Positions 1 through 40,828 of a DNA stretch of 40,828 nucleotides are shown here, piece by piece. A program made the position numbers and the translations under genes. Origin of the DNA: a virus; IMG/VR virus record IMGVR_UViG_3300046454_000245, positions 1-40,828 of that record; one strand, given 5' to 3'. How positions within the stretch are numbered: position 1 is the first letter of the stretch; each line of letters begins with the position of its first letter. Under the pieces are notes generated by a model. The model did no database searches. It had not been told where the DNA came from and saw only the letters and a list, made by a program, of their open reading frames with translations.

Positions 1-4
1 GAAA

Positions 5-69
5 GGGGCGACTCTTCGATGGAACCCTCGATACATCTCAGAATGGACTCGATCCCGTTGAGTCGCCCC
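5..69. repeat. 10-bp inverted repeat upstream of the DNA polymerase
   Basis: GGGGCGACTC at 5-14 is perfectly complementary to GAGTCGCCCC at 60-69, with 45 bases between. It lies in the leader just before the polymerase ribosome binding site (AGGAGG at 81-86). If the window is circular it also overlaps the 3' end of the CCA-adding enzyme frame, whose stop would be TGA 59-61. It could be an RNA hairpin for transcript processing or attenuation. No T-tract follows, so an intrinsic terminator is unlikely. Confidence 0.6.
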
Positions 70-91
70 GCCTACCCCACAGGAGGACCCA

Positions 92-2593
92 GTGAGCAAT
101 GCACGTGGTAGAGTAGACGCACCACTTCTGGTCACCATGATCGCCGAGCCCAGCGAGGGCATGGAGGCTTGGTTCTGGAAGGTTGTCCAAGACGAGTGTG
201 GTATCTCGAAGCTCGACACTCGCATCGTCTTCCTGATCGACGAGCCCCCCGCGAATAGTGGTGGCCGCCCGTCGAAGGCTCAGGTCCGGGCTGCGTGGCC
301 GCGCTTCTCTCAGGAGATCGCAGAGTCCCGCCCGAAGGTCGTGCTCGCACTACAGGGCGACACGCTGTACCCACTCACCGGTATCACGCAGACGATCCTC
401 GACGCACGCGGTTACGTGCTCGACAAGGAGTTCTTCCACTCGATCACGACCGAGTCGTGGGTGAAGGTTGGCGAGTACAAGAACAAGGGCAACGGGCACC
501 TGAAAGGTGACCCGAAGTTCGGCTGGCAGAAGACCACACTCCTCGGCGGTCTTCTCGGCACCGACTTCACTGGCGTCGTGATCCCCAGCTACGGCCTCGA
601 CCACATCCGCATGGAACAGTTCGCGGTGCGCCCCGCGTTCAAGGAAGACGTGAAGCGGTGCAAGCGGGCGATCGACGGCGGCCTGTATATGCTGGACGAC
701 CGGCTGGAGCGCGATGGCTTCTACACCGAGTTCACGGTCAAGCGGTTCGGCCGCAACCTGACACTCCACTCGGTCAACGACCTGCACGAGCACGTGTGGG
801 GCGACGTGATCGCCATCGACATCGAGACACACGGCGTGGGCAACGAGGTCATCGACCTCGTGTCCTTCAGTGATGGCAAGTGCACCGCTTCGCTGGAGTG
901 GACGACCGAGACGAGGGACTTCGTCCAGTGGCTGTTCGATCTCCCGGGGAGGTACTATGCTGTACACAACAGCCCATTTGACATTCCCCGCCTCATCGCG
1001 AACGGAGTACGAATCTCCGACGCCGTACTTGACCACCGACTGGTGGATACTATGTTCGGTGCTGTCGTTCTCCAGCCCGACCTTCACAAGTCCTTGGCCC
1101 GTGCGATCACCATCTACCACGACCTGAAGCCGTGGAAGGGCCAGAAGGGTTCCATGTGGTCGGAACTGAGCAAGGCCGACCCGCGCTTCTACTCGGCGAA
1201 GGACGCCTTCGTCACCGCATGGCTGGCGATCAGCATCATCACAGTCATGAAGAACCTTGGTTGCTGGAACCTGTTCATGGGCGAGGGCGACCACCCGGGA
1301 CCCGGCGTGTGCGCCACGATCCGCGAACTGACGACCCTGAACCGTGGCGGCATCCGTGTGGACAGACCGTATGCCGAGAAGTTCGTCGGGCGGCTGGAGC
1401 GCAAGCAGCACCGGCTGGAGCAGATATGGGGGCGTCACTTCCCCGGCACCAATCCCGGCTCGACACAGCAGTTACAGGACCTGATGTACGGTGAGTGGGG
1501 CCTGCCGGTCCAGCGCACCAAGTCCAAGGAAGCCGGGGCGACGACAGACGAACTCGCCCTCGTGCGGCTCCAGCACTACGTGGCGAGTGACTACGCCCGC
1601 AAGCACCATCCCGGTCCGTGGACCGAGGACTCCCGGTGCACCGAGCGGTTCTTCGATCTCGTACTCCAGTTGCGATCGTGTGGCAAACTGATCGGCACCT
1701 ACGTCCAGCCCGCCGCGATGAACGCGGAGTGCTGGGTTCACCCGTCGTACATGCCGGTGTCGAAGGACGACGAGCACGAGAAGAAGCCGACCGGCCTCGG
1801 GCTGGAGACCGCGAAGGGCACGACGTGCACCGGGCGGCTCGCCACCTATGGGCCGAACATCCAGAACCAACCGAAGAAGGTGCGCGGCCTGTACGTGCCG
1901 GACACCGCCGACATGACGTTCATCCAAGCGGACTACAAGAGCGCGGAACTGTTCGTGATGGCATGGATGGCTGGCGACGACCGTCTCATGGACGACCTGA
2001 TGTCTGGCGACATGCACAGCCGCAACGCTGTGCGGTTCAACACCTCACGCAAGACCGCGAAGAACATCACGTACGCCGGTCAGTACCTTGCTGGTGCTGC
2101 GAAGGTGAGCGAGATGCTTCTGGAACAGGAGCACCAGTATGTGCCAGTGGAGGAGTGTAAGCGAATCCTCGCGGAGATCGCCAAGTACTACTTCAAGACT
2201 CACGCATACAAGATGCACCTCGTCGCCCTGTGCGAGTCCAAGAAGTACATCAAGAACGCCTTTGGCCGAATCCGTTTCTTCCATGCTGGCAACGCACCAG
2301 CGGCTGTGGATTTCATCCCTCAGAGCACCGTGGCGGATGTCCTTTGGTGCGTCCTTAGCGAAGTGGCGAAGATGGCGCGGACGTTCGGGGGGCGCATGAC
2401 GACCACCGTGCATGACTCGATCCTGATCCAAGTCCCCAGCCAGCACGCGAGGGCAGCAGCGGCAGAGATGAAGCGCATCATGGAGCGGAAGTTCGACATC
2501 GTGAAGCCGGGCTTCTATATCCCCGTCGAAGTCGAAATGGCCGAACCGGGCATGTCGTGGGGAGACGTTGAGCCCCTGAAGTTGGCGGCCTGA
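92..2593 (+). CDS. Family A DNA polymerase with 3'-5' exonuclease and N-terminal UDG-like domain
   Basis: Replicative DNA polymerase of 833 aa. The start is GTG at 92, five bases after AGGAGG. Residues about 10-200 resemble the uracil-DNA glycosylase fold of families 4/5 (RPKVVLALQG...LTG at 80-97, then RG, then VIPSYGLDHIR at 163-173), but the usual GExPG catalytic loop is not recognisable, so this domain may be inactive. The proofreading domain follows: DIET (D243, E245), HNSPFD (292-297) and Y368...D371. The polymerase domain has the TGRLATYGPNIQNQP block (580-594), motif A DYKSAEL (D614, E619), motif B R653-K657-Y661 and motif C HD (774-775). All catalytic residues appear intact. The stop overlaps the next start (TGATG). 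Family assignment is secure; the N-terminal domain call is inference from pattern. Confidence 0.95.
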   Translation: MSNARGRVDAPLLVTMIAEPSEGMEAWFWKVVQDECGISKLDTRIVFLIDEPPANSGGRPSKAQVRAAWPRFSQEIAESRPKVVLALQGDTLYPLTGITQTILDARGYVLDKEFFHSITTESWVKVGEYKNKGNGHLKGDPKFGWQKTTLLGGLLGTDFTGVVIPSYGLDHIRMEQFAVRPAFKEDVKRCKRAIDGGLYMLDDRLERDGFYTEFTVKRFGRNLTLHSVNDLHEHVWGDVIAIDIETHGVGNEVIDLVSFSDGKCTASLEWTTETRDFVQWLFDLPGRYYAVHNSPFDIPRLIANGVRISDAVLDHRLVDTMFGAVVLQPDLHKSLARAITIYHDLKPWKGQKGSMWSELSKADPRFYSAKDAFVTAWLAISIITVMKNLGCWNLFMGEGDHPGPGVCATIRELTTLNRGGIRVDRPYAEKFVGRLERKQHRLEQIWGRHFPGTNPGSTQQLQDLMYGEWGLPVQRTKSKEAGATTDELALVRLQHYVASDYARKHHPGPWTEDSRCTERFFDLVLQLRSCGKLIGTYVQPAAMNAECWVHPSYMPVSKDDEHEKKPTGLGLETAKGTTCTGRLATYGPNIQNQPKKVRGLYVPDTADMTFIQADYKSAELFVMAWMAGDDRLMDDLMSGDMHSRNAVRFNTSRKTAKNITYAGQYLAGAAKVSEMLLEQEHQYVPVEECKRILAEIAKYYFKTHAYKMHLVALCESKKYIKNAFGRIRFFHAGNAPAAVDFIPQSTVADVLWCVLSEVAKMARTFGGRMTTTVHDSILIQVPSQHARAAAAEMKRIMERKFDIVKPGFYIPVEVEMAEPGMSWGDVEPLKLAA

Positions 2594-3564
2594 TGGGACT
2601 CCGGAAGAAGATCAAGTCAGTAGCATCACAGGCCAGCGAGTACTTCGCCCCTCTCGGGGGCATGTTCGGTACGTTCTGGCTGGGTGACGTACGGAAGGTT
2701 AGCTTCAACGCGAAACCGAAGATAGTGGAGTACGTACCCACTCACACGTTCCCTCCGTGTACAAAGTGCGGGTACGTGTTCAAGTTGGGGGAGATCGGAC
2801 ACACGTGCCTTCCCCCTGTGACCCGGCAGGAGATGCTCGACTGGTGGAACGACTACTGGGACCAACATGAAGAGAGGATCATACCAATGGGTGATACGAC
2901 AAGACCGCAGCAGGACCCGAAGCCGGGCAAGACCTCGGTGACGGACCTCGTGCTTGCGGACATTCAGGAGCGCAGGCAGCAGGGTGTCGCCAAGTACGGC
3001 ACTGAGTTGAAGACTGAGAATGGGCGCGATCCACTCGTGGACCTCTATCAGGAACTCCTCGACGCGGTGATGTACGTGCGGCAGGCGATCGAGGAGCGGC
3101 AGACTCAGCCGACTCAGGAGGAGATCGTCCAGAAGCAGATACGCGAGGGTGGTGATCTGAAGGAGACACTGGAGCAGTTGGACCTGTTCGAGCCGAAGCC
3201 GATGTGGATCACGAATAAGAAAGTCCAGTACCACATACCCATTGTGGAGAGCGTCGCACAAGAGGCTCACCGCCTCGTGCTGGGTGACCGGGGTGCCGCG
3301 TACGGCCATCCGATCTTCGACATGACGCGGAGCGCGGACATGCTGACGGCGCTCCTCCGCAACAAGCTGAAGCCGGGTGCACGGCTGGAGGCCGAGGACA
3401 TCGGGCAGGCGATGATCTGCGTGAAGCAGTCCCGGCACCGGAACGCACCGAAGCGTGACAACAACACTGACACGGCGGGCTACGCTCTGACGCTGGAGAT
3501 GATCGCCGAGTGGCGTAGGGCCAACCCCGGGGTGGACCCGCGCGATGTCTTCCCTTCTGTGTGA
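2593..3564 (+). CDS. Zinc-knuckle / MazG-like / DUF6378 fusion protein
   Basis: A 323-aa protein that appears to be three modules. Residues 50-75 hold CxxC...HxC (C56, C59, H70, C72), a likely zinc site. Residues 115-170 look like an all-alpha MazG-type nucleotide pyrophosphohydrolase (KYGTELKTENGRDPLVDLYQELLDAVMY region). Residues 215-308 resemble the phage DUF6378 domain (AYGHP, then EDIGQAMICVKQSR, then DTAGYALTL). A possible role is housecleaning of non-canonical nucleotides next to the polymerase. An in-frame ATG at 2887 preceded by GAGAGG could give a shorter product lacking the zinc knuckle. It is translationally coupled to the polymerase stop. Domain names are from memory of the families; the enzymatic activity is inferred. 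Confidence 0.75.
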   Translation: MGLRKKIKSVASQASEYFAPLGGMFGTFWLGDVRKVSFNAKPKIVEYVPTHTFPPCTKCGYVFKLGEIGHTCLPPVTRQEMLDWWNDYWDQHEERIIPMGDTTRPQQDPKPGKTSVTDLVLADIQERRQQGVAKYGTELKTENGRDPLVDLYQELLDAVMYVRQAIEERQTQPTQEEIVQKQIREGGDLKETLEQLDLFEPKPMWITNKKVQYHIPIVESVAQEAHRLVLGDRGAAYGHPIFDMTRSADMLTALLRNKLKPGARLEAEDIGQAMICVKQSRHRNAPKRDNNTDTAGYALTLEMIAEWRRANPGVDPRDVFPSV

Positions 3565-3976
3565 GGCGTGCGAGCGGCGGCCTCGTGAACTGGGTATCCG
3601 CTGCGTCGCGTGTTACGTAACCCGGAAAGCCTCGCGAGTGCAGATTCCCATGGCTCCCCCTCCCACCCTTCGCTCGCGTGTCTGGTGGAAGGATCATGAG
3701 GATCAGTTCATCAAGGCCCTCGCGGGGCGTGTGCTTGCGATCAAGGCGGGGCTCGAACCCGGACCGGTCGAGGAACTGCTTGACATCTTCTACCATGGTC
3801 AGCATACTCCGTGGCGGAAGAAGGGTGCACCGAAGACCGCCGATGCGGTTGTGTTGAAGTTGATCAGCGATGCAGACAAGCTCGCGAGGGAGGCACAGAA
3901 TGGCAACAGTGTCAGTGACGTACGCAGCGAGGAAGACCGGGGAGACGTGGGAAGCGGCCCTGATCAAGGACGGTAG
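3545..3976 (+). CDS. Small zinc-ribbon protein, hypothetical
   Basis: A 143-aa protein with an N-terminal treble-clef or ribbon pattern C6xxC9...C20xxC23 (LCEAC, RCVAC), followed by a mostly helical body and an acidic, glycine-rich tail. The start lies inside the preceding gene (20-base overlap), consistent with coupled translation. The tail overlaps the next gene in another frame from 3900. It is probably a nucleic-acid-binding accessory of the replication cluster, but no specific family is recognised. Confidence 0.6.
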   Translation: MSSLLCEACERRPRELGIRCVACYVTRKASRVQIPMAPPPTLRSRVWWKDHEDQFIKALAGRVLAIKAGLEPGPVEELLDIFYHGQHTPWRKKGAPKTADAVVLKLISDADKLAREAQNGNSVSDVRSEEDRGDVGSGPDQGR

Positions 3977-4112
3977 GTTCTTCCGCGCATTCAGTGGGAA
4001 GACGCTGGAAGAGGCCATCGGACAGTCGATGATGGGTTGGCTGGAGGTCCCGCGCAACGAGGGCACGGAGATCGGGGTCTCCATCTCGATCAACGAACCC
4101 GATGCCAACTGA
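3900..4112 (+). CDS. Small hypothetical protein (70 aa)
   Basis: The chosen start is ATG 3900, six bases after AGGGAGG; a further in-frame ATG 30 bases upstream has no comparable site. The product begins MATVSVTYAARKTGETWEAA and reads as a short beta-rich protein with a GKTLEEAIGQ helix, resembling small HicB-like or type-2 phage modulators in general shape only. It overlaps the preceding gene by 77 bases and the lysozyme gene by 11 bases, as expected of a tightly coupled phage operon. Function unknown. Confidence 0.6.
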   Translation: MATVSVTYAARKTGETWEAALIKDGRFFRAFSGKTLEEAIGQSMMGWLEVPRNEGTEIGVSISINEPDAN

Positions 4113-4560
4113 TCTCGAACGGGACCTGATGCGGGACGAGGGCTACCGCTACTCGGCATATCGCGACAGCGTCGGTATCTGGACGATCGGTGTCGGACAT
4201 GAGTTGGGAGCGGGGACACTTCCCCGGATGTCCACGATCACGGAGGACGAGATCGCGGCTCTGCTCCGGTACGACATCGATCAGGCCACGAGTCGGGCGC
4301 GCTCGTACTTCCCGAACTGGGTGCTGATCGACCTGACTCGGCAGGACGCGCTCGTGAACATGGCCTTCAATCTCGGCAACCGGTTCGGCGCGTTCACCAA
4401 GATGCACGCGGCGATCAACCGAGCGATGAGCCACCTCGACAACGAGCAGGACTGGCTCGACGCGGGTCGTGAGATGCGGAACAGTGTATGGGCGAACCAA
4501 GTGGGACCGAGAGCCGTCCGGTTGCAACACATGATCGAGACGGGAGAGAGGATGTCATGA
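4102..4560 (+). CDS. Endolysin, T4-type lysozyme (GH24)
   Basis: A 152-aa muramidase cleaving peptidoglycan at the end of infection. The catalytic triad arrangement of T4 lysozyme is visible: E13 in RDEGYR, D22 in YRDS and T28 in WTIGVGH. The conserved QDALVNMAFNLG segment (T4 RxALINMVFQMG region) and the GREMRNSVWANQVGPRA C-terminal segment are also present. Length is close to that of T4 lysozyme (164 aa). There is no signal peptide, so a holin is needed. The only convincing holin gene lies on the opposite strand at 6,290-6,712, so the lysis functions are split between the two arms. The ribosome binding site is weak; coupling to the preceding gene is likely. Confidence 0.93.
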   Translation: MPTDLERDLMRDEGYRYSAYRDSVGIWTIGVGHELGAGTLPRMSTITEDEIAALLRYDIDQATSRARSYFPNWVLIDLTRQDALVNMAFNLGNRFGAFTKMHAAINRAMSHLDNEQDWLDAGREMRNSVWANQVGPRAVRLQHMIETGERMS

Positions 4561-4709
4561 CACCACGTGAAGCGGCAGTTCTGTTGTGCAATGCGGCGTA
4601 CTGGGAAGACACCAGTGGCCGGAAGACGATGAAGGAGCAGGCGGCCCTGTGGCAGAACCTGATTCAGGCATTCCAGATCGAGCGCGACGAGTTCGGGTTC
4701 TGGCGATGA
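4557..4709 (+). CDS. Small hypothetical protein after the lysozyme (50 aa)
   Basis: The start is ATG 4557, overlapping the lysozyme stop as ATGA, with GAGAGG five bases upstream. The product starts MTPREAAVLLCNAAYWEDTS and is a soluble-looking helical peptide with no membrane segment, so it is not a holin. The stop overlaps the next gene, again as ATGA. Function unknown. Confidence 0.65.
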   Translation: MTPREAAVLLCNAAYWEDTSGRKTMKEQAALWQNLIQAFQIERDEFGFWR

Positions 4710-4801
4710 GCATGGGACAGTTGATGCAGAATGCCGGAGCAGGCTACGCCGCCGCACTCGCTCTGATCCACGCCGCCGTCATGGTCTGGAAGCACCGCTG
4801 A
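4706..4801 (+). CDS. 31-aa predicted single-pass membrane peptide
   Basis: A very short gene with ATG 4706 overlapping the previous stop and a TGATG overlap with the exonuclease start. Residues about 11-27 (AGAGYAAALALIHAAVMVW) form one hydrophobic helix ending in KHR. Its position directly after the lysozyme cassette makes a lysis role (mini-holin or antiholin) conceivable, but the call rests only on position and hydrophobicity. Confidence 0.5.
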   Translation: MSMGQLMQNAGAGYAAALALIHAAVMVWKHR

Positions 4802-5424
4802 TGTACAACAAGGAAAAGCTGCTAGTCATCGATACCGAGACGGGTGGACTAGACCCGACGCAGCATTCGATCCTCTCCCTCGGCGCGGTCGTGTACGGCG
4901 TTGGTGGGCACATCGAGGATGAGTTGTACATCCAGATCGCCGAGCCCAACATCGTCGCGACACCCGCCGCCCTCAAGGTGAACGGGATCGACCTGACAAC
5001 GTGGGTGGGAGATGATCCGCTCCAAGCGGTGGTCTACCTGAAGAACTGGTTGCAGAAGAACTGGATTCGCAAACCTGTGGGACTTGCCGGTCACAATGTC
5101 GCGTCGTTTGACGTGGGCTTCGTCAAGCGGCTGTTCGCACTGGCGGGTGAGGACTACAGCAAGGTATTCCACTACAGGATGTTGGACACGATGACGCTGG
5201 CCTACGCACTCGACCTTGCTGGTCGGTTACCGGGCCTGCGCTCGCGAGGGCTGGACGCCTTGTGCCAGCGGTTCGGGATCGTCATCCGCAAGGGTGAGGC
5301 TCACAACGCGCTGGAGGATGCACGTGCCACCGCACAGTTGCTGACGCGACTGATGGACATGATCCGCGACCCGAGTCGTCAGGCTCCGGACGCTCCTGAA
5401 GCACCCATCGAAGAGAAGGAGTAA
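4801..5424 (+). CDS. DnaQ-like DEDDh 3'-5' exonuclease
   Basis: A 207-aa exonuclease of the DnaQ/RNase T superfamily. The full catalytic set is visible: D11 and E13 in VIDTETGG, D104 in GHNVASFD (98-104), and H168 and D173 in AHNALEDARAT. The C-terminal 18 residues are proline- and acid-rich. It could remove 3' ends of DNA or RNA. Because the same arm carries tRNA-like RNAs and a CCA-adding enzyme, an RNase T/D-like trimming role is possible, but a DNA repair role is equally so. The polymerase already has its own DEDDy proofreading domain. Confidence 0.88.
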   Translation: MYNKEKLLVIDTETGGLDPTQHSILSLGAVVYGVGGHIEDELYIQIAEPNIVATPAALKVNGIDLTTWVGDDPLQAVVYLKNWLQKNWIRKPVGLAGHNVASFDVGFVKRLFALAGEDYSKVFHYRMLDTMTLAYALDLAGRLPGLRSRGLDALCQRFGIVIRKGEAHNALEDARATAQLLTRLMDMIRDPSRQAPDAPEAPIEEKE

Positions 5425-5428
5425 CACC

Positions 5429-5665
5429 ATGGCGATCAACACCCTGTCTGTCGGCAGTATCTTCCTCATCGCTGTCCTCTACATCCCGACCGAGGCCGAG
5501 CGCATCTCGGGCGCGAAGAAGTCCGTGCTCGTGCAGCCGCAGTTCGTGCTGGCCGACGACGCTCAGGCGGCGAGCAACAAGGCGATCATGCTGGCGGCTG
5601 TGTCGGGTGGCAGCACCGCGCCGGACCCGGACCGCTGTGAGGTGCTCGTTACCAAGCCCTTTTGA
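5429..5665 (+). CDS. Hypothetical protein (78 aa)
   Basis: A strong ribosome binding site (GAAGGAG, seven bases before the ATG) precedes MAINTLSVGSIFLIAVLYIP. The start is hydrophobic (residues 8-19) but too short and too polar around it for a clear membrane anchor. The rest is alanine-rich with an acidic patch (VLADDAQAAS). No family recognised. It sits near the end of the rightward operon. Confidence 0.6.
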   Translation: MAINTLSVGSIFLIAVLYIPTEAERISGAKKSVLVQPQFVLADDAQAASNKAIMLAAVSGGSTAPDPDRCEVLVTKPF

Positions 5666-5672
5666 TTCGGGG

Positions 5673-5939
5673 ATGAAGTGGCCGAAGTACGAATGGTATT
5701 GGGAGAGTGCTCTGCCCTTCGAACTCAAGCCCCCGACTCAAGCGCGACAAATGGTACCCGGTGGCACGGCTGCCCCGAAGCCCGAGATTCTCCCCCCGGG
5801 CGTACCAACCAAGCCACAACAGCCTGAGACACCATCCATGGGTGAGATTCTACTCCGTGGCAACGGTGGCACAGACCTGATGTTCATGTGGCCGACGATG
5901 GACCTACCAACGACGAAGCCCAAGTTCGGTAGGTACTAG
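5673..5939 (+). CDS. Proline-rich hypothetical protein (88 aa)
   Basis: The start at ATG 5673 (MKWPKYEWYWE) is chosen because the upstream in-frame extension overlaps the preceding gene and has an arginine-rich, non-coding look. The ribosome binding site is weak (GGGG directly before the ATG). The product is tryptophan-rich at the N terminus, proline-rich in the middle (residues about 15-50) and ends in KFGRY. It is the last protein gene before the tRNA-like RNA. Function unknown. Confidence 0.5.
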   Translation: MKWPKYEWYWESALPFELKPPTQARQMVPGGTAAPKPEILPPGVPTKPQQPETPSMGEILLRGNGGTDLMFMWPTMDLPTTKPKFGRY

Positions 5940-5940
5940 A

Positions 5941-6056
5941 GCGAGCAGAGGTGTGGGTTCGAATCCCACCACTGGGTTGCTCCTGACTAGGGCTGATGGA
6001 GAGTGCCCTGATAGAGGACATCCCAGTGTAGTGTCAACTGGATAGCAACGCTGCCA
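5941..6056 (+). tRNA. Candidate circularly permuted tRNA (3' half before 5' half)
   Basis: The upstream part is a tRNA 3' half: GCAG (5945-5948), a 4-nt variable loop AGGT, a T stem GTGGG (5953-5957), T loop TTCGAAT (5958-5964), CCCAC (5965-5969) and acceptor CACTGGG (5970-5976). After a 45-base spacer comes a 5' half: CCCAGTG (6022-6028), perfectly complementary to the acceptor 3' strand, then TA (positions 8-9), G10, a canonical D-loop AACTGGATA (6036-6044), and CTGC (6051-6054), which pairs with GCAG. The spacer folds on itself (AGGGC 5989-5993 with GCCCT 6005-6009; TCCT with AGGA). No CCA is encoded. The D stem pairs poorly and the anticodon cannot be assigned, so it may be degenerate. 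It lies between the last rightward gene and the terminator. Confidence 0.55.
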
Positions 6057-6058
6057 GA

Positions 6059-6107
6059 AAAACGAAAGGCCCGGCCCCCAGCGATGGGAGTCGGGCCTTT
6101 TTCGTTT
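6059..6107. terminator. Bidirectional intrinsic terminator between convergent arms
   Basis: GGCCCG (6068-6073) pairs with CGGGCC (6092-6097), extended by AAA/TTT. The inner stem CCCA-GCGA-TGGG (6077-6088) is closed by a GNRA loop. It is flanked by AAACGAAA on the left and TTTTTCGTTT on the right, so a U-rich tail follows the hairpin on both strands. It separates the rightward operon and its tRNA-like RNA from the end of the leftward late operon. Confidence 0.9.
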
Positions 6108-6112
6108 GTACG

Positions 6113-6280
6113 TTACGGCTTGATCGCGGGGTTCTCACCCAGCTTCACCGCATCCTTCTGCGCCATCCGACGCTGCACGAGCACCGCCGAGAGTGCGAAG
6201 CCTGCCCCGAAGAACAGACCGTTGAGTGAAGCCGCAGCCGCACTCACAACCAACTGAACAGCCATCAGGAAGACTTGCAT
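6113..6280 (-). CDS. 55-aa predicted membrane protein, last gene of the leftward operon
   Basis: ATG at 6280, five bases after GGAGG; stop TAA at 6113-6115. Residues about 3-35 are almost wholly hydrophobic or small (MAVQLVVSAAAASLN then GLFFGAGFALSAVLV), giving one or two membrane helices, followed by a basic and polar tail (QRRMAQKDAVK). It is adjacent to the 3TM holin gene, so a holin, antiholin or pinholin partner role is plausible. Confidence 0.7.
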   Translation of the reverse strand: MQVFLMAVQLVVSAAAASLNGLFFGAGFALSAVLVQRRMAQKDAVKLGENPAIKP

Positions 6281-6289
6281 GTGAACCTC

Positions 6290-6712
6290 CTAGTGATTAC
6301 CCTGCGCGCCCTGCACCTTCTCGTAGGTGCGGAGCCCGGCCATGCCAAGCATCGCCATCAGGATCGGTGAGAGAGTGGTCAGATCGACCACGGGTGCGAC
6401 GAACGGCTTGCCATGGAACACGCCGACGAGGGAGATGACGAGTGCGACTGCCGGGCTCGCGACGTACGCCATTGCGAGGCCCGCACCACAGACCCAGCCG
6501 ACAGCGGGTCGCCAGCCAGCGATGAGGAGGTTCGGGTTCGCGGCTTCGATGGCGTTGATGTTCGCCTGCTGCGCCATGGCCGCGAGGTCCCCACTCTGCT
6601 GCATCTGTGCAAGCTGCTGGATCGCCTCGGCCTTCGCCTTCGGGTCGGGGATGAACCGCTCGATGACGGCCTTGCCAAAGTCTAGGACACTACTGAGGGG
6701 GTCGAGAGCCAC
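6290..6712 (-). CDS. Holin, 3TM type (HOL3TM-like)
   Basis: A 140-aa protein starting at GTG 6712 after AGGAG. It has an amphipathic N-terminal half (residues 15-55), then NPNLLIAGWRPAVGWVCGAG, the signature stretch of the three-transmembrane holin family also found in gene transfer agents. Membrane segments lie at about 62-80, 86-102 and 113-128, with TYEK near the C terminus. It should permeabilise the inner membrane to release the lysozyme encoded on the opposite strand at 4,102-4,560. Stop TAG 6290-6292. Confidence 0.85.
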   Translation of the reverse strand: MALDPLSSVLDFGKAVIERFIPDPKAKAEAIQQLAQMQQSGDLAAMAQQANINAIEAANPNLLIAGWRPAVGWVCGAGLAMAYVASPAVALVISLVGVFHGKPFVAPVVDLTTLSPILMAMLGMAGLRTYEKVQGAQGNH

Positions 6713-6983
6713 GGATACTCCTTTCGATCAGTCGATCGAGTTTGCTGTTGGTCTCCTTCTGCATCTCCTTGATCTCACCGATGTCACCATGGATGTCATC
6801 GACCTTCGTCTCAACCACTCCGATCCGGACCTCATGTTTCCATGCGGAGACAGACGCCCATGTGCACCACGCGAGGCCACCAGACAACAGGAGCCCAAGG
6901 ACTGTTTGAACGAGCCACATCGGGAGAGTCCCGAAACCCCGGCTTAAGGCGTTACTCGTTGGTGACTGTATCTGATGCGCCAT
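6690..6983 (-). CDS. Membrane-anchored coiled-coil protein in the lysis cluster
   Basis: A 97-aa protein with one strong transmembrane helix (residues about 21-44, PMWLVQTVLGLLLSGGLAWCTW) and then a heptad-like helix (about 50-88, VETKVDDIHGDIGEIKEMQK). This layout resembles XhlA-type hemolysin or o-spanin-like lysis accessories. The start ATG 6983 follows GGGAG and lies inside the end of the 840-aa gene; its own end overlaps the holin start by 23 bases. A lysis accessory role is inferred from topology and position. Confidence 0.6.
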   Translation of the reverse strand: MAHQIQSPTSNALSRGFGTLPMWLVQTVLGLLLSGGLAWCTWASVSAWKHEVRIGVVETKVDDIHGDIGEIKEMQKETNSKLDRLIERSIRGSRPPQ

Positions 6984-9474
6984 TAGACGCTCCCTTGATC
7001 TTGACGTAGCGTTGGAGTTCCGTCGCTGCGTTCAAGAACTGCTGCCGTGTCTTCGCGACTTCGGTCGGTGACTTCTTCTGTCGATTGGCATTGCGGAAAG
7101 CCGCCCGCGCATCCTTCAGCGCGAACAGCCGCTCCTGCAATCCCGCATCCATGATGTTCTGGCCCTTGCGGTCCACGTTGGCGAAGCTCATGCCCGCCAG
7201 TTCCTCGACGGTGCGCTTCGCCCCTGCGGCCGGACCGTAGTCCTTCGTGTTCGTCCATCCCTCGTTGATGATGCGCGCCATCGGGATCGTGCGAATCAGC
7301 TTCTCGCCGAGGTCCCGGTGCTTGCCGAAGCGGTCCGTGTCGGACAGAGCGTCGAGCGCCAGCGAGGGCATCGTGATCATCGATCCGATGTTCCCCGCCA
7401 CGTTCTTCGCGGTCTCCCCGGCGAACTGTCCCGGCGTGTCCTGACCCGAGATGAGACGACCAACCCGCGCTGGGAGGTTGCCCAGTCCGGCCTGCTTCAT
7501 CATCTCCTCGGTGATCAGGTACCGGAAGCGGAGCACGACAGGCTTGCCCTGTCGGTCCACCATCGGCTTCGTCGGGTCTGCTGGGTTCGGCATGGTGATG
7601 TGCATCCCGGCTCTCTCGTAGTCGGGCAGTGCATCCTCTACCTGCTTGAACGCATCGTTCTGCTGATTCCACATCATGGCCGCGAACGGCACGCCGACGA
7701 CTGCGGCGAGCGTGCGCCCTCGCGAGCCGGGCGTCATGGCGAGGTTGGCGAAGCGACGGGTCGCGAGACCTGTGTACTTGATGAAGGGTGCGAGCAGCTT
7801 CCACATCGGGACGCGGGACGCCTCTGGCGCTCCGCCGCCGTAGTTGAGCGTGATCTCACGCCCGACCCGGCCGAACTCCTTGAGGTCACCTGTCCGCTCC
7901 AGTGCCTCTAGCCCAGCCGCGATACGCGGTGCAAGCTCGAAGCCCTGACGTAGATTGCCTGCGAACTCGGTGACGGGGTTGTGGTGAACGGTCCCCGGTG
8001 GGAGCAGATGCTCCAGTTCCGGTGCGATCGAGCCACCTCCCTTGACCTCGTTCATGAACGTCGAGCCCATCAGGCCCTGTTCACGAGCCATGGACATCAC
8101 GTCCATCAGGCCCTGCTTCGTGTCCACCATGTAGGGTTCACCCCTCACAGCGGCGTGCACGACGCCACGGGCAGTCTTCCCGTACCAGCGGAGGACGCCG
8201 AGCGGCTGTGCCTTCTCTCCCGGCATACCCATCAGGGCCGTCAGGAGGTCAGAGCCGATGTTGAGTGAGAGGTTCTTCGGGTTGTAGACGGTGAGCCACC
8301 GAGCCACACCCTTGCCTGCTTTCCGCCACACGTCCTCAGCCTGTGAGTCGCGCGGAGAGATGTTCTCCAGTGCGCCCTTCAGTGCCTTGGGGATCACGAA
8401 GCCACCGCTAGCGTACCTGTCCTTGTGGAGTGCGTCAGCCGCGCCGGACAGGAAGTCCATCTCTGGGGGTCGCTGCATGTAACCGATCTGTCCCTTGCCC
8501 GGATCGTACCGGGTGAGGTTCGCAGGGAGGGCCTCGCCGAACTTGAACTGGTCGGTGAGGTTGATGGTCTTGTCGGCCATCAGGTTCGTGAACAGTTGGC
8601 GATCGGCCTTCCACTTCAGGAATCGCCGGATCACGTCGTGCTCCAGAACGGCTAGGTTAGTTTCGCGGGCTCCGCCAGCTATCCCACGGGCGTTGACGGC
8701 AGAGAGACGACGCACAAGGGTCTCGTCCCCAGTTGCAGTAGCCAAACCACGCGCGATCCCCGTAAGGTGCCGCATGGGGGTATAGTCCTGCAACTCCCGC
8801 TCAGGCACGATGGCACCCTCGTCCACCATGCTCTGAAAGACTGTCTTCCACATCGCGGTGCGCTTCGCGAGCGCGTCCGTGATCTGGGGATCGGCGTCCA
8901 CATGGTCCTTCAACTGCTGCGTGTGGGCCGCCCACTTCTCGATCGGCACGTGCAGCACCTTGCCGTTGTCGCCGACCTTCATGATGCTGCTGTAGCCCTC
9001 GCGCTGGGCCTGTGCGAGGTCGTCAGCCGACACCGCGTAGTCCCACATCGCTGCTGCTTGCGTCACTGGGTCCCGGGTCAGTCCGTCGTACACAGGCGCG
9101 AGCGTCTTCGAGGCGAGGTAGTTCGACTCCTCGACGTTCTGCCGATGGTTGACAAGCTGGTCCGCGATGTCCCGGGGCATCCCCGGGTCCGACTGAACGA
9201 AGCCTCGCAGGGCTTGCGCCTTCTGTCGTACCCAGTCAGGGACCGTCTGGGGCATGACGTTCGTGGTGCGTGTCGCAGCTTCGAGTGTAGGGTCCCCAGC
9301 GAAGGGGACCCCCTCGTGCCGCTGGCCGACTGTGGACGGCATCTTGTTCCCTGCCTCGATGAGCGACGTAGGTGTACGATCCGCTGCTTCGGGGATGGCG
9401 GGCTTGAAGAGTGCCTCCCCTACCTCGGGTAGCACCTTACCGATCTGTTCGAGGAATGGACCGAAACCGGGCAC
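6952..9474 (-). CDS. Large virion/ejected protein with LPD38-like region
   Basis: 840 aa, starting at GTG 9474 after AGGAGG. It is helical, with a basic C terminus. The segment at about residues 520-600 (LEALERTGDLKEFGRVGREITLNYGGG..., then a hydrophobic stretch with MMWNQQ) resembles the LPD38 domain of large polyvalent proteins found in podoviruses and conjugative elements. In such phages these proteins are packaged and injected with the DNA. Together with the 1462-, 364- and 245-aa products it probably forms the internal virion or ejectosome set analogous to T7 gp14-gp16. No catalytic motif is seen. Confidence 0.65.
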   Translation of the reverse strand: MPGFGPFLEQIGKVLPEVGEALFKPAIPEAADRTPTSLIEAGNKMPSTVGQRHEGVPFAGDPTLEAATRTTNVMPQTVPDWVRQKAQALRGFVQSDPGMPRDIADQLVNHRQNVEESNYLASKTLAPVYDGLTRDPVTQAAAMWDYAVSADDLAQAQREGYSSIMKVGDNGKVLHVPIEKWAAHTQQLKDHVDADPQITDALAKRTAMWKTVFQSMVDEGAIVPERELQDYTPMRHLTGIARGLATATGDETLVRRLSAVNARGIAGGARETNLAVLEHDVIRRFLKWKADRQLFTNLMADKTINLTDQFKFGEALPANLTRYDPGKGQIGYMQRPPEMDFLSGAADALHKDRYASGGFVIPKALKGALENISPRDSQAEDVWRKAGKGVARWLTVYNPKNLSLNIGSDLLTALMGMPGEKAQPLGVLRWYGKTARGVVHAAVRGEPYMVDTKQGLMDVMSMAREQGLMGSTFMNEVKGGGSIAPELEHLLPPGTVHHNPVTEFAGNLRQGFELAPRIAAGLEALERTGDLKEFGRVGREITLNYGGGAPEASRVPMWKLLAPFIKYTGLATRRFANLAMTPGSRGRTLAAVVGVPFAAMMWNQQNDAFKQVEDALPDYERAGMHITMPNPADPTKPMVDRQGKPVVLRFRYLITEEMMKQAGLGNLPARVGRLISGQDTPGQFAGETAKNVAGNIGSMITMPSLALDALSDTDRFGKHRDLGEKLIRTIPMARIINEGWTNTKDYGPAAGAKRTVEELAGMSFANVDRKGQNIMDAGLQERLFALKDARAAFRNANRQKKSPTEVAKTRQQFLNAATELQRYVKIKGASNGASDTVTNE

Positions 9475-9483
9475 TGTGGCCTC

Positions 9484-12400
9484 CTACTCTGGTGATGTTG
9501 CTGTGAGATAGCGGTGGATGCCGCCGTCGTTGGTGCTGAACCAGTGAACCATCCGACCCTTCTGGTCGTTCACCTGACCCGCCCAGAACTCTTTGTCAGC
9601 GGTGGCTGCGCGGATGATCCCTCGCTGCGTCGGGGTGAGTTCCGCCGCTGCATCGAAACCAATCTGCTTGCCAGCCGCCTGCACACGGACGAAGCCCATG
9701 TTCAAGAGGGTCTGGACCTGAGCACCCGCACTCCCGTCTGTCCCAGCATAACCGGGGACAGCCGGGACTTTCATCGCACGAACGTGTCCGGCATGGGTCA
9801 TAGGAGACTCGATCAGTCGTCCTTCTGGGGACAGCCAGTAGCTGTTCATGAAGTTGTTGTTCGAGTTGTTCCGAAGAACCGAAGGAGGCACAACCTTGCC
9901 CCCGATCTGTAGCATCTTCGAGACCCACTTCGCTGACTCCGGCCCTGCGGGTTTCCCACGAGGACCAATGGCGACGAAGCCCGCTTGGCTGCGATACTGT
10001 TCGACCACATCGTGACCCCGAAGGATGTCCAATCCCTTCAGCTTCTCCAACATGGCGGGCATGTTCTTCCCACGCAGAGAACCGAACACCTGTGTCGTGT
10101 TGTACGACGGGGCGACCGGATCGATGTACTGGTGGATGATGCCGTCCTTACCGACGAACACCGCTCCAGCCACGCCTGCGTCAGTCATGGGCTTGAACTG
10201 ACCCGAGTTAATCAGTTCCTTCAGTTGCTCCGGCGTCTGCTTCGCGACCTCGGCGTACTTGCTGAGGGCGAAGGCCGGGTTGTCGATGGCGTACTGATGG
10301 ACCTCGGGATCGAACTGGAACTTCCCGTTCGCAGACTGCGTCGCCGGGAGGAACTTGGAGTAGCTCGATGGGTCATCCTTGGTCGGGTACCCCATCGCTT
10401 GAAGCTGCGCGTCAACCTCCGCGATCTTCCGCTGTGTGAACTGCGGCCCGTGTGTCGCTGGGTCGTAGCCGGTGGCGATGTCGCGGTACTGGCCGTTGGC
10501 GTCGATGTGGCCGACTTGGTACTGGCGACCCTCAAGGCCGAGCTTCTTTGCGAAGTCCTCGTTGCCCGGATGGTCTGGCAGATGGATGTTGAAGTCCATG
10601 TGCATCTCGGTCTGGTTCTCCCCGAGCCCCGCAGGCTGGAACAGTCCTGTGAAGGTGCCATGGTACTTGTCTGTGAGGTCACGGTATCGCTTGGCGTGCT
10701 CGATCACCTTCATCCCCGACGCCTCGCCGACCGGTACGACCTTGTGGTCGAGCGTCACGATGTAGCCGGGTCTGTCGTGCTTCGAGAAGTCAGTTGGGTT
10801 GAACGAGTAGCCACCGTCTGCACGCGCCCTGGCCACGCCCTCGGTGGCGTTCCGGATGCCTTGGAGGTTGACCTTGTTCTGCTCGACCCACTCCGAGGGA
10901 GTTAGGCCGTTCAGACGAGCCTTGAGCAGGTCCTCCATTGGGCGGAACGATCCGCCACGAGTGGCGACGCCTGTATGGTCTGCGACCTGTTCGTCGGCAA
11001 TCTTCTTGCCGACCCACAGAGCCGCCTGATACTGGCGGGGTGTGACACCAGCCTCCTGTGCGAGGTCCGTGATGATGTGCGAGTACAGCTTGTACGTCGA
11101 GTTCGACAGTGCCGCCTTGCCTGTAGCCTTGCCCGCGTCCTTGAAGCCGAGCACGCGCATGACGTGACGGTCAAGAGCCACGGCGTTCGGGTCACCTGTG
11201 AGTGCACCGAGGAAGCCCTGTGCCTTGCCGTCGCCGAAGACCTCTCCCCGGACCGCCTTGTACAGAGCGTTCACGTGGACATCGTTCAGGTGCCCTTCGA
11301 AGGGCAGGCCCAGTTTCCACTGGCCGTACGCCTTCATCATCTGTGTGGCGTTGGCGTCGGTCGTGTTGCCAAGGGAGGTGGCACTGATGAAGCGCGCGAC
11401 CATCTCGGCATCGTCGCCGAAGTGCTCGTTCAGCCATCCCCACGTCTTGTCATACCAGTCCTTGCCGATCTTGCCGGACTCGAACATGGCCTTGATCGCG
11501 GTGATCTGTTTCACTGTGGGACGGTCGTTCGCCACGAGTTTCAGGAGAAGCGCCTTGCCCTGCTCGATTGCCTTCTTCACCAGCGGCTTGACCCAGTCGC
11601 CGTGTGCCGCGACGAGGGCGTCCGTGATCTTCTGTGTCGAGCGCAGGCCCAGTCGGAACATCTTCGCCGCCGCCATGATCGCGAGATCACGTGCGTTGGT
11701 CCCGTTGGGATTGATACCTGCGTGCATCTCTGGGTTGAGTGCTGCCTCGATGCGCCGAGCCATGAGCCGCTGCTTCGCCGCGTCTTCGATGGCACCGAGG
11801 TGCTCGTCGAGCCGTGTGAACAGCGTAGCCTTCTGCGGGATGAGGGGCTTGCCCTCAGTCACGTTGCCAGCCGCGATCCGGGCGCGGTCGTCAGTCAGAC
11901 CATTGATGCGGTCCGCAACTCCCTCACCCTGCTCCTTCAGTGCCGACACCACCTCGGGTGTGGGCTTCGCGAGCGGGACTGGCTCACGCCGCATCTCCGC
12001 CCAGCCGTCACCCTCGTCCACGATCGTGAAGCCATGGTTCTTGTAGAACTCGATCAGCTTGTCGAGCGGGATGCGACCCTTGCCGTTCCCTCGCGGGAGT
12101 GGGAGTGCACTCAGGGACATCGGGACCTGATGGTCATCTGCGACCTTAGTTAGCTTCTTCAGGACAGCGGCCCCTGCACCCTTCTCGTCGCCGACGTTCT
12201 CGATGTAGTTCAGTTCGACTGTGCCCTTGCCGTGAAGCTCCGGGTCAGCCACACTCGTGCGATAGACCACGTCGCCGAGAGAGTTCCAGTTCGGCGTGCC
12301 GGTGGGCTGGCCGAGGGACTGCATGGCGAATGAGGCATCTGCTGCGGTCTTCTCGTTGGCCTCTGCTGCACCGGGCGCGTGGTACTTCGCCACCTTCTGC

Positions 12401-13872
12401 GTGGTCGTCGTCGCACCCTGCCGCGTCGGGAGGCCGGGCTGCACCTCTGTGAACGGCACACCCTCCGTGATCTTCGCGTTGGGCGGCTGTGTGGGAGCAG
12501 GCATCGGACGAGGAGCCGGTTCCAGTGGTTGTGGTTCGCTGGGAGGCCCGGGCTGCACACCCCCCGGCTGTGAAAGCACCGGAGGCTGGTTGAGTTGCTG
12601 TGTCTCAGGCTGCGGCTCGATGCCCTGTGGGGTCAGCGGCTGCTGGGCCATTGCGGATGGTGCACCGAGCCCGGGCTCGAAGCCCTCGGGCGGTGCCTGC
12701 GGGACAGCCTGCCCTGCCGCGAACGGCGAGGGTGTCTGGTCCGGGGGCAACGGAGTGCCGATCGCTTGGGGCGGGACACCTCCGGTCGGTTCGAGGTCCG
12801 TGGACAGCGGGAGGCGCGCTCCAACTGGGGGCACACCTTCGGCCACGGGGGGCAGTGCGATCTCGGGATAGAGGCCGGAGTTCGACCCGATCACGTTCGC
12901 AGCCGACATCTCTCGGTACTGTGCGATCTTCTTAGCCATCACCGCGACGATGCCGGGGTCGGCAGCTTCGGGTGTGGTGTTCATCAGCTTGGCGACGATC
13001 TGAGCCGCGAGCACGCTGTCCGGCACCTTGTCCTTCGCGGCCTGTGCGAGGTCCGCGCTGAACCGTTCACCGACGAACGATGGATGGAACGACTTGTCGA
13101 ACGCATCGACAGCAGCCGCAGCCGTCGCAGCCCTCGCGGCCGCTTGAGCCGCCGTCTCCCGCCCGAGCACCTTCGCGCCTCCGGCGATCGCACCCGTGAG
13201 CACACCGCCCACGAGGGCACCACCGGCTGCGTTGACGAGACCTTCAGCGGCCGCGCCATGGACGATCGAGCCGAAAATCTGGCCCGCGCCCTTTCCTTCC
13301 TGTGCCGCCTGCGTCCCCTCGCTGACACTGCCCTTCACGGCACCGTAGGCACCGCCGAAGACTGCACCCTCGGCCGCGCCCATGGCTGCCTTTCCAGCGA
13401 CAGACTTGAGTGCACCCTGTGTGAGGACCTTGGCAGCCGCACCCTCGACACCCTCTTTGATCGCGCCACCGAATGGAAGCGTGCCGTACGTGCCAGCCGC
13501 CTCACCCGTGGCGATCGCGCCCTGCTTCAGGGATTCCTTCTTGACGCCCTCCAGTGCATCGGCGTAGTCCTTCCGGGCCTGCTGCTCCTCGGGGGTGCCT
13601 GACGTGTCCGCCCGGAGAGCGGCGATCTGCTTGCCCTGCTGGGACGCGAGGCCGAACTCATGCCCCGCCTTGATTGGCGACAGCGCACTCTCGACGACGC
13701 CTCGGACCAACGCGCCCGGCAGCTTCGCTGCGGCCTTCGCCGCACCGACAACACGGTCCCCGAGTGTCGGGGTCGTCTGCTCAGGCGTGAAGTCGTCCTC
13801 TGCTACGAAGTCATCCCCCGGGGGTGCGGAGGTCGCAGGGGTTTCGGGAGTGAAGTCATCTTGAGTGGGCAT
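9484..13872 (-). CDS. Giant polyvalent virion protein (1462 aa)
   Basis: The longest gene; ATG 13872 after GAGG. Regions in order: an acidic N-terminal tail; an Ala/Gly-rich hydrophobic helical part (about 115-250); a Pro/Gln-rich linker (about 370-510); a GNAT acetyltransferase-like segment (about 525-630, with GAGAAVLKKLTKVADD and LIEFYKNHGF); a domain resembling DUF7178/HhH-type phage proteins (about 805-960, WGWLNEHFGDDAEM... to TPRQYQAALWVGKKIAD); and a long C-terminal beta/alpha region. It is probably packaged and injected, delivering enzymatic modules to the host. The start of the operon-proximal neighbour 13881-14975 suggests a joint virion role. Domain assignments come from motif recall only. 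Confidence 0.65.
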   Translation of the reverse strand: MPTQDDFTPETPATSAPPGDDFVAEDDFTPEQTTPTLGDRVVGAAKAAAKLPGALVRGVVESALSPIKAGHEFGLASQQGKQIAALRADTSGTPEEQQARKDYADALEGVKKESLKQGAIATGEAAGTYGTLPFGGAIKEGVEGAAAKVLTQGALKSVAGKAAMGAAEGAVFGGAYGAVKGSVSEGTQAAQEGKGAGQIFGSIVHGAAAEGLVNAAGGALVGGVLTGAIAGGAKVLGRETAAQAAARAATAAAAVDAFDKSFHPSFVGERFSADLAQAAKDKVPDSVLAAQIVAKLMNTTPEAADPGIVAVMAKKIAQYREMSAANVIGSNSGLYPEIALPPVAEGVPPVGARLPLSTDLEPTGGVPPQAIGTPLPPDQTPSPFAAGQAVPQAPPEGFEPGLGAPSAMAQQPLTPQGIEPQPETQQLNQPPVLSQPGGVQPGPPSEPQPLEPAPRPMPAPTQPPNAKITEGVPFTEVQPGLPTRQGATTTTQKVAKYHAPGAAEANEKTAADASFAMQSLGQPTGTPNWNSLGDVVYRTSVADPELHGKGTVELNYIENVGDEKGAGAAVLKKLTKVADDHQVPMSLSALPLPRGNGKGRIPLDKLIEFYKNHGFTIVDEGDGWAEMRREPVPLAKPTPEVVSALKEQGEGVADRINGLTDDRARIAAGNVTEGKPLIPQKATLFTRLDEHLGAIEDAAKQRLMARRIEAALNPEMHAGINPNGTNARDLAIMAAAKMFRLGLRSTQKITDALVAAHGDWVKPLVKKAIEQGKALLLKLVANDRPTVKQITAIKAMFESGKIGKDWYDKTWGWLNEHFGDDAEMVARFISATSLGNTTDANATQMMKAYGQWKLGLPFEGHLNDVHVNALYKAVRGEVFGDGKAQGFLGALTGDPNAVALDRHVMRVLGFKDAGKATGKAALSNSTYKLYSHIITDLAQEAGVTPRQYQAALWVGKKIADEQVADHTGVATRGGSFRPMEDLLKARLNGLTPSEWVEQNKVNLQGIRNATEGVARARADGGYSFNPTDFSKHDRPGYIVTLDHKVVPVGEASGMKVIEHAKRYRDLTDKYHGTFTGLFQPAGLGENQTEMHMDFNIHLPDHPGNEDFAKKLGLEGRQYQVGHIDANGQYRDIATGYDPATHGPQFTQRKIAEVDAQLQAMGYPTKDDPSSYSKFLPATQSANGKFQFDPEVHQYAIDNPAFALSKYAEVAKQTPEQLKELINSGQFKPMTDAGVAGAVFVGKDGIIHQYIDPVAPSYNTTQVFGSLRGKNMPAMLEKLKGLDILRGHDVVEQYRSQAGFVAIGPRGKPAGPESAKWVSKMLQIGGKVVPPSVLRNNSNNNFMNSYWLSPEGRLIESPMTHAGHVRAMKVPAVPGYAGTDGSAGAQVQTLLNMGFVRVQAAGKQIGFDAAAELTPTQRGIIRAATADKEFWAGQVNDQKGRMVHWFSTNDGGIHRYLTATSPE

Positions 13873-13880
13873 GTGTTACC

Positions 13881-14975
13881 TCATTTCGAGAGGGGAGCCA
13901 GTACGTCAGTGGGTAGAGGTTTCGTGACCCAGCCGATCTGGCCGTTGCGCTTGACGCGGGTCTTGCCCTCGTTCGGGTTCACCGAACCGGTGGTGCTGCC
14001 ACCACCCTCACCATGTAGCTTCATGATCTCGTACGCCTGATCGACGGCCGTCTCGGACATCTTCGTCGCCTGCTCGTCCGTATACATACCGGTCGCCATG
14101 AGCGACGTGTAACTGGTGACGTACGCACGCGAGAGCCCGCTCTTTGCAGAGGATGAGAGGTTCGCGAGGTCCTTCCGATTCTGGATCAACTTCTCGGCAC
14201 GGGCAGTCGCTGCGTCCTCGTGGATATGTGCGAGTTCCAGCCGGTTGCCCTGAAGGATGTCCTGCTGCTTCCCGAACGTGGTGAGAGCGTCCTGTCTAGC
14301 CTGCCGCTCCTGATGAGCATGGAGCTTCTCAAGCTCGCTGCTCTGAACCATTGCCTTCTTGAAGTCACCCTTCGCGATCTGCTGCTGGATGTCGCCATGG
14401 AGGATTGCCTCCTTCAGGGACATGATCTTCTGGAACTTCTCGTCGCTTGCCCGCTGCTGTTCCGAGTGCGCCTGCGCGAGAAGACCGGGAGCCTGATCAG
14501 GCGAACCGAGGGCCGCGAAGAACGACTGTGCGCGGCCGGGTGCTTGGGGGACCGGTTGCTTCTGCGCCTGCGCGAGAATCTGACGGTACTTGCCCTCGTA
14601 GTCCACGTCGGGCTGGGCCAGCATGAGTTGGTTGATGCGAGCGTACGTTGCATTGATGTCTGCGTCACCCGTCGCGTTCTGATCGGCTAGCGACGTGTCA
14701 GCGGCTGGTGAGGATACCGTCGAGTCCGGAGCGTTCTCACCGACCATCGCAGCGTCCTCCGCGTTTGCGGGGGTCGTTGCCGGTGCGTCGAGCACAGGGT
14801 CGGGACCACCAGCCGCCGCTACAGCCGAGGCCGGGGCGGGAGAGCCCATCGGAGGACGCTTGATCGTGTCAGCCGGGGCCGCACTCGTCATTGTCCCCCT
14901 GAGACTTCGGGGAGCGAAGTCCGGGTTCATCGCGCGCGCGTAGCGTGCGGCTCTGTCCTTTGCGAGTTCACCCAT
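13881..14975 (-). CDS. Internal virion-type coiled-coil protein (364 aa), hypothetical
   Basis: The N-terminal 110 residues are low complexity (Ala/Pro/Ser/Asp). Residues about 115-300 are strongly helical with long Gln/Glu/Lys-rich stretches typical of coiled coil (SLKEAILHGDIQQQIAKGDFKKAM and following). The C terminus is Gly/Ser-rich and ends in a short basic part. The start ATG 14975 follows AGGGGG. It lies between two virion proteins and is probably a structural or ejected component. No enzyme motif. Confidence 0.55.
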   Translation of the reverse strand: MGELAKDRAARYARAMNPDFAPRSLRGTMTSAAPADTIKRPPMGSPAPASAVAAAGGPDPVLDAPATTPANAEDAAMVGENAPDSTVSSPAADTSLADQNATGDADINATYARINQLMLAQPDVDYEGKYRQILAQAQKQPVPQAPGRAQSFFAALGSPDQAPGLLAQAHSEQQRASDEKFQKIMSLKEAILHGDIQQQIAKGDFKKAMVQSSELEKLHAHQERQARQDALTTFGKQQDILQGNRLELAHIHEDAATARAEKLIQNRKDLANLSSSAKSGLSRAYVTSYTSLMATGMYTDEQATKMSETAVDQAYEIMKLHGEGGGSTTGSVNPNEGKTRVKRNGQIGWVTKPLPTDVLAPLSK

Positions 14976-14976
14976 C

Positions 14977-15714
14977 TTAGGCCCCCTGCGGTTGTGGTGT
15001 GAAAGCGGTGACGAAGCGGTTCCCGAGTGAGCCCATCAGACGCCGGGACTTCTGAAGGAAACCGTACTGCGGATTGTACTGCGGGAGGCGGAAGCCACCC
15101 ATCGAGCCGCCGATCACAGGCTGGCCGAGTGACACAGCTTTGGGCTGGAAGTTTCTGATGGAGCCCGCTGCACCGACGTTCTGGACTGGCGCGCTCGTCG
15201 AGTTCTGGCCGGGTTTCGCCGCAGACAGCGCGATGCCCGCAGCGTTGCCGACCTTCTGCCACTGGAGCGCGCCCTGCGTCGGCGCACCGTTGTTGTAGAA
15301 GTCCTGCATGTAGGCGTTCTTCCGCTCGTTCACGATGTCCTGTGCGACCGGGAGAACTGAGGCGTATATATTCGCCTTGGCTTGTGTGTTCAGTGTGTTG
15401 GCCGCGCCCTCGCCAGCGCCGGTAGCGAAGATGCCCGTGCCGGATGCCGACCCACTCATCGGAGTGAGCCCGGCCGCAGCCGCCTGACCCTGCGTCTGGT
15501 TCGCGAACTGCTGGCCTGTCTCCGACGCCTGCCGCTGGATCGCCTGACCCTGTGGGCTGTTGACCATGCGTGCGAACAGGTCCTGTGCCTCCTGCGTCAC
15601 GGCGTGCGCCCCGTAGTTGGCTCTGAGCCACTCAGGGTCGATGTGCTTGCGTTGCCCGCCCCGGATTGCCCCAGCGATGGAGGCGGCGGCGAGAATGGCA
15701 GTTACTGGGTCCAT
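14977..15714 (-). CDS. Virion-associated protein (245 aa), possible small ejection protein
   Basis: Starts MDPVTAILAAASIAGAIRGGQ after AAGGAG. The short hydrophobic N terminus followed by a Gln/Ala/Gly-rich body (residues 45-110) is typical of small internal virion proteins encoded between fibres and large ejection proteins in podoviruses (compare T7 gp14). The C-terminal part is Pro/Gly/Gln-rich. The stop lies two bases from the next start. Assignment rests on position and composition. Confidence 0.5.
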   Translation of the reverse strand: MDPVTAILAAASIAGAIRGGQRKHIDPEWLRANYGAHAVTQEAQDLFARMVNSPQGQAIQRQASETGQQFANQTQGQAAAAGLTPMSGSASGTGIFATGAGEGAANTLNTQAKANIYASVLPVAQDIVNERKNAYMQDFYNNGAPTQGALQWQKVGNAAGIALSAAKPGQNSTSAPVQNVGAAGSIRNFQPKAVSLGQPVIGGSMGGFRLPQYNPQYGFLQKSRRLMGSLGNRFVTAFTPQPQGA

Positions 15715-15723
15715 GATGACTCC

Positions 15724-16230
15724 TTACGGGCTGACCCGCATGAGATTGAAGACGGCGGAGGGAGACGCGGGTGAAGTAGGGCTGACGCCTGCTGCGTTTG
15801 CTTCTATGATCATCGAGGCATCATCACGACTCACCCATGCCCACTCGATCGTATCGCCTGCCGCTAACACCGCGACGTAGACGCGACTGATCAACTGGTC
15901 GCCTGTATTCGGCAGAGACTCATGCACGGCCGCGTTCGCTACGATCACACCATTTACCTTCGGGTACAACTCGATGGTCTTGTTACTCGCGGAGGCGTTG
16001 ACCGTTATACGAATGTTGCCCCAGTAGAGACCAGCCTCGAAGACCTTGATCACAGAAGTACTGGCTCCATGCTCGATCATGTTCTTCGAAACATCGGTAT
16101 CGAAGGTTATGAGGTTCTCACTCGTCACCCCACCGCTACTCTGGTTCGTTGTTCGAATGAAGGTGCCGAAGGGTATCCGTCGAGTGAACCGGATTGGCAA
16201 CTTGCCATCAGAGTCGAGTACCGGGAACAT
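15724..16230 (-). CDS. C1q/TNF-like jelly-roll tail protein (168 aa)
   Basis: Residues about 40-145 read like a phage C1q/TNF-type beta jelly roll: IEHGASTSVIKVFEAGLYWG, ITVNASASNKTIELYPKVNG, then LPNTGDQLISRVYVAVLAAGDTIEWAW. Such domains form trimeric fibre tips or virion decorations that bind sugars or receptors. The start overlaps the upstream stop (TAATG) and has no good ribosome binding site, so it is translationally coupled. Family call is by pattern. Confidence 0.55.
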   Translation of the reverse strand: MFPVLDSDGKLPIRFTRRIPFGTFIRTTNQSSGGVTSENLITFDTDVSKNMIEHGASTSVIKVFEAGLYWGNIRITVNASASNKTIELYPKVNGVIVANAAVHESLPNTGDQLISRVYVAVLAAGDTIEWAWVSRDDASMIIEANAAGVSPTSPASPSAVFNLMRVSP

Positions 16231-16595
16231 TAGTAGAGGTACCCGAAGATATCGATCGTCGCCGTTCCAGCCGCCGTCGCACCGGTTGTGACGGTCCAGT
16301 TGATGACGGTACTGGCCGCCTGAACAGTGAAGCTGGTGATGTCGGTGCCTTGGATCAGGATGTAGTTGGTAGTGGTCGCCGTGATCGCGTTGAGACTGAA
16401 GGCTTGCCGGAATCCAGTTACCGAGTAACTCGTGCCACCCGCGAGGGACGCCGTGTTGTTCCGCACGATGACGTGCGTGATGACGAGCGTTCGGTTTGCT
16501 GGGACGGTGAAGATGGCGGTCGAAGCGGCTGTCTTCATGTCTACACCGGACACAGAGCCGAGCAGTGTGATCGCTTTGTCTTTCAAAGAGGCCAT
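16230..16595 (-). CDS. Small beta-rich tail or fibre-associated protein (121 aa)
   Basis: Starts MASLKDKAITLLGSV after AAGGAG. It is predicted almost entirely beta, rich in Thr/Ala/Ser, with repeated short strands (TVPANRTLVITHVIVRNNTAS). It is sandwiched between the 419-aa fibre and the C1q-like protein and probably belongs to the same fibre or decoration assembly. Function unknown. Confidence 0.5.
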   Translation of the reverse strand: MASLKDKAITLLGSVSGVDMKTAASTAIFTVPANRTLVITHVIVRNNTASLAGGTSYSVTGFRQAFSLNAITATTTNYILIQGTDITSFTVQAASTVINWTVTTGATAAGTATIDIFGYLY

Positions 16596-16604
16596 GTTGT
16601 CTCC

Positions 16605-17864
16605 TTAGTAGAAGTAGACGGTGTCGTCCGCATAGCCGATAACGTCGTCCTCGTACATAACGAGGTCAGTGTGTCCGGCCCAAGCTGCCCGTGAGGTAAC
16701 TGCTGCTGTAACGGCTCCCGTACTGTCCTTGATTCGGACGATGTCAGCCGACTGGCCGACAGGAGTGGAAAGGCTAAGGACTGGATTGACCGCATTGTCG
16801 CCAACGACCGTCAGTTCTGCTGCGAGCAGCGTGCTTCCCGTGTTGATGCCCATCCGTCCGAAGATGTCGATACCACCCGACTGTGTCCCGGAGGACAAGT
16901 CCCACCGTACTAGCGAGGAACCGGACTGTGCGATGCTAAGGGATGTGACTCCAAAGTACCAAGCTGCCGGACCAGTGATCGTCTCTTGGCCGAACAGTCG
17001 GATACTATTGGGCGTTGAGCCCGTTATCACGGGACCGGGAGCACCGGAACAACGAACTGTCCGTGTTACTGTGTAGAACGTCGGACTGATAGCCGTGATG
17101 GTTACAGGTGAGTTGGCGGAGTCATAAGACTCACCAGTGTTGGTCGGATCACTCGACCACCCATTACCAGCGGAATCCACGAGGGTGCATCCGAGGATGG
17201 CACTGAGGGGTATAGACGAGAAAGAAGCAACTCGGAATGTGATCGTGTACGTAGCACCCGGAACGATCGTTCCACTCAAGGTGCACTGCTGTGGATTCGT
17301 CCCCGAGGAGGCTGTGTTGATGACACCCATTGAGGTTTCGCCATCGTCTGTTGTCATCGCTGCTGCAACTGAACCAGCGATACCACCCCATGCAGGGCCG
17401 CCACGGGCGACCCAGCCGGTTCCAATCGCGACATCGGCCACCGGGATGATAGCCGCCCCAGTTCCGGAGAGACTTCCGACGATGTGAAGCGTCGAAGCGG
17501 GGACACCTTTGTTGATGCCGACGAGTGACTGCACCTCGTCGAGGGCTACGAACGTGTGTGAGGTGCCGAGGTAGATGAAGCCCTTGGCTGCGTTGCTAGT
17601 CGAGCCGAAGGTGAGCGGACCACCCGCGTCCGTTGAACCGTACCCGACCTGTGCAGCAGCGCCGGGACGGCCGATCAGCTTGAAGTAACCGGTGAGGTCC
17701 GGGCTGGGAAGCGGATCACCGCTCCCGTCCGGAACCTCACCACGTACGATTGCTTGGAGGCCCGACTGCGACTGCTCCACCCCCTGCTGGAGATGGCGCA
17801 GAGTTTCGTAGAGCCATCGATCGGTCCCCTCTTTCTTGGGTACGATCGCAGAGAGTGGTCGCAT
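16605..17864 (-). CDS. Tail fibre protein (419 aa)
   Basis: ATG 17864 after AAGGAG. The N-terminal 60 residues are helical with a coiled-coil look (LYETLRHLQQGVEQSQSGL) and may attach to the tail. A shaft-like beta region with the phrase FGSTSNAAKGFIYLGTS follows, typical of phage fibre repeats. Residues about 155-320 resemble a carbohydrate-binding jelly roll (VPGATYTITFRVAS and later WYFGVTSLSIA). The C-terminal 90 residues again look like fibre repeats. It probably recognises a surface glycan of the unknown host. Confidence 0.65.
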   Translation of the reverse strand: MRPLSAIVPKKEGTDRWLYETLRHLQQGVEQSQSGLQAIVRGEVPDGSGDPLPSPDLTGYFKLIGRPGAAAQVGYGSTDAGGPLTFGSTSNAAKGFIYLGTSHTFVALDEVQSLVGINKGVPASTLHIVGSLSGTGAAIIPVADVAIGTGWVARGGPAWGGIAGSVAAAMTTDDGETSMGVINTASSGTNPQQCTLSGTIVPGATYTITFRVASFSSIPLSAILGCTLVDSAGNGWSSDPTNTGESYDSANSPVTITAISPTFYTVTRTVRCSGAPGPVITGSTPNSIRLFGQETITGPAAWYFGVTSLSIAQSGSSLVRWDLSSGTQSGGIDIFGRMGINTGSTLLAAELTVVGDNAVNPVLSLSTPVGQSADIVRIKDSTGAVTAAVTSRAAWAGHTDLVMYEDDVIGYADDTVYFY

Positions 17865-17873
17865 TGAGACTCC

Positions 17874-20800
17874 TTACGCCCTGTTCTGCTCCAGCCCCAT
17901 ATCGTCCATGAGCGGCGTCATGCTGTGTAGACGGAACAGCACACCGAGGTCGGCGTGGCTCGCGTCAGGCATGAGCACCTTCTCGAACTGATATTCAAGG
18001 GCCATCTTCGCGTTGTCGTTCTGCACAACGGTCAGATCACCCGTGAGGGATGAAGCGTATGATGTGTCGAGGACTGCAATGTCCTCGTCGATGTTTGCTC
18101 CGCGAACCGTGATCGTGAACGTCCCGGTGTCGAACGTCAGCACCGCCGTCCCCGCAGTCAGTGCAGCCTGCGAGATTGTGATGCTGCTGGATGTCGCGAC
18201 GTTCGTGACTACCGTCCCCGGTTTGATTCCCGTACCAACCACACGCATACCCTTCACGACGCTGCCGAATGCGGCAGACGAGGTGACGGTAGTGCTTGCA
18301 GCGGTCGTGGTGCTGGTGGCGGTGACTGCGGCCCCGGCCTTGTCGCGGAGGGCGTACACCTTCTGTTCCCTCGCGAGGTGGGCGTGGCCGCCCGCATAGA
18401 TGCGGCGGGAGAGCACGACCGGGCAGTTCTGCGTTGCCACAGGTGTGCCGCCGCTGTTCGCGACGGTTGCCGTGGCCGGGATCGTGAAGCCCTGATCCTC
18501 GACGTAGATTTTGAAGTCGTTCTCGTTGGCCGTCATGAACAGCGGTGTTCCGATGAGGTTCGCAGTACACGTCGCGCGTCCCGAAACCGTCAGCGGCCCG
18601 GTGCAGGGCATCTCGCCATCCTTCATCTTGTCCGATGAGTAGTGGAAGATCAGGGCCTTCGTGTTCAGCCCGTGCGTGGTGCCAGCGGGTGAGTAATAGA
18701 CCACGATCCACTGCTCGCGCGTGTAGACGCGGACCTGAGCATTGGCAAGGAAGTCGAGGTTGACAGTGTTGCGCCAGTCGAGGTCTGTGTTCGCCGGTCG
18801 AGTCGTGATCCCGTCTGTGATGCGGGGACCGTTCGTCGAGAGGTAGAACAGGACGGAACCGCCGCCCGGATGATCGTACAACGCACCGGCCTGTGGCCCT
18901 GCGATGCCGTGATCCTCGGCGAGTGGCTCCTGTGCTGTGCCGCCGATGCCGAAGTCTGTGTCGGTCTCGGTCGGTAGGAAGTTGATGCGTTTGATGTTGT
19001 CGCGGAGTCCAACCACAAGCACCTGACCGACCGGCCGCATGAAGGTGATGATGTCCTTCTTGCGCGTGATCAGTTTTAGGAGGTAAGGCTTGGGGAAGTA
19101 CTCGGGGTAGTTCGGCAGTGAGTAGCGCATGACGCTTGGGAGCGACGAGTCGTTCGTGACGTACATGCCTTGGAAGATGGTCGCCATCGTGTGCGTCGTC
19201 GGGGGCAACTGCGCGGGGTCGCTGACGGTCGTTCCGACCTGACTGCGGTACGTCACCACGCGGTACGGTGGGCCGTCGAGGTTGATCGTGCCTCCCGTGA
19301 AATAGACGGTCATGATGACTGCATCGAGTTGGAGGGTCTGATCTTGGTTTGATCCGCTCTTACACACCGTGACTACGATAGACGAAAGATCGGACGTGAC
19401 CCATGCAGCCCCGAGAGTGTCGGACGGACCACCAACGGTGATGACACCATACGCGCCGAAGACGATCTGGTCACCCACGACACTGTGTTTCGCTGCGGTG
19501 TCTACGTGGAGGTAGCAACCCGTCTTCTGGACTTGGCCGAACCCTTGTGCGTACACATCTAGCTGGATACCGACGATTGAGGCACCCGCGTAGGGAGCGG
19601 CTGTAGAGATCGGCGTTCCTGTGGTGTCTTGCCATGCGCTGAGAGCGATACACGCCGGATTGGGATGACTCGCGCCAGAGTCCGCGAGGGCGAAGTTATG
19701 GTTCGGCTCACCGAGCGCGAGGGTCGGGTTGGTGAAGTTCGCCCGGGTCGTGCCACCCCCGTCTTTACCTGCTGCCTGCGTTGTCGGATGGACACGCTGG
19801 GCATTGACCGAGGGCTCCGTGAGCGTATACTGAAAACCTGCGACGTAGGTCGTGATCGGGATGTTGCGGATACGCCGGAACTGGGCGTTCGAGGGCTGCG
19901 AGCGAGTGTCCATTGTCGGCCCCGCCATGTAGATGTTCCAGTGCGTCGCGATGCGCCCATCTGCTCCTGTGTTGGTGACGGCAGGGAAGGTGATCTGGAC
20001 CCCCTGTGTGGCCGGAGTGGAGATCACGGCCGTGACCGGTCGGCCCTTGTTGTCAGCAGGGTTCGAGTTCGGGTTGTTCGGGTCGGCCGTAGAGCCGAGA
20101 TAGATGCCCTCAACGATCTCGTTGACAAGAGTCTCACTGCGTTCCGCTTCCTGAATCGTGCTGGTGGGGCAATAGACCTCGGTGACAATGAACCAGTACA
20201 CGCCCGGACCGAAGTCCACCGCACTATTCCACGCACCAGCGACAATGGCCGTTTGGATCGGACCGGCGACGGGGTTCATCCCGGTCGGTCGCATCGAGAT
20301 GATCGGTGCGGTACCCGTCTTCGGAGCACGCCATGATAGCCGCTGTGGGACACCGCCCGTCGCGAGGAAGTACGTGCTGGCGACGTTGACGGCATCGAGG
20401 AACTCGGTGCCCACGTCAAGGAGAGTGTTCACGAGGCCGAACTCGAATGCGAGAGTTGTCGCACCGTTGTTCGTCACAGCGGGTGTAGTTGTGATGGTTG
20501 AGTAGTGCCCCGTGCTTCCACTCTGGCCCGAGACAGCGGTCACGATCATCGCTCCCGGGATGCTGGCGTTCGAGGCATCATTGCCGTACACTCGCGAACC
20601 GACGACAGTGGCGAGGAACGGGAAGCCCGTGGTCGCCACGAACGAGGTGCCCGTGAAGGTCCCCGCGACCTGTCCGGAGTCACCGACCTCAGTGAAGGCC
20701 GAGCCCGCCGTGAGAGCGGTGAAGTCGTGGGTGAAGATGGCCGTGCCGACGTACGCGATGATCTGGTCCGTTTGGTCATCGAACGTCAGGTGCGCGATGC

Positions 20801-20981
20801 CCTTCGGCTTGGTCGTGAACGCGGCCGAGTAGGCAGTCCGGCCCGGCCCGCCCTCGATGCTGGGGCTGCTGATTCGGTAGACACACTCGTCCGTGCGCTG
20901 GCACTCCCCCTGCTGGAGGAGCGCCGGATGGCGCGAGGTGACAAGTCCACCGTTGAACAGTTCTGGCATCTGCTGGGGCAT
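17874..20981 (-). CDS. Tail nozzle / tail tubular protein B-like (1035 aa)
   Basis: The start MPQQMPELFNGGLVTSRHPA has the pattern of podovirus nozzle proteins (gene 12 of T7 and relatives: a GGL...R..P..L start followed by propeller-like beta repeats). The body is beta-rich throughout; the segment about 870-960 is Thr/Ser-rich and Ig-like (AVTATSTTTAASTTVTSS). It is longer than T7 gp12 (794 aa). Its position directly after the adaptor gene and before the fibres fits tail order. Ribosome binding site AGGAG. Confidence 0.65.
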   Translation of the reverse strand: MPQQMPELFNGGLVTSRHPALLQQGECQRTDECVYRISSPSIEGGPGRTAYSAAFTTKPKGIAHLTFDDQTDQIIAYVGTAIFTHDFTALTAGSAFTEVGDSGQVAGTFTGTSFVATTGFPFLATVVGSRVYGNDASNASIPGAMIVTAVSGQSGSTGHYSTITTTPAVTNNGATTLAFEFGLVNTLLDVGTEFLDAVNVASTYFLATGGVPQRLSWRAPKTGTAPIISMRPTGMNPVAGPIQTAIVAGAWNSAVDFGPGVYWFIVTEVYCPTSTIQEAERSETLVNEIVEGIYLGSTADPNNPNSNPADNKGRPVTAVISTPATQGVQITFPAVTNTGADGRIATHWNIYMAGPTMDTRSQPSNAQFRRIRNIPITTYVAGFQYTLTEPSVNAQRVHPTTQAAGKDGGGTTRANFTNPTLALGEPNHNFALADSGASHPNPACIALSAWQDTTGTPISTAAPYAGASIVGIQLDVYAQGFGQVQKTGCYLHVDTAAKHSVVGDQIVFGAYGVITVGGPSDTLGAAWVTSDLSSIVVTVCKSGSNQDQTLQLDAVIMTVYFTGGTINLDGPPYRVVTYRSQVGTTVSDPAQLPPTTHTMATIFQGMYVTNDSSLPSVMRYSLPNYPEYFPKPYLLKLITRKKDIITFMRPVGQVLVVGLRDNIKRINFLPTETDTDFGIGGTAQEPLAEDHGIAGPQAGALYDHPGGGSVLFYLSTNGPRITDGITTRPANTDLDWRNTVNLDFLANAQVRVYTREQWIVVYYSPAGTTHGLNTKALIFHYSSDKMKDGEMPCTGPLTVSGRATCTANLIGTPLFMTANENDFKIYVEDQGFTIPATATVANSGGTPVATQNCPVVLSRRIYAGGHAHLAREQKVYALRDKAGAAVTATSTTTAASTTVTSSAAFGSVVKGMRVVGTGIKPGTVVTNVATSSSITISQAALTAGTAVLTFDTGTFTITVRGANIDEDIAVLDTSYASSLTGDLTVVQNDNAKMALEYQFEKVLMPDASHADLGVLFRLHSMTPLMDDMGLEQNRA

Positions 20982-20990
20982 AGGTGTCTC

Positions 20991-21953
20991 CTAGTAGCCG
21001 TAGTCCGGGTTGAACTCGCCGTTTGACCAGAGTGGCCGCTGCGAATCGCCCATCTCCATCTGGGAGATGATGCGCTTGTCCTCGTCCTCACTGATCTCCT
21101 CATCGTCCGTCATGGCGTTTTCGAGCCCGACGTTCGCCTCCTTGATGTACTCGGTGGGGGCGTCAATAGCTCGCTTGGTGGCGAGGAGGATCGAGCGGCA
21201 GAGGTCGAGGAACTTGTACGTGTGCACGTCTTCCATGTCCAGCGGGTCCGAGAGCGCGTTCAGTTTGCGGTAGTACGCGAGTTGCAGCGTATTGCTCTGG
21301 GACGGCACGCGGTAGACGCGGAGCCGCTTGGTCCCGAAGTGCTGCGTGTTCGGGCTGTAGGCGTTGAATACCGTGTACGCTTCGACGAGACCCTGCACTG
21401 TGGTGTTGAGCACCCGGCGATGCCAGTAACGGGGCCGGATGAACTCCAGTGCCCACGTCGAGGCCGAGCCAGTCATGCGTGCGGTGTAGGGCTTCCAGAA
21501 GTCGGAGGGGACGTTGTAGTCACTCGTGCCCGCGATGATCGGGATGTCGCCGCTGAAGGTCAGGGTCGCTGCCGCATTGGTCGTTCCACCGAAGGGGTTC
21601 GACAGGGTGATCGTGGCGATCGTGCCATCAGTGTTGCGGGTGTAGGACAGAACGGTGGTGTTCGGTGCCAGTGTCGCGGTTCCGGAACTAATCGTCACAG
21701 TGTTACCGATGTTCACGGCGTCGAGGTTGCCCGCTGTCGCATTGACCACGGCCGATGCGCCGGTCGCCGTCAAGGGTGACACAGAGAATCCGAGGCTCGC
21801 GTCCTTGAGTGTGCCCTCCCAGTTCTTCGCCGTCTGCCAGTCGGAGAAGCCCCGGATCAGGGACTCCTCCGCCAGATCGATCACCTTGGGGTCGTTGGCC
21901 CCACCGATGATCCGGGCGATGTAGACCCGTGCGTCGGTTCGACTGATGCTCAT
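20991..21953 (-). CDS. Head-tail adaptor / tail tubular protein A-like (320 aa)
   Basis: Starts MSISRTDARVYIARIIGGAN after GGAG. Helical N- and C-terminal parts resemble the helical-bundle adaptor of podoviruses (YKFLDLCRSILLATKRAIDA near the C terminus). Between them (residues about 55-130) is a Thr/Ala-rich beta insertion that looks Ig-like. It lies immediately upstream of the nozzle gene, the standard order. Adaptor assignment is inferred from order and architecture. Confidence 0.6.
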   Translation of the reverse strand: MSISRTDARVYIARIIGGANDPKVIDLAEESLIRGFSDWQTAKNWEGTLKDASLGFSVSPLTATGASAVVNATAGNLDAVNIGNTVTISSGTATLAPNTTVLSYTRNTDGTIATITLSNPFGGTTNAAATLTFSGDIPIIAGTSDYNVPSDFWKPYTARMTGSASTWALEFIRPRYWHRRVLNTTVQGLVEAYTVFNAYSPNTQHFGTKRLRVYRVPSQSNTLQLAYYRKLNALSDPLDMEDVHTYKFLDLCRSILLATKRAIDAPTEYIKEANVGLENAMTDDEEISEDEDKRIISQMEMGDSQRPLWSNGEFNPDYGY

Positions 21954-21954
21954 G

Positions 21955-23265
21955 TTATCTCCGTGCCCTCGCGAGCGTCTGCATGTCCTGCGGTGTGGCA
22001 GGCTTCACGAGCGGGGTGGCCGTGCGCCTGTGCTTCTGTTCACGCCGGACCTCCTCGTAGAAGTTCACAAGGCCGGGCGTCGTCTTTTCGGGAGTGCGGT
22101 TGTCGAGCACCCACTGCTTCGCACCCGCCGCCAGTCGCTGCCGAAGCTGCGCGTCCTCGATCAGGAGCGAGAGCTTCTCGACGAAGTCGGAGGGGGTGTC
22201 GAACAGGAGGCCGGTCTTGCCATCCTTGATCTCGTGGTACGGCTCTGTGTTCTGTGCGAGCGTGGCCTCGGGGGTGTCGAGGATCGAACCCTCGTACCAC
22301 TTGATCGCGGACTTGCATCGGTTGAAGGCGTTGTTCACGAGCGGGCACAGGTTGATGTCACAGTTCAGGAGGGATCGGTACAACTTGTAGCCAGAGTAGT
22401 CCACCCAGCCGTGGTGCTCGACTTGCTCGTCGGGGATCGTGTCATGGACGAAGGGGAACCACTCACCGAAGATGACCCACTTGACCTTCGGGTACTTACG
22501 GGCGACCTCACGGATGGCATGACGTAGGGGAAACCAGTCCACGATGTGGGACATGGAACCCTGCCACACGATTCGGACCTCGTCTGGATTCTCACGAGTG
22601 GTACGGAACCGGCACTTCCAATCGGCAGGGACGACCGTGTTCGGGTAGACGTAAGTGTTCTTCTGTCCGATCACGTTCTCGAAGTAGGACTTGAGCGCAG
22701 GCGAGGAGACGGTCGCTCCATCACAGGACCGGATGATCTCGTGCCGGACCTTCATGAACTGGAGGTTGCGCGCGATGTCGAACACGAACGGCCCAGAGGT
22801 CGTCTCCATGTCCGTCCAACTGCACTGCTCGTTGCCCTTCTCGTCCTTCCACAGCAGGGACTCGCCGGGCTTCAGAAGGTGAGCGTCAGGATAGGCGCGC
22901 ACGCCGAGATGGGCGAAGGTGCTGTTGAAGGGATGAACGAAGTCGGTGTTGTCGTCCGTGTCGTAGATGAAGGCGGGTGGCACGCGAAGCTCCCCGTCCC
23001 GCAGGGAGGGTTTCATCGCATTGACCGACTTGATCTTGTGGAGCGTCGGATCGCCACCGAGGGAGTAGTACTGGATGATGTCGGCGTGATACATGGCCGC
23101 AAGGTCCGAACGGGGATCAGCCCCGGTTGCCTCGTAGCTCTCCAGCCCGAACAGATCGAACATCGTATTCAGCGGGACGTGGATGCGGTACTCCTGACAT
23201 GCGCCTTGGTTCTTCGCCTCGTTGGTTGACCAGACGAGCAGCTTGCTACTACCGATTCTCTCCAC
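21955..23265 (-). CDS. Glycosyltransferase, GT-B fold (GT4-like)
   Basis: 436 aa from GTG 23265, eight bases after AGGA; an upstream ATG at 23313 would run into the preceding gene. The C-terminal half has GT4 landmarks: RIVWQGSMSHIVDWFPLRHAI (start of the Rossmann domain), VEHHGWVDYSGYKLYRSL, CDINLCPLVNNAFNRCKSAIKWYE and a final DGKTGLLFDTPSDFVEKL, the nucleotide-sugar binding region with its Glu. The N-terminal acceptor domain is less conserved. A glycosyltransferase inside a capsid/tail operon could glycosylate virion proteins, alter host surface sugars or modify DNA. The acceptor is unknown. Confidence 0.85.
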   Translation of the reverse strand: MERIGSSKLLVWSTNEAKNQGACQEYRIHVPLNTMFDLFGLESYEATGADPRSDLAAMYHADIIQYYSLGGDPTLHKIKSVNAMKPSLRDGELRVPPAFIYDTDDNTDFVHPFNSTFAHLGVRAYPDAHLLKPGESLLWKDEKGNEQCSWTDMETTSGPFVFDIARNLQFMKVRHEIIRSCDGATVSSPALKSYFENVIGQKNTYVYPNTVVPADWKCRFRTTRENPDEVRIVWQGSMSHIVDWFPLRHAIREVARKYPKVKWVIFGEWFPFVHDTIPDEQVEHHGWVDYSGYKLYRSLLNCDINLCPLVNNAFNRCKSAIKWYEGSILDTPEATLAQNTEPYHEIKDGKTGLLFDTPSDFVEKLSLLIEDAQLRQRLAAGAKQWVLDNRTPEKTTPGLVNFYEEVRREQKHRRTATPLVKPATPQDMQTLARARR

Positions 23266-23279
23266 AGGGCACTTCCTTT

Positions 23280-23702
23280 CTAGCGGATGACCCGCTTCGT
23301 ACGCATGTCGCACTGGTACCCGTGCGCCTGAAGATACTCGACGAGGGTGATGAAGAACGCCTTGTTGACGACGACGTTACCCCGGGCGTCCTCGTGGTAG
23401 AGGAGGCCATCGCACTCGGGTTCTCCTGTCTCCGGGTTGATCCGGGCGAAGACCTCAAGGATGGCTCCCCAGACAGACTGGTCGATCTGTGCGACGTGTT
23501 GGAACTTGGCACCCTTCTCGAAGTCGCGGAAGGCCGCCATCTGACGCTCGATGTTGCGCTGCTGAACGCGGGCCTCCTGTACGTCCATCAGTCGCGGGAC
23601 GCGCTCTGCGAGGACCTCGGGTTGGAGGATGCTCGCGAGCACTTTCAGTTCGGCGGTGTTGTCACGCCGGATTCGCTGCATCCTGATCTCAGAGTTTTCC
23701 AC
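23280..23702 (-). CDS. Hypothetical protein (about 140 aa) in the head operon
   Basis: The start is ambiguous: GTG 23702 has AAAGG eight bases upstream, while ATG 23681 has only a weak site. GTG is chosen, overlapping the previous gene by 14 bases. The product is helical, with a charged region (about 10-60) and a C-terminal part containing INPETGEPECDGLLYHEDARG, a probable beta-hairpin. No family recognised. It is perhaps a head or head-tail joining accessory. Confidence 0.55.
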   Translation of the reverse strand: MENSEIRMQRIRRDNTAELKVLASILQPEVLAERVPRLMDVQEARVQQRNIERQMAAFRDFEKGAKFQHVAQIDQSVWGAILEVFARINPETGEPECDGLLYHEDARGNVVVNKAFFITLVEYLQAHGYQCDMRTKRVIR

Positions 23703-23865
23703 GGCGCTTGCCTTTCTTGATGGGCACGCCCATCTGCGGATTCTGTAGGTCTGTACTCTCTGTGGGTTCCGTGCGACGCTTCGAGGGGGCCTTGCGACCC
23801 CCACGAAGGTCCTCTTTGTTTGCGCCCTTACCGGGAGTGACACCGTAGTCGTAGCTGGTGTCCAT
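23689..23865 (-). CDS. Tiny basic protein (58 aa)
   Basis: Start ATG 23865 overlaps the stop of the upstream gene as TGATG; stop TGA 23689-23691. The product is MDTSYDYGVTPGKGANKEDL followed by an Arg/Lys-rich part (GGRKAPSKRRTE) and a basic tail (PIKKGKRRGKL), with no hydrophobic core. Probably disordered, possibly DNA- or capsid-binding. It belongs to a series of tiny genes downstream of the capsid gene. Confidence 0.55.
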   Translation of the reverse strand: MDTSYDYGVTPGKGANKEDLRGGRKAPSKRRTEPTESTDLQNPQMGVPIKKGKRRGKL

Positions 23866-24092
23866 CACTCACCCGGGAGCGGTGCCGCTTTGTTCGCCCT
23901 GCGGGCACGCCGAACTGCCTCGGTTGCCGAGTCCTTGTTCTTCGCGCCAGCGACGTACGTTGACTCGGTCTGATCCATCGGCTTCGACTTGCCCTGAGTG
24001 AGCGAGGTCTTCATGTCCGGGTCCATGCCGGATGTATCGACCGGTGCCGTGTAGTTACCTGCACGAGCGATCGCAATGTTCTTCCGTGCCAT
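23865..24092 (-). CDS. Tiny basic protein (75 aa)
   Basis: ATG 24092 after AGGGG. The product is MARKNIAIARAGNYTAPVDT followed by a polar part with two Lys-rich stretches, ending AVRRARRANKAAPLPGE. Predicted mostly disordered, rich in Lys/Arg/Ala. Translationally coupled to the next gene. Function unknown; the composition suggests a capsid-internal or nucleic-acid-binding peptide. Confidence 0.55.
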   Translation of the reverse strand: MARKNIAIARAGNYTAPVDTSGMDPDMKTSLTQGKSKPMDQTESTYVAGAKNKDSATEAVRRARRANKAAPLPGE

Positions 24093-24094
24093 GG

Positions 24095-24271
24095 TTACCC
24101 CTTCACGCGCTTCAGACGTGGGTTGGCCTTCTTTGCGGACGCAGACGCCTTGCGGGTGGACGCAGCGATCATCGCCTTGCCCGCTTCAAGGCTCTCACCC
24201 TCGCCCGCTGCGGCCTTCTCAGCCGCCGCCTCGAAACCGATGTGACGCTTCGCTGGGTTGTGTCGTGCCAT
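24095..24271 (-). CDS. Tiny basic protein (58 aa)
   Basis: The start chosen is ATG 24271 (MARHNPAKRHIGFEAAAEKA), preceded by GGGGGG at seven bases; the longer frame back to 24316 lacks a site and overlaps the upstream gene. The product is one long Ala/Lys/Glu helix (EAAAEKAAAGEGESLEAGKA) ending in a highly basic tail (KKANPRLKRVKG). The start MAR(H/K) is shared with neighbouring tiny genes. Function unknown. Confidence 0.55.
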   Translation of the reverse strand: MARHNPAKRHIGFEAAAEKAAAGEGESLEAGKAMIAASTRKASASAKKANPRLKRVKG

Positions 24272-24272
24272 G

Positions 24273-24422
24273 TTACTTACCCCCCACCTTCTTCGGCTTG
24301 GCCTTGGCGTGGTCACGCTTCGTGTCGAAGTTCTCGGTGCTGATCTCGTTCGCTGGAATCCCGGCCGACTTCATCGCCGAGACGGGCTCCACAGGGTTAC
24401 GAGTCTTGATTGACTTTCTCAT
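24273..24422 (-). CDS. Tiny basic protein (49 aa)
   Basis: ATG 24422 after AAGGGGAAG; stop TAA 24273-24275, directly before the next start. The product begins MRKSIKTRNPVEPVSAMKSA and ends in DHAKAKPKKVGGK: basic and likely disordered. No family recognised. Confidence 0.5.
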   Translation of the reverse strand: MRKSIKTRNPVEPVSAMKSAGIPANEISTENFDTKRDHAKAKPKKVGGK

Positions 24423-24679
24423 TTCTTCCCCTTGCTCGCAGCCTTGAAGTGAGCGTGCAGAGCATCGACGTGGGTCTTGGCCGCCGCCACCTCGGGCGAC
24501 TCCTGCTGCTGGAGTTCAGCAGGCAGGAGCTTCTCGCCCTCGCTGGGCGTGGGCTTCCGGACCTTACTCCCGAGAGCGTAGAGTGCACTGTGCATCTCAT
24601 CCAGTTTCTTCTCGGTGGGACTCGGTTGATACGGAGACACCAGCACGCTCCGTGACTGTGATGCCTTCTTGCGGGCCAT
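24419..24679 (-). CDS. Small helical protein (86 aa)
   Basis: ATG 24679 overlaps the preceding stop. It begins with a basic tract (MARKKASQSRSVLVSP) and continues as a helical, probably coiled-coil segment (about 25-80, EKKLDEMHSALYALGSKVRK and QQESPEVAAAKTHVDALHAH), ending in KGKK. No family recognised. It may be an assembly or decoration factor in the head cluster. Confidence 0.5.
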   Translation of the reverse strand: MARKKASQSRSVLVSPYQPSPTEKKLDEMHSALYALGSKVRKPTPSEGEKLLPAELQQQESPEVAAAKTHVDALHAHFKAASKGKK

Positions 24680-24975
24680 TACTTCGCCCCGACTTTCCCG
24701 GGATAGGGATCGGAACCACCGGACGGCTTCACGCGCTTGTCACCCATGTCGGGGAGCGTGATGGACTGCTTCCCGTAGGAACCGGGCATCGACGGGTTGT
24801 CACCGCAGGGCCACTTGTCCTCATCCTCGACCGTGCCGAGAGGGGCCTGAATCTGATCGTGCGACGGCGAGGGGAGAGCTTCCTTCCCGCTCATGTCGGG
24901 TACACTACCCTCGGTGCCGGGCATCTGGATTTCGACAGCCTTGTTCCAGTTCGGGATTGGTTGAAGCAAGTTCAT
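24679..24975 (-). CDS. Small hypothetical protein (98 aa)
   Basis: ATG 24975 after AGGAG. Rich in Pro, Gly, Asp and Ser with scattered short motifs (QMPGTEGSVPDMSGKEA, NPSMPGSYGKQSITLPDMGD) and probably largely extended or disordered. It is the second gene downstream of the major capsid gene, where decoration or minor capsid proteins often lie, but there is no direct evidence. Confidence 0.5.
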   Translation of the reverse strand: MNLLQPIPNWNKAVEIQMPGTEGSVPDMSGKEALPSPSHDQIQAPLGTVEDEDKWPCGDNPSMPGSYGKQSITLPDMGDKRVKPSGGSDPYPGKVGAK

Positions 24976-24993
24976 GTGCTACTCCTACGCGGA

Positions 24994-25209
24994 CTAGCCG
25001 CGATTTCTGTTGTCCTTGCCATCCGCGAACGGAGGCATGGAGAATGCAGGGGCATCGCCCTGCGAGGTGCTGTTGTCGGGGGAGTCCTTGGTGTCGAAGG
25101 TCTCAGCCTCGACGAAGTCCTCCGGGTTGCTGCTGAGTGCGTAGCCGTCGATCGGGGGCTTGGGGCCGTTCCCGTCGTGACCGCGCTTGGCGTACCCGCC
25201 ACTTCCCAT
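24994..25209 (-). CDS. Small hypothetical protein downstream of the capsid gene (71 aa)
   Basis: The start ATG 25209 (MGSGGYAKRGHDGNGPKPP) is supported by GGAGG seven bases upstream; the longer frame to 25254 would run through the terminator hairpin. It is Gly/Pro/Asp-rich and polar, with no hydrophobic core and acidic overall. First gene after the capsid terminator. Function unknown. Confidence 0.55.
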   Translation of the reverse strand: MGSGGYAKRGHDGNGPKPPIDGYALSSNPEDFVEAETFDTKDSPDNSTSQGDAPAFSMPPFADGKDNRNRG

Positions 25210-25228
25210 GTTACCTCCGTGAAGAATA

Positions 25229-25251
25229 GGGAGGGGCACAAGGCCCCTCCC
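25229..25251 (-). terminator. Hairpin terminator after the major capsid gene
   Basis: A perfect 9-bp stem: 25229-25237 pairs with 25243-25251, with a 5-base loop. On the minus strand it is followed by TATTCTTC, a weak T-rich tail. It lies 14 bases downstream of the capsid stop. It is likely a partial terminator that keeps capsid mRNA abundant relative to downstream genes, or an mRNA-stabilising hairpin. Confidence 0.75.
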
Positions 25252-25264
25252 CACTCAAGTACTA

Positions 25265-26293
25265 CTAGGTGACGCTGGACTTGTTGTTCACCGCCAGCAT
25301 ACGACCGTTCGCCTTCTCGTTGAGCACTTCGAGCGTGACTTCGCCCACAACGATACCGGCAACCGAGTCGCCACGCTTTCCGACCAACTGGTGCGTCATC
25401 GGACGCAGCCAAGCCAGACGGTTCATGTTGCGCTGGAGGAAGAACATCTGCCCGCCCGTCGCCGTGGCCGAAGCCAAAGCGGTCGTGGCGTTCGTGGATT
25501 CCGGCACCCAGCGATCGAGCACAACCTGAATCAGACCGAAGTCCGAGTCATAGAAGTCGATCGCGGACACCAACTTCTTGTCCACCGCCGCGATGTTACG
25601 CGCGTGGGGCGTGCCTGCGACAGCACCCGGGACCGTGAATGCCGAAATCTGGCGCTTCACCTTGGGCGAGACGTAGACCTGCTCCGGATTACCGCCCGAG
25701 CGATAGATCAACTCAAGCATGTCGTTGAAGTCACCAGCCGCCACCTGACCGTCAGCAGCGGTCGTACCCACCGTGGTACCAGCATTCGCACCCGCGAAGG
25801 CCGTGTTGGTGAGGATGTACGTCTGGAACGACTTCAGCACGCGCGAGACGGCAGAAGCGCCCGTCGCGGTCGTGAGAGCCGCGAAGACCATCTTCTCCAG
25901 CTTGATCGCGAGCCGCTTGGTGGCCTTCTGGATTTCGTACGCATACGCATCCTTGAACCCGGCGCTGTCCACCGCACGCTGCGTCTCGCTCACGCCGATG
26001 TCCTGACGGAGGATAGCAGTGACGTTGAACTCGCGCGTCGGGGTGCTGGACGTGTCGTACAGATAGTCGGCACCTTCCACAGCGGACGTGGTGTCCACCG
26101 TGCCGAGGGTGTCCTGAAGCCACTGGTGGTACACGTGCTGGCACGCGACCTTGGGGGCCTGAGAAACCCACGGAGTATCCCAAGGATCGACGTTCACGAT
26201 CTGGTCGAGAAGGTCTTCCTTGTTGACGCCTTGGCCCGGCGAGAGGCCGAACTTGTAGACGCCCGCATTTCCAATAGGGGTACTACCCGGCAT
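25265..26293 (-). CDS. Major capsid protein (SU10 / DUF5309 family, HK97 fold)
   Basis: A 342-aa shell protein starting after a strong AGGAGG. The N-terminal pattern DLLDQIVNVDPWDTPWVSQ followed by HQWLQDTLG and AVEGADYLY is characteristic of the SU10-type major head protein family. The body has Ala/Thr-rich HK97-like sequence, GNPEQVYVSPKVKRQI (mid-protein), and a C-terminal MTHQLVGKRGDSVAGIVVGEVTLEVLNEKA P-domain-like ending. It sits between the scaffold gene upstream and small accessory genes downstream, and is the most confidently placed head protein. Confidence 0.92.
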   Translation of the reverse strand: MPGSTPIGNAGVYKFGLSPGQGVNKEDLLDQIVNVDPWDTPWVSQAPKVACQHVYHQWLQDTLGTVDTTSAVEGADYLYDTSSTPTREFNVTAILRQDIGVSETQRAVDSAGFKDAYAYEIQKATKRLAIKLEKMVFAALTTATGASAVSRVLKSFQTYILTNTAFAGANAGTTVGTTAADGQVAAGDFNDMLELIYRSGGNPEQVYVSPKVKRQISAFTVPGAVAGTPHARNIAAVDKKLVSAIDFYDSDFGLIQVVLDRWVPESTNATTALASATATGGQMFFLQRNMNRLAWLRPMTHQLVGKRGDSVAGIVVGEVTLEVLNEKANGRMLAVNNKSSVT

Positions 26294-26332
26294 GGGTAAG
26301 TCCTCCTACCGATCTCTGGTCACGCACACGCG

Positions 26333-26346
26333 CCTACGCAAGTAGG
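26333..26346. other. GNRA-capped hairpin in the capsid gene leader
   Basis: CCTAC (26333-26337), GCAA and GTAGG (26342-26346) form a perfect 5-bp stem. It lies in the 119-base gap 26,294-26,412 between scaffold and capsid genes, which otherwise holds only the capsid ribosome binding site. The GNRA loop exists on the plus strand; the capsid transcript (minus) has the complement, with loop TTGC. No promoter with recognisable -35/-10 boxes was seen in this gap. Possibly an mRNA processing or stability element. Confidence 0.4.
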
Positions 26347-26412
26347 GGTCCGGGTGTGGACGTGAGAGCAGAGGGGTCTGTTGGGTGTTACGTTTGTGCT
26401 TGATCCGCCTTT

Positions 26413-27570
26413 CTAGTCGAACAGCGGACCGGTGAGGTCCTTGCCGATGGTGAGAGAGCGCCATCTGTGGCCGAGACCCGTCGCATTCATCTCGCGGGCA
26501 GCAGCAGCCACTTCGTCGGCAGACGCGCCGACCTCGACACTCTCGTGAGCACCAGCAACGGAAGAGCCCGAGACGCCCGCCTGCAAACGCGCGGACTGCA
26601 CGGCCTCCTTACGGACTTGCTCCTGTGCTGCACCTTCGATTTCCTTTCGTTCAGCAGCAGCCTGCTCTTCGGTAGTCAGCGGAACCGCTGGCGGAAGGGT
26701 TCTTTCGAACGACTCCCACGCGAGGGCCGTGGCACCGATATGATCCCCCTGAGCAGACAAGGCATTGACTGCCTTCGCGAGCACGGGATTAGACCTGACA
26801 TGCAGGCCCATCTCGTCAACAAAGTCTACAGAGCGCGGGTAGTGCTTCGTCATGTGCTCTTCCACCGCGTTCCAAACCTTGTTCTGCTCTGCCGACGCGG
26901 AATCCCGCGCGGCGAGCTTGGCATCGACAAGCTGGTCAGCCTGTAGTCTGGACTGGTCGCTAATCCCGTCCATCAAGGCTACCAGATTCTCAGCGTCGAG
27001 GAGGCCACCCTCCTCGGCGATCTTCGCGAGCACCGCCGCGAGTTTCGCGCTTTTCACAGGAGCAGCGGCCAGCGAAGCCGTTGCATCCGCTACAGCGTTC
27101 TGAGCCACCCCGGGGGTTGGGGCGGGTGATGTGGCGACCGCGATCGGACGTGCCTTGAGGTCATCCAGTTCCTTCTGGAGGGTCTCCGCACGAGTGAACG
27201 CATTCTTCGCCATGTTGACGACGTTGCCGACACCTTTGACAAGTTCCGCCTTGGAGTTGTACTTCCCGGCATACTTGCCATCAGCACCACGAAGCGACTC
27301 CCAGTCGATCGTGTCTGCCACAGGTGTGTCCGCAACTGCCTCACCCTTCGCAGCGGGCGCGGGCGTGGGGGTTGTCCCCGCCGCGACCACAGCTACGGGC
27401 TTTGGTGCGCCCTCGATCGGCGGGTTGTCCGCCTTCGGGGGCAGTGGGGGTGGGGTGCCCTGCTGCCAGCCGTGATTCTCCATCACGTCCACAACTTCGG
27501 GACCCACAATGTTGTCTGCGATGCTCCGCAGGAGAGCCTGATCTGCTTCGGTCGAACCGTTGACGCTCAT
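26413..27570 (-). CDS. Capsid scaffolding protein
   Basis: A 385-aa protein, start ATG 27570 after AAGG. Typical scaffold composition: an acidic Pro/Ala-rich N-terminal half, coiled-coil segments (FTRAETLQKELDDLKARP at about 125-142; EEQAAAERKEIEGAAQEQVR at about 302-322), few aromatic residues and a charged C terminus. It lies directly upstream of the major capsid gene, the usual scaffold position. No protease motif is seen, so processing is not predicted. Confidence 0.75.
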   Translation of the reverse strand: MSVNGSTEADQALLRSIADNIVGPEVVDVMENHGWQQGTPPPLPPKADNPPIEGAPKPVAVVAAGTTPTPAPAAKGEAVADTPVADTIDWESLRGADGKYAGKYNSKAELVKGVGNVVNMAKNAFTRAETLQKELDDLKARPIAVATSPAPTPGVAQNAVADATASLAAAPVKSAKLAAVLAKIAEEGGLLDAENLVALMDGISDQSRLQADQLVDAKLAARDSASAEQNKVWNAVEEHMTKHYPRSVDFVDEMGLHVRSNPVLAKAVNALSAQGDHIGATALAWESFERTLPPAVPLTTEEQAAAERKEIEGAAQEQVRKEAVQSARLQAGVSGSSVAGAHESVEVGASADEVAAAAREMNATGLGHRWRSLTIGKDLTGPLFD

Positions 27571-27583
27571 GACTTATCCTTCT

Positions 27584-27623
27584 GCCCTCGCGGGCACTCG
27601 CTGTGGGTTGTCCAGTCAGCGAG
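27584..27623. other. Pair of hairpins between DUF6496 and scaffold genes
   Basis: GCCC-TCGC-GGGC (27584-27595) is followed by CTCGCTG (27597-27603) pairing with CAGCGAG (27617-27623). Both stems are perfect. They occupy the 60-base gap between the DUF6496 gene and the scaffold gene. There is no run of T on the minus strand, so an RNA processing or translation-tuning role is more likely than termination. Confidence 0.5.
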
Positions 27624-27630
27624 GTTGGGA

Positions 27631-27819
27631 TTAGTAACCGCCCGCGTTCTCCTTCTTCTGTTCGGAGATTCCGATGGCGATCGCCTGCTTCCGGTTCGTA
27701 ACCTTCGGACCGGTCTTGCTGCCGGAGTGTAGTTCTCCAGCCTTGAACTCGTGCATCGACTTCGCGACCTTGTCAACTCGTCCTTCGGCGACCTTGACAG
27801 GTGAACGGCGCTTGCTCAT
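27631..27819 (-). CDS. DUF6496-like small protein (62 aa)
   Basis: Contains the pattern KSMHEFKAGELHSGSKTGPKVTNRKQAIAIGISEQKK, closely matching the DUF6496 family of small basic proteins found in phages and bacteria (EFK.G.L.SG....V..RKQAIAI). It starts ATG 27819, overlapping the preceding stop region. It lies between the portal-side gene and the scaffold. The family function is unknown. Confidence 0.8.
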   Translation of the reverse strand: MSKRRSPVKVAEGRVDKVAKSMHEFKAGELHSGSKTGPKVTNRKQAIAIGISEQKKENAGGY

Positions 27820-27820
27820 G

Positions 27821-28225
27821 CTAGTAGTCCTCGTCGGCGGGTATCTGCCCCGCGTCGGGCGGCTGGACTGTCATGCCGGACGGCTTGACGAGGCCCTGCT
27901 CGCGCATGTGTTGGTACTGCTCGTTCGGCGTCTGCTCCACCTGTGAGCGCATCATGCGTTCCGTGCGGGTCTCAGAGACCAGCTTGGCGAAGAGTTCCAG
28001 CAGTCCGTCGATCATGGCGATGCCCCCGATCAGGAACTTGTAGGGGTACATCCGCTCACGATCCTCGCTGGGGTCGAGGAGCAGCTTGTTGAGTCGGTCA
28101 CGCATCCGGCGCAAGTACGGCTCGAAGTGATCGCCGTAGGCCGGACTATTGAGGATGAACTCGATATGCCCGATCTCATGATCATCGAGGGACGAGATGT
28201 CGAGAACATCCTTGAAGTCAATCAT
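27821..28225 (-). CDS. Hypothetical head-cluster protein (134 aa)
   Basis: A soluble helical protein, start ATG 28225 after AAAGG. Residues 1-50 are acidic and helical (MIDFKDVLDISSLDDHEIGH), the middle has PYKFLIGGIAMIDGLLELFA, and the C-terminal 40 residues are Pro/Gln/Asp-rich. It lies directly after the portal gene. Function unknown; a portal or scaffold accessory is possible. Confidence 0.55.
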   Translation of the reverse strand: MIDFKDVLDISSLDDHEIGHIEFILNSPAYGDHFEPYLRRMRDRLNKLLLDPSEDRERMYPYKFLIGGIAMIDGLLELFAKLVSETRTERMMRSQVEQTPNEQYQHMREQGLVKPSGMTVQPPDAGQIPADEDY

Positions 28226-28237
28226 TGGTCAGCCTTT

Positions 28238-30205
28238 CTACGCAGCCCCCTGAATCGGAGGCAACGTATTCTGGATCGAACCCGGACCACCCGTACCCGG
28301 AGCGCCCGGGAGGGGCAGAGCAGCCGCTCCGTTCTGGACGATCTGGCCGGAGGTCGGGACGTTCTGAAGACCGCCCTGCCCACCGGTTGCTTGGTTGATG
28401 AGGCTGCTGAAGTTCGCTCCACCCTGCCCGTTGAAGATTTCGTTCATGTTCGGGACCTCGAATGCGCGGAAGATCGAGCGCCAGAAGTTGGTCGCGTTGA
28501 TAGCGCCAACCACGGACTGTCCGACTGGCGTGCCGAGGGCGGTGAGCAACTGCATCAGGTTGTTCTGCATGGTCGTCTTCGACAGAGCCATCGACGCCCC
28601 GATTGCGCGGGCGTTGTAGCTCATCAGCATATCCTCGTCCGTGACGATCTCTCGCGTGCCGCTGATCGGGTTGCCCGACACAGGATCGATACGAGCGCCA
28701 TCACCGAGGATTTTCACCTCTGCGGGCGTGTCGAGGAACTGCTTGTCCATGGCGACCATCATGTTCGCGTGCGGTTCGAGGGACATCTCCTCGTAGATGC
28801 GCGCTTCGAGTCCGAGCCGGTTGCCCGCAGCTTCGCGGCGACCGATGAACTCGCGGGCGGTCTGGCGGCTGTCGCCACCGAGGCCCTGCACGGCGTCATC
28901 GACGATGCCCGTGCCCTGCTGTGCGTACTGGTTGACCATCGCGACACGTGCATCGGCGACGGTGAGACCGGCGAGGTCCTTCTGCATCGCGGCCACCACT
29001 TGGGCGGGGTTGCCGTCCACCGGGATGAACCGGCCGGGGCGCGCGTACAGGGACTTCGTGTTGAGGTTGGCACCGCGATCGTAGAACCACATCGGATCGA
29101 CCAGCAAGTCGGCCGAGTCGAGAGACTGGTTCAGGTAGCGGTTGCCGATGATCTGGAGCTTCTCGATGATCTCACCCTTGCCCGGCGCGTAGAAGTAGTG
29201 CGGGTCAGGTGTGGGAGAGAACGACGTGAAGGGAATCTTCTTGTGCCAGAACGGATTCGGTTCGTTGCGGAGCATGTAGCGCCGGTTCGCAATCGTGATC
29301 ACACGCTTGAGGTCACCATCGGGGGACAACTCGTGCGGGACCTCGCCCCAGAACTCAAGGATTTCGATCGGGCGCGCGTACTTGTCCATCCAGCGGATGG
29401 ACTCGTCGTCCATGCCCGCACGGGTGGCGAAGCGGCGGATCATCGACTGCTGGTCCGCGATCTGGGAGTTGACTCCGCCCTCGCGTGCGATGCGCGAGAC
29501 CTCGGCAGTGTTGTAAATGCCCTGCTTCGCCATGTAGAGCACGTCGTCCCAGTCGAGGAAGAATCGGCGCACGACCCACTTCATGTCACGCAGGCGCTTG
29601 ACGCCGGGCTGCGGGAAGAAGTCGAGGAGGTCGATGTTCTCAGCGACGGGGCCGTCGTACGTGATGACGTTGCCCTTCTTGATGGAGCGGATGACCTTGC
29701 CTGACATCGGCATCCGGTCGATCGACTCCATGATCTGGTACTCCTCCTTGCGACACCAGCCGTGCTGCTGGATCGAGACGCCATAGAGGTCGGCGGACAC
29801 GATGTTGTCCACTTCCTTCATGAAGGCGTCGTCGTCCTTCATCTGCGCGGCGATCAGGCCCTCCCACTTGCGACACACGGGCTCATCGTCAGGGCCGTAG
29901 CCCACGAAGCCCATGATCGGATAGGTGGAGAGGGAGGTCGCAGCCTTGCGGGCCGCGTCCGACCAGATGGCGGAGTAGATGAGGGGGATGTGCGCGTTGT
30001 TCTTGTGCGGGTGGAAGCGGCCAGTCCATGTGCCGCGCCAGAGGTCGTACAGCCGGGGGAACCGCTGACGCACGCCCGTGAAGTACATCTCCGACAGCTT
30101 CATGCGACTCACGACGACATCGACCATCTGCTGACGATAGGGTTCATCCCCAATCGCGCGGACGATCTCGATGGCTCCGTGAGAAGTCAGAGGGTCGTTC
30201 ATCAT
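28238..30205 (-). CDS. Portal protein
   Basis: 655 aa from ATG 30205, eight bases after GGAG; ATG 30229 would lie further inside the exonuclease gene and lacks a site. It forms the dodecameric DNA channel. Recognisable features: an N-terminal helix, RFPRLYDLWRGTWTGRFHPHK, a wing/clip region with NANIPLIYS-like (HIPLIYSAIW) and YDGPVAENIDLLDFFPQPG, PNPFWHKKIPFTSFSPTPDPHYFYAPGKGE, and a long C-terminal helical stretch with RREAAGNRLGLEARIYEEM. The C-terminal 60 residues are Gly/Pro-rich. This pattern is typical of the SU10/P22-related podovirus portal group. Position before the scaffold fits. Confidence 0.85.
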   Translation of the reverse strand: MMNDPLTSHGAIEIVRAIGDEPYRQQMVDVVVSRMKLSEMYFTGVRQRFPRLYDLWRGTWTGRFHPHKNNAHIPLIYSAIWSDAARKAATSLSTYPIMGFVGYGPDDEPVCRKWEGLIAAQMKDDDAFMKEVDNIVSADLYGVSIQQHGWCRKEEYQIMESIDRMPMSGKVIRSIKKGNVITYDGPVAENIDLLDFFPQPGVKRLRDMKWVVRRFFLDWDDVLYMAKQGIYNTAEVSRIAREGGVNSQIADQQSMIRRFATRAGMDDESIRWMDKYARPIEILEFWGEVPHELSPDGDLKRVITIANRRYMLRNEPNPFWHKKIPFTSFSPTPDPHYFYAPGKGEIIEKLQIIGNRYLNQSLDSADLLVDPMWFYDRGANLNTKSLYARPGRFIPVDGNPAQVVAAMQKDLAGLTVADARVAMVNQYAQQGTGIVDDAVQGLGGDSRQTAREFIGRREAAGNRLGLEARIYEEMSLEPHANMMVAMDKQFLDTPAEVKILGDGARIDPVSGNPISGTREIVTDEDMLMSYNARAIGASMALSKTTMQNNLMQLLTALGTPVGQSVVGAINATNFWRSIFRAFEVPNMNEIFNGQGGANFSSLINQATGGQGGLQNVPTSGQIVQNGAAALPLPGAPGTGGPGSIQNTLPPIQGAA

Positions 30206-30783
30206 TGCGGTAGCTCCAAGGGCAGCCAACCGTGCCCGTTGATGTGCAGACCCCCGTGCTCGCAGATGAAGCGGTAGAGGTCATGTGTGAGGTGTACGTC
30301 GTCCATGCAGTAGTTGAAGAGGTCACCGAGGCGACCTTCTGCGAGGAGTTGCTCCGCGTGGGAGCCGTGTTCGATCTTGCCCCGCCCGATGTTCTTCCGG
30401 CAGAGCGTGTCGAGGCGGAGGTCGCCGATTGTGGTCGTGATCCCCCGGAGCGCGCACGCCTTCTTGGCTTCGAGGTAGATGTCGTAGTGGTTCTTCAGCA
30501 CGAGCTTCCGGCCGAGGAGCCCTTCCATGCATGGGACATCGAAGGTAGAGCCGGTGTGGGTGACCACCAGATCGACGGACTCAAGATGCTTGGCCGCCGT
30601 CGCGAGGGCCTTGCGTGTGTCGTCGTAGGCGTACATCCATGCCAACTTGGTGTCATAGATGCAGAGGGCACTGATCCCACCCTCGCCGCGCCGGAGTCGC
30701 TCCCACCCAGCTTGTTCATCCGCAGGACAGAGTGTCTTGGGGCCTTTGCGGGTTTCGATGTCGAAGAAGGCGATGCGGGGCAT
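30202..30783 (-). CDS. DEDDy exonuclease / RNase H-like nuclease in the structural operon
   Basis: A 193-aa nuclease with a complete DEDDy set: D8 and E10 in FFDIET, D82 in TGSTFDV, and Y158 with D162 in YCMDDVHLTHDLY. It resembles the predicted RNase H-like YprB/DnaQ group rather than the DEDDh exonuclease at 4,801. The start ATG 30783 follows AAAGGG, and its end overlaps the portal start. A nuclease between collar and portal genes is unusual; roles in degrading host nucleic acid, trimming DNA for packaging or RNA turnover are all possible. Confidence 0.8.
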   Translation of the reverse strand: MPRIAFFDIETRKGPKTLCPADEQAGWERLRRGEGGISALCIYDTKLAWMYAYDDTRKALATAAKHLESVDLVVTHTGSTFDVPCMEGLLGRKLVLKNHYDIYLEAKKACALRGITTTIGDLRLDTLCRKNIGRGKIEHGSHAEQLLAEGRLGDLFNYCMDDVHLTHDLYRFICEHGGLHINGHGWLPLELPQ

Positions 30784-30794
30784 AGGTGCCCTTT

Positions 30795-31004
30795 CTAGAG
30801 GTTGGTCTTTACGCCGTCAGGAGTGACAAGGACGGACTGGACACCGAAGTCATTGATGTAGAGGATCACATCGTTGGGGAACACGAGCTTGTGGTACGTG
30901 CCCGCCTTCAGGTCCATCAACTCGTGCGAGACGACACCGATGTAGGTCGGCGTCTCGTGAGCCATCTTGAGGCGCACGGTGTAGAGCGTGGACTGCTTCT
31001 GCAT
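30795..31004 (-). CDS. Small hypothetical protein (69 aa)
   Basis: ATG 31004 follows GGAGG and is linked to the collar gene by a short overlap. It is beta-rich (LYTVRLKMAHETPTYIGVVS, HKLVFPNDVILYIND), with a Gly/Pro-containing end. It looks like a compact beta-barrel-like domain with no membrane segment. No family recognised. It may be a small tail or collar component. Confidence 0.5.
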   Translation of the reverse strand: MQKQSTLYTVRLKMAHETPTYIGVVSHELMDLKAGTYHKLVFPNDVILYINDFGVQSVLVTPDGVKTNL

Positions 31005-32347
31005 TACTCCTCCCGACTGAAGCGGTGGTCCCCTCGCCAGATTCGCTGGGCAGCGGCAGGGTCCTTACCTGTGAATAGGTTCTCGATGTTCAAGGAGATC
31101 GCATCGTACGTCGTGATGCCCGTGATCGAGGGACCGGGCGGCGGCGGTGGTCCGGAACTGAGTGTTACGTAGATGACGGTCCGGTGTTTCGGGAACGACG
31201 CGCCCGCAGTGGAGAGGTCGATCGTGACCGACGTGGTCTGGTTCGTTGCGGTCTGTCCGTTATCATCCCAGATGTGGGTGTGACCATCCTGAGCAAGGTT
31301 GTTAAGGCCCGCTGGATTGGACGTGATCGTGCCCGTTGCACCGGGATCGACAATCACATGGGCGTGGAGGTCCTGAATCGGCAAACAGTCAGAGGCGGTA
31401 TGAGTATGTTGACTCGTGCCACCCGTCGTACCACCCTCACCATTAGCGTTACAACCCTTCGCCCAGACGCTGTCGAGAGCGGTGTAGCGAGTCCACCCAG
31501 CAGGAATGCCTGCATTCGATCCGAGCCAGAGTGTGATGATGTTGTTCGGTAGGGAGGCGAGCGCAGACTGGATTACGTTGATCTTGGAGAAGGGTGGTTC
31601 GTGATTGCTCGCGGTGAGTGTTGTCGTGACGGGTTGATTCGTCGCATTCTGGGAACTCAGTAATACCGCGTGGGTATGACCGTTTGAAGAGATGACCTGT
31701 GCGCCGGTTCCCTTGCCCGCAGATATGTCGAGCGTCCCACTCGTCGCGGTATGTGTGTGGGTATTCTGCGTGTGGGTGTGGGCGGGTGACGTATGTGTGT
31801 GCGTGTTCGCACCACCCGTCGCACCACCGTTGCCCGCCGCTGCGGCCCCCTTCAAGTAGCCGTTGCCGTTCACACGCGACCAACTGGCCGGAAGGCTGTC
31901 GGAGGCGAAGAAGGCGATCGAGCCACTAGGAAGAGTGGTAGGTGAGCCATCGCTCTTGATCCAGATGACTTCGAGGAAGGCGAGATCGTTCGAGGTCGTG
32001 TTGACCGTGATCGCGATCCCGTTATTGACGGCCGTGGTGCTCGTACTCGTACTCGGGTTGTGACCGTGACCGAGGTCAGGACCAATCCCCGCTCCACCTG
32101 CTGTAAGACCCGAACTCGCCCCATTCTCTGCGGCGATGGTGTGGTTGTGCGCGTTCTGGATTGGCGTGTGCGATGGTGAGGTGTGGCTGTGCGTCAGGTT
32201 GCCCCGGTCGGTGCTCAGGTCCGTGTCGGCCCCCGAAGCAGCACCCAAGATGTAGCGGGCGTCGAGGGCCGTCTCACGAGTCCATCCGCTGGGGATGCTC
32301 GCCGCGCTCGACGGCCACGCCACACAGATGTTAGCTGGAACCGCCAT
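31004..32347 (-). CDS. Triple tail-collar / HxH receptor-binding-like protein (447 aa)
   Basis: Three tandem copies of a phage tail-collar-like unit start at about residues 5, 142 and 268, each opening with a strand, a PSGW or PAGW-type turn (SIPSGWTRETALD, SLPASWSRVNGNG, GIPAGWTRYTALD) and a Gly-rich loop. Each carries HxH motifs (53-55, 67-69, 94-96; 183-185, 190-192, 197-199, 224-226; 314-316, 328-330, 356-358), the pattern that coordinates metal in trimeric collar and fibre-tip domains. One chain thus holds three units normally supplied by three subunits. Probable role: receptor-binding or baseplate-type structure. Starts ATG 32347 after GGGAG. Confidence 0.75.
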   Translation of the reverse strand: MAVPANICVAWPSSAASIPSGWTRETALDARYILGAASGADTDLSTDRGNLTHSHTSPSHTPIQNAHNHTIAAENGASSGLTAGGAGIGPDLGHGHNPSTSTSTTAVNNGIAITVNTTSNDLAFLEVIWIKSDGSPTTLPSGSIAFFASDSLPASWSRVNGNGYLKGAAAAGNGGATGGANTHTHTSPAHTHTQNTHTHTATSGTLDISAGKGTGAQVISSNGHTHAVLLSSQNATNQPVTTTLTASNHEPPFSKINVIQSALASLPNNIITLWLGSNAGIPAGWTRYTALDSVWAKGCNANGEGGTTGGTSQHTHTASDCLPIQDLHAHVIVDPGATGTITSNPAGLNNLAQDGHTHIWDDNGQTATNQTTSVTIDLSTAGASFPKHRTVIYVTLSSGPPPPPGPSITGITTYDAISLNIENLFTGKDPAAAQRIWRGDHRFSREE

Positions 32348-32573
32348 GACGTTGCTCCCGCAGGAAGTCCTGCAACTCCACGAGGGACTGCTGGAGTTCC
32401 TTTACGAGTTCACGGACGTTACTTCCCCACGAGTGGGAAGTTGTCTTGATGAAGAGTCCAAGTTTGTCAGCTTCAAACAACTTGTGCTCTTCCAGACGTA
32501 CAGCGACGTACGCATCAACGACACGCTGAAAGACTTCTGTCGTTCCGTCGTCATGCTCGATGGTGATCTTCAC
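32331..32573 (-). CDS. Small hypothetical protein (80 aa)
   Basis: The start is GTG 32573 (VKITIEHDDGTTEVFQRVVD) after AAGGA; the longer frame to 32678 overlaps the upstream gene. Short beta hairpin, then a long helix (FIKTTSHSWGSNVRELVKEL...). No family recognised. It overlaps the collar gene start by 17 bases and is presumably a partner or assembly factor of the collar protein. Confidence 0.55.
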   Translation of the reverse strand: MKITIEHDDGTTEVFQRVVDAYVAVRLEEHKLFEADKLGLFIKTTSHSWGSNVRELVKELQQSLVELQDFLREQRHGGSS

Positions 32574-32586
32574 GGCACATCCTTTC

Positions 32587-32820
32587 TTACATCGCGGCGA
32601 GTGCGTTGATGACGCTGGTGATGCTGTCCCGGGCCACGCCCATGTCGGTGACGATCGCGTTCTTCGCGGTCGCTTCATTCTGGACCGTGAGTAGCGAGTA
32701 GGTCGAGGCCCCGAGACGATCGTCGAAGAGACTGATGATCATGTCGCGGTTGGCAACCATCTTCGTGAGGGCTGCATTCAGTGCGGTAAGCTGTACGGCA
32801 ACGGCTGCTGGCAGAGCCAT
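32587..32820 (-). CDS. Small helical protein (77 aa) after the terminase
   Basis: ATG 32820 follows GGGAGG and overlaps the terminase stop. The product MALPAAVAVQLTALNAALTK is helical and hydrophobic-periodic with a second helix (about 45-75), likely forming a small helical bundle. No transmembrane segment is long enough to be convincing. Function unknown. Confidence 0.5.
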   Translation of the reverse strand: MALPAAVAVQLTALNAALTKMVANRDMIISLFDDRLGASTYSLLTVQNEATAKNAIVTDMGVARDSITSVINALAAM

Positions 32821-34697
32821 CAGTTGCCTCCCATGGGATGGATTGGTTCGTCGAGGAAGCCATCATCGGGACCGTGCATCGGCCCGTAGTGCTCGTTGAT
32901 CTCCTTCTGCTCGTCAATCATCCGGAATACCTCCTCGTTCGTGAGGGGGCGATTGAAGGCACGCAGCCCTTCGTCACCGGGGTAGCGAGGGGTTTCGCCC
33001 TCGTCGGTGTCGGGGGTGCGAACGTCGGGCCGACGCCAGATGCCTTGGGCGAAGCCGTCCGTGATCGCGTCTGCGATGTCCTCGTGGGTGACCACGTCGA
33101 TGCGGAGAATCTGGTTGAACAGTTTGCGTACGACTGGTGGGATGATCCACTGTCCTGCTTTGTCCTTGTGCAGGAGGATGCGGACGTAGCCCTCGGCCCA
33201 GTTGCCTGTGCCAGTGCGAATGCGTGCGCGTTTGTCGGTCGTACGGTTGAACTGGATGAACTGGTCTTCTGTGAGGCGAAGGCCAGAAGCGCGCACGATA
33301 CCGAGCATTCGGTTCTTGTACGATCCAGCCTTCCCTCCGGGTTCGACCTCGTCCGTGAGGCACTTGACGCGGATGTTGCGTCGGCGGAGGTTGAGGAGAA
33401 CCTTGATCAGTTCGTCGTTGAAGTCCTCTTCGCGCCACTCGTTGGAAGCGCGCAGGAGGTCGGTGTCGAGGTAGAGGATGCCGTTGCGCCGAGCGTCGTG
33501 CAGCCAGACGCCGATCGCGTTGTCGTCTCCCTTACCGATGGTCTCCTTCTTCTTGAATGCCGTGTCGATGTGGACGGAAGCCGCTTCGATATGGCCCAGC
33601 GTTTGCATCTGGAAGAAGAAGTCCTTGTAGTCGATGAAGAGGTCGGGAAGCTGGGATTCGACGAGAGGTGAGAGGTTGCTCGTGCCGGGGTTGTTCTGCT
33701 GCTGGCACGCGAAGTCCTCCGCGTTACGGCGCTTGGCCTCAGCGATCTTCTGCTTCGTCCACAGGTGCGGGTGCGTCGGCTCACCGGTAAGCTCGTCCTC
33801 TGTCTGCCAGAAGAACACGTGCCACTCACCCTTGCCGAACGGAACCTTGTCGAACTGCATCGTGTTGGGGCAGGGCATCCCGGTCCATGTCGCGACACCC
33901 TCGTCTCGGAAGTGGCGACCGGCCACATCGTCATCGAGGTAGCGGGTGAGGACGAACATGAGGAGGCCGTTCTTCTGGAGGGCGTTGAAGGAGGCGTTGA
34001 CGGCCTCGTGCACACCCGTCATGTAGTTGCCACCCTCGCGGAGCTTGTTGATGTAGATGGGGTCATCCCAGACGTGCACACGGTGGTGCCATCCGGTCAT
34101 ACCCGCGCCGACGCCCGTCGAGGCGAACGACTCTTCCTGCAAGGATCGCTCCTTGCGGTAGCCGTGCACGATCGCGTCATCAGCGAAACTCTTCGCGCCC
34201 TTCTTCCAGTTGCCGTACAGCCAGATGAACCACGACTGGCCCGAGTCCTCGGAGATGATGGACTTGATCGCCTTGATGTTGGCGACGGCGAGGGGGGCGG
34301 TGGCGGAAGCGATCAGCGTACTCATGTCAGGCTCGTCGAGGTGGTTCCACAGCATCGCCGCTTTTGTGGCCGTCAGTGACTTGCCGAAGTCACGGGGGAG
34401 GACAACAGCGATGTAGTACTGCTTCGCCGCAATGTCACGGCGACGGGCCAACTCTTTCCACTTCAGGATGTGCGTCTGGAGCCACGTCAGGTAGGGACCG
34501 TGGATCGGCTCGTACAGCCACATCGACTGCTCCGGGTGTGAGGCGAAGTAGAACTCGGTGCCCCAGCAGAGGTCGATGAAGTGGTGCAGTGAGCGCGGGT
34601 GCGTGCCCACGCTCTTCTTGTCGGGAGTGAACCACCGGTTGGGGGAGCAGATGCCCCGCCACAAGTCGCGTTCTGCGTCTGTGTCCCAGCCGATCAT
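32820..34697 (-). CDS. Terminase large subunit
   Basis: 625 aa; the DNA-packaging ATPase and nuclease. Walker A-like PRDFGKSL (101-108) and Walker B VHVWDD (207-212) mark the ATPase. The nuclease domain has acidic residues D378 in HIDTAF, D449/E450 in LTDEVE and D540/D543 in HEDIADAI. The ATG follows AAGGAG at 34,697. The gene is separated from the candidate small subunit (36,454-37,053) by five genes, which is unusual for a packaging module. Confidence 0.92.
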   Translation of the reverse strand: MIGWDTDAERDLWRGICSPNRWFTPDKKSVGTHPRSLHHFIDLCWGTEFYFASHPEQSMWLYEPIHGPYLTWLQTHILKWKELARRRDIAAKQYYIAVVLPRDFGKSLTATKAAMLWNHLDEPDMSTLIASATAPLAVANIKAIKSIISEDSGQSWFIWLYGNWKKGAKSFADDAIVHGYRKERSLQEESFASTGVGAGMTGWHHRVHVWDDPIYINKLREGGNYMTGVHEAVNASFNALQKNGLLMFVLTRYLDDDVAGRHFRDEGVATWTGMPCPNTMQFDKVPFGKGEWHVFFWQTEDELTGEPTHPHLWTKQKIAEAKRRNAEDFACQQQNNPGTSNLSPLVESQLPDLFIDYKDFFFQMQTLGHIEAASVHIDTAFKKKETIGKGDDNAIGVWLHDARRNGILYLDTDLLRASNEWREEDFNDELIKVLLNLRRRNIRVKCLTDEVEPGGKAGSYKNRMLGIVRASGLRLTEDQFIQFNRTTDKRARIRTGTGNWAEGYVRILLHKDKAGQWIIPPVVRKLFNQILRIDVVTHEDIADAITDGFAQGIWRRPDVRTPDTDEGETPRYPGDEGLRAFNRPLTNEEVFRMIDEQKEINEHYGPMHGPDDGFLDEPIHPMGGN

Positions 34698-34706
34698 GGT
34701 CGCTCC

Positions 34707-34952
34707 TTAGCGTCTGTTGAGGTGACTCTTGTCTGGCCCATCCCCATCGAATGCAGCGTCCGTCAGTGTTTCCCTGATCTTGTTGCGTGCCGCCCCCGCA
34801 CGAGGCCCGCGAAGCGTCGAGGGCACGACCGAGTGTGCGCCATGTCCGTGTGATGCCCCAGCATGAGTAGCATGGCTACGAAGAACTGCCTTGCTCTTGA
34901 CAGTAGTGTCGTCGGGACCGTTTTCGTCGTCTTCGGTCGGCTGGTCATTCAT
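34707..34952 (-). CDS. Small disordered protein (81 aa)
   Basis: The start is ATG 34952, five bases after GGAG. The product begins MNDQPTEDDENGPDDTTVKS, then has a His/Ala/Gly-rich middle (HATHAGASHGHGAHS) and a basic end (RGPRAGAARNKIRE). Likely disordered. No family recognised. It precedes the large terminase gene in the transcript. Confidence 0.5.
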   Translation of the reverse strand: MNDQPTEDDENGPDDTTVKSKAVLRSHATHAGASHGHGAHSVVPSTLRGPRAGAARNKIRETLTDAAFDGDGPDKSHLNRR

Positions 34953-35229
34953 TGGCACTCCTGATCTTCACAGAACGAGGCTTCTTGAACATGAGACGCT
35001 CGATCCGAGCAGCCTCCTTGAGTGCGAGTGTGCTGATCCGGGGACGCTCGCTGGTCGGGAGACGGCGGCGATTGTAGACACCCGCGTTGTAGCCATCGAG
35101 TTTCTTGTCGAGGGTGACCGTCATCTCAACGAGTGCATTAAAGGACTCGATCAACGTGGCCTGTTCTTCGAGCCTCGCGGCGAGGTCGGTTGTGAAGAGG
35201 AGACGGAGATTGCGGATGAACTGTTTCAT
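34945..35229 (-). CDS. Helical basic protein (94 aa)
   Basis: A probable coiled coil at residues 15-50 (DLAARLEEQATLIESFNALVE), followed by a basic region (NRRRLPTSERPR, FKKPRSVKIRS). It overlaps the genes on both sides. No family recognised. DNA-binding or small-terminase-like oligomerisation is conceivable but unproven. Confidence 0.5.
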   Translation of the reverse strand: MKQFIRNLRLLFTTDLAARLEEQATLIESFNALVEMTVTLDKKLDGYNAGVYNRRRLPTSERPRISTLALKEAARIERLMFKKPRSVKIRSANE

Positions 35230-35498
35230 GCCTGCTCGCTTTCTGCACCCGTGGGGAACTGAGCGTTCCAGTAGTCGGCCTTCGTCATTGGGGTGCGGGG
35301 GTTGGGACGGTTGTTGTGGACGGAGTGGGCGTAGTTGGCGAGGGCTGCCCGCTTCGCGGCCCCGAGGTCCTGCCCATCCTTCGTAGCCTGCTCACGTGAC
35401 TTCTCGACGATCGTGGTGCAATCGGAGCAGTAGTGCTCCGCGTAGAACTCTGGGGTCTTGGCGCGGCCGCAGTTGTGACAGGTGGATGACATCGGCAT
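35226..35498 (-). CDS. Zinc-ribbon protein (90 aa)
   Basis: Two CxxC pairs near the N terminus (C7xxC10 in TCHNCG; C24xxC27 in YCSDCT) make a zinc ribbon. A Lys/Glu/Ala helix (35-60) and a polar tail follow. ATG 35498 follows GAGG. It is likely nucleic-acid or protein binding. It is the second small zinc protein in the window, after 3,545-3,976. Function unknown. Confidence 0.65.
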   Translation of the reverse strand: MPMSSTCHNCGRAKTPEFYAEHYCSDCTTIVEKSREQATKDGQDLGAAKRAALANYAHSVHNNRPNPRTPMTKADYWNAQFPTGAESEQA

Positions 35499-35523
35499 GA
35501 GAACCTCTTTCGGTGGTGTGGGA

Positions 35524-36087
35524 CTAGTGTTCCGGACCCTCGGCCCGGTTGGTTGAGATCGAGTCGCCCCACTGATCGGGATGATTGTCCATGATCAGCC
35601 GGTAGGTCCGGACACGAGCGAAGGTGGTGAGCATGAACTGGGCCATGGAGAGGCCGAACTGGTGGATGTCGATCTTGGCGCGACAGGTGGAGACGACGAG
35701 GTCGGGGGAGCACTCCACGAGGTCGTGGTTGACGAGGTACTCGGTCACGGCCCCGAGGCAGACAGTCCGGATCGCGTCCTCGGGATGATGGAGTGTGTCG
35801 TAGAGCTTGTCGAGGTCATCGATACAGTAGCCGATCGAGCCAGCGAGGGTGACGGTCGCGCCATCGCGCGTGGTCACCGTGGCCGGGCCGAAGGAGGAGT
35901 ACCGGCGACGGTTCGTCTGCCGGTAGAGCATGTCGATGACTGGGAACTTCCAGTGGATGCCCGGACCGAGGGTGATGCGGTACTTGCCGAGACGGACGCG
36001 GATCGCCTGTTCCCACGGTTGGACGATCGTCCACCAGATGAAGAACTGGAAGAACCGCTGGATGAACTCGAAGATGGAGGAAATCAT
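35524..36087 (-). CDS. SPFH / Band-7 / stomatin-like membrane protein
   Basis: 187 aa starting with an N-terminal hydrophobic helix (residues about 3-22, SIFEFIQRFFQFFIWWTIVQ), then QPWEQAIRVRLGKYRITLGPGIHWKFPVIDM, the hallmark start of the SPFH/Band-7 domain of stomatin, prohibitin and HflKC, followed by the TVTTRDGATVTLAGSIGYCID core. The C-terminal third is helical, though shorter than in host homologues. Such proteins scaffold membrane proteases. The neighbour at 36,084 is an HExxH zincin, an arrangement reminiscent of HflKC with FtsH. Role in this phage unknown. Confidence 0.8.
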   Translation of the reverse strand: MISSIFEFIQRFFQFFIWWTIVQPWEQAIRVRLGKYRITLGPGIHWKFPVIDMLYRQTNRRRYSSFGPATVTTRDGATVTLAGSIGYCIDDLDKLYDTLHHPEDAIRTVCLGAVTEYLVNHDLVECSPDLVVSTCRAKIDIHQFGLSMAQFMLTTFARVRTYRLIMDNHPDQWGDSISTNRAEGPEH

Positions 36088-36509
36088 CGTGCCACCTGTT
36101 CTTCGTAGGGTACGTCTTCAAGCGTGGCCTGATACTCCACGAGCTTGCGATCGAGAACCTTTTGCCAACGGGCCTTGCGGGTCTTGGAGGCCATGACCCA
36201 GTCGGAGACGAATGTGGCCCACGCGACTATCAGCACCTCTTCGAGCGTCTCATCGAACTTGCCCCGGATCAGTTCGCTCATCACGACGTGGACAAGCTCA
36301 TGGATGATGAAGGGGATGATCTGGGGACCGTTGTTCAGGTCGATCTCGATCTTGACGTGCTTGGGTGGGAAGTACTCAGGGAAGTCCACGGCCGCGCCGG
36401 TCCCTCCCATCTTCGTCCCGGGGATCACTGTGGTGATCGGACGGTCGAAGAGGTCAAGCAGATGCCGGTGGAGGATCGGCCGCGACCACGGCTTCGCTGT
36501 GCTGGACAT
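36084..36509 (-). CDS. Small zincin-like metallopeptidase (HExxH)
   Basis: A 141-aa protein with FIIHELVHVVMSEL: HExxH at 70-74 and candidate third ligands E87, E90 or E91 in FDETLEEVL. ATG 36509 follows AGGAGG. Downstream helices contain VAWATFVSDWV. Domains of this size and pattern occur as phage-encoded zincins of unknown substrate. It directly precedes the SPFH protein in the transcript and overlaps it by four bases, so joint action at the host membrane is possible. Catalysis is predicted only. Confidence 0.65.
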   Translation of the reverse strand: MSSTAKPWSRPILHRHLLDLFDRPITTVIPGTKMGGTGAAVDFPEYFPPKHVKIEIDLNNGPQIIPFIIHELVHVVMSELIRGKFDETLEEVLIVAWATFVSDWVMASKTRKARWQKVLDRKLVEYQATLEDVPYEEQVAR

Positions 36510-37053
36510 CGGGAGCCTCCTTGGGGACGAAGAGTTCTTGGAAGCACTCGAAGACGAGTTCGAAACCGACAGCCTTCATGAGGCGGAGGAGGCGAGCCTT
36601 GGCATCGGCGTAGGTGACCGGGGAGCCCGGGCCGAGTTCCTTCGTCGAGGCTTGGTCCTTCAGCTTGATCCAGAGAGACATGGCATTCATTGCCGTCTCG
36701 TAGTTCATGCCGGGAGCGAACGCGATCTTGCGGAGGGAGCCAAGGATGCGCTTGCGGGTGTCCTCGTCGTCGATCGCGCCCGTTTCGAGGTCGCGGAGGT
36801 CGGCATCGGTCAGGAGGGTATTCGGGTCAGCAGCGGGACCCCGCTTCGCCCTCGGCGCGGTGGCCCGGCGCTTGGTCTGAGGAGCCAGAACCCCCTCATC
36901 AATGAGTCCCTTCCTAGCTCTCCCCACTGTAACAGGATCGACTCCTGTGTTCCGGGCGACCTCCGAGTCGCGGGATTCAGGATGCTCGATTAGGTACTGT
37001 GCAGCAAGCTCACGGCGCGTCGGGCGCGGACCGGGAGGCGTAGGATCAGCCAT
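36454..37053 (-). CDS. HTH DNA-binding protein, candidate terminase small subunit or regulator
   Basis: 199 aa from ATG 37053 (MADPTPPGPRPTRRELAAQY), eight bases after GGAG; the longer frame to 37236 is rejected because it crosses the promoter and operator region. The N-terminal 50 residues contain a helix-turn-helix pattern (QYLIEHPESRDSEVARNTGVDPVTVGRARKGLIDEG). The C-terminal part is helical. As first gene of the leftward operon it could be the small terminase subunit that recognises the packaging site, or a repressor acting on the repeated motifs upstream. Neither can be settled from sequence. Confidence 0.6.
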   Translation of the reverse strand: MADPTPPGPRPTRRELAAQYLIEHPESRDSEVARNTGVDPVTVGRARKGLIDEGVLAPQTKRRATAPRAKRGPAADPNTLLTDADLRDLETGAIDDEDTRKRILGSLRKIAFAPGMNYETAMNAMSLWIKLKDQASTKELGPGSPVTYADAKARLLRLMKAVGFELVFECFQELFVPKEAPDVQHSEAVVAADPPPASA

Positions 37054-37153
37054 CTTGAAACTCCTTTTTTTATCCGGCACATAGGCACCCTGCCTCTGTC
37101 TCTCAGCGCGCGAGTTGGGGTCGTACCCGGCACCCCCATGGAGAGGGGTAGGG

Positions 37154-37182
37154 ATGAGACGAGTGGGGTGGGGAGAGGTCAA
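37154..37182 (-). promoter_or_regulatory. Candidate sigma70-type promoter for the leftward operon
   Basis: On the minus strand TTGACC (37182-37177) is followed by a 17-base spacer and TCTCAT (37159-37154). Five of six and four of six positions match the sigma70 consensus. It would start transcription about 95 bases before the HTH gene. No T-rich UP element is seen. Confidence 0.5.
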
Positions 37183-37220
37183 TCCGTGTGGTGACACACG
37201 TGCCCGAGCCGCGAGGGGGT

Positions 37221-37236
37221 GTGTCAAAATGGACAC
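37221..37236. promoter_or_regulatory. Operator-like palindrome, copy 1
   Basis: GTGTCAAAATGGACAC, an inverted repeat GTGTC/GACAC around AAAATG. An identical 16-base copy lies at 37,392-37,407. Adjacent bases add GACACGTGTC, giving a second overlapping palindrome. It lies upstream of the leftward promoter and is a candidate binding site for the HTH protein at 36,454-37,053. Confidence 0.6.
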
Positions 37237-37321
37237 GTGTCTACTCTACCACACCCCGCGCCCGGCTGCGCCCGTTCCGTGTCAAGGAACTGTCAACTCT
37301 GCTGCTCCCAATGGCCGTGCG

Positions 37322-37346
37322 TAACGCAATGGGGCGCAATGCGTTA
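37322..37346. repeat. Inverted repeat TAACGCA / TGCGTTA
   Basis: TAACGCA at 37322-37328 pairs with TGCGTTA at 37340-37346, with 11 bases between. Both arms are perfect. It lies between the two operator-like palindromes and could be a protein-binding or hairpin element. A role is not deducible. Confidence 0.5.
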
Positions 37347-37391
37347 TGCCCGCCTCGTAACCTCAAGCGGCACAACGACATCCAGCATACT

Positions 37392-37407
37392 GTGTCAAAA
37401 TGGACAC
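37392..37407. promoter_or_regulatory. Operator-like palindrome, copy 2
   Basis: An identical copy of GTGTCAAAATGGACAC; here the flanking T and A extend the arms to TGTGTC/GACACA. Half-sites TGTCAA also occur at 37,280 and 37,291 (plus strand) and, in reverse, as TTGACA at 37,442 and 37,579. The last coincides with the -35 box of the rightward promoter. Confidence 0.6.
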
Positions 37408-37578
37408 ACCCCAACAATGCGTGTTGCACGAGATGCAGGACTTGACAACCTCGTAAGTCGTTGCGGCACAATAGCCGACCGATTGGCAAGGCTCTTGCAC
37501 TGTCCTTCGGTGCAGGGCGACGGCGGAGCGGGCGACGAGGACCCGCGCAGCGGCCGCGAACGAAACGAACGAGGGGCC

Positions 37579-37607
37579 TTGACAGTCCGCACGAGCGGCC
37601 CCATACT
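37579..37607 (+). promoter_or_regulatory. Candidate sigma70-type promoter for the rightward operon
   Basis: Perfect TTGACA (37579-37584), a 17-base spacer and CATACT (37602-37607, four of six matches to TATAAT). Predicted start near 37,614. It gives an untranslated leader of about 690 bases before the first rightward gene. A weaker TTGACA with a 19-base spacing to CACAAT lies at 37,442-37,472. Confidence 0.6.
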
Positions 37608-37952
37608 GGAGTCACAGCAGCGGCACACGGCTGGACCCTCGCGGGGCCGGTCGAGACAGCAGACAGGTTAGGTCCGGTCCAGCGTGTCACCGCGCTGGTT
37701 CAAAGGCACCGCGTACGTAAGTCGTCCGGCCACTCCCAAGGTGGTCCGGGGCTCTCTCCCGACACGAGCTAGACGGGGAACCCCAAAGGCGCAGTCAAAA
37801 GGTGCACCGGGGCCACTACATAGCAGCCTACGGCAGAGCGTAGGGTCAACGGGATACGCGATGCAGTCAGTCATCGCCCCGCACCCGAAGCGAAGCCCGA
37901 TGCCGCGAACCCCAGAGATGCCATGGCAGATGGTCGTACCATCGCGCCGGGA

Positions 37953-38043
37953 GTCCGACTCACGTTGTAGGTGGGCTCCTTGCGAAGCGCGGTGGGAGCC
38001 CGGTGAGCCTCAATGGCGGCAGCACGGGGAACATGAGTCGGAC
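37953..38043 (+). ncRNA. Candidate structured RNA closed by a 10-bp stem
   Basis: GTCCGACTCA (37953-37962) is perfectly complementary to TGAGTCGGAC (38034-38043). Inside, GGGCTCC (37973-37979) pairs with GGAGCCC (37995-38001), and GCC/GGC forms a further small stem. The result is a multibranched fold of about 91 bases. It lies in the untranslated leader. Could be a stable sRNA, attenuator or protein-binding site. Hand-folded only. Confidence 0.5.
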
Positions 38044-38209
38044 ACGATATGCGGCGGCTCCAACAGTCAGCGCGACGACGACAGTGGTCACGACCCGCGA
38101 GGGACGAGGTGACCAAGCCCAGCGCAGCGACACGAGAGTGCCAACCGCTAACCTCCGACGAAGGCAGGCAAGGCCATCACAGGGCAGGACAGCGACTCAG
38201 ACTGACACC

Positions 38210-38260
38210 GCCCGTGGTTACTCGGTTCAGCACCGAGTCTGACGAGCCCGCAGCACGGGC
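38210..38260 (+). ncRNA. Candidate structured RNA with a T-arm-like hairpin
   Basis: GCCCGTG (38210-38216) pairs with CACGGGC (38254-38260). Inside lies CTCGGT-TCAGC-ACCGAG (38221-38237), which can also be read as a tRNA T arm (5-bp stem CTCGG/CCGAG with loop TTCAGCA). It lies just upstream of the first rightward gene. The resemblance to a T arm is partial because the conserved A58 position is G. Confidence 0.4.
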
Positions 38261-38300
38261 CAGCCCATCAGGGCGAAACCAATCTCCAAGGAGCATCACA

Positions 38301-38489
38301 GTGGCTAACGTGGACGTGAAGGTCAAGGGCAACGTGGCGACCATCACCATCGACCTGTCGGCAAACTTCGGTCCGTCGGCGAGCGGCAAGACGCAGATGG
38401 TGGCGAGCACGCACGGCAACATCGTCATCCCCGGCACGGACGTGACGCTGGGCCTCAACGCCTACCGCAAGACGCCGAAGGCGGCCTAA
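38301..38489 (+). CDS. Small phage protein (62 aa), first gene of the rightward arm
   Basis: GTG start at 38301, seven bases after GGAG. The product has VKVKGNVATITIDLS, GPSASGKTQMVASTHGN and DVTLGLNAYRK, a pattern I associate with a small conserved phage protein of unknown function (beta-rich, about 60 residues). It is placed as the first gene after the structured leader, so it is likely early and highly expressed. Confidence 0.7.
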   Translation: MANVDVKVKGNVATITIDLSANFGPSASGKTQMVASTHGNIVIPGTDVTLGLNAYRKTPKAA

Positions 38490-38510
38490 GCAACACAGCA
38501 GCACGTGAGA

Positions 38511-38556
38511 CACGGGGCGACCCAAGCCGGTCCGGACTTCAGTGTCCAGCCCCGTG
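38511..38556 (+). ncRNA. Compact three-way-junction RNA element
   Basis: An outer stem CACGGGGC (38511-38518) / GCCCCGTG (38549-38556) encloses two 4-bp hairpins: GACC-CAAGCC-GGTC (38519-38532) and GGAC-TTCAGT-GTCC (38534-38547). Only one unpaired base separates the hairpins and one follows the second. All 16 pairs are Watson-Crick. It is followed by CACACTTTT, so it could act as an RNA processing signal or weak terminator directly before the tRNA-like RNA. Confidence 0.55.
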
Positions 38557-38565
38557 CACACTTTT

Positions 38566-38662
38566 GGACGCCTCAGCAAGACACGCTGAACGTCAGTGAA
38601 TCCCTTGGTAGGCCACCAAGTAGAGGACACTGACGGCCCGGGTTTGACTCCCGGGGCGTCCA
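38566..38662 (+). tRNA. tRNA-like RNA with enlarged anticodon-side arm, no encoded CCA
   Basis: Acceptor GGACGCC (38566-38572) pairs fully with GGCGTCC (38655-38661); the discriminator is A. T arm: CCGGG (38138-equivalent positions 38638-38642), loop TTTGACT, CCCGG (38650-38654). A D-arm-like hairpin CAGC-AAGACAC-GCTG (38574-38588) lacks the usual GG. In place of a normal anticodon arm there is an 8-bp stem CGTCAGTG (38591-38598) / CACTGACG (38628-38635) enclosing an internal loop and a second stem CTTGGT (38604-38609) / ACCAAG (38615-38620). The total is 97 bases, longer than a class I tRNA. No anticodon can be assigned. It could be a tRNA mimic, an intron-bearing tRNA or a degenerate class II tRNA. 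Confidence 0.65.
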
Positions 38663-38740
38663 CGCATCTCCAGAACGAACGAGGCGTCGGTCCACGCCTA
38701 CCGCAGCACGCGGATGGAGAGGTACAACAGCGGAGGCAAC

Positions 38741-38935
38741 ATGGCGAGGCTCATGAAGCACAAAGAGAAGGTCGTGAAGGTGACCAAGGTCAACACGTTC
38801 GTCGTCGTGAACACCCCGCATGGTCAGTTCGTCATCGACGTGTACCCCGACTCGTGCGTGATGCTCCTGCCCAATGTGCCAAAGCCCAGCACCGCAACCG
38901 ACACGTGCTTCCACGTGTACCCGAGGCCCGCATGA
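38741..38935 (+). CDS. Small hypothetical protein (64 aa)
   Basis: ATG 38741 follows GGAGG at four bases; a longer frame to 38714 lacks a site. The product MARLMKHKEKVVKVTKVNTF is a short beta-rich domain with VVVNTPHGQFVIDVYPDSCV. Its stop overlaps the next start (ATGA). Function unknown. Confidence 0.6.
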   Translation: MARLMKHKEKVVKVTKVNTFVVVNTPHGQFVIDVYPDSCVMLLPNVPKPSTATDTCFHVYPRPA

Positions 38936-39084
38936 GGATAGTAGACCTGACGTGGATTCCATCACTCGGCAAGTTCCGGGTGGGCTACGAGAATGGCAAG
39001 TACGAGTATGTCACCCCCGAGATTCTGGCCGCGTCCTTCATGCGGGCCATCACCGTCAAGAGGCATGATGTTCAATCTGCGTAG
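38932..39084 (+). CDS. Small hypothetical protein (50 aa)
   Basis: ATG 38932 overlaps the preceding stop. It reads MRIVDLTWIPSLGKFRVGYE and continues with EYVTPEILAASFMRAI, a KTPR-like short beta/alpha peptide. It resembles the small KTSC-type or similar phage peptides in length only. Function unknown. Confidence 0.55.
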   Translation: MRIVDLTWIPSLGKFRVGYENGKYEYVTPEILAASFMRAITVKRHDVQSA

Positions 39085-39253
39085 TGCACACCGGCTCGCC
39101 ATCGAGGCGAAACCAGCGACGCTGATTCAACTAGCGTACCGCGAACACCGGAGCGAGTGCAACACGTGCAGCACCGACGAGGTATGTGACGAGGCAGCGG
39201 TGCTGCTCACCGCCGTGGGCTTCGAACAGGACGAGGTGGAACGGTGGTTGTGA
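39068..39253 (+). CDS. Small Cys-containing protein (61 aa)
   Basis: Two adjacent ATGs (39065 and 39068) follow AGAGG; the second has the better spacing. The product carries SECNTCSTDEVCDEA, three cysteines spaced CxxC-x5-C, perhaps a metal site. It has a helical N terminus and an acidic helical C terminus. It overlaps the preceding gene. Function unknown. Confidence 0.55.
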   Translation: MFNLRSAHRLAIEAKPATLIQLAYREHRSECNTCSTDEVCDEAAVLLTAVGFEQDEVERWL

Positions 39254-39351
39254 ATCTGCCGTGGACATGGTGGCTCGCGTATGCGATGCTCACCGCTGGT
39301 CAGGTCGCAATCGTGGTCTACGCGCTCTGGCGCGTCAGGAGGGGAGATTGA
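39244..39351 (+). CDS. 35-aa single-pass membrane peptide
   Basis: GTG 39244 follows GAGG at seven bases; the GTG at 39250 in frame is less well spaced. The product MVVNLPWTWWLAYAMLTAGQ continues with VAIVVYALWRVRRGD: one hydrophobic helix of about 22 residues followed by a basic tail (inside). The stop overlaps the TTG start of the next gene. Function unknown. Confidence 0.6.
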   Translation: MVVNLPWTWWLAYAMLTAGQVAIVVYALWRVRRGD

Positions 39352-39542
39352 CACGCAAGGACTATGAGAATATCGCGGCAGAGTTGCGCTCTCAGTACGC
39401 ACTCATGACCGCTGAATCGAGCGACATGCGACAAGGGTATCGCTACGCTGTCCTCACCGTGGCGGATGCACTGGCGAACAGTAAGCTATTCAACCGTGAC
39501 CGGTTCATCGCTGCAACCGGCATCTACGAGGGGGCCGCATGA
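39348..39542 (+). CDS. Small hypothetical protein (64 aa), TTG start
   Basis: TTG 39348 overlaps the previous stop (TTGA) and follows AGGAGG at five bases, so a rare start codon is compensated by a near-perfect site. The product has TRKDYENIAAELRSQYALMT and, near its end, RDRFIAATGIYEGAA, a helical small protein of a kind common in phage early regions. Its stop overlaps the next gene (ATGA). Confidence 0.65.
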   Translation: MTRKDYENIAAELRSQYALMTAESSDMRQGYRYAVLTVADALANSKLFNRDRFIAATGIYEGAA

Positions 39543-39895
39543 GCTACACACACGAACGTAGGATGGAGGTCGAGCGCATCCTCGTGGACGCATACATCGA
39601 GGAAGCCATGAAGCGTGGCTGGAGCCTTCTCGGTGTGGACGACGAGAGCAACGACAGTGGCTGGAGCACCGTGGCTGACCGTGCGGCTGCTGTCGAGGCT
39701 GTGTTCAGCTACGATGAATGCCACGTGTACTTCCGTGGTCCGGGCAAGCGTATCAAGTCGCCCATGTCGTGGATGTGGTTCGTGCTGGGCAACGAAGGCT
39801 GGACGGTGTTGGCTGATTACACCGTGGACCTCGACCCCGCAGTCGATGCACTGGATGCGAAGGTCGAGGCGTTCGAGGAGGAATACTACCGATGA
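39539..39895 (+). CDS. Hypothetical protein (118 aa)
   Basis: ATG 39539 overlaps the preceding stop. It has an acidic helical N terminus (MSYTHERRMEVERILVDAYI), a middle with SDYDECHVYFRGPGK-like turn (EAVFSYDECHVYFRGPG), a WMWFVLGNEGWTVLADYT beta segment and an acidic C-terminal helix. No family recognised. Translationally coupled to the next gene. Confidence 0.6.
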   Translation: MSYTHERRMEVERILVDAYIEEAMKRGWSLLGVDDESNDSGWSTVADRAAAVEAVFSYDECHVYFRGPGKRIKSPMSWMWFVLGNEGWTVLADYTVDLDPAVDALDAKVEAFEEEYYR

Positions 39896-40107
39896 AGCCT
39901 GACCTTGAAGCGGATGCAGAACTGGCAGGTATCATCGAGGATGCGGTACATTCACACGGGACACTGTGGGTGCTCCGCATCGTGATGAATGCAACCGACA
40001 CACGCGCTGGTGTCCTTGGCGCACGAGGTGATGTCGTGGGGGCGAATGACCTACTCCGACGCTCCGCGATACTCAAGCAAGCCTACAAGGATTGGAGCCG
40101 ACCGTGA
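39892..40107 (+). CDS. Small hypothetical protein (71 aa)
   Basis: ATG 39892 overlaps the previous stop. The product has an acidic helical start (MKPDLEADAELAGIIEDAVH), an LWVLRIVMNATDTRA segment and a basic C terminus. Its stop overlaps the GTG start of the CCA-adding enzyme (GTGA). Function unknown; it may be made in proportion to that enzyme. Confidence 0.6.
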   Translation: MKPDLEADAELAGIIEDAVHSHGTLWVLRIVMNATDTRAGVLGARGDVVGANDLLRRSAILKQAYKDWSRP

Positions 40108-40828
40108 ATCTCTTTCTCGTGGGTGGGACAGTGCGTGACTGGCTGCTCAAACGCCCAGCATCGAACGACGTGGACTTCGCTGTGGAGGCTGAGTCCTTCG
40201 ATGCCATGAAGAACGCCCTCGCTGCGCGGGGGTTGCGTGTGTGGCAGGAGCGCCCTGAGTTTGTGACTCTGCGTGGGAAGCTGCCCACGTCGGAACTTGG
40301 AGACTTCGGGGGACTGCTCAAGCTGGGGCGTGGAACGTGGCTCGACGCTGACTTCACGCTGTGCAGGTCCGAGACGATGTACCACGACAAGCGACACCCG
40401 AGCACGGTGACGCCTGCGAGCCTCAAGGTGGACCTCGCACGTCGGGACTTCACGGTGAACGCGGTGGCTGTGTCCGAGAACGGCACGTGGCATGACCCGC
40501 ACTATGGTCAGGCCGATGCGAAGGGACAGTGGCTCCGCACGGTGGGGAACGCGCAGGACAGGTTCAACGAAGACCCGCTCCGGATGCTGCGTGCATTCAG
40601 GTTCGCGGTGATGCTCAACCTGAGCCCCGTGCACGAGGTGGTGGAAGCGTGCTGGACACCCGAGTTGCTTGAGTTGCTGGGCACACTGCCAGTGGAGCGT
40701 GTGAGGCAGGAGTTGGGCAAGGCGTTCGCGCACGACTGGTTCCGTGCAGTCCAGCAGATGGGTGACACGTTCTTGGGACTCGGCAAGGCTGTGTCCAAGC
40801 ACCACCCGAACCTGTGGCTCAAGGCCAC
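40104..40828 (+). CDS. cca: CCA-adding tRNA nucleotidyltransferase (partial at window edge)
   Basis: Class II tRNA nucleotidyltransferase / poly(A) polymerase family, which adds CCA to tRNA 3' ends using CTP and ATP. The GTG start at 40104 overlaps the previous stop. Visible motifs: VGGTVRDWLL (residues 6-15) with the catalytic NDVDF pair (D22 and D24); DLARRDFTVNAVAV; DPHYGQADAKGQWLRTVG; and RFNEDPLRMLRAFRF with the EDxxR nucleotide-selecting pattern; then PVERVRQELGKAF (neck helix). At least 241 residues precede the window end with no stop. If the window is circular the frame ends at base 61, giving about 261 aa, shorter than most bacterial enzymes (about 370-410). Whether it acts on CC, A or both is not decidable. 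Confidence 0.9.
   Translation, partial: MNLFLVGGTVRDWLLKRPASNDVDFAVEAESFDAMKNALAARGLRVWQERPEFVTLRGKLPTSELGDFGGLLKLGRGTWLDADFTLCRSETMYHDKRHPSTVTPASLKVDLARRDFTVNAVAVSENGTWHDPHYGQADAKGQWLRTVGNAQDRFNEDPLRMLRAFRFAVMLNLSPVHEVVEACWTPELLELLGTLPVERVRQELGKAFAHDWFRAVQQMGDTFLGLGKAVSKHHPNLWLKA

Follow-up and report, generated by a model that had tools for sequence, protein, structure and literature searches.

In bacterial Y RNAs the 5′ and 3′ ends pair into a long basal stem to which Ro60 binds, and the tRNA-like end is reported to bind PNPase (PMC8394870). For the tRNA-like module of YrlA RNAs, the same article cites Chen et al. 2014 and the crystal structure PDB 6CU1 of Wang et al. 2018. The idea that this module acts as a competitive inhibitor has already been published (PMC7790460), and jumbo phages carrying TROVE (Ro60) genes have been discussed as carriers of RNA repair (PMC7824862). 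Another point of comparison is provided by the circularly permuted tRNA genes of algae and Thermofilum pendens, which, like the phage element described here, place the 3′ half first and a spacer between the acceptor strands (Soma 2014, PMC3978253). The review lists such genes just from algae and one archaeon (PMC3978253), and an open-literature search found no paper on permuted tRNAs in phages.

The stretch of DNA analyzed here, referred to as the window, is a 40,828-base IMG/VR virus record with genes for a DNA polymerase, a T7-type portal, a capsid protein and a terminase. It belongs to a soil phage that resembles a podovirus. A DNA search for a close isolated relative returned no match, and in the search for isolated relatives the polymerase matches with the best coverage reach about 24% identity. 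A Pfam scan of ten right-end ORFs gave nothing useful, and two separate DNA-polymerase-exonuclease-like genes are present, one in the rightward operon (4801–5424) and one among the leftward structural genes (30202–30783). The rightward DNA-polymerase operon ends, according to the ORF list, with a small plus-strand gene of 88 aa (5673–5939, ATG at 5673), whose coding stretch is conserved in contigs L004 and L016. The tRNA-like element begins 4 nt past the stop codon of this gene, and an intrinsic terminator hairpin of the operon, predicted by folding at about 6062–6105 on the plus strand, begins 6 nt after the element. A terminator follows in the same arrangement in L006 and G005 (=L210). The sequence-only reading had likewise placed the element at the end of the rightward operon, just before a terminator.

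Between 5944 and 6055 on the plus strand, the parts of a tRNA follow one another in permuted order: closing (anticodon) stem, variable loop, T arm, acceptor stem and D arm. The 3′ strand of the closing stem (AGCAG, 5944–5948) forms four of five pairs with the 5′ strand (CTGCC, 6051–6055), and both strands covary between lineages. A 4-nt variable region (AGGT, 5949–5952), equal in length across family members, leads into the T arm GTGGG-TTCGAAT-CCCAC (5953–5969), which is recognized from the sequence and from model alignments. The acceptor stem pairs CACTGGG (5970–5976) with CCCAGTG (6022–6028) at all seven positions and also covaries. Its strands are separated by a 45-nt distal acceptor arm, or spacer (5977–6021), which in minimum-free-energy folds contains TCCT/AGGA and a GGGC/GCCC hairpin. 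Model alignments then place TA (positions 8-9) and the D arm GTGT-CAACTGGATA-GC(A)AC, with one bulged A, at 6029–6049, and a single G separates the D arm from CTGCC. The sequence-only reading had picked out the TTCGAAT T arm and 7-nt acceptor strand upstream of a matching 5′ half, the perfect 7-bp acceptor stem, the spacer hairpin, T8-A9-G10 followed by the AACTGGATA D-loop, and the CTGC/GCAG pairing within the anticodon stem; all of these are present. The mismatches it had noted in the D stem come down to the bulged A, beside which there are four good pairs. The observation of a permuted tRNA-like element is thus confirmed.

Among IMG/VR relatives of the polymerase, the arrangement recurs at the equivalent place, 3–5 kb downstream of the polymerase gene, and five phage lineages have the same fold (the window, G002/L006, G007/L012, G005/L210 and G028/L211). 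L006 and L007, whose polymerase is 81% identical to the window's, have a perfect closing stem (GGTAG/CTACC), a D stem GTGT/GCAC and a hairpin in the D-loop. L009 and L012, at 51% polymerase identity to the window, differ in sequence and keep intact stems (GAGGG/CCCTC, GAGCG/CGCTC and CGGTCG/CGACCG). In an alignment of three lineages, with the spacer and D-loop trimmed and the bulged A of the window copy omitted, 8 of 21 pairs changed on both sides, a count matched by none of 500 shuffles and compared with 0–2 in slid controls. The compensatory changes that the earlier reading had proposed to look for in related phages therefore exist. With a covariance model built from this alignment (R1), a search of whole contigs brought in two more members, G005 (46.4 bits) and G028 (35.9 bits). 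Two further helices show compensatory change between L006 and G028: the D-loop hairpin (CCCCAGC/GCTGGGG vs CCCCGGT/GCCGGGG) and the distal acceptor helix (TCC/GGA in L006, CCC/GGG in G028).

The surroundings of the element vary across the family. Its closing stem starts 5 nt past the CCA of a tRNA-Met in G005, G007 and G028, and a tRNA-Phe begins 6 nt downstream of it in G028. The acceptor strands lie 15–45 nt apart in four of the five members; in G005 the acceptor has just 5 bp, closed by a 5-nt loop. A further candidate with a different D stem (GCTC/GAGC) sits inside a 28-tRNA cluster in G041, and in G045, which is more distantly related, complementary sequences flank a tRNA-like element. 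This distribution is patchy, and an intact copy is missing from the close relatives L004/L005 (polymerase 88% identical) and L016 (holin 72% identical), which indicates that the element is dispensable. L004 has, at about 13630–13700, a 5′-half-like stretch with a hairpin (TAGTAGCTCAAGG...GGAAGTAGCACGC) and no T arm, a probable decayed copy. RtcB is encoded in 8 of 18 related contigs and an ATP-dependent RNA ligase in 9 of 18; in G007 and G028, RtcB and the tRNA-like RNA share a phage genome, with gene and RNA non-adjacent.

Other structured RNAs occur in the same group of phages. Several encode tRNA-His-like genes that ARAGORN misses, with a T loop of TGCGACT or similar instead of TTCRANT (L226, about 15282–15358; L213, about 6313–6391; L215; L011, about 13570–13645; L219, about 10206–10283), and the anticodon is GTG in L226, L213 and L011. 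A conserved, structured noncoding segment of about 100 nt (GGCGAG...GGGCGAACC...GCGCGAGC...TAGAGCCCGACCA) lies upstream of tRNAs in L210 (about 3360–3462) and L228 (about 4465–4570). Near the same operon end, L232 (15280–15360) and L214 (about 8445–8525) contain a long closing helix with two tandem T arms, possibly related tRNA mimics.

A permuted-pattern scan of IMG/VR and GTDB genomes yielded many tandem tRNA pairs together with a second class of elements without an overlapping tRNA. In this second class a short loop caps the acceptor stem (UUCG for L302 and L251, GCAA for L238, 3–6 nt in many others). A TROVE (Ro60) gene is found close to the L302 element, a neighboring element there matches the YrlA family RF02553 at 67 bits, and seven phage contigs bearing second-class elements contain TROVE genes. 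Fourteen such phage and bacterial elements (set A6), none from the window's family, were used to build an independent covariance model, R2, in which all seven acceptor pairs changed on both sides. Because the elements were gathered with a pattern from the family's D arm (GTRGTGT...GGANAGCA), likeness in the D arm is partly selected, T stem and acceptor pairing were not preselected, and on this footing R2 scores the window copy at 39.7 bits, G007 at 37.5, L006 at 34.3, G005 at 49.8 and G028 at 31.9. The match to the window copy has an E value of 9e-11 in this record, and the next match in the window reaches 14.1 bits. The element is far beyond chance, and the permuted cloverleaf passes the covariance test set by the earlier reading.

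Further tRNA mimics and Y-RNA-like hairpins occur elsewhere. A jumbo-phage-size contig without TROVE (L342, 325,854 nt) has at 1251–1319 a mimic between two tRNAs, without a basal stem and with a UUCG-closed acceptor, a second orphan case. The isolated actinobacterium Actinomadura flavalba (L320) has two Y-RNA-like tRNA mimics (291–363 and 436–505) in a genome that gives no TROVE match. On the minus strand of L238, a TROVE-carrying phage contig, four Y-RNA-like hairpins lie at about 600–130, two of them with the tRNA-like module and two without it.

The RF02553 consensus has its parts in the same order as the window element; what looked like a permuted tRNA therefore has the build of the tRNA-like module found in bacterial Y RNAs. 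The two agree in the order and sizes of their parts, with a closing stem, a variable region of 4 nt, a T arm, an acceptor arm, UA and a D arm. The YrlA module has a loop-closed acceptor arm, no anticodon and no free 3′ end, and the phage element appears alike if, as seems likely, its acceptor arm remains uncut. Modification by tRNA enzymes (TruB, DusA) is a further trait of YrlA-type Y RNAs. Differences lie in the longer acceptor arm of four of the five phage members (15–45 nt between strands), the hairpin within the D-loop of L006 and G028, and the placement of several phage copies in tRNA clusters. Unlike YrlA, the phage element comes without a Ro-binding basal stem and without a Ro60 gene. 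Folds with 70-nt flanks gave no consistent flanking helix, and hence no basal stem or Ro motif, in the five members, whereas most Y-like elements folded in the same way have 16–42 flanking pairs; the many flanking pairs of L012 and L211 are with neighboring tRNA genes. TROVE (PF05731) is absent from the window and from 43 related phage records, several of them longer than 60 kb, and it is found in phages with fuller Y RNAs; the G005 record looks complete, as its polymerase gene wraps its ends. Against RF02553, the window scores 10.3 bits and the L006 contig 14.3, where the Rfam cut-off is 69 bits and Y RNAs in TROVE-gene genomes likewise fall below it (67.2 and 46.6 bits). With no basal stem, no TROVE and 10.3 bits, the window element is not filed as a Y RNA.

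Taken together, the element probably resembles a tRNA without working as one. With somewhat better than even confidence, we interpret it as an orphan RNA that mimics tRNA independently of Ro and is built like the YrlA module, most likely a decoy or competitive inhibitor of tRNA-binding enzymes.

The same architecture would also suit a full Y RNA that works with the host's Ro60 (Rsr) through a short or divergent basal stem and whose tRNA-like end either draws in PNPase or blocks it. Other contigs do contain phage Y RNAs that have basal stems, and the G045 element has complementary flanks. However, no conserved basal stem or Ro motif is found in the five members, the phage group lacks a TROVE gene, and in G028 the tRNA genes 5–6 nt away on both sides leave no room for a basal stem, which makes this alternative doubtful. 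A comparably modest chance attaches to a cis-acting role at the operon mRNA's 3′ end, where the structure would serve as an RNase P processing site or, beside the terminator, as a block to 3′ exonucleases. The element does directly precede a terminator in the window, L006 and G005, yet further tRNA-like or tRNA genes follow it in G007 and G028, and a terminator hairpin by itself already protects an mRNA end.

A true circularly permuted tRNA gene, the sequence-only reading's proposal, fares less well. On this view, to which we assign little probability, a phage RNA ligase (RtcB or ATP-dependent) would close the precursor into a ring at the anticodon loop, and RNase P and 3′ processing enzymes would then excise the spacer to leave a normal working tRNA. 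The covarying permuted cloverleaf, the RtcB and RNA ligase genes of the relatives, and a G-CCA immediately after the acceptor strand in G028 speak for such a gene. ARAGORN also calls the window element a tRNA when the halves are rejoined as a ring, the rejoining test that the earlier reading had suggested, but known Y-RNA modules read as rings give the same calls, so the test lends no support to a tRNA gene. The anticodon, already described as unreadable, is inconsistent among the phage copies: in the window it shifts with the arbitrary junction (aaa, aag, gag), and residues 32-33 read AG, TC, GT, CG, CA and CA, with U33 in one of six members. Moreover, G1:G72 is unable to pair in L006, G007 and G028, and L006 and G028 have a hairpin in the D-loop. 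Permuted tRNA genes are also marked by a bulge-helix-bulge at the junction and a splicing endonuclease, and we know of no bacterial enzyme of that kind. A 7-bp acceptor together with a usable spacer would not fit in G005, although for a permuted tRNA of T. pendens a spacer of 1 nt has been reported (PMC3978253). In contrast to the algal and T. pendens genes, the phage element has no readable anticodon or conserved anticodon loop, and the Y-RNA modules that it resembles have a closed acceptor arm. A permuted tRNA gene is thus unlikely, and the earlier interpretation is partly supported: the permuted cloverleaf and its covariation stand, and a gene of the algal or archaeal type is not supported, as no anticodon loop is conserved here.

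Still less is to be said for a decaying remnant, now functionless, of a tandem tRNA pair that lost its outer halves. Tandem tRNA genes, present in many tRNA clusters, can produce the same inner arrangement, in the window copy the D stem is bulged and one pair is mismatched, and L004 retains just a 5′-half-like stretch. Against this, the closing, T and acceptor stems have undergone compensatory changes among phages whose polymerases are only about 51% identical, which shows selection for the fold, and such decay is very improbable.

Several further identities are rejected or disfavored. An ordinary linear tRNA fails because ARAGORN finds none in the window, and tandem ordinary tRNAs fail for the window because the outer halves are missing, although they explain L162, L163 and many pattern matches. 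The two-piece (permuted) tmRNAs of alpha-proteobacteria and others resemble it in having the T arm and 3′ acceptor strand first, ahead of the 5′ acceptor strand and D region. The phage element differs in having a full D stem and a closing stem, and its 5′ half leads straight into a terminator rather than into a tag reading frame; a permuted tmRNA is rejected, the Rfam tmRNA model matching the T arm only (14.3 bits). An attP site in a tRNA gene seems unlikely: no integrase appears among the 25 window ORFs scanned against PHROGs, and the matching, covarying 5′ half argues against it. Upstream of the element in L006, no group I intron or other Rfam family rises above threshold, and the "tRNA-OTHER" of Gordonia phage OneUp belongs to an ordinary tRNA cluster.

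The favored interpretation, an orphan tRNA mimic, suggests the following sequence of events. The RNA would have lost the Ro-binding basal stem or never possessed it, and would be made as the 3′-terminal part of the polymerase operon transcript; several relatives have it within a short cluster of tRNAs, and processing of these neighbors may release it. Its acceptor arm would stay uncut, and, lacking both an anticodon and a free acceptor end, the RNA would be seen as a tRNA elbow and be neither charged nor decoded. By analogy and from gene neighborhood, we infer that it may serve as a decoy, first against host tRNA-cleaving defense (anticodon) nucleases, and it could act alongside the phages' spare tRNAs and RNA ligases. 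Like the rsr-yrlBA-rtcBA RNA repair operons (PMC7790460), G007 and G028 combine a tRNA-like RNA with RtcB in one genome; unlike them, they lack rsr, and the RNA is not adjacent to the RtcB gene.

For predictions of permuted tRNAs in bacteria and phages, Y RNAs and tandem tRNA genes should be checked first. Should the orphan module prove to function without Ro60, tRNA mimicry would be a separable property of Y RNAs, one that phages would use in tRNA clusters beside RNA-repair genes, and the role of the tRNA-like end of YrlA would become directly testable. A possible RNA decoy would then join the means by which phages withstand tRNA-cleaving defenses.

Follow-up and report, generated by a model that had tools for sequence, protein, structure and literature searches.

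Gene content and anatomy of the RNA

The window (the whole stretch of DNA analyzed, 40,828 nt) is a linear 40.8-kb IMG/VR contig from a soil phage, with genes for a family A DNA polymerase, a portal protein, a major capsid protein, and a large terminase. Divergent gene blocks are separated by ~1 kb without clear genes (37250–38300); this interval includes a promoter-like TTGACA-17-CATACT on the + strand (37579–37607) and may be the leader of the transcript that carries the RNA described here. An ORF of about 62 aa (38302–38489) lies upstream of the RNA, and related loci have one at a similar offset. The RNA and its surroundings comprise the following features, with the basis of each assignment in parentheses:

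38511–38565, + strand: stem-loop CACGGGGC..GCCCCGTG plus CACACTTTT (sequence; common to L190)
38566–38662, + strand: tRNA-like domain, TLS (fold, z-score, shape descriptor, homologs)
38566–38572, + strand: acceptor stem, 5′ strand GGACGCC (pairs with 38655–38661; covaries in seven clade members)
38573–38589, + strand: D-like arm TCAGC-AAGACAC-GCTGA, without GG (fold; GG loss across the clade)
38591–38635, + strand: extended arm replacing the anticodon arm (fold)
38638–38654, + strand: T arm CCGGG-TTTGACT-CCCGG (U54, G57, and A58 retained; C56 lost)
38655–38661, + strand: acceptor stem, 3′ strand GGCGTCC (fold; clade comparison)
38664–38722, + strand: conserved 3′ domain (covariance model R1, fold, homologs)
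38678–38701, + strand: near-invariant motif AACG-AGGCGT-(CGGTCC)-ACGCCT-AC (exact pattern in viral contigs)
38682–38699, + strand: hairpin Pb (within the motif at 38678–38701)
38701–38713, + strand: hairpin Pc CCGC-AGCAC-GCGG (fold; Pc covaries in the family)
38741–38935, + strand: small ORF following the RNA (its ATG shares the frame of the listed start at 38714)
40104–40828, + strand: CCA-adding tRNA nucleotidyltransferase, cut by the contig end (phrog_2244, 3e-39; PF01743, 6e-18)

The stem-loop directly 5′ of the TLS is a possible terminator or processing hairpin, and a GGAGG (38732–38736) precedes the small ORF.

The tRNA-like fold of the window is not a chance structure. Its minimum free energy is −50.5 kcal/mol (z = −5.29), which none of 200 shuffled sequences equals. 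A strict descriptor consisting of acceptor, U8, and T arm was scanned over ~2.2 Mb of related phage DNA on both strands and gave 55 matches (the window locus being counted twice); nearly all are recognizable tRNAs, and the remainder are the window RNA and about two obvious false matches. The original prediction of a non-canonical tRNA-like RNA, or tRNA mimic, at 38566–38662 with a complete 7-bp acceptor stem and a T arm thus agrees with the fold, in which all seven acceptor pairs are Watson-Crick, as well as with the homologs. Its finer points hold too: the D-like arm lacks GG, the T loop TTTGACT is off consensus, and the predicted 8-bp plus 6-bp extended hairpin takes the place of the anticodon arm. 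The outer 8-bp stem of this arm (38591–38598/38628–38635) runs into an inner 3 + 6 bp hairpin, the full order being 8 bp, AA bulge, 3 bp, TAGA bulge, 6 bp, and loop AGGCC. The discriminator-like base A38662 is followed by CGC, and CCA is not encoded, as had been stated.

A tRNA cloverleaf with a 7-nt anticodon loop is absent from the window RNA. With a structured insert where the anticodon arm would be, the RNA cannot decode. ARAGORN finds no tRNA or tmRNA anywhere in the window, and Rfam 15 at its gathering score matches nothing there; relaxed Rfam searches returned chance matches only for 37000–40828, and nothing credible beyond tRNA for the window together with two family members. The suggested likeness to tmRNA consequently found no support. 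A tRNA with a removable intron is unlikely: the extra arm is paired throughout, its length and structure vary among members, and there is no constant insertion site. Known self-splicing tRNA introns are far longer than the extra arm.

A conserved 3′ domain

The RNA element runs past 38662 into a second domain at 38664–38722. The original prediction was therefore right about the TLS half of the element and missed the 3′ domain, the homologs, and their wide distribution. The stem Pa (38667–38672/38715–38720) encloses AACG-Pb-AC and Pc, and the best-conserved stretch, AACGAGGCGTCggtccACGCCTAC (38678–38701), lies just 3′ of the TLS. Covariance model R1 matches the window at 38664–38723 with 18.9 bits (E = 0.083 in 1.09 Mb), a score that is modest alone; the assignment is also backed by 25 exact nucleotides in common with L190, by nucleotide similarity to L190 and L086, by the position after the TLS, and by the anatomy. 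The joined element, TLS plus 3′ domain, has a fold z-score of −4.5. Positions 38566–38722 carry every family element in order (TLS acceptor and T arm, Pa, AACG-Pb-AC, Pc); a further hairpin, Px, is missing from the window and likewise from L095, L190, L086, and L164. Judged by sequence and predicted structure, the window copy is a divergent member of the family.

Homologs in the phage clade

Relatives of the window phage were retrieved via their capsid and polymerase proteins. BLASTN with 38481–38720 found related stretches in four of these (G009, G014, G006, and G010), each with a tRNA-like fold upstream and each with a different acceptor sequence. The acceptors of the relatives, the last two of them from a later search, are:

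L095: GGGCAGG/CCTGCCC
L111: GGACGCT/AGCGTCC
L090: GCGGGCA/TGCCCGC
L086: GGGCCA/TGGCCC
L190: GGACGTG/CGCGTCC
L090:200: GGGGCGG/CCGCCCC

Across the seven clade members, six of the seven acceptor positions show two or more pair types and just one of 49 cells is unpaired, and every relative was found through its 3′ side, never through the acceptor. Homologs without conserved stems, which the original prediction had named as evidence against it, are not what we see: the stems are kept with compensatory changes.

U54, G57, and A58 of the T loop are retained in most clade members, whereas U55-C56 is found in none of the seven, compared with 30 of the 32 members that we call class A (see below). Clade D loops also lose GG; D-loop GG and T-loop U55-C56 are both present in 29 of 32 members outside the clade. 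The missing GG and the off-consensus T loop therefore point to one concerted loss of the D-loop/T-loop elbow contact in the clade of the window. Neither ARAGORN nor the Rfam tRNA model matches the loci of the clade relatives. Searching with a model made from unrelated phages recovers L103, L086, the window, and two G010 copies; in two members found in this way (L103 and L090:200) a U-A pair of Pb has become C-G by changes on both sides, giving AGGCGC/GCGCCT. The two 3′ domains of G010 (L090:200–271 and L090:18101–18185) each follow a tRNA-like fold.

Distribution and layout of the wider family

As an exact pattern, the Pb motif occurs in at least 119 stretches of viral contigs; a stricter pattern with two extra bases occurs in seven contigs among 84,980 prokaryote species, all from metagenome-assembled genomes, and given the two-base difference the comparison is qualitative. 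Phage isolates that infect Pseudomonas, Erwinia, Acinetobacter, Arthrobacter, Tetrasphaera, and E. coli carry the motif; individual phages that have it include:

Psa21 and D6 (Pseudomonas): between tRNA genes
pEa_SNUABM_4: between tRNA-Glu and tRNA-Asp
Kumotta, QuinnAvery, TJE1, and Acinetobacter SR: motif present
Aeromonas 62AhydR11PP: upstream of the small terminase gene
CUS-3, IME10, and Huey: in the Q–S interval, with pR′-tR′ before the motif and the holin gene after it

Part of the TLS of D6 is annotated "tRNA-OTHER", and the CUS-3 element is matched in 156 of 5,426 E. coli genomes.

Class A members share one layout: TLS, one discriminator base, GC, Pa, usually GUA with hairpin Px, and then GAAC, AACG, Pb (AGGCGU/ACGCCU), AC, AA, Pc, GAG, Pa′, and GG. 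In their TLS the acceptor, D, and T arms are normal, and a structured insert of 40–110 nt takes the place of the anticodon loop. The Rfam tRNA model accepts them by placing the insert in the anticodon loop (L174, 37.7 bits; RF00005 also matches L151, L157, and L222; class A range, about 37–45 bits). A strict TLS lies upstream of 33 of 108 motif sites; for random positions within these tRNA-rich loci the figure is 26 of 1,869. GC follows the discriminator at 27 of the 33 sites.

A tRNA mimic without a cleavable anticodon might, if abundant, titrate tRNA-targeting nucleases or other tRNA-binding proteins of host defense. Phage tRNAs that counter tRNA-cleaving defenses are established, and a decoy of this kind would fit class A RNAs that keep canonical acceptor, D, and T arms yet have no anticodon, their place in phage tRNA clusters, and the CCA enzyme of the window phage. 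However, the anticodon nucleases known so far depend on the anticodon loop, and exactly that part has been removed here; the canonical elbow features are lost in the clade of the window, and the conserved 3′ domain is left unexplained. We regard a decoy as improbable.

In 15 of 20 class A inserts, CTAG is flanked by complementary bases (ACTAGT, TCTAGA, CCTAGG, or GCTAGC), compared with about 25% expected by chance. Some members may thus carry a self-complementary loop (NCUAGN′) through which the RNAs dimerize at the anticodon site. We rejected a palindromic kissing loop as a universal feature: it is absent from L103 and L090:18k, and the window has only GGCC.

Other members depart from the class A layout. 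In L183 and L208 the TLS is enclosed by an outer stem; in L220, L154, and Kumotta Pb occurs with other structures and without a TLS; and in CUS-3 and 62AhydR11PP Pb lies inside the tRNA-like shell. Since Pb lacks a TLS in some phages and sits within the shell in others, shell and motif are separable. HK75, conversely, has a TLS without Pb at the CUS-3 site.

The HK75 RNA (L273:1125–1265) is tRNA-like, with insert ATACTAGTCATG, and lies at the late-leader site. The same RNA is found in Salmonella phage vB_CECAV_048 (L275) and in Skatevirus phages, where part of it is annotated tRNA-Ser; full or partial matches to it occur in 122 phage records. At the same late-leader site, lambda (L274, about 44855–44940) has a 9-bp shell, GTTGTGCTG...CAGCACAAC, without a T arm, which gives the impression of a tRNA-like element that decayed or was replaced. 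In L254 and L209 the Pb loop has its complement in a stretch further upstream (CATGAA/TTCATG and CCAAGC/GCTTGG, respectively), so that these members, which lack the class A layout, may form a pseudoknot.

Covariation

Swap tests were run on 45 dereplicated sites selected only by T arm and GC, which avoids circularity. With its own partner strand, the acceptor is fully complementary (7/7, with U8) at 29 of 45 sites, compared with 17 of 527 combinations with the strands of other members; for Pa (7/7 Watson-Crick) the corresponding counts are 18 of 45 and 6 of 523. For the 3′ domain, a covariance model built from five unrelated 3′ domains gave 42 matches in one set. The 3′ domain alignment shows 148 double-changed cells (39 when shuffled) and a covariation score of 0.537 (0.159 shuffled; slid versions, at most 0.117); the 42-match alignment was fitted to the model and so leans toward it, and a hand-checked five-sequence alignment agrees. 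The invariance of Pb is partly an effect of searching by its sequence, its letters being the search pattern. An automatic Pa finder proved too permissive (375 of 640 shuffled sequences), and covariation was counted on A3/A4 and by the swap tests instead. By these measures the acceptor and the enclosing stem Pa covary strongly.

These results bear directly on whether the RNA is a degenerate tRNA pseudogene with an insertion. Such a gene would have no anticodon and could have lost its elbow contacts, as in the clade of the window, and annotators do label genes of this kind "tRNA-OTHER" or fragmentary tRNA-Ser. The reading is contradicted because acceptor, T stem, and Pa covary: compensatory changes across unrelated phages indicate a maintained structure. 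The window TLS, moreover, has a fold z-score of −5.3. We give the pseudogene reading almost no credence.

The covarying stems also speak to a catalytic role, with the 3′ domain as a candidate ribozyme next to the TLS. A constant GC, immediately 3′ of the discriminator, opens the domain, its conserved junction has invariant single-stranded AACG and AC, and theta ribozymes take the same site beside phage tRNAs (PMC10879173). Pa, Px, Pb, and Pc nevertheless form nested hairpins, and the nested double pseudoknot of HDV-like ribozymes is absent; there is no Rfam ribozyme match, and the motif is also found where nothing tRNA-like precedes it. A ribozyme seems to us highly doubtful.

Neighboring genes

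The CCA-adding enzyme was predicted to lie downstream of the RNA, and it does, starting at 40104; its link to the RNA is weak. It follows the RNA at 0.3–5.3 kb, on the same strand, in the window, G006, G009, and G010/G011. In G007, by contrast, a long distance separates them, and a CCA enzyme was not detected in G014. Since the ordinary tRNAs of the relatives mostly encode CCA already, the enzyme is not specific to this RNA. Neither a pattern search with the CCA enzyme nor a search with the 73-aa ORF revealed close viral neighbors. When the protein families beside motif loci were compared none recurred, which indicates that the RNA stands alone.

The genes that follow the RNA raise the question of a cis-acting leader, in which TLS and 3′ domain would govern processing, antitermination, or translation in the operon that follows. 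In the clade of the window the 3′ strand of Pa lies just before a start codon (L086, L095, and L090:200), and both the position before the holin gene in CUS-3, IME10, and Huey and that before the small terminase gene in 62AhydR11PP would suit a leader. Yet the downstream gene is not constant. Class A copies often sit between tRNA genes or have a new TTGACA box after them, and several have no directly following ORF. We consider a leader unlikely, though not negligibly so.

A proposed mode of action

That the RNA is a non-decoding tRNA mimic joined to a 3′ module is well supported. From its observed structure, conservation, and distribution and its lack of a protein partner, we infer a function, namely how it may be expressed and processed, act in trans, and find its partner. 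The reading we prefer, to which we give about an even chance, is a two-module stand-alone phage RNA in which a conserved 3′ module, carried by a tRNA-like scaffold, acts in trans.

Such an RNA would be about 157 nt long, a tRNA-like shell followed by a 3′ junction domain. Host tRNA enzymes would recognize the shell: RNase P would cut before G38566, the T loop may be modified in members where it is canonical, and CCA might be added after 3′ trimming. This processing would give the RNA exact ends and stability, so that the shell would serve as a natural "tRNA scaffold". The work itself would fall to the insert and, most of all, to the 3′ domain, acting in trans by binding a factor found in very different hosts, for which the ribosome, RNA polymerase, or a general RNA-binding protein are candidates. 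The partner is taken to be common to such hosts because the Pb hairpin sequence is conserved across phages of unrelated bacteria. More tentative, and in our estimation somewhat short of an even chance, is the broader proposal of a phage-wide RNA class in which the non-decoding shell carries an AACG-AGGCGU junction that binds or acts on a machine common to diverse bacteria.

Comparison with known RNAs

We found no Rfam family for this RNA (release 15; window and related loci), and a full-text literature search for the motif letters returned primer and small-RNA coincidences only. We found no paper that describes it; subscription journals were thinly covered, so that an earlier description is possible. 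The RNA that joins a TLS to AACG-AGGCGU looks like an unnamed phage RNA family. Pas sRNAs and STnc100, which lie near lambdoid holins, were rejected as candidates, as STnc100 has no match at these loci.

The family shares with canonical tRNA (RF00005) the 7-bp acceptor, U8, and the D and T arms, but lacks the anticodon loop and has a constant GC and the 3′ domain in place of CCA; the window copy differs further in lacking D-loop GG, T-loop C56, and an Rfam match. Like the tRNA-like domain of tmRNA, it has a tRNA-like end with a long helix rather than an anticodon arm; unlike tmRNA, it has no mRNA-like tag region, and ARAGORN and Rfam are negative. The theta (HDV-like) ribozymes of gut phages are structured RNAs directly 3′ of phage tRNAs, in phages that also have CCA-less tRNAs and CCA enzymes (PMC10879173). 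They differ in secondary structure and sequence, and the upstream partner here is a non-decoding tRNA-like RNA. GOLLD and ROOL are phage RNAs near tRNA islands, and GOLLD combines a conserved 3′ region with a variable 5′ one (PMC12286853). The present RNAs are far smaller (about 150–240 nt) and have a tRNA-shaped 5′ domain, and the GOLLD and ROOL covariance models match neither the window nor 31 related loci.

The stable RNAs C and D of T4 (species 1 and 2 RNA) are likewise small stable phage RNAs in a tRNA cluster, and RNA C has a perfect T arm, CCGGGTTCGAATCCCGG, with no evident anticodon arm. In T4 69000–74500, neither RNA C nor RNA D contains the AACG-AGGCGU motif or shows the GC/Pa arrangement, and a 7-bp acceptor is not obvious in RNA C. 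With the motif missing from both, we rejected them as relatives. The isolated phages of E. coli, Pseudomonas, and Erwinia offer a handle on the role of stable non-tRNA RNAs in tRNA clusters, and the family would account for unassigned gaps and "tRNA-OTHER" calls in such clusters.

The bacterial Y RNA YrlA is a non-coding RNA with a tRNA-mimicking module, and Y RNAs pair with Ro60 genes; beside the loci described here, no shared protein family was found. Most known tRNA-like RNAs that lack an anticodon come from tmRNA, Y RNAs, or plant RNA viruses. If DNA phages possess a large family of their own, one that ARAGORN misses and Rfam release 15 does not contain, it would represent a new kind of tRNA mimic.
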